Origin: a virus
Strand: one strand, 5' to 3'
Length of the DNA: 42,769 nt
Virus record (IMG/VR): IMGVR_UViG_3300010970_000159
Span: 1-42,769 of that record
Below, piece after piece: positions 1 through 42,769 of this stretch. How positions within the stretch are numbered: position 1 is the stretch's first letter; every line of letters begins with the position of its first letter. A program made the position numbers and the translations under genes. The notes under the pieces were generated by a model. It saw only the letters and a list, made by a program, of their open reading frames with translations. It did no database searches and was not told the DNA's origin.

Positions 1-471
1 GACCGGTTAGACCAGTATCACCTTGTGGACCTTGAGGACCGGTTAGACCAGTATCGCCTTGCGGACCGGTTAGACCAGTATCACCTTGTGGACCTTGCGG
101 ACCTTGTGGACCTTGTGGACCGGTTAGACCAGTATCACCCTTAAGACCTTGTGGACCGGTTAGACCAGTATCACCCTTAAGACCTTGAGGGCCGGTTAGA
201 CCAGTTAAACCAGTTAAACCAGTGTCGCCTTGTGGACCTTGTGGACCTTGTGGACCTTGTGGACCTTGAGGGCCGGTTAGACCAGTATCACCCTTAAGCC
301 CTTGAGGACCGGTTAGACCAGTATCACCCTTAAGACCTTGAGGGCCGGTTAGACCAGTATCACCTTGAGGACCTTGTGGGCCGGTTAGACCAGTATCACC
401 CTTAAGACCCTGAAGACCCGTAGCACCCGTAGCACCCGTAGCACCCGTAGCACCCGTTAGTCCTTTTGGGC
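1..471. repeat. Collagen-encoding tandem repeats (left end)
   Basis: Tandem units of about 36 bp encode [12 protein letters not shown] on the minus strand, with 9-bp and 18-bp insertions and deletions that always keep the triplet frame. At 419-454 there is a simpler 9-bp array (cgtagcacc, four to five copies) encoding Gly-Ala-Thr. The units are near-identical at DNA level, so unit gain or loss by slippage or recombination is likely. Confidence 0.95.
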
Positions 472-571
472 CAGGAATACCAGTTTCAATTGTTGTAATC
501 GTAGATTCTGAAACTTCAACTGTAGCGATAATTGTTTCTGCTACTTCAATAATTGCATCTTCATTACTCAT
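1..571 (-). CDS. Collagen-like tail fibre, N-terminal part (continues at 42769)
   Basis: This is the first part of a fibre gene cut by the window ends. ATG at 571 overlaps the TGA of the preceding gene (ATGA), so the two are probably translationally coupled. About 30 residues of non-collagen N-terminus, rich in Ile, Glu, Thr and Val, presumably attach to the virion. Then Gly-X-Y triplets run to position 1: first GPKG, then five GAT-type triplets, then the 12-residue unit [12 protein letters not shown] and variants. Reading from position 1 onto 42769 keeps Gly at every third residue and the same frame, giving a protein of about 434 residues if the molecule is circular as shown. Such repeats form trimeric stalks in phage fibres. 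The true repeat number is uncertain because an assembler could have collapsed or cut it. Confidence 0.85.
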
Positions 572-921
572 CGCGTGACATCCATCTCAAAAGCTATATC
601 GCCTCTTACCCACGTTCTAACAACACCATTTTGGATTGCTTCGATATCAAATACGCCTTTAGATGTTATTTGAGATGTGATGCTTGAGGGAATATGTACA
701 ATTATTCTACCAACGTTTGCCTGGGAACTATCGATTGTTAGTTGGAAAAATGTTTCAGACTTAGCATACGGACGCCATTGCGAAGCCCAAGAAGTCCAAC
801 CATCAGTTACTAGATTCAAAGGCAGACCCGTTGTTTTGCTTGTAAAAACACAAGAAAAAGCCCAGTCATCACCCTTGTAAATAGGAGATAGCATTTTTGT
901 AACATTGATTGGAACTGTCAT
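568..921 (-). CDS. Putative tail or fibre-base beta-sandwich protein
   Basis: 117 residues, RBS AAAGGAG upstream of ATG at 921. The start ([11 protein letters not shown]) followed by alternating polar and hydrophobic strands looks like the N-terminal beta domain of BppU-type baseplate and fibre-attachment proteins. That resemblance is to the general pattern, not a firm family call. The stop overlaps the collagen fibre start by ATGA, so it may attach or cap that fibre. No catalytic motif, signal peptide or membrane segment is visible. It could equally be a small decoration protein. Confidence 0.7.
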
Positions 922-935
922 TTTTTCTCCTTTAA

Positions 936-1295
936 TTAACTACCATAAATACTTGCAAGTGTTACTCCTGCAGCCGCCACAAGCACCAATCCTGCAACTT
1001 CTCGGCCTTTAAGCTTATTAGCTTCTACCCAGTTTTGGTCTCGCGTTTTTTTAGCTTCATAGATTGCTGCTTTGGAGGCGCCGCTTTTTTTAAGTTCTCT
1101 AATTTTTAGATCATCTTTAGTTCTATTAAGACGATTTCCTTTTGGCCCAATTAGTAGGTTTGGAGCCAGTGCTTGTTTTCTTGCCGCGTCTATACTTTGA
1201 GATCTAGCACTTGGGGTTCTATTGCTTCTTCGCCCCCATTTCATTCCCATTTTTCCATAATGGGCTAGAAATTCTTCTGCTTCATCATGTGTCAT
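936..1295 (-). CDS. HYG-tagged small head-region protein with C-terminal membrane segment
   Basis: 119 residues. Residues 9-22 contain LAHYGKMGMKWGRR, the HYGxxGMKWG motif often seen near the end of head-associated proteins of Gram-positive phages. The middle is basic and probably helical. The last 20 residues or so (AGLVLVAAAGVTLASIYG) form one hydrophobic segment. It lies directly downstream of the large terminase gene and resembles the protein at 3069-3413 in tag, size and C-terminal hydrophobic segment. The combination suggests a virion-packaged or ejected protein, but no function is established. Confidence 0.8.
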   Translation of the reverse strand: MTHDEAEEFLAHYGKMGMKWGRRSNRTPSARSQSIDAARKQALAPNLLIGPKGNRLNRTKDDLKIRELKKSGASKAAIYEAKKTRDQNWVEANKLKGREVAGLVLVAAAGVTLASIYGS

Positions 1296-1306
1296 TTTTT
1301 TGCTCC

Positions 1307-3052
1307 TTACTCGAAAGCATCTTTGTTTAGTTTATAAGCGACATATGCATCCATCATAGCAGATACGTTATCGATTTTTTGGTCTTGTCTTTTTTTTAGC
1401 AGTTTTCTATTACCATTTGTATCTTCTAGCGTTATAGCATTACCCATGGCAAAAGACATTAGTGCTTGGTCAAATATCAACATACGTTCGCCAGATAACG
1501 CTTTAAGTTCGCCCAAAGGTACAGATTCGGTCTTAGCACCTTGAATGACTTTCTCAATACCAAATGGTCCATTTTCGCCTTCCCAGCGATTAATAAATTC
1601 TTTAGCATTATAAGGGTCAAATCCAAAAGATCTTACATCATATTCATTATCGGTTATAAATTTTTCAAGATCCTCATAGACTTCCATCATATCAAGAACT
1701 GTACATTCAAGAACCTGTAGACTTCCTTCTCTTAAGAATTCATCATACTTAATACGCATAGCCCCAGGTAGTTTCATTAAAGTTAAAGAACTTATATAAC
1801 TACGCGTTTTTATTCCGAATGAACCATCAGGTAGAGGAAACATAAATGTGAAAGCACAAAAGTCATCTCCTTGTGAAAGGTCAGCACCAAGTGAACACGG
1901 CATACTCCAAAATTCTCTTTTTCTATGAGGAATGGTTTCATCATAGGTAAAGAAATAGGTATACCCTTCCATTGGAATACCAAAACGTTTAGCCAGAATA
2001 TCGTTTCTAGATGCAGGTGCTTTTTCAGCACGTTCTACGTCGAGATGATAGGTTTCATAACTTACTGTTTTTCCTAAATTAGGATTAGCCTTCAACCATG
2101 TCGATGGATCTGAAACTTCTTCAAGTTCGTCAAGTCGATAATAAAAGATTGAGACGTGAGGGTTAATATAGTCGCCCTTAAGAATGTCCATTAGTTCCAT
2201 TTTGATAGTATCTCCAGAACCGTTTCGCACAGTTCCTTCCGAACTCATAGCAACAATTAAATAGTCATCAAGTTTAGATGCACCCTGTTCAATAGCTCCA
2301 ACAACGTCTTCTCTGATGTCTCCAGACAACCATTCATCAATTGTTGAAAAGAATGGTCTAAGACCTTGAAGTTTATTAATAGACATTGGACGAATTTCAA
2401 GAAGCGAACCTGTAAGAAAGTTTTCAATACCCTTTTTAGTAGATGCTAATTTAAGTCTGTTTGCTTTCGATCCAGTTGTGTTCTGTAAAGAACCCTCTGT
2501 TAGAAATTTGAACAATGGTCCACGTGCACGGGTAATTGCTGTTCTAAATGGAGACATAACTTCTTCAGCCTGTTTCATAGTTGGTGCAGTTGTTATCTGA
2601 TGGGTAGTGGCAGTGTTTACATTTAAAAAGTAACTTTGTAGGGCCATTGCATACATTGATTTTGCAGCACCACGTGCAACAATAAGGTACTGCTTACTCA
2701 CTAGTCTTTTTTGTATCATTTTTCGGACATAGTGTCCTCCATGATTATCAGAAGAAGGTTCATAAACACTTCTTTCAACAAAGTAAAACCAACTAAGAGC
2801 AGCTTCAGCCCATAGTCTAAAACTATCGAGTAGATACAAATCTCCACCATCAGTTAGTGTTAATTCGTTTTCACAATATTTTATAAAACCATCGATTGCT
2901 GTTTCGTCGTAGTAAAAATTTGGATTAGCAATCAAGTCGTCAATTCGGTTCATTTCCATAGCAATTTCCTTGCATACTGGAATTTCTCCACGAAGCACTG
3001 CCTCGCGGAATTCTCCATAATATTTAGGCGTTGCTGTATTTGAAAGACTCAT
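1307..3052 (-). CDS. terL: Terminase large subunit
   Basis: 581 residues, the usual length of the Terminase_1 (HK97/P22-like) family. It is the ATP-driven motor and nuclease that packages DNA into the prohead through the portal. Visible parts are a Walker A-like VARGAAKS at about residue 125, Walker B with catalytic acid in FFSTIDEW (about 232-239), the RNase H-like nuclease Asp in GADLSQGDD (about 388), a second acid in FGFDPYNA and a third in KIDNVSAMMDA near the end. A strong RBS (AAAGGAGG) precedes ATG at 3052. An HNH nuclease and a small-subunit-like gene lie upstream, the common arrangement in cos-type Gram-positive phages. Confidence 0.95.
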   Translation of the reverse strand: MSLSNTATPKYYGEFREAVLRGEIPVCKEIAMEMNRIDDLIANPNFYYDETAIDGFIKYCENELTLTDGGDLYLLDSFRLWAEAALSWFYFVERSVYEPSSDNHGGHYVRKMIQKRLVSKQYLIVARGAAKSMYAMALQSYFLNVNTATTHQITTAPTMKQAEEVMSPFRTAITRARGPLFKFLTEGSLQNTTGSKANRLKLASTKKGIENFLTGSLLEIRPMSINKLQGLRPFFSTIDEWLSGDIREDVVGAIEQGASKLDDYLIVAMSSEGTVRNGSGDTIKMELMDILKGDYINPHVSIFYYRLDELEEVSDPSTWLKANPNLGKTVSYETYHLDVERAEKAPASRNDILAKRFGIPMEGYTYFFTYDETIPHRKREFWSMPCSLGADLSQGDDFCAFTFMFPLPDGSFGIKTRSYISSLTLMKLPGAMRIKYDEFLREGSLQVLECTVLDMMEVYEDLEKFITDNEYDVRSFGFDPYNAKEFINRWEGENGPFGIEKVIQGAKTESVPLGELKALSGERMLIFDQALMSFAMGNAITLEDTNGNRKLLKKRQDQKIDNVSAMMDAYVAYKLNKDAFE

Positions 3053-3068
3053 TTGCTAACCCTCCTTT

Positions 3069-3413
3069 CTATCTTGTTACTCGTTTAATTGTTCGTTTTA
3101 CTTCTGATTCAATAGATCGACCAAGTGCGCTATTTCTAAACGCTAGAACACTATTAATAGTTGTACCTAGAGCTAGAACACCAACAACTATTTTTTGGCC
3201 CTTTGATATACCTTTAGGGTTAAGTTCTCTATACTGTCGTTCAAGTTGCATTCGACCAATTGCTTGTTTCAGTTCAGAATCAGAAAGATGATGCGCACCC
3301 TTTTTACGTAAAACACTAACAGCTACATTTTCAGCTGATCTATTATTTCTACGACCCCATTTCATACCCAATTTACCATAGTGAGCAAGAAAATCTTCAG
3401 TTTTATTATTCAT
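3069..3413 (-). CDS. HYG-tagged head-region protein
   Basis: 114 residues starting with a TAATG overlap on the connector gene and an RBS GAGGAGA. Residues 8-22 hold FLAHYGKLGMKWGRR, almost identical to the tag at 936-1295. A helical stretch (LSDSELKQAIGRMQLERQY) follows, then a hydrophobic segment (IVVGVLALGTTINSVLAF) and a basic C-terminal tail. This family is common next to terminase and head genes in Gram-positive phages. Its role is unknown. The tag plus membrane segment suggests a packaged membrane-active or ejection protein. Confidence 0.85.
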   Translation of the reverse strand: MNNKTEDFLAHYGKLGMKWGRRNNRSAENVAVSVLRKKGAHHLSDSELKQAIGRMQLERQYRELNPKGISKGQKIVVGVLALGTTINSVLAFRNSALGRSIESEVKRTIKRVTR

Positions 3414-3754
3414 TAAATTATCTCCTCAGCTTGTGTTTTTAGACGCCATTCATATTCGACACACATTTTTTGTAGTGCATCGATTCCAAATGATGTAGTT
3501 GGTGGATCAAAAGCTAGTTTAACTTTTGCCCAAATATAAGTTTTTACAGACTCGATAGCTGTATTGGTACCAGTAAAATCTGTCCAAATAGCAGTAAAAT
3601 CTGTAATTGAAAAAGGTTGTGCTGGACCTACGCCAAGTTGGTGTAGTGTAGAAAATGTTGAGTTAATGTGCATTATAATATCGGTATCAAATACCTCATA
3701 TTCAGTCGCAATACCTAGCGTTTTTTTAACACTATCAAGAATACTAGCTGTCAT
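3413..3754 (-). CDS. Phage gp6-like head-tail connector
   Basis: 113 residues. The pattern SILDSVKKTLGI ... FDTDIIMHIN ... LHQLGVGP ... YIWAKVKLAFDPP ... YEWRLKTQAE matches small all-helical head-tail connector proteins that sit under the portal. ATG at 3754 overlaps the M23 peptidase stop by ATGA. In most siphoviruses this gene follows the capsid gene. Here it sits in the packaging cluster before the large terminase, a rearrangement worth noting. Confidence 0.75.
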   Translation of the reverse strand: MTASILDSVKKTLGIATEYEVFDTDIIMHINSTFSTLHQLGVGPAQPFSITDFTAIWTDFTGTNTAIESVKTYIWAKVKLAFDPPTTSFGIDALQKMCVEYEWRLKTQAEEII

Positions 3755-4140
3755 TTTTTACCATACGCTTTCTCAGGATCAATCAGTACACCTTTAGCAT
3801 TCATTATACTAAAGTGAAGGTGCGGACCTGTTGAGTTTCCAGTATTTCCAGAAAGACCTATTAAATCGCCTTGCTTAACTTTTTGATTTAGTTTAATCTT
3901 GAATTTACTAAGGTGTAGGTAGTATGACATGGTTCCATCTGGATGTAATAGTTTAATGTTTTTACCATTTGATGGAAGAACGTTAACTCTTACAGCTATA
4001 CCATCTTTAGACGCAGTGACTTTAGTTCCAATAGGACATGGATAATCAGTGCCTGGAAGACCCGATGGTGGTTTTCTTTTTTTGTGATCTGTATACGTTG
4101 CACTAATATACTTAGATGCAATTGGGCGAATGAAATACAT
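3751..4140 (-). CDS. M23-family (LytM-like) peptidoglycan endopeptidase, probable endolysin or virion lysin
   Basis: 129 residues, little more than one M23 domain. Zinc and catalytic residues seen are Asp32 in PGTDYP, His76 in YYLHL and the GPHLHF pair His107/His109. The first zinc ligand usually lies four residues before the Asp (HxGxD), but here that position is Leu. His19 in TDHKK, 13 residues upstream, is the likely replacement, implying a longer loop. There is no signal peptide or wall-binding domain. It cleaves peptide cross-links in cell walls. It may be the only lysin in the genome, though it is far from the holins, so a virion role is the alternative. RBS AAGGAG. Confidence 0.85.
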   Translation of the reverse strand: MYFIRPIASKYISATYTDHKKRKPPSGLPGTDYPCPIGTKVTASKDGIAVRVNVLPSNGKNIKLLHPDGTMSYYLHLSKFKIKLNQKVKQGDLIGLSGNTGNSTGPHLHFSIMNAKGVLIDPEKAYGKK

Positions 4141-4156
4141 TTTGTCTCCTTAAATT

Positions 4157-4564
4157 CTACCAAAGTTTTGTGTCGTTGTATTTTCTTTCTACAAACGGTA
4201 AAGCTAATAAAGTTTTATCGCCATAATGTATAGCGTTATGTGTTTTATGCGTTGTAGATATTAGAAACTCTGGATTTAGAATATCTTCTTCACCGTGTAT
4301 AAGGTCATTTACCGACATGGGATTCATGTGATGAATGATAATTTTATCAAATATCTCATAACCTGCCATAGCTAAATCTAAACCTAAGTCTCTTGCTATT
4401 ACGTGATTTCTAATGTTTTTCCATTGCGTTGATCTATAAAATTGTTGATTCATATATCGATCAAAACCAAAAGTTTCTTTACCAACAGACCCATTTAATC
4501 TTAAATATTCGTATCTTTCTTCAAATGAGTTTAGTCTTACTAGTTTAGAATATGATCTAATCAT
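4157..4564 (-). CDS. HNH endonuclease beside the terminase genes
   Basis: 135 residues from ATG 4564, preceded by GAGGAAG. A TTG three bases earlier is a weaker choice. The HNH core is visible: FYRSTQWKNIRNHVIARD, then DKIIIHHMNPM (the His pair), then FLISTTHKTHNAIHYG (Asn and final His). In cos phages of Gram-positive hosts a terminase-linked HNH protein takes part in cleavage of the packaging site. The gene overlaps the small terminase-like gene by 8 nt, which supports that role over a free homing nuclease. Confidence 0.88.
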   Translation of the reverse strand: MIRSYSKLVRLNSFEERYEYLRLNGSVGKETFGFDRYMNQQFYRSTQWKNIRNHVIARDLGLDLAMAGYEIFDKIIIHHMNPMSVNDLIHGEEDILNPEFLISTTHKTHNAIHYGDKTLLALPFVERKYNDTKLW

Positions 4565-4901
4565 CAAGTTCTTCCTCGTCTACAACAGTGCCTTGATAGC
4601 CACGCATAGCATCGAGTGCATTTGCATATAGTTCTTCGACGCGTTTTGAAGACTCGATAGTATCCGTTCTAGCTTTAAGAAGTTGTTTCTCTAGTACTAG
4701 TTTTTCTTTTTCAATCTGTTCTCTAGTTGTAGCGAGCTTTAAATAATGCGTGATTACCTGTGACGAGGCCGATCCATCAAGAAGTTGTTTCTCAGCAAGA
4801 TCAAAAGCAAGCGATATCATTTGATTTTCTCTAGCCTCTGGTGTAGTGGCTGGAGGACGTCTCTTTTTTTCCGGTTCTTGCTTCTTGCGAGCGGCAGACA
4901 T
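4557..4901 (-). CDS. Terminase small subunit-like protein
   Basis: 114 residues from ATG 4901, chosen because an extended SD (AGGAGGTGAT) ends five bases before it. A GTG nine bases upstream would sit on the SD. The protein starts basic (ARKKQEPEKKRRPP), then LASDLAEKQLL-type helices and a coiled coil rich in Lys and Glu, and ends acidic (VVDEEELDD). Gene order, HNH overlap and this pattern match the small DNA-recognition partner of the terminase in Gram-positive phages. It should bind the packaging site and recruit the large subunit. No clear helix-turn-helix is visible. Confidence 0.72.
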   Translation of the reverse strand: MSAARKKQEPEKKRRPPATTPEARENQMISLAFDLAEKQLLDGSASSQVITHYLKLATTREQIEKEKLVLEKQLLKARTDTIESSKRVEELYANALDAMRGYQGTVVDEEELDD

Positions 4902-4933
4902 GGTAATCACCTCCTAGTTAAAAATTATAAAAT

Positions 4934-5029
4934 GGGAACGTAAGTGTTATTCGCTGCAACAAAGTTGTCTTACGCGTCTTGAAAGGAGCTAGGTAGATGA
5001 ACACCTAGAATTGTAACACTTACGTTCCC
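4934..5029 (-). other. Structured leader closed by a perfect 16-bp inverted repeat
   Basis: gggaacgtaagtgtta at 4934-4949 pairs perfectly with taacacttacgttccc at 5014-5029. Inside are a second stem (ctaggt 4989-4994 with acctag 5003-5008) and a small caac/gttg stem at 4957-4967, so the RNA could fold as a multibranched structure. On the minus strand it is followed by the U-rich run ATTTTATAATTTTT and then the terminase SD. It could be a terminator or attenuator after the phosphoesterase, or a DNA recognition site for packaging. Confidence 0.6.
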
Positions 5030-5044
5030 TGCTAAACGTCTTGG

Positions 5045-6256
5045 TTAGAGTAAAGTCATATTATTGACTTCGCCATTTTTGTGCATAAACACAATGGCAC
5101 CTCGTTTAGCTTCATCTCCAGTTTTGGCTTTCCACCAGTTACTAGAGACTTCAAATGGTGCGCCACAAATAACCCATCGGGTTTTTCGAGTTCTAACACC
5201 GTGTTCATGTTCATGGCCATGTAGCAATATTTGTGCCGCTCCTGCTGGTTGCTGATTAAGAGCTTGCCCAGAGAGCCAGTCCATTGACTTGCCACGTGTC
5301 CATTGATTTCCATGTATAATAGCAATTATGCTACTACCAATTTTTCGCACAATATGGTCTTTGTCTTTCTTAGGTACAAAAATACTGACATGACCATATC
5401 TTTCTTCATTAGTTCGTAGTGCTTCATTTACAGCAATAGCACTCTCAGTAGCGTAACCATCATCTGGTCTTGTTTCCACACCATTGTATTTACTACTAGC
5501 TGTATCGTGATTACCGTTTACAACGTCTACTTCTAGTTTTGATACGCCAGCATTAACGAATGAATCAATGGCATACCTAAGTACCCATCTAAACAAACGA
5601 AGTTGTTCTGTAAGTGTCAAAGATTGTCTCCATGTTAAGCGACCGCCTTGACTCGTAGAAAAGCCTTCGATGCAATCGCCTGCGAATGACATCTGAACTT
5701 CTGGCTTTCCATTTTCTTTCCAGTAAACTAACAATTTATCAATACTATCTACAAATTTATCAATTGTTTTTTGAACACCAAGACCCTCGCCTTCGTCATC
5801 GATTTTTCCAAGTTGTAAATCAGCAAACAATATAGACATTGTCTGGTCTTTGTTTTTAGGAAGGATTTTTCTCGATGGATTGCGTTTATTAAATGCTGTA
5901 ATTAGTTCGTTAAGATCAATGTAGCCGTTAATGGGCTCAACTGCAAACTTATACCAAAAGGTTGGTTTAGTTACAGCATCTTCGCCTTGTTTTTTTCTAG
6001 TCCATCCATGTGTTTGATGTCGAATTTCAACAAGACGCACTCTATAGCCTTCTGGAACAATACCACCTTGATCGGTAATAAATTTTCTAATAAGTTTATC
6101 GGATTTTCCTCGCAAATCAATATCGGTTGTTGCTTGTATTAGTGATTGATTTGTGTCGTGTGGTAGATACTCGGTTGCAAAGGTCGTTGTACCTTTAGGA
6201 GGAACGTAATTGTCTGGTTGTTGGATTAACTCGTTTACTTTTTTGTTTAGTCCCAC
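5045..6256 (-). CDS. Calcineurin-like metallophosphoesterase (Mre11/SbcD-like)
   Basis: 403 residues from GTG 6256, with GGGAGG nine bases upstream. Metallophosphatase motifs appear in order: FADLQLGK (about residue 148), SFAGDCIEG (about 192), VNGNHDTA (about 247), IIHGNQW and LLHGHEHEHG. The first motif has Gln where most members have His (DxH to DxQ), a change I recognise from phage relatives. The likely role is a metal-dependent DNA nuclease or end-processing enzyme. An extra N-terminal region of about 135 residues is not recognised. It is the first gene after the GC-rich noncoding island. Confidence 0.85.
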   Translation of the reverse strand: MGLNKKVNELIQQPDNYVPPKGTTTFATEYLPHDTNQSLIQATTDIDLRGKSDKLIRKFITDQGGIVPEGYRVRLVEIRHQTHGWTRKKQGEDAVTKPTFWYKFAVEPINGYIDLNELITAFNKRNPSRKILPKNKDQTMSILFADLQLGKIDDEGEGLGVQKTIDKFVDSIDKLLVYWKENGKPEVQMSFAGDCIEGFSTSQGGRLTWRQSLTLTEQLRLFRWVLRYAIDSFVNAGVSKLEVDVVNGNHDTASSKYNGVETRPDDGYATESAIAVNEALRTNEERYGHVSIFVPKKDKDHIVRKIGSSIIAIIHGNQWTRGKSMDWLSGQALNQQPAGAAQILLHGHEHEHGVRTRKTRWVICGAPFEVSSNWWKAKTGDEAKRGAIVFMHKNGEVNNMTLL

Positions 6257-6434
6257 TCGGTTATGCCTCCCTTTACTACTAGTATTGTTGAATATAAATA
6301 AGGTCTTACCCTACTTTTTACTCCCCCGGGGCATTTTTTGGGGGCCAGGCGATGCAAAGGGGGGGCCTATTTTGCGAGGACCCCCCTCTCCCCTTTAACA
6401 TTTTATTTAGTAATTTAATATAGATTATTATTTT
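6257..6434. other. Intergenic region with GC-rich island, cos or packaging-site candidate
   Basis: 178 bases without a gene. Flanks are very AT-rich, but 6322-6397 is sharply GC-rich, with runs of C5, G4, G5, G7, C6 and C4. The G and C runs can pair into two hairpins (ccccc/ggggg at about 6323-6346, ggggggg/cccccc at about 6359-6386), and the G runs could also form a quadruplex on the plus strand. It lies at the start of the packaging gene cluster. A cohesive-end or terminase recognition site is the best guess. A protein-bound regulatory site is the alternative. Confidence 0.5.
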
Positions 6435-6677
6435 TTAAGAATCTGATTTATAAACTTTTCTAAATTGTAAAGTTGCATCTTCTTTAACTATATCATTGAT
6501 CGCGGTTTCAATAGCGGCTTCTTGATCAGCCTCACTTAATTCATCAGAATGATAAGCTATGCGGGCTAACAAAGCACTACTATAGTAACCATTAGTTTCA
6601 TCATAGACACGCCATTCATCAAACTCAGTGAAAGGATTGTAAGGGTTGTCTATTGTTGTTAACATTGTAATAGCCAT
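6435..6677 (-). CDS. Small conserved phage protein (IDNPYNPF-type)
   Basis: 80 residues, RBS GAAAGGA before ATG 6677. The sequence begins MAITMLTTIDNPYNPF and continues with FDEWRVYD, ALLARIA and DELSEADQEAAIETAI. This pattern recurs in phages of Gram-positive gut bacteria, often directly next to the large gene with an HYG start, as here. It is acidic, with no membrane segment or known motif. Function unknown; its fixed place after the RNA polymerase-like gene (12 bp gap) suggests a partner or inhibitor. Confidence 0.8.
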   Translation of the reverse strand: MAITMLTTIDNPYNPFTEFDEWRVYDETNGYYSSALLARIAYHSDELSEADQEAAIETAINDIVKEDATLQFRKVYKSDS

Positions 6678-6688
6678 GATAATCCTTT

Positions 6689-9310
6689 CTATCTACTAAG
6701 TGCATCATTAAGCGTACTTGTAGGAACGCCTAATGCATCAGCTATTTCAGATTGGGTGTAGCCTGCAGCAAGCATGTTCTTTGCACGTGCAAGTTTAGAT
6801 GGAATCATAACAGTTGCGCTACGAGGTGTAGCTAACTTCTTAACGTTGTCTAGATCAGTGTTATCAAGAATGTCAGACAGTCGCTTAGTACTAATAGCAC
6901 CAGACTGAATAGCTTGCCATTCTTTATCTGTTATAATTATTCTTTGTTTCTTAGCGCCTGTTCTTTCACGTGCTTGAGCTAGAGCTTGACTTTCTATCTT
7001 CTTCCTTGTATCGCTATCCATTTGAGGATTAGCTTCCTTCTTTGCACGGGTGATGGCGTTTGCAATAAGCTGGGCTTGTCTTTCAAGGGGCTTATTCTTA
7101 ATAGCAATATTCAATTTAGCAGACAGGGAGGATACTTCAGAAGAGTACGTAATCTTAGCAGATGGTGAATATTCTATAGCCTTAGTACTTGAAGATGTTT
7201 TTCTAGCAGCATTAGCTAATGCTTTTAATCTATTAGCGTGGTCTGCATAAAGAGCTTCTCTAGGTGTACCAGAAGATAACTCATATGCATCTTTTGCTTC
7301 TAGCATTCTAGTTGAAGATGTTCTCTTGAATACCGTTTCACCCTTTTTATTAACATAAGTGGCGTTAGTATTAACAAATACTTTTTCACCAGTGTTCTTA
7401 TTAATAGCGCCTCCAAGAGCAGCCGGTCTGGCTTTTCTATCTAGAGGACGGACTTCACGTTTAGCCAAAGAAATAATAGTTGTTGCTCCACCAGTCTTGC
7501 TGCCTTGATACTTGGCTTTTAATTCAGTAATACCATGATCTTTTTCAGACTGCTTCCAGTTGAGTCCCTTTTTTTCAGCATCAATAACAACCATTGAGTG
7601 TCTAACAGCTCTAACAATTTCAGTTGTTGTAGCACCCTTGATAGTCATATCAGTAATTAAGTTGGAAATTTTACCCATTTGAATTTGGGTATTTGCCATC
7701 TTTTTCATTCCATCGTAGCCTCGATACGAAGTGCGAGGGTCAAAGTTTTTCAACGCATCCAAAGCTGGAGTAGTTTTTACTTTTCTATTATTATTAGGAA
7801 TAACTAACACTGTATCGCCATCAAAGTCAGCACCAGAAAGTTGTTCTGCTACTTTAGGATGAATACCGACTGCGTCTATTGCTCGTCCAAGAATTGATTT
7901 AGCTTTTGCATTTCTATTATTAACTGTTAGTTCAGGAATCTCAAATATTCCACCATGAGGGTGGCGAATAAGAACTACTTTCTCACCATCTCTATATTGA
8001 GGAGCATAGATTTCTGTAGTCTTCAAAGATGGTATTGGTAATATAACATGAGAGGCAGTTCTAGGTAATCCCATAGCTTTTAGTTTAACAGCTGAGGAGT
8101 CCATGTCATCAGCAAATGATTCTAATAGTTTCTTTCTAACTGTAGGGTTAGTAAGAGCCATGATTTCATCGAACTCTGCTTTTTTAGATGCAAACGTTAA
8201 TCCCAATTGATCTTTTATTAACTGAGGACTTTGTTTTGAAAGCATTTGAGAAGATAAAGACCTCGACCATTGATACCAGTCACCTTCTTCATTAATAATA
8301 TTCAATGCTCCACGTTGTCCACCAGGTTTAATAGCTGCGCCAAATGGGTTATCTGGATCATCTTTCATTACTTTCAAAGAGTCAAGCTTATTGGGAGCTT
8401 CGGTCTTTGTTTTGTTTGTATTGAAACGAATATCGATGCCTTTTGGAAGATCATTAGCGTAAACAGCCATGCCTTTAAGATAGTGACTACCATCAACAGC
8501 AATACGAACCTGTGCATATCTAGCTTTTCCAAGAGAAAGGTCACTTACGCCAGGACGTAATTCAATAATACCATCTTTAGAAGCACCGCCATTTTCGGCA
8601 TAGTTTATCTCAAGTCGTTTAGAACTAACATTAGTAGGTGCTCTTAGACCAAGAAAACTACGACCATTATCTTCTGACTTCATGTCAAAAGGTTTGATTC
8701 TATCCTGATTTTTATAAACATCGGTATAGGTTGTACCTTTTGGAACAAGAACCTTAACGCTTGTAAACTGATTTTTTGAACCAAGTTGTGGCACTTTAAC
8801 ATACATGACTTGATAACCTTCATCTTTTAGCATAGCAACTGCTGTGCCTAGACGAACTTTACTAATTCCTGCATAGTTTTCTGTACCCGCACCAATATCC
8901 AAATAAGTTGTTTCGTTAACTTTTTCTTTTAATTGGTTAGCAATAGTGGTTGTGATGTCTCGCTTTTCTTTAGCGCCTGGTGCCAATAAAGAACGAACTG
9001 ATGATTCATTCAAACCCATTCTTTGACCGATAGCTACGTTTGAATATCCTTTAGCTTTCAGTTTCTCAGCTTGTGATATTTGAGAGCTGCGAACTTCATC
9101 TTTTGCACGTGAGCGTGCGTTTCTTAATTCTGTTGTTGAAATATCGAAAGACTTGGCTATGTCTAGTTCCGACATTCCCTGTTTTCTAAGTTCATCGACG
9201 GTTGCTAGAAATGTGGTATTTCTTTGATTTGGGGTTTTACCTGAGCCCCAAGGATATCGTCCAGACTTTCTAAGAATACCATAATGCATTAACTCGTCGT
9301 CTTTGATCAT
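6689..9310 (-). CDS. Putative single-subunit DFDGD RNA polymerase with HYG start and flanking HTH segments
   Basis: 873 residues. GIHPKVAEQLSGADFDGD at 482-499 lines up with the beta-prime subunit signature (xLHPLVCxxFNADFDGD), whose three Asp residues hold the catalytic Mg. HPHGGIFEIP at 450-459 lies before it, as expected for the double-psi barrel. YonO of phage SPbeta and QDE-1-like enzymes are single-chain members of this superfamily. The N-terminus has LMHYGILRKSGRYPWGSG (7-24), then two helix-turn-helix-like segments (about 36-70 and 81-112). A third (MLAAGYTQSEIADALG) is at about 846-861. ATG 9310 overlaps the upstream nuclease gene by ATGA. It probably transcribes phage genes. Packaging in the virion is inferred from the HYG start and not shown. 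Confidence 0.8.
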   Translation of the reverse strand: MIKDDELMHYGILRKSGRYPWGSGKTPNQRNTTFLATVDELRKQGMSELDIAKSFDISTTELRNARSRAKDEVRSSQISQAEKLKAKGYSNVAIGQRMGLNESSVRSLLAPGAKEKRDITTTIANQLKEKVNETTYLDIGAGTENYAGISKVRLGTAVAMLKDEGYQVMYVKVPQLGSKNQFTSVKVLVPKGTTYTDVYKNQDRIKPFDMKSEDNGRSFLGLRAPTNVSSKRLEINYAENGGASKDGIIELRPGVSDLSLGKARYAQVRIAVDGSHYLKGMAVYANDLPKGIDIRFNTNKTKTEAPNKLDSLKVMKDDPDNPFGAAIKPGGQRGALNIINEEGDWYQWSRSLSSQMLSKQSPQLIKDQLGLTFASKKAEFDEIMALTNPTVRKKLLESFADDMDSSAVKLKAMGLPRTASHVILPIPSLKTTEIYAPQYRDGEKVVLIRHPHGGIFEIPELTVNNRNAKAKSILGRAIDAVGIHPKVAEQLSGADFDGDTVLVIPNNNRKVKTTPALDALKNFDPRTSYRGYDGMKKMANTQIQMGKISNLITDMTIKGATTTEIVRAVRHSMVVIDAEKKGLNWKQSEKDHGITELKAKYQGSKTGGATTIISLAKREVRPLDRKARPAALGGAINKNTGEKVFVNTNATYVNKKGETVFKRTSSTRMLEAKDAYELSSGTPREALYADHANRLKALANAARKTSSSTKAIEYSPSAKITYSSEVSSLSAKLNIAIKNKPLERQAQLIANAITRAKKEANPQMDSDTRKKIESQALAQARERTGAKKQRIIITDKEWQAIQSGAISTKRLSDILDNTDLDNVKKLATPRSATVMIPSKLARAKNMLAAGYTQSEIADALGVPTSTLNDALSR

Positions 9311-9867
9311 GATGAGGCCTCTGCTTTCAATATCTGAATTTGCTTATCGAATGTTACAATTTTATCCATAATATGAACAATGTCATCATCTTCAGGAATA
9401 TATTCTACAATGTCATCATTTTGATATATGCGAAGTTCAATGTCTAATTCATATGGCTTATAACCATATTCTAAACAAAACATAGCAGCATATACTTCTA
9501 ATTGTTTCATGGATGTAGGAGTAACTCCTGTTTTCAAATCATGGATTCGAAGTGTTTTGTTTCTGAAAGAAATAGCATCTGCTGTGCCAAAACAATTAAT
9601 TGAATAAAAAAGCATCTGCTCTGGTATCATTCGATAACCGATAGCGTCGTTTACATACATGTTAATTGTCTTTTGTGTTCTAGGTAGTTTGATTCCTAGT
9701 TTAATAGCTTGTGATGCAAATTCGTGGAGTTGTGTGCCTTTGAGTGCGGCGAGCGCCGTTTTATAAGAGTTGTCTAGTTTCTCATTTGAGTAATTAACCC
9801 AATGATATTTACTAGCACTCAGAAAAGCGTGCTTACCTTCAAATGCGGAATGTGTGTTGAAGATCAT
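9307..9867 (-). CDS. PD-(D/E)XK nuclease, RecB/Cas4-like
   Basis: 186 residues. The core reads GTADAISFRN, then IHDLKTG and KQLEVYAAMF. This is the Asp ... (D/E)XK ... QxxxY order of RecB/Cas4-type nucleases, with DLK as the metal-binding acid-x-Lys. An HEFAS motif near residue 48 supplies the N-terminal His/Glu region. No four-cysteine iron-sulfur cluster is visible, so it differs from true Cas4. It overlaps the preceding nuclease gene by 29 nt and the RNA polymerase-like gene by 4 nt, indicating one operon. Expected role: 5' or 3' end resection during phage DNA replication or recombination. Confidence 0.82.
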   Translation of the reverse strand: MIFNTHSAFEGKHAFLSASKYHWVNYSNEKLDNSYKTALAALKGTQLHEFASQAIKLGIKLPRTQKTINMYVNDAIGYRMIPEQMLFYSINCFGTADAISFRNKTLRIHDLKTGVTPTSMKQLEVYAAMFCLEYGYKPYELDIELRIYQNDDIVEYIPEDDDIVHIMDKIVTFDKQIQILKAEASS

Positions 9868-10129
9868 CTAAAACTTCCTCTTTATTCTCTGGGCATATGA
9901 ATCTAGCAAAAGACATATCATTTAAAATATCAACATAGTATTCCTGATTAGGTCTTACTGGTGAATTTAATGATGCTTTAACTTCGAGCATTGCCCATTT
10001 GTTTTCGTAAAGGATTAAAATATCAGGAACGCCTTGCATGTATGATGCATCGTTCTTCAAAACAATACAACCATCAAAAATATTTTTTAGTTCTTTGATT
10101 AGTTGTGATTGAAATCTACTTTCTGACAT
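9839..10129 (-). CDS. VRR-NUC domain nuclease
   Basis: 96 residues, a stand-alone VRR-NUC domain. Visible are ESRFQSQLIKEL at the start, GVPDILIL (catalytic Asp), WAMLEVKAS (ExK) and the trailing SPVRPNQEYYVDIL. Such small nucleases act on branched or flapped DNA in phage replication modules. RBS AAAGGAG precedes ATG 10129. It is the first gene after the 380-base noncoding region and is probably expressed with the RecB-like nuclease and the RNA polymerase-like gene. Confidence 0.88.
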   Translation of the reverse strand: MSESRFQSQLIKELKNIFDGCIVLKNDASYMQGVPDILILYENKWAMLEVKASLNSPVRPNQEYYVDILNDMSFARFICPENKEEVLDDLQHTFRI

Positions 10130-10508
10130 AGATCTCTCCTTTTACAAAAATATAGTAAATGTTTAAATACACATTCTACTCCTTCTATTATAGCCCATGT
10201 TTAGTTTGCGTGTGTAAATACCCACTTCTTGTGTCAAAACAATTTTGTGTCAAAACTCTTTATATATACTTATTTATTCTTTATAAAGTTTTAGGTATAT
10301 ATAGTGGGTTTTTGTCCACAAGATATGGCGTCCTTAGTGTTTAAGCCACTTTCACTACCACAAACATGTGGCAAAACGTGGACAAAAGTGTTTTTAAAAG
10401 TGGGCAGATTCCCATAGATATGACCATCACTACTAAAAAGTGTGTACAAAAGCGCCACATTTTTTTTCTGAAAATGGGTAAGTGGTCATTTAGTAAAGGT
10501 GTGTACTT
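10130..10508. other. Noncoding repeat-rich region, replication origin or promoter candidate
   Basis: About 380 very AT-rich bases between the helicase and nuclease genes. Direct repeats: ttgtgtcaaaac at 10229-10240 and 10245-10256 (16-bp period). On the minus strand each contains TTGACA. Inverted repeats: ttttgtccac 10310-10319 with gtggacaaaa 10378-10387, and ccaca 10358-10362 with tgtgg 10367-10371. gtgtgtac occurs twice between 10430 and 10510. Iteron-like repeats next to replication genes fit an origin; they also fit a regulated promoter. No open frame on either strand looks real. Confidence 0.5.
10187..10218 (-). promoter_or_regulatory. Possible promoter for the nuclease-RNA polymerase operon
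   Basis: A perfect TATAAT on the minus strand (plus 10187-10192) lies about 58 bases upstream of the start at 10129. The nearest -35-like box, TTTACA (plus 10213-10218), is 20 bases away, which is too far for an ideal promoter, so the call is weak. Confidence 0.35.
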
Positions 10509-11738
10509 TTAGTGGTTGTCTGAATATATGTCCCATACTTGGAAATCTTTCTTATTTCTTAACGATTTAAGGATGGCTTTATCGATCATAGAATCGGTTT
10601 GTAGAATATAATAGTATAGTTCTACGAACTTTGTATTTAGACGATCGATTCGTCCCTTAGCCTGTTCATTAATTTTGTATGAATAATTGAGACTATAAAA
10701 TACAGTAGCGTCCGTATCCGTACAGTTCCATCCTTCAGAACCAGCAGTGTATTGTACTAGATATATCCACTCATCTGTTTCTGGGATCTCTTCATGCTTG
10801 TGACCATTCCACTCGGCCACTGGTATGTTGAGAGCTCCTTGTAGCATTCTAAGTACGTCCAACTCGTAATCGAAATTATAAAACACAATAACTTTCTTGT
10901 GTTGCATTACAATATCTATGATGGCTTCGAATCTTGATGGGTCAGAATTTACGAGTTTGCGCATTACTAGAAAAAGCTCAGCAATATCACGGATAGGACG
11001 ATCTTCGTAGATATGCCACCTATCTTCCACAATCTTTTTAAAAATTTCTTCATCATAATTAACAAACACATCCTTAATATTTCTCGTGGTATGACGCTCA
11101 TAAGGCATTTCAATTAGAACGTCCTTACGATGCTTTAATAGTTTTCCCTGTTCTATATATCTATCTATCTTTGGAAACTTTGAAAAGTTATTATAGACTA
11201 CATGGTTCCTTATGAACTCGGTTCGGTTTTTGTAAAACCCATTAGCTACAAAGATTGGGACATAATCCATCCATGTATCACCAGGCGTTGCAGATAAAAC
11301 AATCCACTCATTGTTCTTGGCTATTTTAAGAAATGCTTTAACCCATGCACCAGAACCGACTAAACGTTGCTCGTCAAGGATAAAAAAAGCATTTGTTATA
11401 TCAGCATATTTGTCAATGTTATTCCAAGAATCAACAAAGATTTGTACTCCATTTATACTAAGAGCCCTTGTGTTAGTAAGGATAAAGGGAGCGCACTCGC
11501 CTTCCCATTCTTTCTTATCTCGCTTCTTAGCTGTGGTAATTATATACAAATCTTTTGGATTTTTCATTTCAGTTGTTTCACCAACGCCATCGACTTTTAT
11601 TGTGCCATTGCATACCTTAGTGTAGTAATATCCGATGGCGGTTCTAGACTTACCAGTACCTACACCACCTTTCAAGACGCAACCATTTTTCATTTTGTCT
11701 ATAGCCTCAAGTTGATGAGTTGCTAATTTAATTGTCAA
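10509..11738 (-). CDS. SF2 DEAD-like DNA helicase
   Basis: 409 residues from TTG 11738, chosen because a strong SD (GAGGAGGTG) sits just before it. The frame is open further upstream but would run deep into the HNH gene. Superfamily 2 motifs: Walker A GGVGTGKSRTA, motif II ILDEQR, motif III LSATPGD, and the C-terminal TAGSEGWN and QAKGRIDR (motifs V and VI with the Arg finger). This compact type is common in phage replication modules and unwinds or remodels DNA using ATP. It overlaps the HNH gene by 11 nt. No primase or nuclease domain is attached. Confidence 0.88.
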   Translation of the reverse strand: MTIKLATHQLEAIDKMKNGCVLKGGVGTGKSRTAIGYYYTKVCNGTIKVDGVGETTEMKNPKDLYIITTAKKRDKKEWEGECAPFILTNTRALSINGVQIFVDSWNNIDKYADITNAFFILDEQRLVGSGAWVKAFLKIAKNNEWIVLSATPGDTWMDYVPIFVANGFYKNRTEFIRNHVVYNNFSKFPKIDRYIEQGKLLKHRKDVLIEMPYERHTTRNIKDVFVNYDEEIFKKIVEDRWHIYEDRPIRDIAELFLVMRKLVNSDPSRFEAIIDIVMQHKKVIVFYNFDYELDVLRMLQGALNIPVAEWNGHKHEEIPETDEWIYLVQYTAGSEGWNCTDTDATVFYSLNYSYKINEQAKGRIDRLNTKFVELYYYILQTDSMIDKAILKSLRNKKDFQVWDIYSDNH

Positions 11739-12222
11739 AGAACACCTCCTCATCGTAATACTCAAATGTATATCCCATATGGGTCTTGTATTTGCCACGC
11801 AAACAAGCATAAATATTAGACGCATGTCCGTTGATATATCTAGCAGCTGTGTATGCGTTTAGGAAAACCTCGCCTGTTTCAATAATTCTAACACGACGAC
11901 CTTTAACATGTACTGGTTCATAGTCAACATCATTAGATCGTCTACCACGTAGTCTTAGATTAGACACGTGATTGTTCTTTTTATTTCCATCGAGATGTTG
12001 AACATGCATGCCCGTTCTAAAGCCACCAAGAAATGTGTAAGCTACTAATTGATGGATATAAAATTCTTTTCGAATACCCTCATTAAATAAAATTACATGG
12101 GAGTACCCTCTAGAATTGGCTCTAGGCTTAAGAGACCTACTAAATCTTATGTTTACAACTTCTCCATAATTACTTATGACGTAGTTAGGGAATGCGACTA
12201 TCTCAGCCCATACTTCGTCCAT
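11728..12222 (-). CDS. HNH homing endonuclease with NUMOD4 and NUMOD1-like domains
   Basis: 164 residues. The N-terminal VWAEIVAFPNYVISNYGEV is a NUMOD4 DNA-binding motif. HVQHLDGNKKNNHVSNLRL at about 85-103 is the HNH core. The C-terminal part (GEVFLNAYTAARYINGHASN ... YTFEY) matches NUMOD1-like DNA-recognition helices. Such free-standing HNH genes spread between phages by cutting an allele that lacks them. It lies between a small gene and the helicase it overlaps by 11 nt, so helicase translation may depend on it. RBS AAAGGAG. Confidence 0.9.
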   Translation of the reverse strand: MDEVWAEIVAFPNYVISNYGEVVNIRFSRSLKPRANSRGYSHVILFNEGIRKEFYIHQLVAYTFLGGFRTGMHVQHLDGNKKNNHVSNLRLRGRRSNDVDYEPVHVKGRRVRIIETGEVFLNAYTAARYINGHASNIYACLRGKYKTHMGYTFEYYDEEVFFDN

Positions 12223-12254
12223 AGGACTCCTTTCTAAAAAATAAGATAAGTTCA

Positions 12255-12291
12255 GGTGGAGTAGAAACCCGTTAAAGGTCTCTACTCCACC
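12255..12291 (-). terminator. Hairpin with 11-bp stem, possible weak terminator
   Basis: ggtggagtaga (12255-12265) pairs perfectly with tctactccacc (12281-12291), with a possible inner accc/ggt pairing. It follows the stop at 12298 on the minus strand. The trailing sequence is only moderately U-rich (TTATCTTATTTTTT begins about ten bases later), so termination may be partial, or the hairpin may act in mRNA processing ahead of the HNH gene. Confidence 0.5.
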
Positions 12292-12297
12292 GATAAC

Positions 12298-12576
12298 TTA
12301 CATTTTAATGTATTGGTCAGCCATGACTTCGCTAGTTTCGACATAGAAATATGAGTTTATGAATGACCGTACTACCCAGTCGCCCTTAGTTACTCTCCAA
12401 ATAACATCGCTATCGTCATGCTCAATAACAAGATAGGACCCACCATTAAACACTTTTACATGGTAACGGTCGGCAAATAAACCAATCCAATCACAAATAT
12501 CACTACCATTTTTACCGCCAAATTGTATAGCTTCAACGTGCTCCGGTTTTACTTGAAAGTGTTTTACTTTTGTCAT
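12298..12576 (-). CDS. Small conserved phage protein (VEAIQF/GDWVV type)
   Basis: 92 residues. The pattern [17 protein letters not shown] ... DWIG ... VTKGDWVVRSF ... YFYVETSEVM is a widespread small phage protein. Its conserved GDWVV turn is usually predicted to form a small beta barrel. Its function is not known. It overlaps the small membrane-protein gene upstream by 44 nt and is followed by a hairpin. No enzyme motif, signal or membrane segment is visible. Confidence 0.78.
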   Translation of the reverse strand: MTKVKHFQVKPEHVEAIQFGGKNGSDICDWIGLFADRYHVKVFNGGSYLVIEHDDSDVIWRVTKGDWVVRSFINSYFYVETSEVMADQYIKM

Positions 12577-12685
12577 CTCTTTTTGCCATTTCTTCCTTGT
12601 AGAAACTCTTAGACGTTACCGCTATTGCAGCACCAATAATCATGGATATTGCAGTAGATATTGCACCAACAACATACTCAATCAT
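12533..12685 (-). CDS. Small single-span membrane protein
   Basis: 50 residues from ATG 12685, which overlaps the stop of the ssDNA-binding-type gene and has AAGGA ten bases upstream. A longer open frame exists, but it would lie inside that gene. One hydrophobic segment ([20 protein letters not shown]) is followed by a basic tail. Function unknown. It is one of many small membrane proteins in this genome. Confidence 0.62.
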
Positions 12686-13184
12686 TAGCGTCAAATCCTT
12701 CTTCAGGAATAACCGCACTTGCTGCACTATCTGGGACATCGCCGTACTTACGCTCTAGGTCATCTTCTTCAATTGTAACATAGATGGACTGTAGATAAGC
12801 CTTAACGCCAGTTTTACCATTTACTTCCCATTCATAGGGACGAATGATAACGTCCGAAGTAATGACCTCGGCCCAATCGAGAATATCAACCATGTCTTCA
12901 TCAAGTGAGGTCTTTCCTCGACTTGTGATCATAACTACACGAGGTGGACGACCCTTATAGTTGACAGCCACTTGTAGATATCCTTGCGGAGTGTCATCAA
13001 TCTCTCGAGGATTTAGATAGCGAACATTCCAACCATCTTGTTCCATTTGCTTAGCGATATCATCAGGAAGCATAACACAGAAGTTTCGATCTCCTTCACG
13101 ATTGTACTTTCCTTCTTTACCGCTAAAGTTTCTAAAAGCAATTCTTACATCTTCAAGTGTTGCGTTCATCATTTTTTCTGGCAT
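12678..13184 (-). CDS. Probable single-stranded DNA-binding protein
   Basis: 168 residues, RBS AAGGAGA. The sequence [22 protein letters not shown], then [33 protein letters not shown], and an acidic tail with DVPDSA, is a conserved phage family annotated in actinophages as ssDNA-binding protein. An OB-like beta pattern with aromatic residues and an acidic C-terminus fits that role. It is encoded just downstream of the polymerase fusion, where an SSB would be needed to coat unwound strands. Confidence 0.72.
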
Positions 13185-13368
13185 TTTTCTCCTTATTAGT
13201 TTTTCTATACTTTTTCATTACTTGCCTTACATCCCATAGTGCTTCCTGTAATTCAAACTTGAACTCTTGAATTCTAAAGAGCCAAGTCTGAATATACAAG
13301 GAAATAAGACGCTTACGTTGCCACCAGTACAGTTTTTGTTTTTCTGAGCGGTGTCTACCTTTAGCCAT
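13153..13368 (-). CDS. Small basic helical protein, unknown
   Basis: 71 residues, RBS AGGAAA. It is strongly basic and aromatic ([17 protein letters not shown] at the start, [15 protein letters not shown] near the end), with a central predicted helix. The gene fills the gap between the polymerase fusion and the ssDNA-binding-type gene and overlaps the latter by 32 nt. It could bind nucleic acid or the acidic tail of the SSB-like protein. I do not recognise a family. Confidence 0.6.
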
Positions 13369-13374
13369 GTTTTC

Positions 13375-16300
13375 CTATCCAGTGAACCATTCGACGTCAC
13401 CATATTTAGATATATTATCAACCGCGTCATTAACTAGAGAATCAAAATATCTCATGTCAACATCGCTTTGTTTATTAAAAGCCTGAACCATTTCTGACTC
13501 AAGCCAACGATACCCCTTGGTTCCAACTGCAGCATAGTACTTGCCATCTTTTTCACGAACTAGCAAGCCCCCACCACAATCTTCTTTAATAGGAGTAAAG
13601 CGCCCAGCTTTCCCTACAAAATGCATAGGATTAGCAAGCGCCATTGGTGTATCAACACCGTTCATATCGATATATAACGCAGTAGTAACTGTTTTAGTTT
13701 CACAAAGATCATCGAATTCGACAGGCTCTTTACTAAACAAGGTTTTAAATACATAAGGATGCTGAAATTGAGCTCCGACAGCTTCCCAATATCCAGGTTT
13801 CTTTCCGTCCTTAGCCTTTGCTACATATACAGCATCGTTCACAAGACAGAACTTATCATAAGTAACCTCGTGTTCGAACTCATATCCATAGTTGTTCCCG
13901 AATTCCATAACTAAGTCTATAATTTTAGAATCAGCATCTGGAATCTTAATAGAGTCAGTCTTAATGTGCACAACCTTATAGCCCGCTTCCTGAACCATTT
14001 GCTTCAGGTCAATCATAAACAAGGCTCCTCGTTTTGCAACGATGTTGTCGATGTTTCTAGGATCTCTAAATGCGTTTGGAAATTTAGCTGAGGTTAGACC
14101 GTATACGATATTAATAACAATCTTTAGAGCATAAGACAGAGCTTCGGCATCATCGGTATTTTCAAGATAAGGGACTAGAATTCCACCAAGCATAGTTTTA
14201 GCTGTTTCATAATCCTTACGCTTGATTGCGATACGAGCGGCTTTCAATGCACTAAAGTTCTTTGTATAGGGGCCAAACATATCAAGTGCTTCAATGGATG
14301 TTGGATGCATGGACGCAACGTCAAGAACTGCTACGTTTGTATACATTCCTGGTTCAGAATAAACATAACCACCTTCACCAGTCACTTCACCCTTATAAGT
14401 ACTAACGCCAATATCATACTTGTAACCAGGGAACATCTCTGATAAATCTGTATACACAAATTCATCTTGTGGGTTTCTATTGGTTCCAAATACAATTTTA
14501 GCTGTGTGTTGCTGGGTGGTTGAGTTTACAGAAAGTCCACTCAACTTAGCTAATATTTGACGAGCTACAAAGTCTTGGATTCGAGCCTTGTGCACTACCT
14601 CTGTTGAAATAACATCGTTATCACAGTATTCAGCTACAAGTTGCCACTTCTCTTCAGGAACTTCTTGATCCCAAGGAAGACCTAATTCTTGGTGGTGGAT
14701 ACCCAATTCGATTTGGAATTTCTTTAGTCCTTGCTTTTTGGAACTATAGTCATAAATATCAACATATGAAAGATCATACGCCTCACCAAATAAAGCACTT
14801 GGCGAATTAGAAATAATCTTTTGACTTAACTTATATAGTTGCTCGTTTGTGTATCCCATGTATCTTCCATAAAGAATATGATTGTCGTACCGTCTACAGT
14901 TAAATCCAACAAGCTTGAACTGTAGAAGTTTTTCGACTTCTTGTGGCGAAGGATTTATCATTCGAACAACAGTTTCACTATCTTCGTATTTCCAGCAAAC
15001 AATAAATAAGTTTGGGAAAACCTCAACGTCAAAAAATACAAGACGTTCGTCCTTGGAAGCGATCTCTATTGGATCTGTTTCTTCGGACTTGAAGTGCATT
15101 TTAGTTAGAAGTTTGATACAGTATTGCGCTTGGTTACTACTGTTGTTAGCGAATGCCAAAATCTTTGGTTTTAGATCGCTTACGTTATATTTAACACCAG
15201 AACTATACGCGTCCTCAAGAATCTTATATATAAAATCAACACTTGGTTTTGTACCTGGATGAATTTCTTTATTTAGATTTCTTTCAATAAGTTCACGTAT
15301 AGACTTCTCGCTTTTAACTGCCTCGGTATTTATCATCTTTTTCTCCTTAAGCGGTAATCCACTACTAATTGTAGTAACTGGAATATTGTTGCATTTAGAT
15401 AAACGTCTACGTAAAGAAGAATCTCCACTGAATACCTTTACCTCTATACCATCAGAATATACTCGACTGAGCTCTGTTGGATCTCCATCATAAATATAAT
15501 GTAGGTGTACACCAGAACCACTTTTGCTAAACTCAGCATATGTTTTTGGCCAGACAGATGCCGCTTCTAGATTTAACTCTAGGGACTTCTCTCCCAGTTT
15601 ATCCTTTAAATCAAAATCAATTACGATATGATTCAATGGAGGCTTAACATAATGTAGTTTACTTGTATCAATATCAGACAACGTAGTTGTTACTTCAGCC
15701 CATCGTTTAATAGGGGTTTCGCTTGTTGTTGCGTATTGAGCTGGTTGGTTTGCACATTCAGTATCAAATATAGACTCGAAGTCATCCATATTAAGAGGAA
15801 CGGGTTCTTCATTTTTTACTTGAACACTCAAATGGTCAGTAACAAAACCCGAATACCAACTTCTAACCCTAACGCCATCGACAATAGCCCGCTCTTCAAA
15901 ATTATGAAAATAGTTCTTAATTTCTTCACGAAACTTATAACGTGGAAGTTTAAAATCAATAAGTGACGTATCGCAGAATTGCTTATACATTTCATAAGCT
16001 TGATTAAGAGTTACGCCATCTTGCGATTTGAATACATCATAGTTATCTTCAATAAAGTTAAAGAACACATCGGTTTGTAACATCATTTCAATTGGTCGGT
16101 AACTAGAGTAGTAGTCTTTTCCCAACTCTCTATACACTTCTAGACAATGATGTGCAATTGCTCCGAGTTCAAAATCAATTTGAGAATATAGAGCTTGGTA
16201 TTTTCTAGGTGTTACTCTATTACCAGATGGTTGTACGTCAATAAGACGTCTAATGATTCCGGATTTAGCATCTGTAATTTTTACTGGTTTGTTCGTACCC

Positions 16301-17118
16301 ATAAACAAGAATGAATTAATTCTAGACATGTAGCTAGGCTTATATTTTTCATTCATTGTCATTTCTTCATGAGAAATAATCGAGTTTAGTTTTGTGTTAT
16401 CTTCGATACGTGACAAATCTCCATCGTGTTGGATAGCAACAAGGGGATTGGATTTGAAAACTTCTGTGGAGAAGGAATTAGAATTTGAAGTGAGTGCCTT
16501 TGCTTCAAAGGTTGTGTAGTAACCAGCGAATAGTTTCTGAATAATATTGAGATAAGTAGATTTTCCAGCACCAGCTGCGCCGTATAAGACAATGAACTTT
16601 TGAATGTGTTTGGCATCTCCTGCGATGATTGATCCAACGGCCCATTCCAACTTACGTCGTTCCGATGCTTCGTACAACGTACCGATAAGTTCATCGTATG
16701 CCGAGATATCTCCAGCTTGTAATGGATAAGACACTTTTCTACTGACATAATCTGTTTTCCTAACGTTAGTATTACTAAATGTGAGATTCTCATCTAACTG
16801 ATGAGACGAGTCGGATAGGTGTCCAACATAATTTCTAAATTGCAACCAAGCATTACTGCTAAAGTCACTGAGTGCTTTTACTTGTACGATTCCTATATTC
16901 TTAGATTTTACTTCTTCTGCATAATTATATAATTCTTCGTCGATAAGCCTTTGAACATCATATTCGTCCGTAGACCATAAATTAGCTTTGTCGTCCCATA
17001 TGGCATAGAAAGACTTTCCGCGAACCATTAAGTCCTTAGAGCGACAAACTTTAAAATCTGGATAGACTTCAATTATTCCGTTTTTACCGGTGCGTTCTTT
17101 GATCTTATAAAAGTCCAT
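13375..17118 (-). CDS. SF3 helicase - AEP primase - family B DNA polymerase fusion
   Basis: 1247 residues from ATG 17118 (RBS GAAAGGA; a TTG one codon earlier is weaker). Part 1, an SF3 helicase: Walker A YGAAGAGKST (about 180-189), acidic AIQHDGDLS (229-237), sensor FLFMGTNKP (271-279), arginine finger IIRRLID (289-295). Part 2, an archaeo-eukaryotic-primase-like module: motif I VIDFD (500-504), motif II SGSGVHLHY (534-542), motif III region IEVKVFSG (559-566). Part 3, a family B polymerase: Exo I FFDVEV (696-701), Exo II NCRRYD (741-746), Exo III YCDND (832-836), motif A DVASMHP (934-940), motif B KIVINIVYG (1000-1008), motif C KTDS (1054-1057). Motif C has Lys for the first Asp of DTDS; the second Asp is kept. 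It should unwind, prime, copy and proofread phage DNA. Confidence 0.88.
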   Translation of the reverse strand: MDFYKIKERTGKNGIIEVYPDFKVCRSKDLMVRGKSFYAIWDDKANLWSTDEYDVQRLIDEELYNYAEEVKSKNIGIVQVKALSDFSSNAWLQFRNYVGHLSDSSHQLDENLTFSNTNVRKTDYVSRKVSYPLQAGDISAYDELIGTLYEASERRKLEWAVGSIIAGDAKHIQKFIVLYGAAGAGKSTYLNIIQKLFAGYYTTFEAKALTSNSNSFSTEVFKSNPLVAIQHDGDLSRIEDNTKLNSIISHEEMTMNEKYKPSYMSRINSFLFMGTNKPVKITDAKSGIIRRLIDVQPSGNRVTPRKYQALYSQIDFELGAIAHHCLEVYRELGKDYYSSYRPIEMMLQTDVFFNFIEDNYDVFKSQDGVTLNQAYEMYKQFCDTSLIDFKLPRYKFREEIKNYFHNFEERAIVDGVRVRSWYSGFVTDHLSVQVKNEEPVPLNMDDFESIFDTECANQPAQYATTSETPIKRWAEVTTTLSDIDTSKLHYVKPPLNHIVIDFDLKDKLGEKSLELNLEAASVWPKTYAEFSKSGSGVHLHYIYDGDPTELSRVYSDGIEVKVFSGDSSLRRRLSKCNNIPVTTISSGLPLKEKKMINTEAVKSEKSIRELIERNLNKEIHPGTKPSVDFIYKILEDAYSSGVKYNVSDLKPKILAFANNSSNQAQYCIKLLTKMHFKSEETDPIEIASKDERLVFFDVEVFPNLFIVCWKYEDSETVVRMINPSPQEVEKLLQFKLVGFNCRRYDNHILYGRYMGYTNEQLYKLSQKIISNSPSALFGEAYDLSYVDIYDYSSKKQGLKKFQIELGIHHQELGLPWDQEVPEEKWQLVAEYCDNDVISTEVVHKARIQDFVARQILAKLSGLSVNSTTQQHTAKIVFGTNRNPQDEFVYTDLSEMFPGYKYDIGVSTYKGEVTGEGGYVYSEPGMYTNVAVLDVASMHPTSIEALDMFGPYTKNFSALKAARIAIKRKDYETAKTMLGGILVPYLENTDDAEALSYALKIVINIVYGLTSAKFPNAFRDPRNIDNIVAKRGALFMIDLKQMVQEAGYKVVHIKTDSIKIPDADSKIIDLVMEFGNNYGYEFEHEVTYDKFCLVNDAVYVAKAKDGKKPGYWEAVGAQFQHPYVFKTLFSKEPVEFDDLCETKTVTTALYIDMNGVDTPMALANPMHFVGKAGRFTPIKEDCGGGLLVREKDGKYYAAVGTKGYRWLESEMVQAFNKQSDVDMRYFDSLVNDAVDNISKYGDVEWFTG

Positions 17119-17137
17119 CAACTTTTCCTTTCATGCT

Positions 17138-17662
17138 CTAAGATATGTAATTATTTTCTAACAAGTATGCAGACATTTGATACCAAATTTCAACTTTTCG
17201 TTGATCCTCATTTGGCTTAGTCAATGGAAATAACCCACCACGACCACTCTTACTATATGTTCGATCGTTTACTTTAGTAAGAACCTCGTCAATATGTCTT
17301 TCTACTGAACGATCATAATATTCGTCCTTATATTGTGTAAGATTTAAGTTTTGTAGAATTTCCCAAAACCAAATATCTGCATTGTACTCTGTATCGTAAG
17401 ATAATCTAAGAGAAATTCCTAGAATGAGTTCAAACATAGAACAATAATTATTAGGCCAGTGCCAATATGTTTTCATTTTAAACTCATCTAGAAATTCAAT
17501 TCTTAGCATCTTACCATCTTCTGCTCGATTGTCGTCATTTGGAACGAACCAATTAAAGCTCGTTTCGTATAACTGCAAACAAAGAGAATTATGTTTTTCA
17601 GCTCCAACTCGCTTTAAAAGCCAATTAAAATATTGACTTTCTAAACCGAGTGACGATATCAA
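17138..17662 (-). CDS. Conserved phage protein ending in a GGLFPL/EIWYQM motif
   Basis: 174 residues from TTG 17662, whose SD (GAGGTGAGGA) lies at the end of the previous gene; start and stop overlap. The pattern LYETSFNWFVPNDDNRAEDG ... CSMFELILGISLR ... IWFWEILQNL ... GRGGLFPLTKP ... QRKVEIWYQM is well conserved in Gram-positive phages and always near replication genes. Many Trp and acidic residues suggest a soluble helical protein. No catalytic motif is recognised; I give no function. Confidence 0.8.
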   Translation of the reverse strand: MISSLGLESQYFNWLLKRVGAEKHNSLCLQLYETSFNWFVPNDDNRAEDGKMLRIEFLDEFKMKTYWHWPNNYCSMFELILGISLRLSYDTEYNADIWFWEILQNLNLTQYKDEYYDRSVERHIDEVLTKVNDRTYSKSGRGGLFPLTKPNEDQRKVEIWYQMSAYLLENNYIS

Positions 17663-18291
17663 TCATCCTCACCTCGCATGCGCATGACTTCCTTATCTTC
17701 ACGAATACCCATAACCGTTTCAGAATATGAACGAGTATCAAGAAGGATCTCAAAGTCAGCTGCTAGACGTTCATTTCGAACATAAACGACTTTATTATCA
17801 TTAGACTTAACGCCAAATTTAGTAAGTGCGTCGGTTCCCACAGTCGCTTCAATATCTGGAATAACTTGTTCACGATCGTCGCAAAGAACATCATCTATTT
17901 CGAAGTAACTAACTGTATTTTTGTCGTAATCTTCACGGTCATTCATGTACTCATCAATAGAAATAACATATGGCTCGTCGGCATTTCGTTCTTCTTCGTA
18001 CGGTTCAACCACAATGGCCTCCTCGTTTTCAACTTCGTCTTCGCCGCTGTATTCAGAAATAATTTCCTCGTACTTAGGCTGTTCAACCAACTTTTCTTCT
18101 GGCTTGATAAGCTGTGCATACTCGCCTTCTTTTCTAAGAAGCTTATAGTAATCTTTTACTTCTGCAATTTGCAGGTTTAGATCAGCTTCAAAGCGTTGTT
18201 CCAGCATTTTCTTAGTAACGAAAAATCCAGCGCCACCACCAATAACTAAACCACTAGTTAGAAGCAGCGTACTCTTAATTGCGTTGTTCAT
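17659..18291 (-). CDS. Membrane-anchored acidic phage protein
   Basis: 210 residues, RBS AAAGGAG. Residues 7-26 (STLLLTSGLVIGGGAGFFVT) form one N-terminal membrane segment, followed by KKMLEQRFEADL and a coiled-coil-like region. A long acidic linker follows, and then a conserved C-terminal domain (PYVISIDEYMND ... YFEIDDVLCD ... FGVKSNDNKVVYVRNERLAADFEI). The family is frequent in Gram-positive phages beside DUF6353-type genes. The cytosolic C-terminal part probably binds a partner at the membrane. Function unknown. Confidence 0.8.
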   Translation of the reverse strand: MNNAIKSTLLLTSGLVIGGGAGFFVTKKMLEQRFEADLNLQIAEVKDYYKLLRKEGEYAQLIKPEEKLVEQPKYEEIISEYSGEDEVENEEAIVVEPYEEERNADEPYVISIDEYMNDREDYDKNTVSYFEIDDVLCDDREQVIPDIEATVGTDALTKFGVKSNDNKVVYVRNERLAADFEILLDTRSYSETVMGIREDKEVMRMRGEDD

Positions 18292-18294
18292 CTT

Positions 18295-18564
18295 TTACTC
18301 CTTTTTTGTAATTTCTCCAGCGATTGCCATGTAGGCAGCGCCGTCTATAAATGAATCAATGTGGTCAGGGGTTTCAACTAGTCTTGCTAATTTAACTCCA
18401 ACCATGCATAGAGCGACCTGAGAAGGGGTAACCTCATATTCTAAAATCACAGACCAAATATCTGCAATTCTTTTGTGATTAATATAGGGCTCGCCATAAC
18501 TCTTTCGTCGCTCACCTGTAGTAAGCTCTGAAGCAGATTTAAGAATATCTTGTGTGTTTACCAT
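18295..18564 (-). CDS. DUF6378-like phage protein
   Basis: 89 residues from ATG 18564 (AAGGCGAG nine bases upstream); a TTG six codons earlier is less likely. The sequence KSYGEPYINHKRIADIWSVIL ... TPSQVALCMVGVKLARLVETPDHIDSFIDGAAYMAIAGE is the signature of a family found in phages of actinobacteria and other hosts. The conserved His, Asp and Arg residues resemble helical nucleotide-pyrophosphatase (MazG/dUTPase-like) folds, but I cannot confirm activity from sequence alone. It overlaps the preceding 47-residue gene by 7 nt. Confidence 0.8.
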   Translation of the reverse strand: MVNTQDILKSASELTTGERRKSYGEPYINHKRIADIWSVILEYEVTPSQVALCMVGVKLARLVETPDHIDSFIDGAAYMAIAGEITKKE

Positions 18565-18701
18565 GGCTCTCGCCTTATGCAATTAACAATTTCAATATTA
18601 AATGTTTCTTTAATCTGAGCGTCAGCTTCTACTTGATCGGGAGCATAGAATATAACTTCTACGCCGTTGTATAAATAGATGTACTTATAAAATATAGCCA
18701 T
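18558..18701 (-). CDS. Small phage protein, 47 residues
   Basis: ATG 18701 lies two bases from the stop of the upstream membrane-protein gene, and the stop overlaps the next start (CCATGGTAA), a tight coupled arrangement. The sequence starts MAIFYKYIYLYNGVEVIFY and continues APDQVEADAQIKETFNIEIV. This is a short beta-alpha pattern typical of small phage proteins that have a VEADAQIKE-like helix. The RBS is weak. Function unknown. Confidence 0.6.
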   Translation of the reverse strand: MAIFYKYIYLYNGVEVIFYAPDQVEADAQIKETFNIEIVNCIRREPW

Positions 18702-18702
18702 T

Positions 18703-19605
18703 TTAGATCTTATCGTAGATTATGCCATCAACGTTAAAATCTAGAAGGATTGAAGATTCTAACCCATTAACAAACATGTGGCTTCCTTGACTATCAAAAT
18801 TATAAATTCCAAAGTCTACAAAGTTATCTCCCTCTTTAGAAATAACCCAACCAACAACCTGGCCAGCCTGTGTTCGAGGAACGCCAATCATATCATAAAC
18901 CTCGTTTAGAAATACGTGCCCACGAGACTTAAGCAAGTCGTTAGCATAGTTCTGCTGAGCCTTAAGAAATAGCAAGTTGTATTCTGGCGTTTTGCTCCAG
19001 TTAGAAGATAACTCATCAAAGAATTTGGCATATGGGGAGTAACCGATTGGATCAAGCGTTGTTACTTTCTTTGTCTTACCGTTCTCGTCCGTAATCTCTG
19101 ATACTTGACTCCCAAGACGAAGATCTTGTTCTTTCTTTTCGCCAATCAAATCGATTACTCGCTTACGATATTCTACAAAGCTAGTTTCTAAAGCTTTATA
19201 TGCCGCAGCAATGGCTACAGTTCGGCGATGCATAATTCCATGAGCTGCAATGATACAAGCAATAGAACTAATACCAAGTGTAATTGTTGGGCCGTAGATC
19301 TTAGATACTTCAACTGCGCCATGCACATAAATCTTAGCTACTGCTTTGGTATGTTCTTTCTTGTTATATGAACCAGTATCGAGAATTTCTTGTTCTGCGC
19401 TATAGTTAGCATTTGCTTTCTCTTCTCGAATTTGCTCAACGATTGGGTGCAACTTAAGCGTTGCTCGGCTAGCAAGAACTGTAGTTCCTACCATGCCAGC
19501 AATACCAACCGTTGTTAGAATCTCTGGACTATATTTCTTCAGAACGAGTCCGCTACGACCAAGTAAATTTGCACCTGAGTTTTTTAGAGTGCTTAGATTA
19601 AACAT
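18703..19605 (-). CDS. DUF6353-like membrane protein, copy 1
   Basis: 300 residues. Two hydrophobic segments are visible: EILTTVGIAGMVGTTVLASR (about 29-48) and a longer one at about 98-120 containing GISSIACIIAAHGIMHRR. Then come the conserved EYRKRVIDLIGEKKEQDLR, YNDLLK-like helices, and a C-terminal domain with NEVYDMIGVPRTQAGQVVGW and DFNVDGIIYDKI. It is a paralogue of the 253-residue protein at 22721-23482. The family recurs in Gram-positive phages; its role is unknown, perhaps membrane remodelling or superinfection exclusion. RBS AGAAAGG. Confidence 0.82.
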   Translation of the reverse strand: MFNLSTLKNSGANLLGRSGLVLKKYSPEILTTVGIAGMVGTTVLASRATLKLHPIVEQIREEKANANYSAEQEILDTGSYNKKEHTKAVAKIYVHGAVEVSKIYGPTITLGISSIACIIAAHGIMHRRTVAIAAAYKALETSFVEYRKRVIDLIGEKKEQDLRLGSQVSEITDENGKTKKVTTLDPIGYSPYAKFFDELSSNWSKTPEYNLLFLKAQQNYANDLLKSRGHVFLNEVYDMIGVPRTQAGQVVGWVISKEGDNFVDFGIYNFDSQGSHMFVNGLESSILLDFNVDGIIYDKI

Positions 19606-19620
19606 TATTGAAAACCTTTC

Positions 19621-20268
19621 TTATTCTATGGTTTGTGTTTGTGGAAGGTTGATCAAGTAACCCTCTCTAATTCTAGAGATTGCCGATCCTCTAAGATCGT
19701 ACCATCCCCATTTATCATCTGTAAAGTTACCAGTAATACCTACAAGATCGTAAAGATCCGACACGGTTGCTACGCCATATTCATCAACCAGATTAGTAAG
19801 GCTATCTAGAACGTGCTCAGCTTCGCCTCTACTACTTAGAATTACTTCTCCAAAGTTGTGTGTGGCTCGACCATGTTGACTAATTTCTGGACGATTTGGT
19901 TTTGAATACCCGGGACGACTACGGCTTTCATACATTTTGTTATAACTCGTATAACCTTGTCTCCCACCGGATGATCGTCTTGATGAACCAAACAAAATAC
20001 GTTCGATAAATTGACTAGTAGCGTCAGCTAACATCGATTTAGCTGCTGGAATAATCACATCAAAGAAAACATATGAAAATACAGTCTGCGCATCTTCTCC
20101 GCCAAGGGACTCTTTGAGTTTTCCAGAGTTTACATTCTTTCTCTGTATGACTTCGCCCTTAATTACTTTACTTACAGTTTTGTTTTTATGACTATTTGCG
20201 GGATAATTAACTTTCATGGAGCGTTCTCGACCTCCACCTAAGTCACCTTTGACAATTTTCTCTGTCAT
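19621..20268 (-). CDS. Conserved phage protein with a basic start and RGEAE/DLYDLVGITGN region
   Basis: 215 residues, RBS AAAAGGTG. Basic and disordered at the start, then EDAQTVFSYVFFDVIIPAAKSMLADA, a Gly/Ser/Arg-rich stretch (FGSSRRSSGGRQGY), and a conserved C-terminal domain: EVILSSRGEAEHVLDSLTNL, TVSDLYDLVGITGNFTDDKW, RIREGYLINLP. The last part resembles the C-terminal region of DUF6353-type proteins, encoded immediately downstream, so the two may share a fold or interact. Widespread in Gram-positive phages; function unknown. Confidence 0.8.
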   Translation of the reverse strand: MTEKIVKGDLGGGRERSMKVNYPANSHKNKTVSKVIKGEVIQRKNVNSGKLKESLGGEDAQTVFSYVFFDVIIPAAKSMLADATSQFIERILFGSSRRSSGGRQGYTSYNKMYESRSRPGYSKPNRPEISQHGRATHNFGEVILSSRGEAEHVLDSLTNLVDEYGVATVSDLYDLVGITGNFTDDKWGWYDLRGSAISRIREGYLINLPQTQTIE

Positions 20269-20291
20269 GTCACACCTTTTCTAAATTTTAG

Positions 20292-20325
20292 AGAAAAATA
20301 TAAACCCTTGTTTAAGGGGTTTATA
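20292..20325 (-). terminator. Intrinsic terminator
   Basis: On the minus strand TATAAACCC (plus 20317-20325), a 9-base loop and GGGTTTATA (plus 20299-20307) form a 9-bp stem followed by TTTTTCTC. It ends the transcript of the small membrane-protein gene at 20339-20611. Confidence 0.85.
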
Positions 20326-20338
20326 CTTCAGCAATTTA

Positions 20339-20611
20339 TTATTGCTTTTTTGTTTTGTTAGCCAAATCTTTTAGAGATGTTTTTAGCTTACCAAATTTGT
20401 CAACTGCATCATCAATTTCTTCTTCAGCGTGTTGGATAACTTTATTGGTAATCATACTACTAAGAAAGAACGCACCAATACCAATTGCGGTCTTGCGTAC
20501 AAGGTTTACATTGGTTGGGGCGTGTGTCTTAATAACGTTTCCAATAACGTTTCCAATACCGAATGAGATTGCGAAATTTGCAACTAATTTAGTTATGGCG
20601 AGCGGATTCAT
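20339..20611 (-). CDS. Small membrane protein with GNVIGNVIK motif
   Basis: 90 residues from ATG 20611, the start directly after GAAAGGAGA; an upstream in-frame start would be inside the leader. Two hydrophobic stretches are visible: KLVANFAISFGIGNVIGNVIK and TAIGIGAFFLSSMITNKVI. They are separated by a short loop and followed by a charged helical tail ending KKTKKQ-like. The family is common in Gram-positive phages. It has its own upstream TATAAT element and downstream terminator, so it is a single-gene unit. Function unknown. Confidence 0.8.
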   Translation of the reverse strand: MNPLAITKLVANFAISFGIGNVIGNVIKTHAPTNVNLVRKTAIGIGAFFLSSMITNKVIQHAEEEIDDAVDKFGKLKTSLKDLANKTKKQ

Positions 20612-20636
20612 ATTGTCTCCTTTCAAGAGAGTATAG

Positions 20637-20665
20637 GCTCATTATAAGCTTTGTTTTTCTTGCGA
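20637..20665 (-). promoter_or_regulatory. Promoter-like repeat, copy A
   Basis: On the minus strand TCGCAA, 13 bases, TATAAT, then GAGC. It is the most diverged of four copies but keeps the exact 13-base spacing and the AAAAACAA core. It overlaps the last codons of the gene at 20642-20857 and lies 30 bases from ATG 20611. Confidence 0.6.
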
Positions 20666-20857
20666 TATATTATTGTATTCTTGTTCTATCAACTGTATCG
20701 CAGCATTCATGTCTTCTATTTTCTTCGTGTTTCGTTCAATATCAATACAGTTCATGGCAATCCGAATTCCAATATTGATATAATCTTCATTCTCGCCTTT
20801 TGGAAGTGATAGAATATCTTCTAGCGTCTCCATGGCTTGTGCTAATGCTTCACTCAT
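20642..20857 (-). CDS. Small acidic coiled-coil protein, unknown
   Basis: 71 residues, RBS GAAAGGAGAG. It is almost entirely helical and acidic (AQAMETLEDILSL, then ERNTKKIEDMNAAIQLIEQE). Conserved-looking spacing of Leu and Ile suggests a short coiled coil. No family recognised. Its 3' end doubles as promoter-like copy A. The 250-base structured noncoding region lies upstream and probably controls it. Confidence 0.68.
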   Translation of the reverse strand: MSEALAQAMETLEDILSLPKGENEDYINIGIRIAMNCIDIERNTKKIEDMNAAIQLIEQEYNNISQEKQSL

Positions 20858-21117
20858 TGTAGCTCTCCTTTCAAGAGAATATAGTAGGGCGCCTGATGGC
20901 AGGTCGTTTAAAAATGAGCTCGACCAGAATTTTATTCTATGGGGGATAGAGTGGGGTTTAAAATTCTTGAGCTATTTCCCTTAAATTGCGCGGAAAGTAT
21001 TCAACAGTGTGCGTAAAATACTTTCCGCTGTGGACGCAATAATTGTCGTTTAAAGATGAGCTGCGCGCGTACTTAGAATGGCTGCTCTCTTACGCGGATG
21101 GCAAACTTCCATTTAAT
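20858..21117 (-). promoter_or_regulatory. Structured noncoding region with inverted and direct repeats
   Basis: About 260 bases without a credible gene. Direct repeat: gtcgtttaaaaatgagct (20903-20920) and gtcgtttaaagatgagct (21045-21062), 17 of 18 identical. Inverted repeats: gcggaaagtatt (20990-21001) with aatactttccgc (21017-21028), which can be extended by attgcg (20985-20990) with cgcaat (21035-21040); ggtcg with cgacc around the first direct repeat; and cgcgta (21066-21071) with tacgcg (21091-21096). No U-run follows the main hairpin. A control region, small RNA or origin are all possible. Confidence 0.55.
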
Positions 21118-21561
21118 TTACTCAGAAACGTTGTAACTCTTTCCTGGCATAGGTTTTGGTGCTGATTCTTCAGGAATATCCACTGGCATAATAGAGGTGA
21201 TAAATTTAGCCGCAGCATCCGGTTCAGTTAGAAGTTCTACAAAGAAATCAGAATAAGCTGCGCTCTCTGAAAATTCCTTATATAGTTCTGGTGATTTAAT
21301 AAAGCGTTTTCCATCTTCACTCTTAACACCATATGAACGAGAAAGAATCTCTTTAAAAATATTAATGATTCGTTCTCCACTACCCGAGGATACCACATCC
21401 GTTAGTAGTTTTTGCATTCCACCACTTACCTTGCCATCGGGGTCAAGAGTAGATGCCGAAACTTCCATCTCGGCAACTTCAGCTTTAGTTAGATTGAAGT
21501 AAAAATCTTCAGTGACTTTATTACCATTAAAATCATTGTACGTGATTGTTTTCTTTAGCAT
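21118..21561 (-). CDS. Conserved phage protein (DFNGNKVTEDFYFNL type)
   Basis: 147 residues, RBS GAAGGTG. The start KKTITYNDFNGNKVTEDFYF followed by NLTKAEVAEME, IFKEILSRSYGVKSEDGKRF and SPELYKEFSESAAYSDFFVELL is well conserved in Gram-positive phages. It resembles tail-assembly-chaperone-like proteins in size and in its helical, acidic make-up, but it sits far from the tail genes. I regard its role as open. It is followed by the structured noncoding region. Confidence 0.78.
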   Translation of the reverse strand: MLKKTITYNDFNGNKVTEDFYFNLTKAEVAEMEVSASTLDPDGKVSGGMQKLLTDVVSSGSGERIINIFKEILSRSYGVKSEDGKRFIKSPELYKEFSESAAYSDFFVELLTEPDAAAKFITSIMPVDIPEESAPKPMPGKSYNVSE

Positions 21562-21563
21562 AT

Positions 21564-21905
21564 TTAGGCACCTTCTACATCAAACAACGTAACCATGTGA
21601 CCAGTTGCCAGATTTGCCCTGGTACCTTCGTGAAGAACCTTGCGCGCGATTCGGTTGTAAAGATACAGACTAACCTTACCGGTAGACCTATCTGTTTGCA
21701 CAGAGTAGAGAAGACCATCATTACGTCCAGTGATTAGTAGAAATTCCTCATAATTAGGCATTTCAACTAGTGAAATAATTTGAATTTCGTTAGTAGTTAG
21801 TTCCTGGTTCTTTTCGCTCTTGTGTTCGTTATAGTTAGTTGCTACGGCATTGATAGCTTCGATTGCCGCTAGATCCTGAACTGCGGTATTGACTGAATTA
21901 GTCAT
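21564..21905 (-). CDS. Hypothetical phage protein, 113 residues
   Basis: RBS GAAAGGAA before ATG 21905. A helical N-terminus (VQDLAAIEAINAVATNYNEH) is followed by a beta-rich half (IISLVEMPNYEEFLLITGR, LYSVQTDRSTGKVSLYLYNR). The stop is two bases from the next RBS-start region, so it is co-transcribed with the 147-residue gene. It follows a terminator, so it probably starts a transcript. No family recognised. Confidence 0.72.
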   Translation of the reverse strand: MTNSVNTAVQDLAAIEAINAVATNYNEHKSEKNQELTTNEIQIISLVEMPNYEEFLLITGRNDGLLYSVQTDRSTGKVSLYLYNRIARKVLHEGTRANLATGHMVTLFDVEGA

Positions 21906-21912
21906 TATATTC

Positions 21913-21960
21913 CTTTCAAAAAAATAAAAAGAGAGTACGAGTTTTTAGTTCGTACTCTCT
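21913..21960 (-). terminator. Strong intrinsic terminator
   Basis: On the minus strand AGAGAGTACGA (plus 21950-21960), a 9-base loop and TCGTACTCTCT (plus 21930-21940) form an 11-bp perfect stem followed by TTTTATTTTTTT. It ends the unit of the 62-residue membrane protein and overlaps the leader of the next gene. Confidence 0.92.
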
Positions 21961-21983
21961 TTTATGAGGTGTTTTATCTTTAG

Positions 21984-22172
21984 TTACTTTGCGGTAATGT
22001 TTTCTACTGCGTCGATGACTGGTTCGAAGGCTGAGTCAAGAGCTTTCTTGTTCTTAATAACGAGACCGGCTGCGATGGCAATGCCTGCAACGGTTCCGGT
22101 AATGATAAGAGAGTTCTTAACATAGTTCTTCTTTTTAGTGGTCAACTTTTCAATAAATGTCTTTACGGACAT
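21984..22172 (-). CDS. Small single-span membrane protein, 62 residues
   Basis: RBS GAAAGGA before ATG 22172. A basic N-terminus (EKLTTKKKNYVKN) is followed by a membrane segment (SLIITGTVAGIAIAAGLVI) and then a short amphipathic C-terminus. It is a complete cassette: promoter-like copy B lies 30 bases upstream and a strong terminator lies downstream. Function unknown. Size and topology would allow a role as holin, antiholin or exclusion protein. Confidence 0.75.
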   Translation of the reverse strand: MSVKTFIEKLTTKKKNYVKNSLIITGTVAGIAIAAGLVIKNKKALDSAFEPVIDAVENITAK

Positions 22173-22198
22173 AGTGTTCCTTTCAGATGTGACGGGAT

Positions 22199-22226
22199 GT
22201 CATTATACGCGTTGTTTTTTTCGCGA
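22199..22226 (-). promoter_or_regulatory. Promoter-like repeat, copy B
   Basis: On the minus strand TCGCGA, 13 bases (AAAAAACAACGCG), TATAAT, GAC. It lies 30 bases upstream of ATG 22172. No TTGACA-like box occurs at the normal distance, so it is not a typical sigma-70 site. Confidence 0.65.
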
Positions 22227-22232
22227 GTGATA

Positions 22233-22721
22233 TTACTGGTACCAAACATAATTATAAGTGTCTGGTTTTATTCCGTTATCTTCTGGCCAATCTAAATTAT
22301 GATACCAATCGTAATGTTTGTATAGAAGCGCGGTTCTATGACTATTCACTAGATTAGTATATAATTCGAGGTCGTTCATCCAATAAGGAAAATCTGATGT
22401 AAATATAAGACCTTTTACTTGAGCACACTCCATAGTGTATTGTGTTTTTTCAAGTATAGTAGTTTTATATCCTCGAGCTATCCATTCTTCGGTCATTGCT
22501 TTTATATATAAATATAATGTTACTTCGTGACCTCTCCACATTTTAACAGCTGGATGGTTATACCATCCTTTTGGTTTTCTATAATTCCCATCTGGGTCTA
22601 TAGCTAGATTAGTCATCATAATTTGCCAAGCTTCTAAAGCCTGCTTATTTAAACGGAGCTTATCTAAAGACTTAGCTGTTTCTGCAAAGTTGGTTGATGG
22701 ATAAGTAAGAAAGGTTTGCAT
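22233..22721 (-). CDS. Pyrimidine-dimer DNA glycosylase-like protein
   Basis: 162 residues. The start MQTFLTYPSTNFAETAKSLD, then KLRLNKQALEAWQIM, GWYNHPAVKMWRGHE, and NSHRTALLYKH ... YVWYQ matches the MSMEG/T4 endonuclease V-like family annotated as pyrimidine-dimer DNA glycosylase. These remove UV-damaged bases. The conserved NHPAVKMWRGHE is the best evidence. The start codon overlaps the stop of the DUF6353-like gene, with no clear independent promoter. It would protect phage DNA from light damage, if active. Confidence 0.8.
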   Translation of the reverse strand: MQTFLTYPSTNFAETAKSLDKLRLNKQALEAWQIMMTNLAIDPDGNYRKPKGWYNHPAVKMWRGHEVTLYLYIKAMTEEWIARGYKTTILEKTQYTMECAQVKGLIFTSDFPYWMNDLELYTNLVNSHRTALLYKHYDWYHNLDWPEDNGIKPDTYNYVWYQ

Positions 22722-23482
22722 TATCCCATCTTATAGTAATTTGGTTTTAGATTCAATTGATATTCGATACACAGACACGGTCTACCATCGTCAGCCAAGT
22801 GTGAAGTGAATTCTATATCTAGAAGTTGATCGAGATTCCATCCAGCTTCTTCTCCGAACTGAGTCCTACTCAAACCTATTAGGTTATAGAAATCATTATG
22901 ACTAGCATAGTTGTTATTTAGAATTTGTGCATTAATATCGTTTTGTGCTCGGCGAAGAGTTTCTATGTCTGATTTAAAATATCTACCTGTAAAACTATCA
23001 TAACAAAGTTGTTCACCTAAACCAGTAATATGCACTTCGGCGAGCGCCATAGGAGCTGAAGCTATACTGTCTTTTGTTATTTCTTCACGAACTTTTCGTT
23101 CTTTATTTTCACCATGAATCTCACGAACTTTTGCTTGATATTCGCGTAGCATAGTTTCGGTTAAAGAATAGATACTAACCAATGCTGCATTTTTTCTCAT
23201 GTTGATAGCTTGCGCGCCAATGATACACGCAATAGTAAATACTCCAGAGACAGTAGCTGGAGTATAATCTTTCCATACCACAACTACTGTCTCTTTTATA
23301 TTTGGTTCTCTATTATTTGATTCCGCATCCCATTTAACTTTAGAAAGTTTATCTAATGCTTTTGGTGTAGCTCTAACAGCTAAGACCGTTGTCGATACAA
23401 CACCTGCAACGGACAAGTATGTTAGAATCAAAGGCGAATTATCAACCACCAACATTTTAAATTTTTTAAAAAACTCATTCAT
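22721..23482 (-). CDS. DUF6353-like membrane protein, copy 2
   Basis: 253 residues. Membrane segments are LILTYLSVAGVVSTTVLAVRA (about 17-37) and TVSGVFTIACIIGAQAINMR. Then come SIYSLTETMLREYQAKVREIHGENKE-type helices and a C-terminal domain with CYDSFTGRYFKSDIETLRRA and NDFYNLIGLSRTQFGEEAGW. It shares segment order and several blocks with copy 1 at 18703-19605. Its ATG overlaps the 63-residue gene by 8 nt. Function unknown. Confidence 0.82.
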   Translation of the reverse strand: MNEFFKKFKMLVVDNSPLILTYLSVAGVVSTTVLAVRATPKALDKLSKVKWDAESNNREPNIKETVVVVWKDYTPATVSGVFTIACIIGAQAINMRKNAALVSIYSLTETMLREYQAKVREIHGENKERKVREEITKDSIASAPMALAEVHITGLGEQLCYDSFTGRYFKSDIETLRRAQNDINAQILNNNYASHNDFYNLIGLSRTQFGEEAGWNLDQLLDIEFTSHLADDGRPCLCIEYQLNLKPNYYKMG

Positions 23483-23666
23483 TTTTTCTTAACTCCTCTG
23501 GTAATACGCAATTTCCATAACCTACTCTTACTGTTCCGTCTACGCATTCTGGAAGATTTACTGCTGGAGGTGTGGTGTCCCAGTGGTCAATTACAATATA
23601 GATTAGCGTAGCAAATAGTAAAGTTAAAAATATTTCGATTGTAATTTTATATAGTTTATTATTCAT
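23475..23666 (-). CDS. Small membrane protein with two cysteines, 63 residues
   Basis: RBS GAAAGGAA. N-terminal membrane segment (IEIFLTLLFATLIYIVIDHW) and an outer or inner tail containing LPECVDGTVRVGYGNCVLPEEL. The two cysteines, 14 residues apart, could form a disulfide if the tail is outside the cell. It is co-transcribed with DUF6353-like copy 2. Function unknown. Confidence 0.72.
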   Translation of the reverse strand: MNNKLYKITIEIFLTLLFATLIYIVIDHWDTTPPAVNLPECVDGTVRVGYGNCVLPEELRKNE

Positions 23667-23684
23667 TATATTTTCCTTTCAAGA

Positions 23685-23718
23685 AATAAAAAAGTAAGCA
23701 CTTGTTTAAGGTGCTTAC
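23685..23718 (-). terminator. Intrinsic terminator
   Basis: On the minus strand GTAAGCAC (plus 23711-23718), a 9-base loop and GTGCTTAC (plus 23694-23701) form an 8-bp stem followed by TTTTTTATTTC. It ends the 51-residue membrane-protein unit. Confidence 0.87.
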
Positions 23719-23730
23719 GCTTTTTGTAGT

Positions 23731-23886
23731 TTAAAGTACTACGACTTTGATTTTATTCAATCGTTTTGGTTTATCTTCACGATATAAATCAACAACTATT
23801 TTTGCAACATAACCTAAATATAGTACGGCAACTGTAGCAGCAGCTACAGCACCTACGGTTTCGGCGGTGTTCTTAACGTTGTTCAT
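23731..23886 (-). CDS. Small single-span membrane protein, 51 residues
   Basis: ATG 23886 with GAAAGGAAAAT upstream. The protein runs MNNVKNTAETVGAVAAATVA then VLYLGYVAKIVVDLYREDKP and a basic tail to TAA at 23731. One membrane segment spans about residues 11-33. It forms a clean cassette, with promoter-like copy C 36 bases upstream and a terminator a few bases after the stop, which strongly supports it as a real gene. Function unknown. Confidence 0.75.
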   Translation of the reverse strand: MNNVKNTAETVGAVAAATVAVLYLGYVAKIVVDLYREDKPKRLNKIKVVVL

Positions 23887-23918
23887 AATATTTTCCTTTC
23901 ATATAAATAACGACGGGT

Positions 23919-23946
23919 GTCACTATAGGCGTTGTTTTTTTCGCGA
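23919..23946 (-). promoter_or_regulatory. Promoter-like repeat, copy C
   Basis: On the minus strand TCGCGA, 13 bases (AAAAAACAACGCC), TATAGT, GACACC. It follows a terminator directly, so a new transcript must start here to express the 51-residue gene. Confidence 0.65.
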
Positions 23947-23950
23947 GACA

Positions 23951-23998
23951 AAAAAATATAAGCCGTGTAAGAGTTTTTACGTTCTTACACGACTTATA
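23951..23998 (-). terminator. Long-stem intrinsic terminator
   Basis: On the minus strand a 16-bp stem with one G-U pair (plus 23983-23998 with 23957-23972), a 10-base loop, then ATTTTTTTG. It closes the transcript of the gene at 24019-24309, immediately before promoter-like copy C. Confidence 0.92.
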
Positions 23999-24018
23999 TT
24001 TTAGACAATTCTTTCGAA

Positions 24019-24309
24019 TTATAGTTTCGGTTTTGCGACGAATCCTAGAGCTTTACTGGTTATTACATTTACACGTTCGTGTCCAATAATAATCAAGATT
24101 CCAAGAATGCTGGCCCCAGCAGTTAGTAGAGCATCGTAACTTACTTTATTTCTATCGTTTCTTTCAGCGATTTTCATAGAGTGTAGTTTATCGAGTCTAC
24201 CAATCAAGGTTCCATATTCTTCAGATTCTGGATCTACATATTGCATACTTTCGTGTATACGTTTAATAGCCAAGTCAAGTTCTGTTGGTTCAATCTGCTT
24301 TTTCAACAT
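24019..24309 (-). CDS. Small phage membrane protein, 96 residues
   Basis: RBS GAAAGGAAAAT. A charged helical N-terminal half (LDLAIKRIHESMQYVDPESEEYGTL is split by acidic turns; core IKRIHESM and LDKLHSMKIAER) is followed by one membrane segment (LLTAGASILGILIIIGHERV) and a short tail. The EYGTLIGRLDKLHSMK region resembles small phage proteins predicted to bind membranes through the C-terminal helix. Promoter-like copy D lies upstream and a long terminator downstream. Function unknown. Confidence 0.78.
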   Translation of the reverse strand: MLKKQIEPTELDLAIKRIHESMQYVDPESEEYGTLIGRLDKLHSMKIAERNDRNKVSYDALLTAGASILGILIIIGHERVNVITSKALGFVAKPKL

Positions 24310-24329
24310 ATTTTCCTTTCAAGAGTGGT

Positions 24330-24357
24330 GTCATTATAAGCGTTGTTTTTATCGCGA
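24330..24357 (-). promoter_or_regulatory. Promoter-like repeat, copy D
   Basis: On the minus strand TCGCGA, 13 bases (TAAAAACAACGCT), TATAAT, GACACC, 23 bases before ATG 24309. It starts three bases after the stop of the holin gene at 24361. Confidence 0.65.
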
Positions 24358-24360
24358 TAG

Positions 24361-24687
24361 TTACTCTTCAGAAACTACTTTCAGAGACACTGACTTATTA
24401 GTCGTGAGTTCTTCAATCGGTTCATTGAGCTCAATACTATATACATCCTTTTCTGGATCTGATTGATTAACTACAATGCTGCCATCCATGGAATTATTCC
24501 AACCACGCTTTGCTACAGTAATAAGCACACCTAGGAATGTTGCTACTCCAGCGAGACTACCTACGACCTGCTCACCATATGGAAGTCCCCAAACAGAGGC
24601 TACAGTAAAGTATAGAGTACCAATAGCTGGAAGAACAATTTTAACAGTACTATTAATTGCATCATAAGTTTTGTTATTAATTTTCAT
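24361..24687 (-). CDS. Dp1-type holin
   Basis: 108 residues. The sequence KTYDAINSTVKIVLPAIGT, then SVWGLPYGEQVVGSLAGVAT and FLGVLITVA, is the hallmark of the phage Dp-1 holin family: two membrane segments with the conserved WGLPYGEQVVG between them. The C-terminal 40 residues are acidic and cytosolic. Holins time lysis by making holes in the membrane. It overlaps the second holin-like gene by 11 nt. Confidence 0.88.
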   Translation of the reverse strand: MKINNKTYDAINSTVKIVLPAIGTLYFTVASVWGLPYGEQVVGSLAGVATFLGVLITVAKRGWNNSMDGSIVVNQSDPEKDVYSIELNEPIEELTTNKSVSLKVVSEE

Positions 24688-25009
24688 TATTTTTTACACC
24701 TTCTTTCTTTACATTACTAAATGGAAGTCGACCGACTTCATTCATAATTTTATCTGACAAACCATTACCACCAAATTCTTTGTAAGGATTGTACAAGTAT
24801 TTGACAAAGTCGTCATATTCGTCCTTACTAATCGAACCTCTTTGAATATGCTGCATACCTAGGGTAATAATTCTGTCATATGCAAGACCCAATAGCAACC
24901 GAGTAGTGGCACTTTTCTTATCTGTTCTTTTACTAAACCATACCCAAAAACCAGAAGATGCTCCAGTGCTTGCGATAATTGCAATTATAATTTGTGTTAT
25001 AGAATCCAA
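24677..25009 (-). CDS. Second holin-like protein
   Basis: About 110 residues. I favour TTG 25009, just after the upstream stop with a GGTGG-type SD. An in-frame ATG at 25039 has no RBS, and GTG 25018 is another option. One N-terminal membrane segment (ITQIIIAIIASTGASSGFWVWF) is followed by the conserved LLLGLAYDRIITLGMQHIQRG ... EYDDFVKYLYNPYKEFGGNG, a tail known from phage holins of Gram-positive hosts. It probably works with the Dp1-type holin as partner or antiholin. Confidence 0.75.
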   Translation of the reverse strand: MDSITQIIIAIIASTGASSGFWVWFSKRTDKKSATTRLLLGLAYDRIITLGMQHIQRGSISKDEYDDFVKYLYNPYKEFGGNGLSDKIMNEVGRLPFSNVKKEGVKNNEN

Positions 25010-25010
25010 T

Positions 25011-25592
25011 TCAACCACCACCACTAACCCAGGCACCATTATTTTTTACATATGGAATTGCCTGTCGCCAAACTCCATTGTCTTTAACATATAAATTTGT
25101 TTGAACCCAAACACCATTGTTTTTTACTCTGGGGCCAGAGTTTACAGGAGTTGGCGGGGGTGGTTCAGTTATTATGATAGTTGGTAGATCGAACGTTAGT
25201 GCTGGAACTACTGTTGTGCCAATAGCGTTACCGTTTGCTTCTGCATAGGCATGAAAAGACAAAGTTCCGTCGGCCATATGTGGAAGTTCCGCATTTATAT
25301 TCAATATAGATTTACTAATTAATTCCGTAGGAGACACGTCAAATATACTAAAATCGTAGTTCCAAGTACCACTAATTGGTACATCTGACATACCATACAT
25401 GCTATCAAAATATATACTAACAAAATAAGTAGAGGTGTTTGAAAAATCTTTAAATGTAGTAGAAGACGTTTCATACGCGTTTAATTTTAAATTTACTAAA
25501 GATGTGTTATTTACCGAATCTTGCGATACAAGCGTTACTTCTAAACTACAACTAATTGCTGGACGTATACTAAATGTACTAGTTGAAATCAT
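25011..25592 (-). CDS. Tail-tip protein with C-terminal VKNNGVW repeats
   Basis: 193 residues. The N-terminal 140 residues are beta-rich (CSLEVTLVSQDSVNN, TWNYDFSIFDVSP), followed by a Pro-rich hinge (TEPPPPTPVNSGP). Then come three short repeats, VKNNGVWVQ, VKDNGVWRQ and VKNNGAWVS, ending in Gly-Gly-Gly. Such repeats occur at the ends of phage tail-tip proteins and may bind cell-surface sugar. Last gene of the tail module before the holins. RBS weak, since it is close to the preceding stop. Confidence 0.7.
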   Translation of the reverse strand: MISTSTFSIRPAISCSLEVTLVSQDSVNNTSLVNLKLNAYETSSTTFKDFSNTSTYFVSIYFDSMYGMSDVPISGTWNYDFSIFDVSPTELISKSILNINAELPHMADGTLSFHAYAEANGNAIGTTVVPALTFDLPTIIITEPPPPTPVNSGPRVKNNGVWVQTNLYVKDNGVWRQAIPYVKNNGAWVSGGG

Positions 25593-25593
25593 A

Positions 25594-25908
25594 TTATATC
25601 ATCACTAGAAAAATATCGCCATTTACACCGTAGTTATTGGCGGGTACACTTGAACCTCGTTCAATCTTTCCGGGAAGACGTGAATTTAGTAAATTTGTGA
25701 GGTCTACTTCAACTGCGTTAATGTTTGTGGTTAGTTGTGCGTCAGTAGTTGTCACTAAAACACGAAGATTATTAATCTCTGTTTTAGCATTAGCTACAAA
25801 ATCGCGTGTTCTATTAATCTCGCGAGCACCATATCTAACTTTTCCTTCTTCTCCTGAGTATGCCACAAGAGGGAGTCCAGCAGAGAGTGCGTCATCTCCA
25901 ATTGCCAT
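25594..25908 (-). CDS. Small tail-tip associated protein
   Basis: 104 residues, RBS AGAAAGG. A short Gly-rich start (DDALSAGLPLVAYSGEEGKVRYG) is followed by a long helix likely to trimerise (INRTRDFVANAKTEINNLR and TTDAQLTTNINAVEVDLT), then RLPGKIERGSSVPANN, which resembles the end of fibre chaperone or stalk proteins. Located between the gp37-like protein and the repeat-bearing tip protein. Structural role inferred from position and helix pattern. Confidence 0.68.
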   Translation of the reverse strand: MAIGDDALSAGLPLVAYSGEEGKVRYGAREINRTRDFVANAKTEINNLRVLVTTTDAQLTTNINAVEVDLTNLLNSRLPGKIERGSSVPANNYGVNGDIFLVMI

Positions 25909-25922
25909 TTGTTACCTTTCTA

Positions 25923-27650
25923 TTATAGATCTTGCCATTCGTTGTCTAGATCATCTGGAACATCGTTCCAAGTTTGCGTGTTGCTCCACGCTAGCCAAGA
26001 TCCAGGGGTAATTACTTGCTCACTAGATAGTGTTGGATATGATTTTTCACCCTCGATATCGTCTGAAAATATTTGTTCAGTAACTCGTTTGTGATCTGAA
26101 TATCCATAAGAGTTTCTTACTTCTACAAGATCACCTAGTTGGTAATCCACACCATATACGTATGTTCCAAATGATGGAAGTTCACCGTCAAATGCTAGAA
26201 TTGTTTTATATTCTGATAATGCTTGCTGTCCTCGAATACTCAATTGGTTAGTTAGTATTGCACCAGGGCCGATTTCTATATCACTAGCGTCTACATATAA
26301 AACACGTTTATTAAAACCAGATGTAGTTGCATCAGCTGATCCAGAATACACAATTGAAAACCCATATTTTGAAAAGACATAGGCTACATTTTTTTTATTT
26401 TTAACAGATATGTATTCAGTATCACTATGTAAATTATCTAAGTTAGTGTCAAAAACTACTGGCGAAAATGCTGTCTGAGAATTTGTTTTATCATTACCAG
26501 TATATACATTAAACAACATTTCGTTGGTTACGTAATCATATATGATTCTAAAACCTAGACCATAAATATCACAAAGTTGCTTTATCGCATCGTACACCGT
26601 TGTTATCTTAAAATCAAAAGTTACTTCAAAATCTGGTTCTAAAATAGAACCCGTGTCATTTATAGTATCTAGTGAAGAAAAAGGAATAATATCAGTCGAT
26701 GACAATAAGCCCTGAACACAGAATTGATCAAAAATGTATCTACAAATATCGGCAGGTAATCCTGATATTCTAAGTTTTCCTAAATTTTGCCAATATAGAG
26801 TATCTACACCAGTCTGAGCACCCTCGATTACAAGGTATACTCCGTTCTTAGCATTCTCAAAACTATCGGCCAATTTAAAAGTATCTGGTGAAACATAAAT
26901 AACAAAATATTCAAACCAAGGTAAAAGTTTAGAGTAAACACTAAGAACGCCAGAACCTATAGCTGTAATATCAATAGGAATCTCATTTTCGGAGTCGCTT
27001 AATGTAAGCGCTAATTTAAAAAGATTCTCATTAACTACGATTACGTAATATGTAGTGCCTGATGTAATTCCAGTAGGCATAGTTCCGGTAGTTGTCATAT
27101 AAATTTGATCACCGGTATAAAATCCATGTTTAGCAAGTTTAAATGTATTATCTGTTATAAAAATGGTGTTTACATAACCTGTAAATCTACTAGGTAAGCT
27201 CGCCGTGCTTTTAAAATATACACTATCCCCAGTAAGTAAATGGTGGTTTATTTGTTGAGTTGTATTCAGTGTAAGTAGATTATTATAACTGCTTGTATAT
27301 ATAACTACTGGGCCTTTTTCTATGTAAACAAGATTTGTAGTTGACTGATTTGCTGAATAACTCAAAACTCTATCTTGAAGAACTCTTTCTATTGAACTAC
27401 CTTTAACCGTAAGTCTTTTTGTGCCATCAGTATCCGTTTTATCTTCTACCTCATCAACCTGCATTATGCGGTTAGACTTATTAGTTAGTAACTTGGTACC
27501 ATATGTAAATAAGTTTTTTGCTGATTGAGATGAATTAATAGTTAGTTCAAATTCTCCATATGATTGAAACCGTTCGGTCCAAATTAAAGATTCAAATCTA
27601 TCAATAACTTCAGTCCGTCTTAGATTATCATCTAAAATATAAACATCCAT
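25923..27650 (-). CDS. ReqiPepy6 gp37-like tail protein (baseplate hub)
   Basis: 575 residues. The start MDVYILDDNLRRTEVIDRFE, then SLIWTERFQSYGEFELTINS, KLLTNKSNRIMQVDEVED and VKGSSIERVLQDRVL matches the siphovirus ReqiPepy6 gp37-like family that forms the tail hub under the distal tail ring. Residues about 90-285 are an insertion with repeated YKSTAS/TGDQIYM-type beta motifs, not typical for the family and perhaps a host-binding domain. TAATG overlap with the distal tail gene. Confidence 0.82.
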   Translation of the reverse strand: MDVYILDDNLRRTEVIDRFESLIWTERFQSYGEFELTINSSQSAKNLFTYGTKLLTNKSNRIMQVDEVEDKTDTDGTKRLTVKGSSIERVLQDRVLSYSANQSTTNLVYIEKGPVVIYTSSYNNLLTLNTTQQINHHLLTGDSVYFKSTASLPSRFTGYVNTIFITDNTFKLAKHGFYTGDQIYMTTTGTMPTGITSGTTYYVIVVNENLFKLALTLSDSENEIPIDITAIGSGVLSVYSKLLPWFEYFVIYVSPDTFKLADSFENAKNGVYLVIEGAQTGVDTLYWQNLGKLRISGLPADICRYIFDQFCVQGLLSSTDIIPFSSLDTINDTGSILEPDFEVTFDFKITTVYDAIKQLCDIYGLGFRIIYDYVTNEMLFNVYTGNDKTNSQTAFSPVVFDTNLDNLHSDTEYISVKNKKNVAYVFSKYGFSIVYSGSADATTSGFNKRVLYVDASDIEIGPGAILTNQLSIRGQQALSEYKTILAFDGELPSFGTYVYGVDYQLGDLVEVRNSYGYSDHKRVTEQIFSDDIEGEKSYPTLSSEQVITPGSWLAWSNTQTWNDVPDDLDNEWQDL

Positions 27651-28474
27651 TATAGTCCTCCAAACCTATTATAGTAACTGATAGTATATGGAATATTATT
27701 AGTCGAACAATTTACTCTAATTCGATTAATTCCAGGATTTAGTTTAATCCAACTAGACGTGGGATCCATAGCCCAAAGAATAGACGACAATACGCCACTT
27801 CTATTAATTCTTATATATTTATCACCTGGGTTTGTACTTATAGTTATAGTATTTCCAGAAAGAATTGGTTCAGCTAAAGATTCAAATAGAATTTTTGTTA
27901 CTGTACCATCTGGCAAAGTATTTTGAAGACTGAATTCTGATATTGTTGTTTGTGGTGTAAAAGAAAATATAAACCCGGAATCCACATCGCCATCATAATC
28001 AAATTCTTGATCTGTATTGTTATTTGTAGTTAAACCTTCAAAAGTGAGTTCTGTATCGGAATAAAAATCGGGATCAAAACACAATACAGAGATAGTTGCT
28101 TCTGGTTCTTTAACGAAAAGAGGAGACTCAAACGACTCTATCTTTCCCTCAATAGTAAAAACCTCAAGACTATCGCGTACAAATTTAATTTTGACATCAT
28201 CTTTTGGCATAAAATAAGAATAAAGAGTCTTTCTTAGATCTTGCACCGTATTCCCAACAGACGATTCAATTCCCAGTTTAATAATTAGATTTCGCATTTC
28301 TCGTCTACTTGCTTGATATTGTGCACCATCAATATGTGAAAAATTAGATGTTACAATATTAGCCTTAACTGGATCTAGTCCCTGTATATCTTTAATTTTG
28401 TAGTTTGTTGCATCGTAAATAGGAAGAGTCAACACTCTACCATCTTTTTTTTTAATTTGAATTTGATTCAACAT
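27650..28474 (-). CDS. Distal tail protein (Dit-like)
   Basis: 274 residues, RBS AGGAGGAG. N-terminal LPIYDATNYKIKDIQGLDPVKANI, then YQASRREMRNLIIKLGIES and EGKIESFESPLFVKEPEATI, fits the siphovirus distal tail component that joins tail tube and baseplate. The C-terminal half is a beta sandwich (FSFTPQTTISEFSLQNTLPD ... YISYYNRFGG-like end). Its place directly after the tape measure gene is canonical. Confidence 0.87.
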   Translation of the reverse strand: MLNQIQIKKKDGRVLTLPIYDATNYKIKDIQGLDPVKANIVTSNFSHIDGAQYQASRREMRNLIIKLGIESSVGNTVQDLRKTLYSYFMPKDDVKIKFVRDSLEVFTIEGKIESFESPLFVKEPEATISVLCFDPDFYSDTELTFEGLTTNNNTDQEFDYDGDVDSGFIFSFTPQTTISEFSLQNTLPDGTVTKILFESLAEPILSGNTITISTNPGDKYIRINRSGVLSSILWAMDPTSSWIKLNPGINRIRVNCSTNNIPYTISYYNRFGGL

Positions 28475-28499
28475 TGTGTTGACTCCTCCTATTATACAT

Positions 28500-31400
28500 T
28501 TATGCTAAAGAAAAAACTCCCTTAGCTGCTGAGATTTGATTTCTCGTTTGTCTATAAATCTCTGTCGCGGACAACGCTTTTGGAGAGTTATTATTTTGAA
28601 CAAACGATATAGTAGTATCTCCGGTTTGAACGGTTGGTTCTTGCGTTACTTGTGAACTTTCTTTTGCTGCACGTTGCTCTATGGAAATAGAGGTAGCTTT
28701 AGCATAAGCTGAATCTAAAGAAAGATCCGAAGTTGCCAGCATAGAATTTATCGATGATGTCTTCTTCTTAATATCAGATAAATCAAGAACGGGTCTAATT
28801 GTGGGTTCCATATCCATATTCGACAAAGTAATATCAGATATGCTACGTAGTGACTTATTTAGACCATCAATGGCTGTTTCACCCATTTTCTTAGTTGATT
28901 CGCCTACAGTCTTTGTTCCGTCTTCTACACCATTAACTAGGCCCTGTACTACGTATTCACCAATCTTATAGAATTCCTTAGAAGGTGATTTAATACCAAG
29001 TGCATTTTTAGCAGCAGTAATAAGAGCGTCACCCAAAGTTTGACCTGCATAAGCAATATCTGCTCCACCTTGTTTAACGGCTGCCGCAATACCATCAATA
29101 ATAGCTCTAAATAGTTTACTACCAGCTTCTACAAATTTAGCAGTATTGTTTTTAATACCTTTAGCAATACCATCAATAAACGCAATAACAAGTTTAATAC
29201 CTGAATCTATAATCTTAGGAAGTTGCTTAGCAAGTCCATTTAACAGTGCGACAATAATGTCGGCAGCCTTAGCAATTACATCAGGTAGTTTCTTAGCTAT
29301 ACCGTCCAATAGATTAATTATAATATTTAGTCCAAGAGCAAGGAACTTAGGAAGATTATCATCGATAGCCTTCAGTATAGATCCAACTAGTGTAATAACG
29401 GTCTTAATAAGCAGTGGCGTCATCTCAATAATAGTAACCAATATAGCAGTTAATATAGCCTTAAATGCATCAATAAATGCTACAGTAGAATTACTAATAA
29501 CCTTTAGAATATTAATTATTCCTTCGCCAACCTTCATCATAAGTAACGGTATTAGGTTTATTAGTGCCGTCGCCATAGCAACTAGAGTGGCTGTGCCAAT
29601 CACAGCAGAAGCGCCTAAAGCAACTAATGCTGCTGACAATAACATTACGCCAGCACCAGCCATCAATGTGCCAGCACCCACCATAAGGGCAGCTACACCA
29701 AGTCCAATAAGACCCGGTAATGCTCCAGTTAGTAGATAACCAGCAGCTGTGATAATAGCTAGTGAGGCAGCTAGCATTACTAAGCCGCGTCCAATCTCAT
29801 CCCAAGACATTCCGCCAAGGGTTGTTAAAACTGGCGCAAGTATAGCTAATGCTCCCGCAGCAACAATAAGTGCTGCTGCCCCAGGTAATGCACCAGACAT
29901 AAGATATAAAGCCGCTACTAAAATGGCCAAAGAACCGGCCAAAACTGTCAAACCTCTACCTATTTCATCCCAAGTCATACCACCAATAGTGTCCAGTGCT
30001 TTGGCCATAATAGTCAAAGCTTCTGCTACAATAACTAAACCTATAGCTGTTAATATCATATTTGATGGCATTAGACGCATTGCGCCAGCTATAATTATCA
30101 GTGTCGCAGACATACCAACTAAACCGCGAATTAAATTATCCCAAGAAATACCACCAAAGTCCGATATTGCGCTTGCAAAGATCTTGATAGATGATGCGAC
30201 TAATATAAGTCCAATACCTAAACCAATCATAGAACTACCATTGGCTGTTACTTTACCAAATACAGTTAGAAGCATAAGAACGCCAGCTAAAGCACTAATA
30301 CCTTGAATAAGTTTAGCGGTTTCAAGGTTTGCAAAATCAGTTACTGCGCTAGCTAGAATCTTAATTGCAGTAGCTAAAAGGATTAGACTTACGCCGTTAG
30401 CAATAGCACCTTTAGATGCGCTTGCAAATTTATTAAATATAGCTATTTCTGTTAGAATTACACCAACGCTAACTAAGCCCTTAACTGTATCTTCCCAAGA
30501 AAGTTTAGATAAATCAGACATGGCACTAGCTAGAATCTTAATGGCTATAGCAAGAGATATCATTGCTATAGATGCCCCAAACATACCTTTAAGTTTAGAA
30601 CCCATTGTTTGACTAACGGCAACTATGCCAAATAATAAACCAGTTACGCCAAGTAGGCCCTTAAGTAGTTCTTCCCAACTCAACTTAGATAATCTAATTA
30701 CTGAAGTGGTTAAAATCCCAATAGCAGTAGCTAAAATAACAAGACTGGCAGCAATAACCGGCATTTTCGCTATACCCTTTGCACTGGCTATTTTTGTAAA
30801 TGCGCCCAATGCAAGAAATAGTTGTGTCATCATAACGGTCATAGCGGTTAGCGCAGGAGTTAACTTAGCAGGATCTACAAGAGTTAATGCTATTATTGAA
30901 GCGGTTAATATACCTAATGCTATAGCTATAGTTAGTAGAGTTTTAGCTTTTATTGAGTTAGTAAATGCTTGTAGTGCATCAGTTAATTGATTAAAAATGT
31001 TCGTAAATGACTTAACAAAACCGCCATCAAAAACACCAACTACGCCTTTATCAAAAAATGTTTTAAACATAATAACCAACGCACCAAATAAACCACTATC
31101 AATAGTAGATAGTATTGAGTTGTAATTTGCGTTAGTGAATGAATTAACAAAGGCCTTACCTAGGTTATTAAATCCATCTGTTACAGCTTTTAGAACAGGT
31201 TTTATGAAGGAACCAACTTTTTCAAAGGTTTTCATAACGTCGGTCCATATAGTATTTAATTTAAGACCTATATTACCTAATGGATCAAAGCTTGCTTTTA
31301 GACGGTCAGCAATACCGCCAATAGCGTCAGTACTAGGGCCTGATACGGTATCGATTAGTGCACCCAAAGTTAAAAAGAAACTTTTAATAATGGCGATTGG

Positions 31401-32924
31401 TATCTTAATAATAGCTGCTAGACCAGTAAAGAAAGTATTTAATGCTCCACCAGATTTAATAGCATCATACATTGCATAAATAAAGTCGCCAATTACAGCA
31501 GTTATACTAAGAAGCCCAGAAGATCCTTGTGCTGTAAATCCTACAAGATCGAAGAAAGCTTTTCCTACAGCTTTAACAATTTCCCAAACAATTCCAAATA
31601 TGGCAAAGACACCTCTTAGGGTTCTCTTTAAATTATTAAGTGTTTGTTCTGATGGAGTTATGGCGTCTACAAATTTACTAAATCCCAACGTTAAGTCATA
31701 AAGTTGCTTAGAACTTGTTGGTGGAAATATATCAAGAAACGCATCTCCTACAGCTTTAAAGATATTTATAAGATTAGTAAATAACTTGCCTAATGCATCG
31801 ATAATAACTGATCGACCACCAAGTTCAGCCCAACCTTTAAGTAGGTTATTTCGTGCTTCAGTTGCAGTATCCAGATAGCCTTGAATGGATTGAGTCAACC
31901 CTGTCCATAGTTTTTTAGATTGATCTAGATCACCTAATACAATTTGAAAAGTATCGGTCCAGCCAGTACCAACAGCCGCTTTTAGAGTATCCATCATCAT
32001 GGATAAACTCTTTACGTCTTGCGCAGATGCTTGCGCCTTTGCACCAATCTCAGTTGTCGTATCTCCGTAATCGCCAAGAACTTTTAGAAGAATATCAGTA
32101 GTTGCCCATTGGTCACTAAGGCCTCTAGAAAAAAGTTCTGCAGCACTATATGCGTCTTTTGCGCCTTTTGCTGTAGAAGAATAAAGACCGCCGCCGATAT
32201 TTTTAAGTGTTCCACCGGCAATAGCAGCCTTGATCATTTCGTCTTTCCAACCCTTTGTTGCTATATTAGCAAGGTTTAGAGACTTATAATCCATGGTAGT
32301 TAGAAAGCCACCAGCAATAGACTGCGAAAGGTTGTAATATGCAATACCAGCAGCGCCAGCATCTTGACCGGCAAGTGCGGTCATATTTGAAATACCCTTA
32401 ATTGCAGGAATTGCTTTATCGAGACTAACGCCAGCATTTGTAAACTTAGCAAGCGCACCAGTCATATCTGATAAGTTATAAATGGTTTTATCAGCATATG
32501 TATCTAGAGCATCGAAATATGGCTCGATATCTTTAATCGATTTACCAGTTGCTGCCGCAATCGTTTGTACTGAAGTTAGTTTTCGATTGTAATCTTGATA
32601 ACCTTGAATAATTGGTTGTACAGTTAATGATTTTGCCATTGTCAACCCAGTTTGCACTGCTTGCGCGGCGATATTACCAAGAGCTACAACAGCAGCTGCG
32701 CTAAGAGCCGAAAATTTAGAACCGATTGTATCTATACTAGTTGCTAAAGAATCAAACGAGACATTTTTTATATTGTCGCCTAAACCAGTTAGAGATCCTT
32801 TTACTGAATCAAAATTTAATTTTTCTTTAAGCGTACCTAAAGATTTAGTTGTTGTAGCGATTCCTTTTTCAAATTGGTCATTACTAAACCGCATTTGCAC
32901 AATGCGTTCATCAATACTACTCAT
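28500..32924 (-). CDS. Tape measure protein
   Basis: 1474 residues from ATG 32924 (SD GGAAGGTGG; ATGA overlap with the upstream stop). A longer start at 32945 lacks a well-placed SD. N-terminal SSIDERIVQMRFSNDQFEKG and IQGYQDYNRKLTSVQTIAAATG are typical. From about residue 680 to 1130 it consists of roughly 50-residue repeats in which a WDEIGRGL-type helix alternates with hydrophobic helices. It sets tail length, fills the tube, and probably enters the host membrane during DNA ejection. C-terminal residues resemble helical coiled coils with an IKSPSKEFYKIGEYV motif common in tape measures. No lytic domain visible. Confidence 0.93.
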   Translation of the reverse strand: MSSIDERIVQMRFSNDQFEKGIATTTKSLGTLKEKLNFDSVKGSLTGLGDNIKNVSFDSLATSIDTIGSKFSALSAAAVVALGNIAAQAVQTGLTMAKSLTVQPIIQGYQDYNRKLTSVQTIAAATGKSIKDIEPYFDALDTYADKTIYNLSDMTGALAKFTNAGVSLDKAIPAIKGISNMTALAGQDAGAAGIAYYNLSQSIAGGFLTTMDYKSLNLANIATKGWKDEMIKAAIAGGTLKNIGGGLYSSTAKGAKDAYSAAELFSRGLSDQWATTDILLKVLGDYGDTTTEIGAKAQASAQDVKSLSMMMDTLKAAVGTGWTDTFQIVLGDLDQSKKLWTGLTQSIQGYLDTATEARNNLLKGWAELGGRSVIIDALGKLFTNLINIFKAVGDAFLDIFPPTSSKQLYDLTLGFSKFVDAITPSEQTLNNLKRTLRGVFAIFGIVWEIVKAVGKAFFDLVGFTAQGSSGLLSITAVIGDFIYAMYDAIKSGGALNTFFTGLAAIIKIPIAIIKSFFLTLGALIDTVSGPSTDAIGGIADRLKASFDPLGNIGLKLNTIWTDVMKTFEKVGSFIKPVLKAVTDGFNNLGKAFVNSFTNANYNSILSTIDSGLFGALVIMFKTFFDKGVVGVFDGGFVKSFTNIFNQLTDALQAFTNSIKAKTLLTIAIALGILTASIIALTLVDPAKLTPALTAMTVMMTQLFLALGAFTKIASAKGIAKMPVIAASLVILATAIGILTTSVIRLSKLSWEELLKGLLGVTGLLFGIVAVSQTMGSKLKGMFGASIAMISLAIAIKILASAMSDLSKLSWEDTVKGLVSVGVILTEIAIFNKFASASKGAIANGVSLILLATAIKILASAVTDFANLETAKLIQGISALAGVLMLLTVFGKVTANGSSMIGLGIGLILVASSIKIFASAISDFGGISWDNLIRGLVGMSATLIIIAGAMRLMPSNMILTAIGLVIVAEALTIMAKALDTIGGMTWDEIGRGLTVLAGSLAILVAALYLMSGALPGAAALIVAAGALAILAPVLTTLGGMSWDEIGRGLVMLAASLAIITAAGYLLTGALPGLIGLGVAALMVGAGTLMAGAGVMLLSAALVALGASAVIGTATLVAMATALINLIPLLMMKVGEGIINILKVISNSTVAFIDAFKAILTAILVTIIEMTPLLIKTVITLVGSILKAIDDNLPKFLALGLNIIINLLDGIAKKLPDVIAKAADIIVALLNGLAKQLPKIIDSGIKLVIAFIDGIAKGIKNNTAKFVEAGSKLFRAIIDGIAAAVKQGGADIAYAGQTLGDALITAAKNALGIKSPSKEFYKIGEYVVQGLVNGVEDGTKTVGESTKKMGETAIDGLNKSLRSISDITLSNMDMEPTIRPVLDLSDIKKKTSSINSMLATSDLSLDSAYAKATSISIEQRAAKESSQVTQEPTVQTGDTTISFVQNNNSPKALSATEIYRQTRNQISAAKGVFSLA

Positions 32925-33301
32925 GCAGACTGCACCACCTTCCATACATCATTTGCTATTTTATCAAAAATTGGTTTCATTGTTGGATTTATAAAATCTT
33001 CGCCTTGCACATATCCACCAGTTCCAGTCACGTGTCCATACTGAAGTAGAATTACAACAGGTGTTCCATCTTCTGTCACATGATTATTATTCCAAGAGAT
33101 GGTCGTATACTGTATCTGTCTAGTAATAGTATACGACCAACTCTCAGCAGATTTACCTGTTTGAGAAGGGGTAGTTGAAGATAGTGCTTTTACACCCTCC
33201 GCGGCTAAATTTTCAAGTTGTCTATAGATATTATTCTTAGAAATTTTACTTAGAAATGCTTCTAGTTTATTAAAGTTTCCTTGAGACTCGAATTTTATCA
33301 T
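32921..33301 (-). CDS. HK97 gp10-like tail completion protein
   Basis: 126 residues, RBS GGAAGTGA. The sequence FNKLEAFLSKISKNNIYRQL, TPSQTGKSAESWSYTITRQ, VILLQYGHVTGTGGYVQGED and FINPTMKPIFDKIANDVWKV matches the HK97 gp10-like family, which completes the head-tail joint. In most genomes it lies between connector and tail-tube genes. Here it is directly before the tape measure, after three fibre genes. Confidence 0.82.
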   Translation of the reverse strand: MIKFESQGNFNKLEAFLSKISKNNIYRQLENLAAEGVKALSSTTPSQTGKSAESWSYTITRQIQYTTISWNNNHVTEDGTPVVILLQYGHVTGTGGYVQGEDFINPTMKPIFDKIANDVWKVVQSA

Positions 33302-33335
33302 AGATCACTTCCATTTTGAATGTTTTTATCGGTTT

Positions 33336-33569
33336 TTAATTACTGTTAGGAATTGTTGGTGAAACAAACACATCATTAGTTGCATCATAAGTATCACCAA
33401 TGGCTGCGTATTTTCCTCGAAAATTAGCGTTATATGAAGTTTGAATCCATACTCCTCCACAGTTATCTATTAGCCATTTGTATCCTTCGTCGCCATTGGG
33501 ATCATTATTATCACCAACAGTTACACGAAGTACTATGTTATTTTTATCAATTTCTGCCCAATGTGCCAT
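33336..33569 (-). CDS. Small WAEIDKNN-type tail or fibre protein
   Basis: 77 residues, TAATG overlap with the preceding gene. AHWAEIDKNNIVLRVTVGDNN, DEGYKWLIDNCGGVWIQTSY, FRGKYAAIGDTYDATNDVFV is a domain widely found at the end of phage fibres, especially in environmental phages. As a separate gene it may cap the Gly-rich protein encoded just upstream. Function inferred from that pattern. Confidence 0.75.
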   Translation of the reverse strand: MAHWAEIDKNNIVLRVTVGDNNDPNGDEGYKWLIDNCGGVWIQTSYNANFRGKYAAIGDTYDATNDVFVSPTIPNSN

Positions 33570-34453
33570 TATGCCGCATACCTCACAATAACTAGACCGC
33601 CACTACCAGCACCACTAGCACTAGCAGCCGAACCAGCTGTTCCGCCAGAACCAGAACCAGTATTGGCGGTTGCTGATAGACTGTTTGCATTAAGTCTACC
33701 AGCTGTTCCACCACCAGAACCGCCAGCACCAACGGTAGTAGCACCAGAACCACCTCCACCGCCAGCTATATAGCCACCAGTAGTTGCCGTTTGCCAGTTG
33801 GTGCTCATTCCGCTAGACATAGCTGCAATCCAGGTTGAAAATACGTTGGTCCCTGTACCGCCAGCACCGCCCGTATTTGTCGTCCCAGCAGTACCTACTG
33901 CGCCAGAACCACCACCACCACCGCCGCCACTATTAGTACTAGCTGTGGCACCATTATTACCTAGAAAACTTCCACCGGTTCCCGCGAGTGCTGTTCCTGC
34001 AACACCTGCGCCAGATGTACCACCACCAGAACCACCAGAACCACCTGCAACTGCGGAACCACTACCTCCACCTCCACCTTTTGCTATGAAAGTTGTAGAA
34101 TTTACAGTGGTATCGCTTCCAACAGTACCTATTGTACCGCTTGATCCGGATCCTCCGCCACCGATCACAATGGGCCAGGTTGTACCAGAATTAACAGAGA
34201 TACTAGACGAATATTGAATACCACCAGCACCTCCACCACCTCGTTGGGCAGTTCCTCCACTGTACCCACCAGAACCACCACCGGCAAGAACCATAATATC
34301 AACGGTTCCAGAACCAGAAGTTACTTGAAAAGTTCCATTACTAGTAAACATGCGATATACATAACCGCCAGAAGTTATACTAGAAACGCCACCTGTAGCA
34401 GTTATCTTGTTTTTACTATAGGAACCTAAAGTTGCACTTAGAATGCCAGTCAT
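33569..34453 (-). CDS. Gly-rich adhesin-like tail protein
   Basis: 294 residues from ATG 34453 (TAATG overlap with the fibre stop). A start ten codons upstream would sit inside the fibre gene. The middle is dominated by Gly/Ser runs (AGGGSGGYSGG, GGGGGSGSAVAGG, SGGGGGGGSG) joined by short beta strands and ending GGLVIVRYAA. This is the glycine-rich receptor-binding layout of T4-like gp38 and cyanophage fibre tips. It is a good candidate for host recognition. The opening (MTGILSATLGSYSKNKITA) suggests attachment to the preceding fibre. Confidence 0.78.
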   Translation of the reverse strand: MTGILSATLGSYSKNKITATGGVSSITSGGYVYRMFTSNGTFQVTSGSGTVDIMVLAGGGSGGYSGGTAQRGGGGAGGIQYSSSISVNSGTTWPIVIGGGGSGSSGTIGTVGSDTTVNSTTFIAKGGGGGSGSAVAGGSGGSGGGTSGAGVAGTALAGTGGSFLGNNGATASTNSGGGGGGGSGAVGTAGTTNTGGAGGTGTNVFSTWIAAMSSGMSTNWQTATTGGYIAGGGGGSGATTVGAGGSGGGTAGRLNANSLSATANTGSGSGGTAGSAASASGAGSGGLVIVRYAA

Positions 34454-35799
34454 TATGTTAGTCCATTTCCTGAAATTACCCAACTAGTAGCTGTAACTTT
34501 TACAGCGGTAGCCATGCCATATGCTGCTAGAGTTCTGGTTCCAGTAGTTCCAGTTCCAGCTAGATACAGGGTGTCTGTGTTAATCGCAATAGAAGTAGAT
34601 ACGGCACCTGGGTTGATGAATACAAAAGTTGTACCAATTTCAAGCGCAGTAGTGCTAGCTGGAATCGTATGTGTCAGTCCAGTCGTTGTTGTGTAAATGT
34701 GTTTACCTGCATGAACTGCAGTTAACGAAAGATTCCCAGTTGCAATTACTTGTGGTAGACCCATGAAACCAAACTGAGATGCTGAAGTAGCAGTTACAGC
34801 AGTTGGTACGGTAGTACTAGTTGACGTAAGCAGGGTTGCGCTAGAGGGTATTGTAGTTCCATTAACGGAAGTAGTACTGGATAAAGATGCAGGAATATTG
34901 CTTGCAGCAAGCGTTGATGATATCCACATAGATGTAGTGCTATCCCACTTTAGAATATCCCCATTAGAAGGCGTAGATGCATTTACATCATGTAGTTCAT
35001 TAATCTCATAACCATTTTGGACTTTTACAAATATTTCACCATTGTTTGCATTGGAACGCGTAACAACACCAAGGTATACTGAGTGTGCTGGTTTAGCTGG
35101 CGGAGCATTAAATACAAAACCGCCAACAGTACTTGACAACCATACAGATTGTCCAACAGTTGCAGTTGCAGTATTTAGACCGCTTAATAGGCCCTCAGTA
35201 ACAACATACCCAGTTCCATTAATTGCAATATCAGTCTCAATTAGACCCACGGTTTTGGAGGATGTTATTTCAGTATCTGCGTCTGCTCGAGAAAATGTAA
35301 TATTTGTTCCGTCTGAACCAGTAATATAAATAACAGTTCCTGCGGTTGCGATAGTTCCAGTAGTATTCTTAACTAGATATTTCACAGCAGGCGTAACATT
35401 ATCAGCCCAAGAAGTATCATAGTCAGTAGTAGTATCTTTAACTAGGATTTGTCCAGAAATACCTCCAGAGGGAATACCAATACCTGCGGGTCCTTGCATT
35501 GTCCCTGCATCGATCCAGGTAGTACCATTCCATACATAAATATGCGAGTTTTCATCTACAATATATGCATCATTAGTGGAATTACCAGATGTTGGTAAAT
35601 TAGTAATAAGACTTACAGAACCTTTGATGGTTAATGTTCCACCTTGTGGACCTTCAGGCCCTCTAACGTTTCCTGCGTTAATTGTATTTCCATCAAAGCG
35701 CGATAGAATCAAGTTATCATTTACAATTTCTCCGTCAACAATTGACTGATTTTCAATTTGCAGCATTCTGTATGCTGTTAATCCTGTAATAGTAGCCAT
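34453..35799 (-). CDS. Tail fibre with short collagen-like element
   Basis: 448 residues, RBS AAGGAGA. The N-terminus (ITGLTAYRMLQIENQSIVDG, LILSRFDGNTINAGNVRG) is a recognised fibre-attachment segment. A short collagen-like element (GPEGPQG) and another (QGPAGIGIPSGG) flank a YIVDENSHIYVWNGTTWID domain found in many fibres. The long C-terminal part is Thr/Ser/Val-rich beta structure, ending with SWVISGNGLT. Placed between the second tail-tube gene and the tape measure, which is unusual. Confidence 0.85.
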   Translation of the reverse strand: MATITGLTAYRMLQIENQSIVDGEIVNDNLILSRFDGNTINAGNVRGPEGPQGGTLTIKGSVSLITNLPTSGNSTNDAYIVDENSHIYVWNGTTWIDAGTMQGPAGIGIPSGGISGQILVKDTTTDYDTSWADNVTPAVKYLVKNTTGTIATAGTVIYITGSDGTNITFSRADADTEITSSKTVGLIETDIAINGTGYVVTEGLLSGLNTATATVGQSVWLSSTVGGFVFNAPPAKPAHSVYLGVVTRSNANNGEIFVKVQNGYEINELHDVNASTPSNGDILKWDSTTSMWISSTLAASNIPASLSSTTSVNGTTIPSSATLLTSTSTTVPTAVTATSASQFGFMGLPQVIATGNLSLTAVHAGKHIYTTTTGLTHTIPASTTALEIGTTFVFINPGAVSTSIAINTDTLYLAGTGTTGTRTLAAYGMATAVKVTATSWVISGNGLT

Positions 35800-35812
35800 G
35801 TTATCTCCTTAG

Positions 35813-36610
35813 TTAGAAACTGCTAATTTCGTAGGTGTATTGATCGATCATTTCCGCACTTGGTGAAGTGATTTCGAATTGAGTCGAACTTATCATTTCG
35901 ATTAGTTGGTCAGAGCCAACTGCGGTCCATGTTCCATCACCATTATCTATGATTTCAAGTGTTACACCATATGCAAATAGGGTTAATAGTTCGGTGATGG
36001 TTGGAAGTCTTGGAGCATTTATTTCGTCTCCATAAATGATGGTTTCTAAAAAGTAAAGTATATTTGAACTTACCTTTGTTGAATCGATTATGAAGTGTGA
36101 ACTGGGACTGAACCCTGTGATCAATGAAGGAATGGTATTAATATCCCAACTAAATACATTAGGTTCTTCAACGCTAGTGATTGTATTATTTGCTTGCTCG
36201 GAAGGCGACGCAGTCGCGTTATATACTAGATGGATTTTGTATGCATAATCGGATCCATTTAAGTCATTACCAACACGCGTCCTATAACTAATACCAAAAG
36301 TTTTTTTACTTTGTTGGGTTACATATAAACCGTTTTTGATGTATTCCGTTCCATCACACTGATCAAATTCTTCTGGACTAAAATATGCTTCAATAGTAGC
36401 TGCATATTCTTCAGTAGTTGACGTATTTAAATATTTAATACCGTCAAAATAATAAGGCGTGTTGGTTACGCCCGAAGGCTTTTCTTTAATTGAAACTAGA
36501 CCATTCCATGGAACACCAGGGACATTTTCGCCATTTACATACAATACGCCACGATCGACGCCTGTTTCATAATATCTAGTTCCAACACTATTCCAATTAA
36601 TTCTAGTCAT
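35813..36610 (-). CDS. Second tail-tube (major tail) protein paralogue
   Basis: 265 residues, RBS AAGGTGA. Shares with the protein at 37198-38061 the opening W(N/D)xxGxR(Y/F)[11 protein letters not shown], then KYLN..(S/T)TEE, FDQCDGT, KTFG(I/F)(S/A)YRT, GND, and LTIDSTKV-like IIDSTKVSS. It keeps the tube-protein core but replaces the Ig-like C-terminus with a different tail (LEIIDNGDGTWTAVGSD ... MIDQYTYEISSF). It may form a cap, a minor ring or an alternate tube. Confidence 0.85.
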   Translation of the reverse strand: MTRINWNSVGTRYYETGVDRGVLYVNGENVPGVPWNGLVSIKEKPSGVTNTPYYFDGIKYLNTSTTEEYAATIEAYFSPEEFDQCDGTEYIKNGLYVTQQSKKTFGISYRTRVGNDLNGSDYAYKIHLVYNATASPSEQANNTITSVEEPNVFSWDINTIPSLITGFSPSSHFIIDSTKVSSNILYFLETIIYGDEINAPRLPTITELLTLFAYGVTLEIIDNGDGTWTAVGSDQLIEMISSTQFEITSPSAEMIDQYTYEISSF

Positions 36611-36620
36611 GCGTCACCTT

Positions 36621-37172
36621 CTAACCTTTAGTATTTAATTCGGCTTTTCGTGCTTCGTTTAATGCTCTATTTCGAGCATTTAATTCTTGTCTTCCCATTT
36701 TTTTAGTTGGGGCGTTTTTTTGATTGCAAACTTTAATTAATGTCAACAATCTGTTTAAATGCCATAGTTGGCATTCAAAGGGGATATTCAATGAGATCAT
36801 CCAATAATAAATTATTTCTGAAGTTATTACTTCTCTACTTGCTGGTCTGCCAGATTGCGTAATAGTATCATTAAACCACGTGGCTGACATTTTTGCATCG
36901 ATGTAGGTGCTTATTTCTTTTATGTTATCGCTAGACATTCTAAAATATATTTCTGGAGAAACTTCTTTGGGCAAAGTCATGCATTTGATGTAGTCTAGTG
37001 TTTCGTCATCTGTTTTTTCTTTATCACTAAGAAAAGGTTTCTCCCATTTTGACTCCCATTTTGAAAGGGAGACCAGGGAATGTTCTAAGTTTAAAATAAC
37101 TTCATCAGTTGAGATAAACTCTTGAGAAGTTTCATCGAATAATTCGATTGATTTTATTGTAATGGAGAGCAT
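36621..37172 (-). CDS. Probable tail assembly chaperone
   Basis: 183 residues from ATG 37172 (AAAGGA upstream); a start 33 codons earlier would overlap the tail-tube gene. Mostly helical: [70 protein letters not shown]. The WESKWEKPF motif and location between tube and tape measure fit tail assembly chaperones of Gram-positive phages. No second frame that a ribosomal frameshift could reach is visible. It lies between two tail-tube paralogues. Confidence 0.72.
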
Positions 37173-37197
37173 TCCCTGGTTCCTTTCTATGACTGCA

Positions 37198-38061
37198 CTA
37201 GAAAGTGAACAGCCAATCGTTGTCCGACACAGCAGGGAACTTGTATCCCTTGTTTGCTGATGCGGTAACAACAGTGTTCGCCGTGATGGTTACGGTGCCA
37301 GTCTTGACAACGCCGCCGATCTTGTAGGTTACACCGGTTACGGTCGGAATAGTGATGACCTTAGAGGTCGAGTTGTATGATGGAGCAGTAGGAACTGCTT
37401 CGATTAGACCATCGGCAAAGATGTCAAGAACATCTCCAGGTAGTGGTAGCACTGGGTTCACGCCAACAGTACCATAAATTAGTGCTTCGAGGTCAGCTAG
37501 TGCCGTGGCATCTACCTTGGTCGAGTCAATTGTCAACTTTGCAGTTGGCTTAAGGTCTGGAACTGCAACTGGGGTAGTCGTAACATCCCAACTGAAGGTC
37601 AATGCCTCAGGCGAGTCGTTAACGGTAGCATAAGCCTTTTCCGAAGGTGCAGCGAGTGCGCCATAGATAAGGTGAAGCTTGTAACCGTAGTCAGCGCCTG
37701 CAATATCGTTACCAAGCTTAGTGCGGTAGGCAAAGCCGAAGGTCTTTCGAGTCTGCTGACCAACCGAAACACCAACCGAAGGAGTTGCAGTGCCATCGCA
37801 CTGTGCAAACTCATCAGGATAGGTAAATGCTTCGATAGTTGCACCGAATTCCTCAGTAGAAATAAGGTTTAGGTACTTAATGTTGTCTGCGTACTGAGGG
37901 TTTGCCTCTGCACCAGTAGGGGACTCAGTAACAGCGGTAAGGCCGTTCCAAGCTACACCACCAGTATAAGCGCCCAGTGAATCCTGGATATACAAGACTC
38001 CGCGGTCAACGCCAGTCTCGTAAAAACGCTTACCGGTTTCATCCCAAGTAAGTTGTGTCAT
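37198..38061 (-). CDS. Major tail (tube) protein with C-terminal Ig-like domain
   Basis: 287 residues, RBS GAAAGG. The N-terminal 215 residues form the tube core. After a Pro-containing linker, residues 224-287 form a separate beta domain ([45 protein letters not shown]) that closely resembles the C-terminal domain of the capsid protein. Such add-on domains decorate virion surfaces and may bind host or matrix sugars. The gene is visibly richer in G and C than its neighbours, suggesting codon selection for high expression. Confidence 0.9.
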
Positions 38062-38075
38062 GTTATTTACCTTTC

Positions 38076-38381
38076 TTAAAAGTAAAGATTGTAGATATAA
38101 TGATTCAATCCATTAACTGTCATATTTCTATCAAATATACACAGTGGTAGGAGAGCTATTTTGTCTGGAATTACTGAATCAGGATTCCTATCGACAATTG
38201 TTACAGAATATCTTTTTGTATGATTATATGGTTTGTTATCTGCAAAATTAGTTTTATCATTGTTTCTTTTGTAAATAATACAAGGATAATCCATTTTTAG
38301 TGTTTCTGGTGGCTGAAAATATACATGTCCAGTACCTAGAATATTCTCAAGCAGAGTTTGTAGTTCAAGGCGTGTTCCCAT
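38076..38381 (-). CDS. Tail terminator-like protein
   Basis: 101 residues from ATG 38381 (SD AGGAGGTGT; a GTG three codons earlier lies on the SD). The conserved TRLELQTLLENILG, LKMDYPCIIYKRNN, ADNKPYNHTKRYSVTIVD, PDSVIPDKIALLPLCIFDR, NHYIYNLYF matches a family placed between head completion and tail-tube genes, where the tail terminator belongs. It overlaps the previous gene by 17 nt. Confidence 0.8.
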   Translation of the reverse strand: MGTRLELQTLLENILGTGHVYFQPPETLKMDYPCIIYKRNNDKTNFADNKPYNHTKRYSVTIVDRNPDSVIPDKIALLPLCIFDRNMTVNGLNHYIYNLYF

Positions 38382-38688
38382 TATAGACACCTCCTAGCTT
38401 CAAGATAAGGCGAGGACTCTTTACTTCCACATCTGTGATTTTCCAAAGAGTCCCCGCCCACTTGACATATCTAATGGCAAAAAAATGCTCATTAGCATAT
38501 GCGTCTGCTACGATAGAAATAGAATTACTAACGTTGATGTTAGAATTCAAATTTTCACCATCGCTGAGTTGTCTGGTGTTGCGAAGGACGTCGCCATAGT
38601 ACGAATACTCAGTAACGACGTCCTCCCAAACTCCAGGGGCTGTTTCTACAGATTCACCATATCCGATTTCACCATAGAATTTAGCCAT
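38365..38688 (-). CDS. Head closure or tail joining protein
   Basis: 107 residues, RBS AGGAGTGA. The pattern FYGEIGYGESVETAPGVWED, VTEYSYYGDVLRNTRQL, ISIVADAYANEHFFAIRYV, WAGTLWKITDVEVKSPRLIL is a small mostly beta phage family directly downstream of the capsid gene. Position and size fit a head-closure protein that seals the connector. No enzyme motif. Confidence 0.78.
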   Translation of the reverse strand: MAKFYGEIGYGESVETAPGVWEDVVTEYSYYGDVLRNTRQLSDGENLNSNINVSNSISIVADAYANEHFFAIRYVKWAGTLWKITDVEVKSPRLILKLGGVYNGNTP

Positions 38689-38699
38689 TTCACTCCTGA

Positions 38700-40667
38700 C
38701 TAAGCGTTACGGGTGAATACCCAGTCAGCGTCAGTGTTGTGAGGGAACGAGTAACCAGTAGCAGCAACTGCTACGATCTCAATGCTCGCACCGGCTGCAA
38801 TTGCAGTCTGTGCACCCGAGCTTAGAGTTGCGAGGGTATCGCCGTTCTTGTAAACAACACCAGTCTGGTTAGGAATGGTTACAACACCAGTGGTGGTGTT
38901 GAAGGTTGGGATCTGAGGAGTAACCGAAGTACTACCGGTCTCACGAGTAATAACAAGTGCAGACTTAGGCTTGGTTAGAGTTCCAGACATACGACCTTCA
39001 ATTAGGTACTTGTACTGGTTGTAGTCGATGTCGAAGTCGTCAAACATCGATACGTTTCCACCATTATCCGCACCAACAGTGTAGTCAGCTAGGTTAACAA
39101 TGATACCGATTAGGTCTGGAACAGTCTCCATAACCTCAACAGCAACGATAGAGCTTACGCGAAGAGCCGAAGCAAGTTCCTGCTCAGTAGCGTAAAGACG
39201 ACGACCCATCTTGTCCTTGATAAGGATTAGATCGGTTAGAATCGACTCAGTGGTGTAGAATACTGGGGTTCCAGTACCCTTGTACGCGGTACGTGCACGT
39301 AGAATTGCTTCTACGATTGCGTCACCACTTAGGTTAGCTGCAACCGATACAGGGTGTGCATAGAATGCATCATCCCAAGCGATTGGACGAATGTTAGACT
39401 CGTTGATCTTGTCTTCGCTGTCAACCTCACGGCCATCACCAATAAGGATTGCGCGTGCAATTTCCTCATCTAGCATTAGACGCATTTCAGCCTTTAGCCA
39501 AGAAACAACATCTAGGTCAGTGATGTCAATCATGTCATCACGGTCTAGCTTCTGCTTCTTATAAATGGTGGTAGGGGTAGTAACTCGACGCGAAACTGCG
39601 AAGAATTCTTCCTTCTTAAGGTTGCCCTTGATGTAACCCTTAGCACGAGCTTCATCGGCAGTGATATCCGCAGACATCGACTTGATACGCGAGAATGGTG
39701 ACTTACGTACACCGTTGATAACGCTAGCAACCCAGTCAGTACGACGCTTTACGAAGTCTGGGGTATTCGTGATGTTCTTTGCATCTGGGAACAAGAAATC
39801 GATGTTCTCGATTCCATAAGTTACGGTGTGTGCAAGGAAAGCTTCCTTGAACGAACCGGTCTTCTGAGCATCAGCAATGATAGACTGAAGATCAGAGTGA
39901 GAAAGCGTAGCCTTCTCGTTAGCCGAGCTGTTCTGCTCGAAGACGTTGCGGGTCATAGTTGAACCTTCCTGGTCATGTTTGATAATTTCGTCATTTTCTT
40001 CTTCGTCGGACTGGGCCATTGAGTCAGAACCTGACTGGTTTAGAGCTTCGCCGATCATAAAATAAACGACGTTTTGCTGTTCTTCAGACATGCTGTCGAA
40101 TACATCCTTGACAGTCATTTCTGGAGCAGCAGCAGCATGTTCAACTACAGCATCGGCTGCAGCTTTGGTTTCTGCCACGTTTTCTCCTTCGTTAGGTTTG
40201 ATATCCTGGTGCTCAAGATTGAGTCCAGTATAGATAATTGCTTCGTCCTCGAGTTCAGTGTAAGAATCGTTATGTGCGAGATTTACATTGTCGATAAACG
40301 CACCGGGATTAGCTCCAGCGAGAACAAGGCTTACTTCCTTGATCGCACCGTGCAAAACATCGGCACCTTTTTGGACTAGTTTATTTGCGTAGATTGAGAG
40401 TGCCTCGATATCGCCGTGCTTAACGAGACCCTTAGCGATTGCAGCCTGAGGCTGGTCGTTAAAGAATCCATAAGCATAGACTCCATCTTCGCGATTCTCA
40501 AGATATGCGTGTCCTAGGACGTTTTCAGGATCATTGTGCATGTGCTGCCAAACAAGAGGTACTTTCATACCATCCTGTTCTTTAAATGCATGCGCAAGAA
40601 TCGTTCGACCATCAGAACAACGCAAACCAGCTTTTGATGCGTAACCACTAAAGTCAGCTGCTTCCAT
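38700..40667 (-). CDS. Fused prohead protease, scaffold and HK97-type major capsid protein
   Basis: 655 residues. Residues 1-130 form the S78-type prohead protease: catalytic His in LVWQHMHNDPENVLGHAY (about 39-55), Ser113 in AIKEVSLVLAGANPG. Residues 130-240 are acidic and helical, like a scaffold (delta) domain. Residues 250-580 are HK97-fold capsid (RRVTTPTTIYKKQKLDRDDM, LDEEIARAILIGDGRE, TGTPVFYTTESILTD). Residues 583-655 are an Ig-like add-on domain like that of the tail-tube protein. An internal ATG at residue 238 is preceded by AGGAAGG seven bases upstream, so capsid may also be made alone. It overlaps the portal gene by 14 nt. Confidence 0.92.
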   Translation of the reverse strand: MEAADFSGYASKAGLRCSDGRTILAHAFKEQDGMKVPLVWQHMHNDPENVLGHAYLENREDGVYAYGFFNDQPQAAIAKGLVKHGDIEALSIYANKLVQKGADVLHGAIKEVSLVLAGANPGAFIDNVNLAHNDSYTELEDEAIIYTGLNLEHQDIKPNEGENVAETKAAADAVVEHAAAAPEMTVKDVFDSMSEEQQNVVYFMIGEALNQSGSDSMAQSDEEENDEIIKHDQEGSTMTRNVFEQNSSANEKATLSHSDLQSIIADAQKTGSFKEAFLAHTVTYGIENIDFLFPDAKNITNTPDFVKRRTDWVASVINGVRKSPFSRIKSMSADITADEARAKGYIKGNLKKEEFFAVSRRVTTPTTIYKKQKLDRDDMIDITDLDVVSWLKAEMRLMLDEEIARAILIGDGREVDSEDKINESNIRPIAWDDAFYAHPVSVAANLSGDAIVEAILRARTAYKGTGTPVFYTTESILTDLILIKDKMGRRLYATEQELASALRVSSIVAVEVMETVPDLIGIIVNLADYTVGADNGGNVSMFDDFDIDYNQYKYLIEGRMSGTLTKPKSALVITRETGSTSVTPQIPTFNTTTGVVTIPNQTGVVYKNGDTLATLSSGAQTAIAAGASIEIVAVAATGYSFPHNTDADWVFTRNA

Positions 40668-41898
40668 TTTGAAGTCCTTTCTCTGCTAGTGGTGGTTGTG
40701 TTTGTTGATTTGGATCTGGAACATTGCTATTCCTAAGTTCATCGGCTTTTGGATCTGTCGATGGCTTAAATCCAATAATTGAACGAATTTCGTTTGAGGA
40801 CAGAATTTCGTTTCGAGTGAACTTGTCTGCAATTTCAGCGATTGATCCGACAGGAACGAGTTCGAATGGATCCCTAAAGAATTCAATCGACTGATACTGA
40901 GATCTAGCAGTTTTGGACAAGAACGTTCTCTTCATACCTTGAGTAATTGCTACAAGAATTGGCTTGATTGTTCGACTATGATAATTAAGCATTGTCTTTT
41001 CATCAGCAGTTCCAGCAATTACTTCTTCTGTTAGACCTAACTGGCCATACAGCATGTTCGTAAGGTATTCTACCTGCTTAAGAAGGTTGTTCTCGGCAGG
41101 TCTATTAAGTTGTGTGATCTTTTCAGTGCCATCAGTATAAGCAATGCCATACTGGGACCCTTTTAACTGTAGCTCAATGTCTTTACGACGAGCATCAGCC
41201 TGTTGCTTTCTTGCTTCGGACTTAATAACATAAGGTAACTGAATAATCAAATCAAGTTTTCCGGAACTAGATTGTTCATCTACAGAGTCTAACATATTTA
41301 GTTTTCTAATAAGACGCTGTAGTGTGGAGTTTGGTTCATTCATTACAGAATAAAGTGGATTCTCAATAATTGATACTAGAGATTTTGGAAGAACTATGTC
41401 TTCCTTCTTTCCCGTATTATCATTATATACTCGAACTCCAACATGTTTTGGATACCACATAATGATTTCTCCAACTCGAATAGACTTTATGTCATATCCG
41501 GCAGAGTTAATTGGATTGATCGAAGTTTCTACTGGTACTAAAGCAATTGTACCTTTATCTAGCAACGACATAGCTATATCTTGTTTAAATGCTTGCGCTG
41601 ACTGATCAATATTAGCTTCAAGAGTTAAACAAGTATTAAGACCGCTATCAATGCTAGAAATGAAACGATTATTTTCATCTATTCTAACATGACGAATGTC
41701 TACTGACGAAACGTCAATACCAATTCTTGTATATATAGAAGAAATAATAGAACGTTCATTAGAACTATTTAATCGTGTTCTATCCGGTCTAAGTCCGTAA
41801 CTTCCACCAACATCAAGATACGATAGTTGTTTTTGAGATTGATCGTTTGTGAATGCGTTCCATGCATGTCGCAATCGACCGCCAAAAGATGTTGGCAT
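40654..41898 (-). CDS. Portal protein (HK97 gp3-like)
   Basis: 414 residues, RBS AAGGATG. Start GGRLRHAWNAFTNDQ, then SIISSIYTRIGIDVSSVDIR, ENPLYSVMNEPNSTLQRLI, EQVEYLTNMLYGQLGLTEEV-type core and FFRDPFELVPVGSIAEIADK are typical of the portal family. It forms the dodecameric ring at one capsid vertex through which DNA enters and leaves. A Pro/Gln-rich tail (PDPNQQTQPPLAEKG) follows. Position just before the protease-capsid gene is canonical. Confidence 0.92.
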   Translation of the reverse strand: MPTSFGGRLRHAWNAFTNDQSQKQLSYLDVGGSYGLRPDRTRLNSSNERSIISSIYTRIGIDVSSVDIRHVRIDENNRFISSIDSGLNTCLTLEANIDQSAQAFKQDIAMSLLDKGTIALVPVETSINPINSAGYDIKSIRVGEIIMWYPKHVGVRVYNDNTGKKEDIVLPKSLVSIIENPLYSVMNEPNSTLQRLIRKLNMLDSVDEQSSSGKLDLIIQLPYVIKSEARKQQADARRKDIELQLKGSQYGIAYTDGTEKITQLNRPAENNLLKQVEYLTNMLYGQLGLTEEVIAGTADEKTMLNYHSRTIKPILVAITQGMKRTFLSKTARSQYQSIEFFRDPFELVPVGSIAEIADKFTRNEILSSNEIRSIIGFKPSTDPKADELRNSNVPDPNQQTQPPLAEKGLQNGSS

Positions 41899-41916
41899 AT
41901 GTCACATCCTTTCTTT

Positions 41917-42036
41917 TTAATTTTCTAGTTGGTCTGGAACTTCTTCCATCTCAATTATATTATTGAGTGGATGATCGTGCGATGTGTCACAGTCGGCGCA
42001 GTAACCGCCGATACCATAAATAATGTTCAGGGCCAT
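41917..42036 (-). CDS. Small CxxC protein between fibre and portal
   Basis: 39 residues from ATG 42036, forming TAATG with the fibre stop. [20 protein letters not shown] then DHPLNNIIEMEEVPDQLEN. The CADC plus two His residues could bind one zinc. The frame is open further upstream, but that part lies inside the fibre gene. Function unknown; coupling with the fibre and position before the portal suggest a structural gene. Confidence 0.62.
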   Translation of the reverse strand: MALNIIYGIGGYCADCDTSHDHPLNNIIEMEEVPDQLEN

Positions 42037-42769
42037 TACGCCACCTTCAATCTGACCATGCCGTAGCCGCAAGCCAAAGGAGTGTTTTGTTGCGATAGCG
42101 TGCCAACCGTTGAGGGCAAAGTACCTGTCACATTCGATTGCGAAAAACCAAGGTTTACAGGAATCGTTAGAAGGGCCATTGCTGGCAAAGTCAGCGTTGG
42201 TTGTGAGATGTAACTTACCGAAGCGGGCGCAACCGTTTGGGGAACTAAAGCCAAGCAATAGTTACCTGCCACTAAAGTCTGGCTAATGGTTATTTGTTTA
42301 GCCCCACCAGTTGCGCCGCTGACTGTTCCAGCGTCAAGAACCAAAGTAGTTGGTGTGCCATTAGCGTCTGCGTTGTAGATACCAAGTCGTACTAACGCCG
42401 ATGCTGTGCCAGTTCCAACGTTGATTCCAATAGCAGAAAAAGTTGTTGAAGCGGTCAGAATAAACGGGGATAACAGCAGGTTATTCAAACCGTTCATGGC
42501 CCCGTTTGCGTTAGAAAATGTGGCGCAGTTGGTGATCCAGTAGTTTGAACGAGCTGGAAAAATAGTTGAACCGCTGCCTGTACCTGCTAGACCAGTATCA
42601 CCTTGCGGACCTTGAGGGCCGGTTAGACCAGTATCACCTTGTGGACCTTGAGGACCGGTTAGACCAGTATCACCTTGTGGACCTTGAGGACCGGTTAGAC
42701 CAGTATCACCTTGAGGACCTTGAGGGCCGGTTAGACCAGTATCACCTTGTGGACCTTGAGGACCGGTTA
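42036..42769 (-). CDS. Collagen-like tail fibre, C-terminal part (begins at 571)
   Basis: This continues the fibre from position 1 in the same frame, with five more [12 protein letters not shown] units (about 60 residues). The linker [17 protein letters not shown] follows, then a beta domain of about 165 residues: [57 protein letters not shown], ending YGMVRLKVA. The [11 protein letters not shown] and [12 protein letters not shown] pattern is known from phage fibre tips, probably a trimeric beta-sandwich knob for host binding. The stop overlaps the next start (TAATG). Confidence 0.85.
42590..42769. repeat. Collagen-encoding tandem repeats (right end)
   Basis: Five copies of the same 36-bp unit seen at 1-471, differing by single bases, mostly silent. 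The unit is interrupted by the window end exactly in frame with position 1. Confidence 0.95.

What the first reader, a model, noticed from the sequence alone, without database searches (positions are those of the whole stretch)
6689..9310. Phage-encoded single-subunit RNA polymerase (DFDGD) with HTH segments and an HYG start
Seen: IHPKVAEQLSGADFDGD and an upstream HPHGGIFEIP block matching beta-prime-like catalytic barrels, HTH-like segments at both ends, and HYG near the N-terminus. Known: YonO and crAss-like phage polymerases share DFDGD. Inference: promoter recognition may be built into the chain through the HTH segments, and the HYG start may target it to the virion for early transcription.
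Basis: partly seen in the sequence, partly recalled or inferred. Interest (0 to 1): 0.82.

Follow-up and report, generated by a model that had tools for sequence, protein, structure and literature searches.

The report
Tagged phage RNA polymerase and promoters
This phage carries its own one-piece RNA polymerase, and its family appears to come with a dedicated promoter in front of early phage genes and an end tag shared with head-region phage proteins, which suggests that the virus injects the enzyme with its DNA to switch on its first genes without the host's polymerase.

Summary
The 873-aa ORF is real. It belongs to phrog_4291 and AlphaFold2 (pLDDT 88.6) gives a single-chain two-barrel RNA polymerase (QDE-1 Z 16.1; P23-45/P74-26 phage polymerases Z about 13), with helix-turn-helix segments at both ends.

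(1) The HYG start is a near-universal tag (76 of 79 homologs chosen by the catalytic core). Its acidic-x-L-x-HYG head matches DUF7211, a 25-aa unit on many phage proteins encoded around terminase and portal genes, two of them in this window. The homolog in Lactococcus phage 1706 is annotated 'structural protein'. (2) A 29-bp motif, TCGC-N7-ACA-N5-TATAATGAGA, precedes early genes here and in most relatives, on the coding strand, without a -35 box. Of 24 viral contigs of at least 40 kb chosen only by this motif, 23 carry the polymerase; changing one spacer by 1 bp gives no hits in the collection.

Best reading: a virion-delivered polymerase that transcribes early genes from its own promoters. 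Shown by computation: fold, tag, motif, co-occurrence. Inferred: activity, cognate pairing, packaging. The family is known in databases; I found no paper describing the tag or promoter.

The parts
6689..9310 (-). Single-chain two-barrel RNA polymerase, 873 aa
   Evidence: phrog_4291 E 0; AF2 pLDDT 88.6; QDE-1 Z 16.1 over 375 residues, P23-45 gp64 Z 12.9
9239..9301 (-). N-terminal HYG tag, residues 4-24 (DDELMHYGILRKSGRYPWGSG), predicted disordered
   Evidence: H9, G11, S16, G17, R18, Y19, G22, S23, G24 invariant in 13 homologs not chosen by it; present in 76 of 79 homologs chosen by the catalytic core; pLDDT below 50
8981..9211 (-). Two N-terminal HTH-like units (residues 34-110)
   Evidence: phrog_664/3855; AF2 helices 34-43, 48-54, 59-86, 91-98, 102-109; weak HTH/winged-helix matches, Z up to 7.7
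8276..8638 (-). Region aligned with the first double-psi barrel (DPBB-B like), residues about 225-345; boundaries approximate
   Evidence: Structure alignment to QDE-1 683-1196 starts at residue 226; K279 and K300 invariant in 13 homologs
7781..8083 (-). Catalytic double-psi barrel (DPBB-A like), residues about 410-510; boundaries approximate
   Evidence: Aligns with Pol II largest subunit at residues about 410-608; invariant SGADFDGD
7814..7828 (-). DFDGD catalytic triad, residues 495-499
   Evidence: Invariant in 13 unbiased and 95 total homologs
6692..6802 (-). C-terminal HTH, sigma region 4-like (residues 837-873)
   Evidence: HTH_23 E 3e-8, Sigma70_r4_2 E 1e-7; TIGR02937 sigma70-ECF E 7e-5, under its cut-off
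9307..9867 (-). Exonuclease gene, same operon as the polymerase
   Evidence: phrog_3953 E 1e-79; same gene order in Streptomyces RosaAsantewaa and Arthrobacter Mudcat
9839..10129 (-). VRR-Nuc-like endonuclease gene, first gene of that operon
   Evidence: VRR_NUC weak, phrog_93 E 2e-16
3069..3413 (-). Protein with DUF7211 tag (EDFLAHYGKLGMKWGRR), next to terminase
   Evidence: PF23847 E 2e-9
936..1295 (-). Protein with DUF7211 tag (EEFLAHYGKMGMKWGRR), other side of terminase
   Evidence: PF23847 genome search E 1.6e-11
24329..24357 (-). Candidate early promoter, 16 of 17 scored positions
23918..23946 (-). Candidate early promoter, 15 of 17, directly after a hairpin and T-run, before SD and ATG
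22198..22226 (-). Candidate early promoter, 16 of 17
20637..20665 (-). Candidate early promoter, 16 of 17
10183..10211 (-). Weak copy (13 of 17) before the nuclease/exonuclease/polymerase operon
   Evidence: homologs show stronger copies at the same distance (about 860-1100 nt upstream of the tag)

Best explanation
The protein is a DNA-dependent, single-chain two-barrel RNA polymerase. It is packaged in the virion through its N-terminal HYG tag and enters the cell with the DNA. There it recognises TCGC-N7-ACA-N5-TATAATGAGA promoters with its own HTH segments (the C-terminal one resembles sigma region 4), transcribes the early genes, and also reads the operon that encodes it, so new enzyme is made for the next virions. 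Shown here by computation: fold and catalytic motif, near-universal tag, repeated motif before early genes, motif-enzyme and tag-enzyme co-occurrence. Inferred: catalysis, which parts read the motif, packaging and ejection.
For: Fold: AF2 pLDDT 88.6; QDE-1 Foldseek E 2e-8, P74-26 gp62 E 3e-7; Z 16.1 and 13.3, with the alignment covering both barrels. Promoter: 3 exact 28-bp copies in the early region against 0 expected; the same architecture and spacing in most relatives, almost always on the coding strand; 429 unique instances with no -35 box; 23 of 24 contigs of at least 40 kb chosen by the motif encode the enzyme against 250 of 50,697 phage records by tblastn; a 1-bp spacing change gives 0 collection hits against at least 120; the motif recurs about 860-1100 nt upstream of the polymerase, with scores of 14 or more within 3 kb upstream in 38 of 149 loci on the coding strand against 0 on the other. 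Tag: 76 of 79 unbiased homologs; its head matches DUF7211 (overlap 0.747, 0 of 719 column permutations as high); DUF7211 in 25 of 29 RNAP-bearing contigs, and the enzyme (one case a fragment) in 11 of 12 DUF7211-selected contigs of at least 40 kb; tagged genes surround TerL and portal. Virion: 1706 orf75, 39% identical with the same tag, is annotated 'structural protein', as is doubly tagged orf7.
Against: No biochemistry or proteomics was available. The 1706 annotation comes from the GenBank record; its paper was not held, and two untagged early-region proteins (orf62, orf71) are also called structural, so carry-over is possible. 1706 has only one weak motif copy and FP_oengus none convincing. 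TATAAT also fits a host sigma-A -10 box. The RNAP-bearing phages are related, so co-occurrence counts are not independent. The polymerase tag itself does not match DUF7211 in Pfam. One RNAP-negative record (G035) has weak variant copies of the motif.
Confidence: 0.65

Rival explanations
1. It is a non-virion phage polymerase, made after infection and used for middle or late genes, as YonO is for SPbeta late genes and gp64 is for P23-45 early and middle genes. The tag does something else.
For: The gene sits at the end of the replication module before the late genes. The nearest phage structures are the P23-45/P74-26 non-virion polymerases (PMC10770324). The motif precedes its own operon.
Against: The motif copies lie mainly before the early small genes, which must be read before new enzyme exists. 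The tag is near-universal and the 1706 homolog is annotated as structural.
Confidence: 0.22
2. The motif is a host sigma-A type promoter kept by descent, and the polymerase has an unrelated promoter.
For: It contains TATAAT.
Against: 429 instances show no -35 hexamer. The upstream part (TCGC, ACA) is kept with exact spacing across phages of Streptomyces, Rhodococcus and Arthrobacter and many metagenomic contigs. 23 of 24 motif-selected contigs carry the enzyme.
Confidence: 0.13
3. It is an RNA-dependent RNA polymerase, as databases call it.
For: PF05183 RdRP weak match, E 1e-3, under its cut-off; closest fold QDE-1/RDR2; database names.
Against: QDE-1 itself uses DNA templates (titles of 7y7s, 7y7t). 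HTH units and a linked DNA promoter motif point to DNA templates.
Confidence: 0.04

Closest known systems
phrog_4291 ('RNA-dependent RNA polymerase'; 'HTH DNA-binding protein' in many actinophage records)
   Same: Full-length homologs, 38-58% identity
   Different: No promoter, tag or virion role is attached to it in the records seen, apart from the 'structural protein' label in phage 1706
QDE-1 / RDR2 two-barrel RNA silencing polymerases
   Same: Best structural match, Z 16.1, spanning both barrels
   Different: 14% identity; no HYG tag (from general knowledge)
P23-45 gp64 / P74-26 gp62 non-virion polymerases and P23-45 gp96 tape-measure-fused virion polymerase (PMC10770324)
   Same: Single-chain two-barrel phage enzymes; P23-45 also pairs each enzyme with its own promoter motif
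   Different: gp96 is fused to the tape measure; here a short N-terminal tag would do the delivery. gp64 is absent from virions
YonO of SPbeta (PMC5467207)
   Same: Single-chain prophage RNA polymerase (from the paper); shared DFDGD from general knowledge
   Different: No detectable sequence match; reads late genes; the paper leaves its promoter sequence open
DUF7211 (PF23847)
   Same: Acidic-x-L-x-HYG head with later Trp-Gly
   Different: The polymerase has SGRYPWGSG instead of GMKWGVRR and is not hit by the Pfam model

Membership tests
Single-chain two-barrel RNA polymerases | DxDGD metal-binding motif in a double-psi barrel | tested here: met
   DFDGD 495-499, invariant; aligned barrel region
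Single-chain two-barrel RNA polymerases | Second barrel on the same chain | tested here: met
   Structure alignment to QDE-1 683-1196 covers model 226-711; predicted model only
Single-chain two-barrel RNA polymerases | RNA synthesis activity | not testable with these tools
   -
phrog_4291 | Full-length profile match | tested here: met
   E 0, residues 2-872 of 873
YonO-like polymerases | Sequence homology to YonO | tested here: inconclusive
   hhalign of 95 homologs against YonO alone: E 0.097 over 19 unrelated columns
Virion RNA polymerases (as N4 vRNAP, P23-45 gp96) | Protein present in the virion | tested here: inconclusive
   Only the 1706 homolog is annotated 'structural protein'; no data for this phage
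Virion RNA polymerases (as N4 vRNAP, P23-45 gp96) | Own promoters before the earliest genes | tested here: inconclusive
   Motif before early-region genes and 23 of 24 co-occurrence; that it is a promoter and is read by this enzyme is inferred
DUF7211 (PF23847) | Pfam model match | tested here: not met
   Not listed for the polymerase at E up to 1; only the tag head is shared
Sigma-70/A promoters | -35 hexamer 16-18 bp before TATAAT | tested here: not met
   No conserved hexamer in 429 instances

The most novel reading that the evidence does not exclude
The HYG tags (the polymerase form and DUF7211) are a general head-packaging and ejection signal used by a broad group of phages of Gram-positive bacteria. 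Through it the virion delivers a polymerase with its own promoters and also a set of effectors (2H phosphoesterase-like, GNAT acetyltransferase-like, papain-fold deamidase-like and barstar-like proteins) into the cell with the DNA.
Probability: 0.45. Interest if true: 0.92.

Novelty: new variant of a known kind. Interest (0 to 1): 0.78.

Why it matters
How single-chain two-barrel polymerases choose promoters is open; the YonO paper says its promoter sequence is still to be determined. Here a large family of easily grown lab phages (Arthrobacter, Gordonia, Streptomyces, Rhodococcus, Lactococcus) comes with a sharply defined candidate promoter, so the question can be tested directly. If the tag is a packaging signal, it would also explain a widespread unknown Pfam family and give a way to load proteins into phage heads.

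Tried and rejected
Sequence search of the PDB with the single protein found nothing; with a 95-sequence profile only HTH fragments and a chance-level match around DFDGD in 8h2n, a tape-measure protein chain. hhalign to YonO: nothing. An HYG..SGRYPWGSG DNA pattern with a miscounted gap found nothing and was corrected. Invariance of the tag in the 95-sequence alignment was not used as evidence because most of those were chosen by the tag itself; 13 and 79 sequences chosen otherwise were used. Paper searches for the tag letters, DUF7211 and the promoter letters found no relevant paper. The Arthrobacter, Streptomyces (Scarif) and Thermobifida (P318) phage papers gave no virion data on this protein. 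Second fold job on residues 29-226: only weak HTH/winged-helix matches (Z 7.7 or less), so no specific DNA-binding family is claimed. A sigma-70 scan of the early region found no more sites than shuffles.

Full report
What was claimed.

The ORF is 873 aa on the minus strand. It matches phrog_4291 over its whole length, and tblastn finds 250 phage records, 249 with at least 80% of the query covered, at 38-58% identity. Hosts are mainly Arthrobacter, Gordonia and Streptomyces, with Lactococcus, Rhodococcus, Curtobacterium and Faecalibacterium. In bacterial genome assemblies, 139 loci encode relatives; the 80 kept are mostly in gut Clostridia such as Lachnospiraceae, many on long contigs, which suggests prophages. 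Database names are 'RNA-dependent RNA polymerase' or 'helix-turn-helix DNA-binding protein'.

Fold. AlphaFold2 with 95 relatives gave pLDDT 88.6. Foldseek's best matches are QDE-1 (E 2e-8) and the P74-26 and P23-45 phage polymerases (E 3e-7 to 1e-6). The second aligner gives Z 16.1 over 375 residues to QDE-1 and about 13 to the phage enzymes, covering residues 225-711, which contain both barrels. By sequence alone, solved relatives and YonO were not detectable.

Ends. The C-terminus matches sigma region 4-like HTH models. The N-terminus holds two HTH-like units whose fold matches are weak. The first 30 residues, with the HYG tag, are predicted disordered.

The tag. In 13 homologs found without using the motif, H9, G11, S16, G17, R18, Y19, G22, S23 and G24 are invariant. 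Of 79 homologs selected by the catalytic LSGADFDG in genome assemblies, 76 carry it. Scanning viral contigs for HYG..SGRYPWGSG returned essentially only this polymerase (127 of 139 frames with DFDGD; most of the rest are cut at contig ends). A sister motif, HYG..GMKWG, is Pfam DUF7211, carried by all 49 and 136 of 138 tagged proteins tested, mostly near the N-terminus (182 of 221 within 60 residues). The residues before HYG were not part of either search pattern, yet have the same make-up in both forms (acidic at -4, Leu 92/86% at -2); the profile overlap, 0.747, exceeds all 719 column permutations and every other place in the polymerase.

Where the tagged proteins are. In this window they flank terminase (936-1295 and 3069-3413). 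In ReqiPepy6 eight tagged genes lie between the structural gene before terminase and the portal gene; Mudcat, Rickmore, RosaAsantewaa, Eevee, P118, FP_oengus and 1706 also have them near terminase. Some carry enzyme-like domains: 2H phosphoesterase, GNAT, papain-fold glutamine deamidase, barstar. DUF7211 is in 25 of 29 long polymerase-bearing contigs, and of 12 DUF7211-selected contigs of at least 40 kb, 10 hold the polymerase and one a fragment.

Virion evidence. The 1706 homolog (orf75, 39% identical, HYGTKRHSGRYPWGSG) is annotated 'structural protein', as is orf7, which has two tags. The method is not in the record; the paper (Garneau et al. 2008, cited in PMC4155818) is not held. Untagged orf62 and orf71 from the early region bear the same label, so this is support, not proof.

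A promoter motif. Reading the gaps between genes showed three copies of CGCGANAAAAACAACGCNTATARTGACA before early genes, with none expected by chance. A comparison of gaps within relatives found the same architecture independently in several phages. Scoring 17 fixed positions of TCGC-N7-ACA-N5-TATAATGAGA found about 5-20 copies per genome in most relatives, almost all on the coding strand and mostly followed by a ribosome site and start codon, none in the searched 70 kb of SPbeta (Mudcat 7). Divergent members (1706, FP_oengus, G007, G017, G018, G024) have few or variant copies. A logo of 429 instances shows no -35 box and unselected conserved positions such as CCCC after the motif.

Motif and enzyme go together. 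Viral contigs were collected by the motif alone; of 24 of at least 40 kb, 23 encode the polymerase. The exception, G063, has 17 motif copies and may be cut short before the gene. Changing one spacer by 1 bp gave no hit in the collection. The motif also sits about 860-1100 nt upstream of the polymerase, before the nuclease-exonuclease-polymerase operon: within 3 kb upstream, at least 14 of 17 in 38 of 149 loci on the coding strand, 0 of 149 on the other; the window's copy there is weak (13 of 17). Since these phages are related, the counts are not independent trials; the contrast with 0.5% of phage records (250 of 50,697 by tblastn) is still large.

Mechanism. If the enzyme's promoters lie before the earliest genes, the enzyme must be there at the start; delivery in the virion solves this, as for N4 and the P23-45 tape-measure-fused polymerase (PMC10770324). 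The tag and the 1706 annotation fit. The same promoter before its own operon would give self-amplification. Confidence, by step: RNA polymerase 0.95, motif is its promoter 0.85, carried in the virion 0.7.

Novelty. The enzyme class is known and the family is catalogued; I found no paper on this family's promoter, tag or virion role, within an open-access library only. I rate it a new variant of a known kind.

Noticed in passing
window 10130-10508: 379-bp non-coding region with repeated TTTTGACACAA and CACTTTT-like units; it looks like a regulatory region or origin. It also holds the weak promoter copy.
   Followed up: partly
window 6257-6434: G/C-run-rich gap (GGGGGG...CCCCCCC...CCCCGGGGG) shortly after the polymerase gene in a 38% GC genome; unexplained.
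   Followed up: no
window 20858-21117: Gap with repeated GAGCTCATnTTTAAACGAC-like and GGAAAGTATT...AATACTTTCC units; possible structured RNA or operator.
   Followed up: no
window 18703-19605 and 22721-23482: Two paralogs of phrog_2152 (unknown function) in the early region.
   Followed up: no
DUF7211-tagged proteins in loci L009-L252 (alignments A3, A4): Tagged proteins include 2H phosphoesterase-like, GNAT-like, papain-fold glutamine deamidase-like and barstar-like domains: possible injected effectors.
   Followed up: partly
G033 (record of L057), 50568-50840: Only a fragment of the polymerase (profile 538-635) near a contig end, in a record with six DUF7211 matches; maybe interrupted or split.
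   Followed up: no
G040, G049, G051, G062: Polymerase matches read through one in-frame TAG in four records (lengths of two match named Gordonia phages); it may lie only at the 3' end.
   Followed up: no
L268 (G007): Repeated near-identical terminator hairpins (GGAGTTCGTATCTTAAATGGTACGGACTC + T-run) in the early region of one relative.
   Followed up: no

Follow-up and report, generated by a model that had tools for sequence, protein, structure and literature searches.

The window, by which we mean the whole 42,769-nucleotide stretch analysed here, spans positions 1-42,769 of IMG/VR record IMGVR_UViG_3300010970_000159, a metagenomic virus. We detected a single long open reading frame on its minus strand at 13375-17121, an interval in which the plus strand carries many stops. 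The first codon is TTG at 17121, directly followed by ATG at 17118, and because AAAGGA precedes the ATG, the likelier product is the 1247-residue protein that starts there and stops at 13375. This agrees with the original prediction of a single 1247-residue chain, to which we add the strand; as in that prediction, residue 1 is the TTG codon. The coding sequence at 13375-17118 encodes a predicted helicase-primase-polymerase replicase, and the whole chain falls within one PHROG family, phrog_4210 'DNA polymerase' (E=0, with residues 2-1247 aligned to 1-1285 of 1304). It also aligns over 1234 residues, at 41.2% identity and with the same domain order, with GP55 of Lactococcus phage 1706 (1317 aa, compared with 1247 aa here). 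GP55 was purified by Zhang et al. in 2025 as a 'four-in-one replicase' with helicase, RNA-primase, exonuclease and polymerase activities; it is dimeric and its family B polymerase (PolB) proofreads (PMC12205980). For comparison we fetched 80 metagenomic virus loci, and conservation was counted across 82 homologues, 80 of which cover the columns of polymerase motifs A and C.

The replicase gene is part of a replication cluster, and all genes described here lie on the minus strand. Downstream of it we found genes for an ssDNA-binding/annealing protein (SSB; 12678-13184; PF24083 E=9.3e-70, phrog_4787), which is present in 81 other fetched loci including phage 1706, a second helicase of SF2 type (10509-11825; phrog_62 E=4.6e-64), a VRR-NUC-like endonuclease (9839-10129; phrog_93) and an exonuclease (9307-9867; phrog_3953 E=1.1e-79). 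Downstream of its own replicase gene, phage 1706 has homologues of the SSB, helicase, VRR-NUC and exonuclease genes (orf66-69, the last three being orf67, orf68 and orf69, respectively), but in the window the interval between the SSB and helicase genes also holds a NUMOD4/HNH homing endonuclease gene (11728-12222). Its homologue in the nearest fetched locus, L002, is 72% identical, and similar genes occur in nine fetched loci overall. Adjoining the cluster, 6689-9310 encodes an 873-residue protein that falls in phrog_4291 'RNA-dependent RNA polymerase' (E=0). Besides a DFDGD motif it has HTH-like repeats close to each terminus; this homologue of two-barrel (QDE-1/YonO-like) RNA polymerases has counterparts in 50 fetched loci. 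Upstream of the replicase lies a small-protein cassette (17138-19605) comprising phrog_4678, phrog_4695 and a 300-residue protein, the latter two with apparent membrane segments, and homologues of the cassette were seen in 66-77 fetched loci. The terminase large subunit (1307-3052) and portal (40654-41898) genes sit at opposite ends of the contig, which gives it the look of a near-complete genome that is circularly permuted, though no end repeats are recorded.

The N-terminal half of the replicase opens with a family-conserved pre-helicase domain (residues 2-138; 16708-17118), which has a well-predicted alpha/beta fold and invariant D3, F4, P21, D30, F38 and W49. An SF3 helicase domain with a helical/wing extension follows (residues 140-430; 15832-16704), and was the part recognised by Pfam in the single window sequence (DUF5906, E=1e-11). 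A profile built from 51 sequences matched the SaPI5 primase-helicase structure 7ola over residues 76-429 (E=1.4e-5). AlphaFold2 models were made in two pieces, and with the first (residues 1-690, pLDDT 84.9) Foldseek again placed 7ola best (E=5.7e-13), along with the SF3 primase-helicases MPXV E5, AsfvPrimPol and NrS-1. The Walker A motif GAAGAGKST (residues 181-189; 16555-16581), sensor-1 N277 and the arginines R291/R292 are conserved in the alignment. K187 of Walker A corresponds to GP55 K189, whose replacement by alanine abolishes unwinding (PMC12205980). The Walker B region reads QHDGD in the window protein and DADSD in GP55. The GP55 helicase is powered by UTP/dTTP, and its RNA priming prefers CCAAC sites and GTP (PMC12205980); given the different Walker B region and only 41% identity, the nucleotide preference and priming site of the window protein may differ from these.

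After the helicase, residues 478-602 (15316-15690) are assigned as an AEP (PriS-like) primase catalytic domain. Taken alone, this 125-residue piece matches the AEP primase families phrog_3022 (E=4.7e-4) and phrog_695, and the same piece from relatives matches more strongly (L081 against phrog_695, E=1.7e-6); used as a query against isolate phages, it returned 253 records, all covering the AEP piece and essentially the same set as found with the whole chain, with no AEP domain outside the fusion seen in the collection searched. Motif I is D-F-D at residues 502-504 (15610-15618; 82/82 conserved), with D504 equivalent to GP55 D509, and GP55-D509A is primase-dead (PMC12205980). Motif II is SGSGVHLHY at residues 534-542 (15496-15522), in which H539 is kept in 82/82 and H541 in 81/82. 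The assignment is based on these profile matches, the invariant catalytic residues and the biochemistry of GP55, rather than on a PDB fold match. Between the AEP domain and the exonuclease, the original prediction had missed an alpha-helical domain (aHD; residues 603-682; 15076-15315), a putative accessory to priming with four helices in the AlphaFold2 model (605-616, 624-641, 648-659 and 665-673). The aHD was newly defined in GP55, where it is required for priming (PMC12205980); GP55 Y655 corresponds to Y645 (conserved in 77/82, with Phe in the other five) and GP55 F667 to F657 (82/82). A vestigial AEP domain that merely aids extension, leaving a helicase-polymerase, would fit the weak matches to outside AEP families (for the window piece, E is about 5e-4) and the absence of any Pfam AEP match. 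This seems extremely unlikely, however, since D502, D504 and H539 are invariant in all 82 homologues and the aHD residues needed for GP55 priming are conserved in the window protein. The central region is best read as a primase, predicted to be active.

The C-terminal portion comprises a 3'-5' exonuclease domain (residues 690-850; 14572-15054) and a family B polymerase domain (residues 851-1248; 13378-14571). The former has motifs ExoI (D698/E700, equivalent to GP55 D712/E714), ExoII (around D746) and ExoIII (Y832/D836), matches phrog_1252 (E=9.5e-45) and is spanned by the Foldseek PolB matches; its predicted proofreading residues are intact. In the polymerase domain, motif A is DVASMHPTS (residues 934-942; 14296-14322; 80/80), with D934 equivalent to GP55 D949, the site of the polymerase-dead mutant GP55-D949A (PMC12205980), and motif B is found at K1000...YG1008. 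The C-terminal profile matched E. coli Pol II (E=2.2e-7) and Pol alpha in the PDB, and with the second model (residues 470-1248, pLDDT 86.5) Foldseek found the 9N polymerase best (E=7.2e-16), along with E. coli Pol II and Pol alpha. Pfam did not match PolB in the single window sequence and matched DNA_pol_B weakly in 8 of 51 relatives. With Pfam weak or absent for both the AEP and PolB parts, their assignment draws on PHROGs, the PDB profile, the predicted fold and GP55. The profile and structure checks that the original prediction had proposed thus came out in its favour for the helicase and polymerase parts, whose folds are supported by the predicted structures and PDB fold searches. Its motifs (Walker A and SF3, DFD...SGxGxHxH, three exonuclease motifs, and polymerase motifs A, B and C) were all recovered, and judging by their key residues, which are invariant or nearly so across the 82 homologues, and by the match of the whole chain to phrog_4210 at E=0, the set is not a product of chance.

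Motif C deviates from the canonical form: it reads HIKTDSIKI (residues 1052-1060; 13942-13968), with Lys1054 replacing the first Asp of DTDS. The original prediction had treated this lysine as an added point of interest in the sequence, but K1054, T1055, D1056, S1057 and K1059 are invariant in all 80 family sequences covering the column, GP55 included (VHVKTDSFKL), and the lysine is a family hallmark rather than an anomaly of the window sequence. Single-domain sister polymerases carry Asn at that position (SNTDAH in Enterococcus phage AL3, ENTDGA in crAss-like phage phi14:2; L084 and L085), which indicates that loss of the first Asp reaches beyond the fusion, while Lys marks the family. D934 and D1056 would be the remaining catalytic acids. 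The departure from DTDS could point to an active site that is degenerate, non-replicative or of translesion type, with another polymerase acting as the replicase; the first Asp is likewise missing from archaeal PolB2, a weak translesion enzyme (PMC7544198). We reject this as very unlikely: GP55 has the identical deviation and is highly active, replicating 7.2-kb M13 DNA in 0.2 min, which shows that polymerisation tolerates the lysine. Elsewhere motifs A, B and C show no variation, the exonuclease residues are preserved, and no second DNA polymerase was seen among the part of the window ORFs that was scanned. We therefore retain the reading of a functional replicative active site, as predicted from GP55.

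The same chain is widespread. We found it at 80% or more of its length in 252 isolate-phage records, mostly annotated 'DNA primase/polymerase', from phages of Arthrobacter, Gordonia, Streptomyces, Rhodococcus, Curtobacterium, Microbacterium, Lactococcus and others, and unbroken in 80 other viral contigs, a few of them cut by contig ends. Large chains on metagenome contigs may be artefacts, and sequencing or assembly error could in principle have linked what were two or three genes for primase-helicase and polymerase, but the replicase ORF shows no sign of this. With dozens of independent contigs and isolate genomes carrying the same uninterrupted chain as a single ORF, and a GP55 homologue that was expressed as a single protein, an artefactual fusion, which the original prediction had named as grounds for abandoning it, is excluded, its probability being close to nil. 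The fused chain is accordingly taken as genuine.

In a tree confined to this family, the window is nested inside as sister to L002, the nearest fetched metagenomic locus (84% identical), and 1706 GP55 sits on a long branch. When the replication region was compared with isolate phages by megablast, the sole match was 193 bp in Lactococcus phage P118, and hence there is no close isolate. A genome-contig search returned four MAG matches, three on uncultured Bacilli contigs and one, a full-length homologue (L091, contig SOJY01000270.1), in a MAG labelled Candidatus Bathyarchaeum. The latter contig is probably a misbinned phage; an archaeal virus with this type of replicase, if true, would be noteworthy. 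In Streptomyces phage Scarif, the full-length replicase is preceded, three genes upstream, by a shortened second copy of the replicase helicase region (L086:1483-1926).

Fusions of this kind have a name. HelPrimPolB was introduced in 2020 by Kazlauskas et al., citing an earlier description, for PolB with N-terminal SF3 helicase and PrimPol domains, and its deviant motif C was noted then (PMC7544198). The window protein shares with this group, part of the EpsilonN-like clade of family B polymerases, an N-terminal SF3 helicase matching DUF5906 and the SaPI5, D5/E5 and NrS-1 helicases, an AEP domain with DxD and sxH motifs between helicase and polymerase, an aHD after it, a C-terminal PolB with an intact 3'-5' exonuclease, and the deviant motif C; no feature excludes membership. 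Full-length homologues at 60-64% identity include the actinobacteriophage 'DNA primase/polymerase' proteins of phrog_4210 from Arthrobacter phage Mudcat, Gordonia phage Secretariat and Rhodococcus phage ReqiPepy6 (gp072), the last of whose records itself mentions a primase-type N-terminal domain and PolB; these phages are isolates some 36-40% divergent from the window, which is a metagenomic virus record. The primase-first AEP-SF3 helicases (NrS-1 polymerase, poxvirus D5/E5, AsfvPrimPol and SaPI5 primase-helicase) share the SF3 fold and the AEP domain, but there the AEP precedes the helicase and no PolB is fused, whereas in the window chain the AEP (478-602) lies C-terminal to the helicase (140-430), as the original prediction had pointed out, and we did not adopt that identity. 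Nor is the protein a stand-alone PolB of crAss-like or Efquatrovirus type: these are homologous in the Exo-Pol part alone (AL3 E=4e-19) and likewise lack the first Asp (NTDA or NTDG), but have no fused helicase or primase and carry Asn instead of Lys.

We suggest, with a probability of about 95%, that the product of this gene serves a siphovirus-like tailed phage as its replicative DNA polymerase and is a HelPrimPolB orthologous to 1706 GP55, its activity being predicted. By analogy with GP55, the N-terminal SF3 helicase would open the duplex, the AEP and aHD would make short RNA primers, and the C-terminal PolB would extend them, with strand displacement aided by the helicase and proofreading by the exonuclease; the separate SSB, second helicase and nucleases from neighbouring genes may assist. 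The original prediction of a chain that unwinds, primes, copies and proofreads matches the activities of the GP55 homologue (PMC12205980), and its domain order of SF3 helicase, AEP, exonuclease and PolB was correct apart from the aHD. Its claim of rarity did not hold, as the group is named and, beyond the isolate records, GP55 has more than 1000 homologues in nr (PMC12205980).

The window protein is an ordinary additional member of a known, characterised family, and since the four-in-one replicase is already published and common in phages, the find itself adds little. Its value lies in the test of conservation: every GP55 residue that we checked and that had been shown to be needed is kept at only 41% identity. 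The missing Asp of motif C, with Lys fixed in this family and Asn in the single-domain sisters, poses a clear and testable question about its role. One speculative and rather improbable answer is that KTDS(I/V)K represents a distinct catalytic solution, in which Lys1054, perhaps with Lys1059, takes over the part of the lost Asp, for example in handling short RNA primers from the fused primase, and that the window clade with QHDGD may unwind with nucleotides other than those used by GP55. More broadly, the conservation seen here supports carrying the functions of GP55 over to the many actinobacteriophage genes annotated 'DNA primase/polymerase'.
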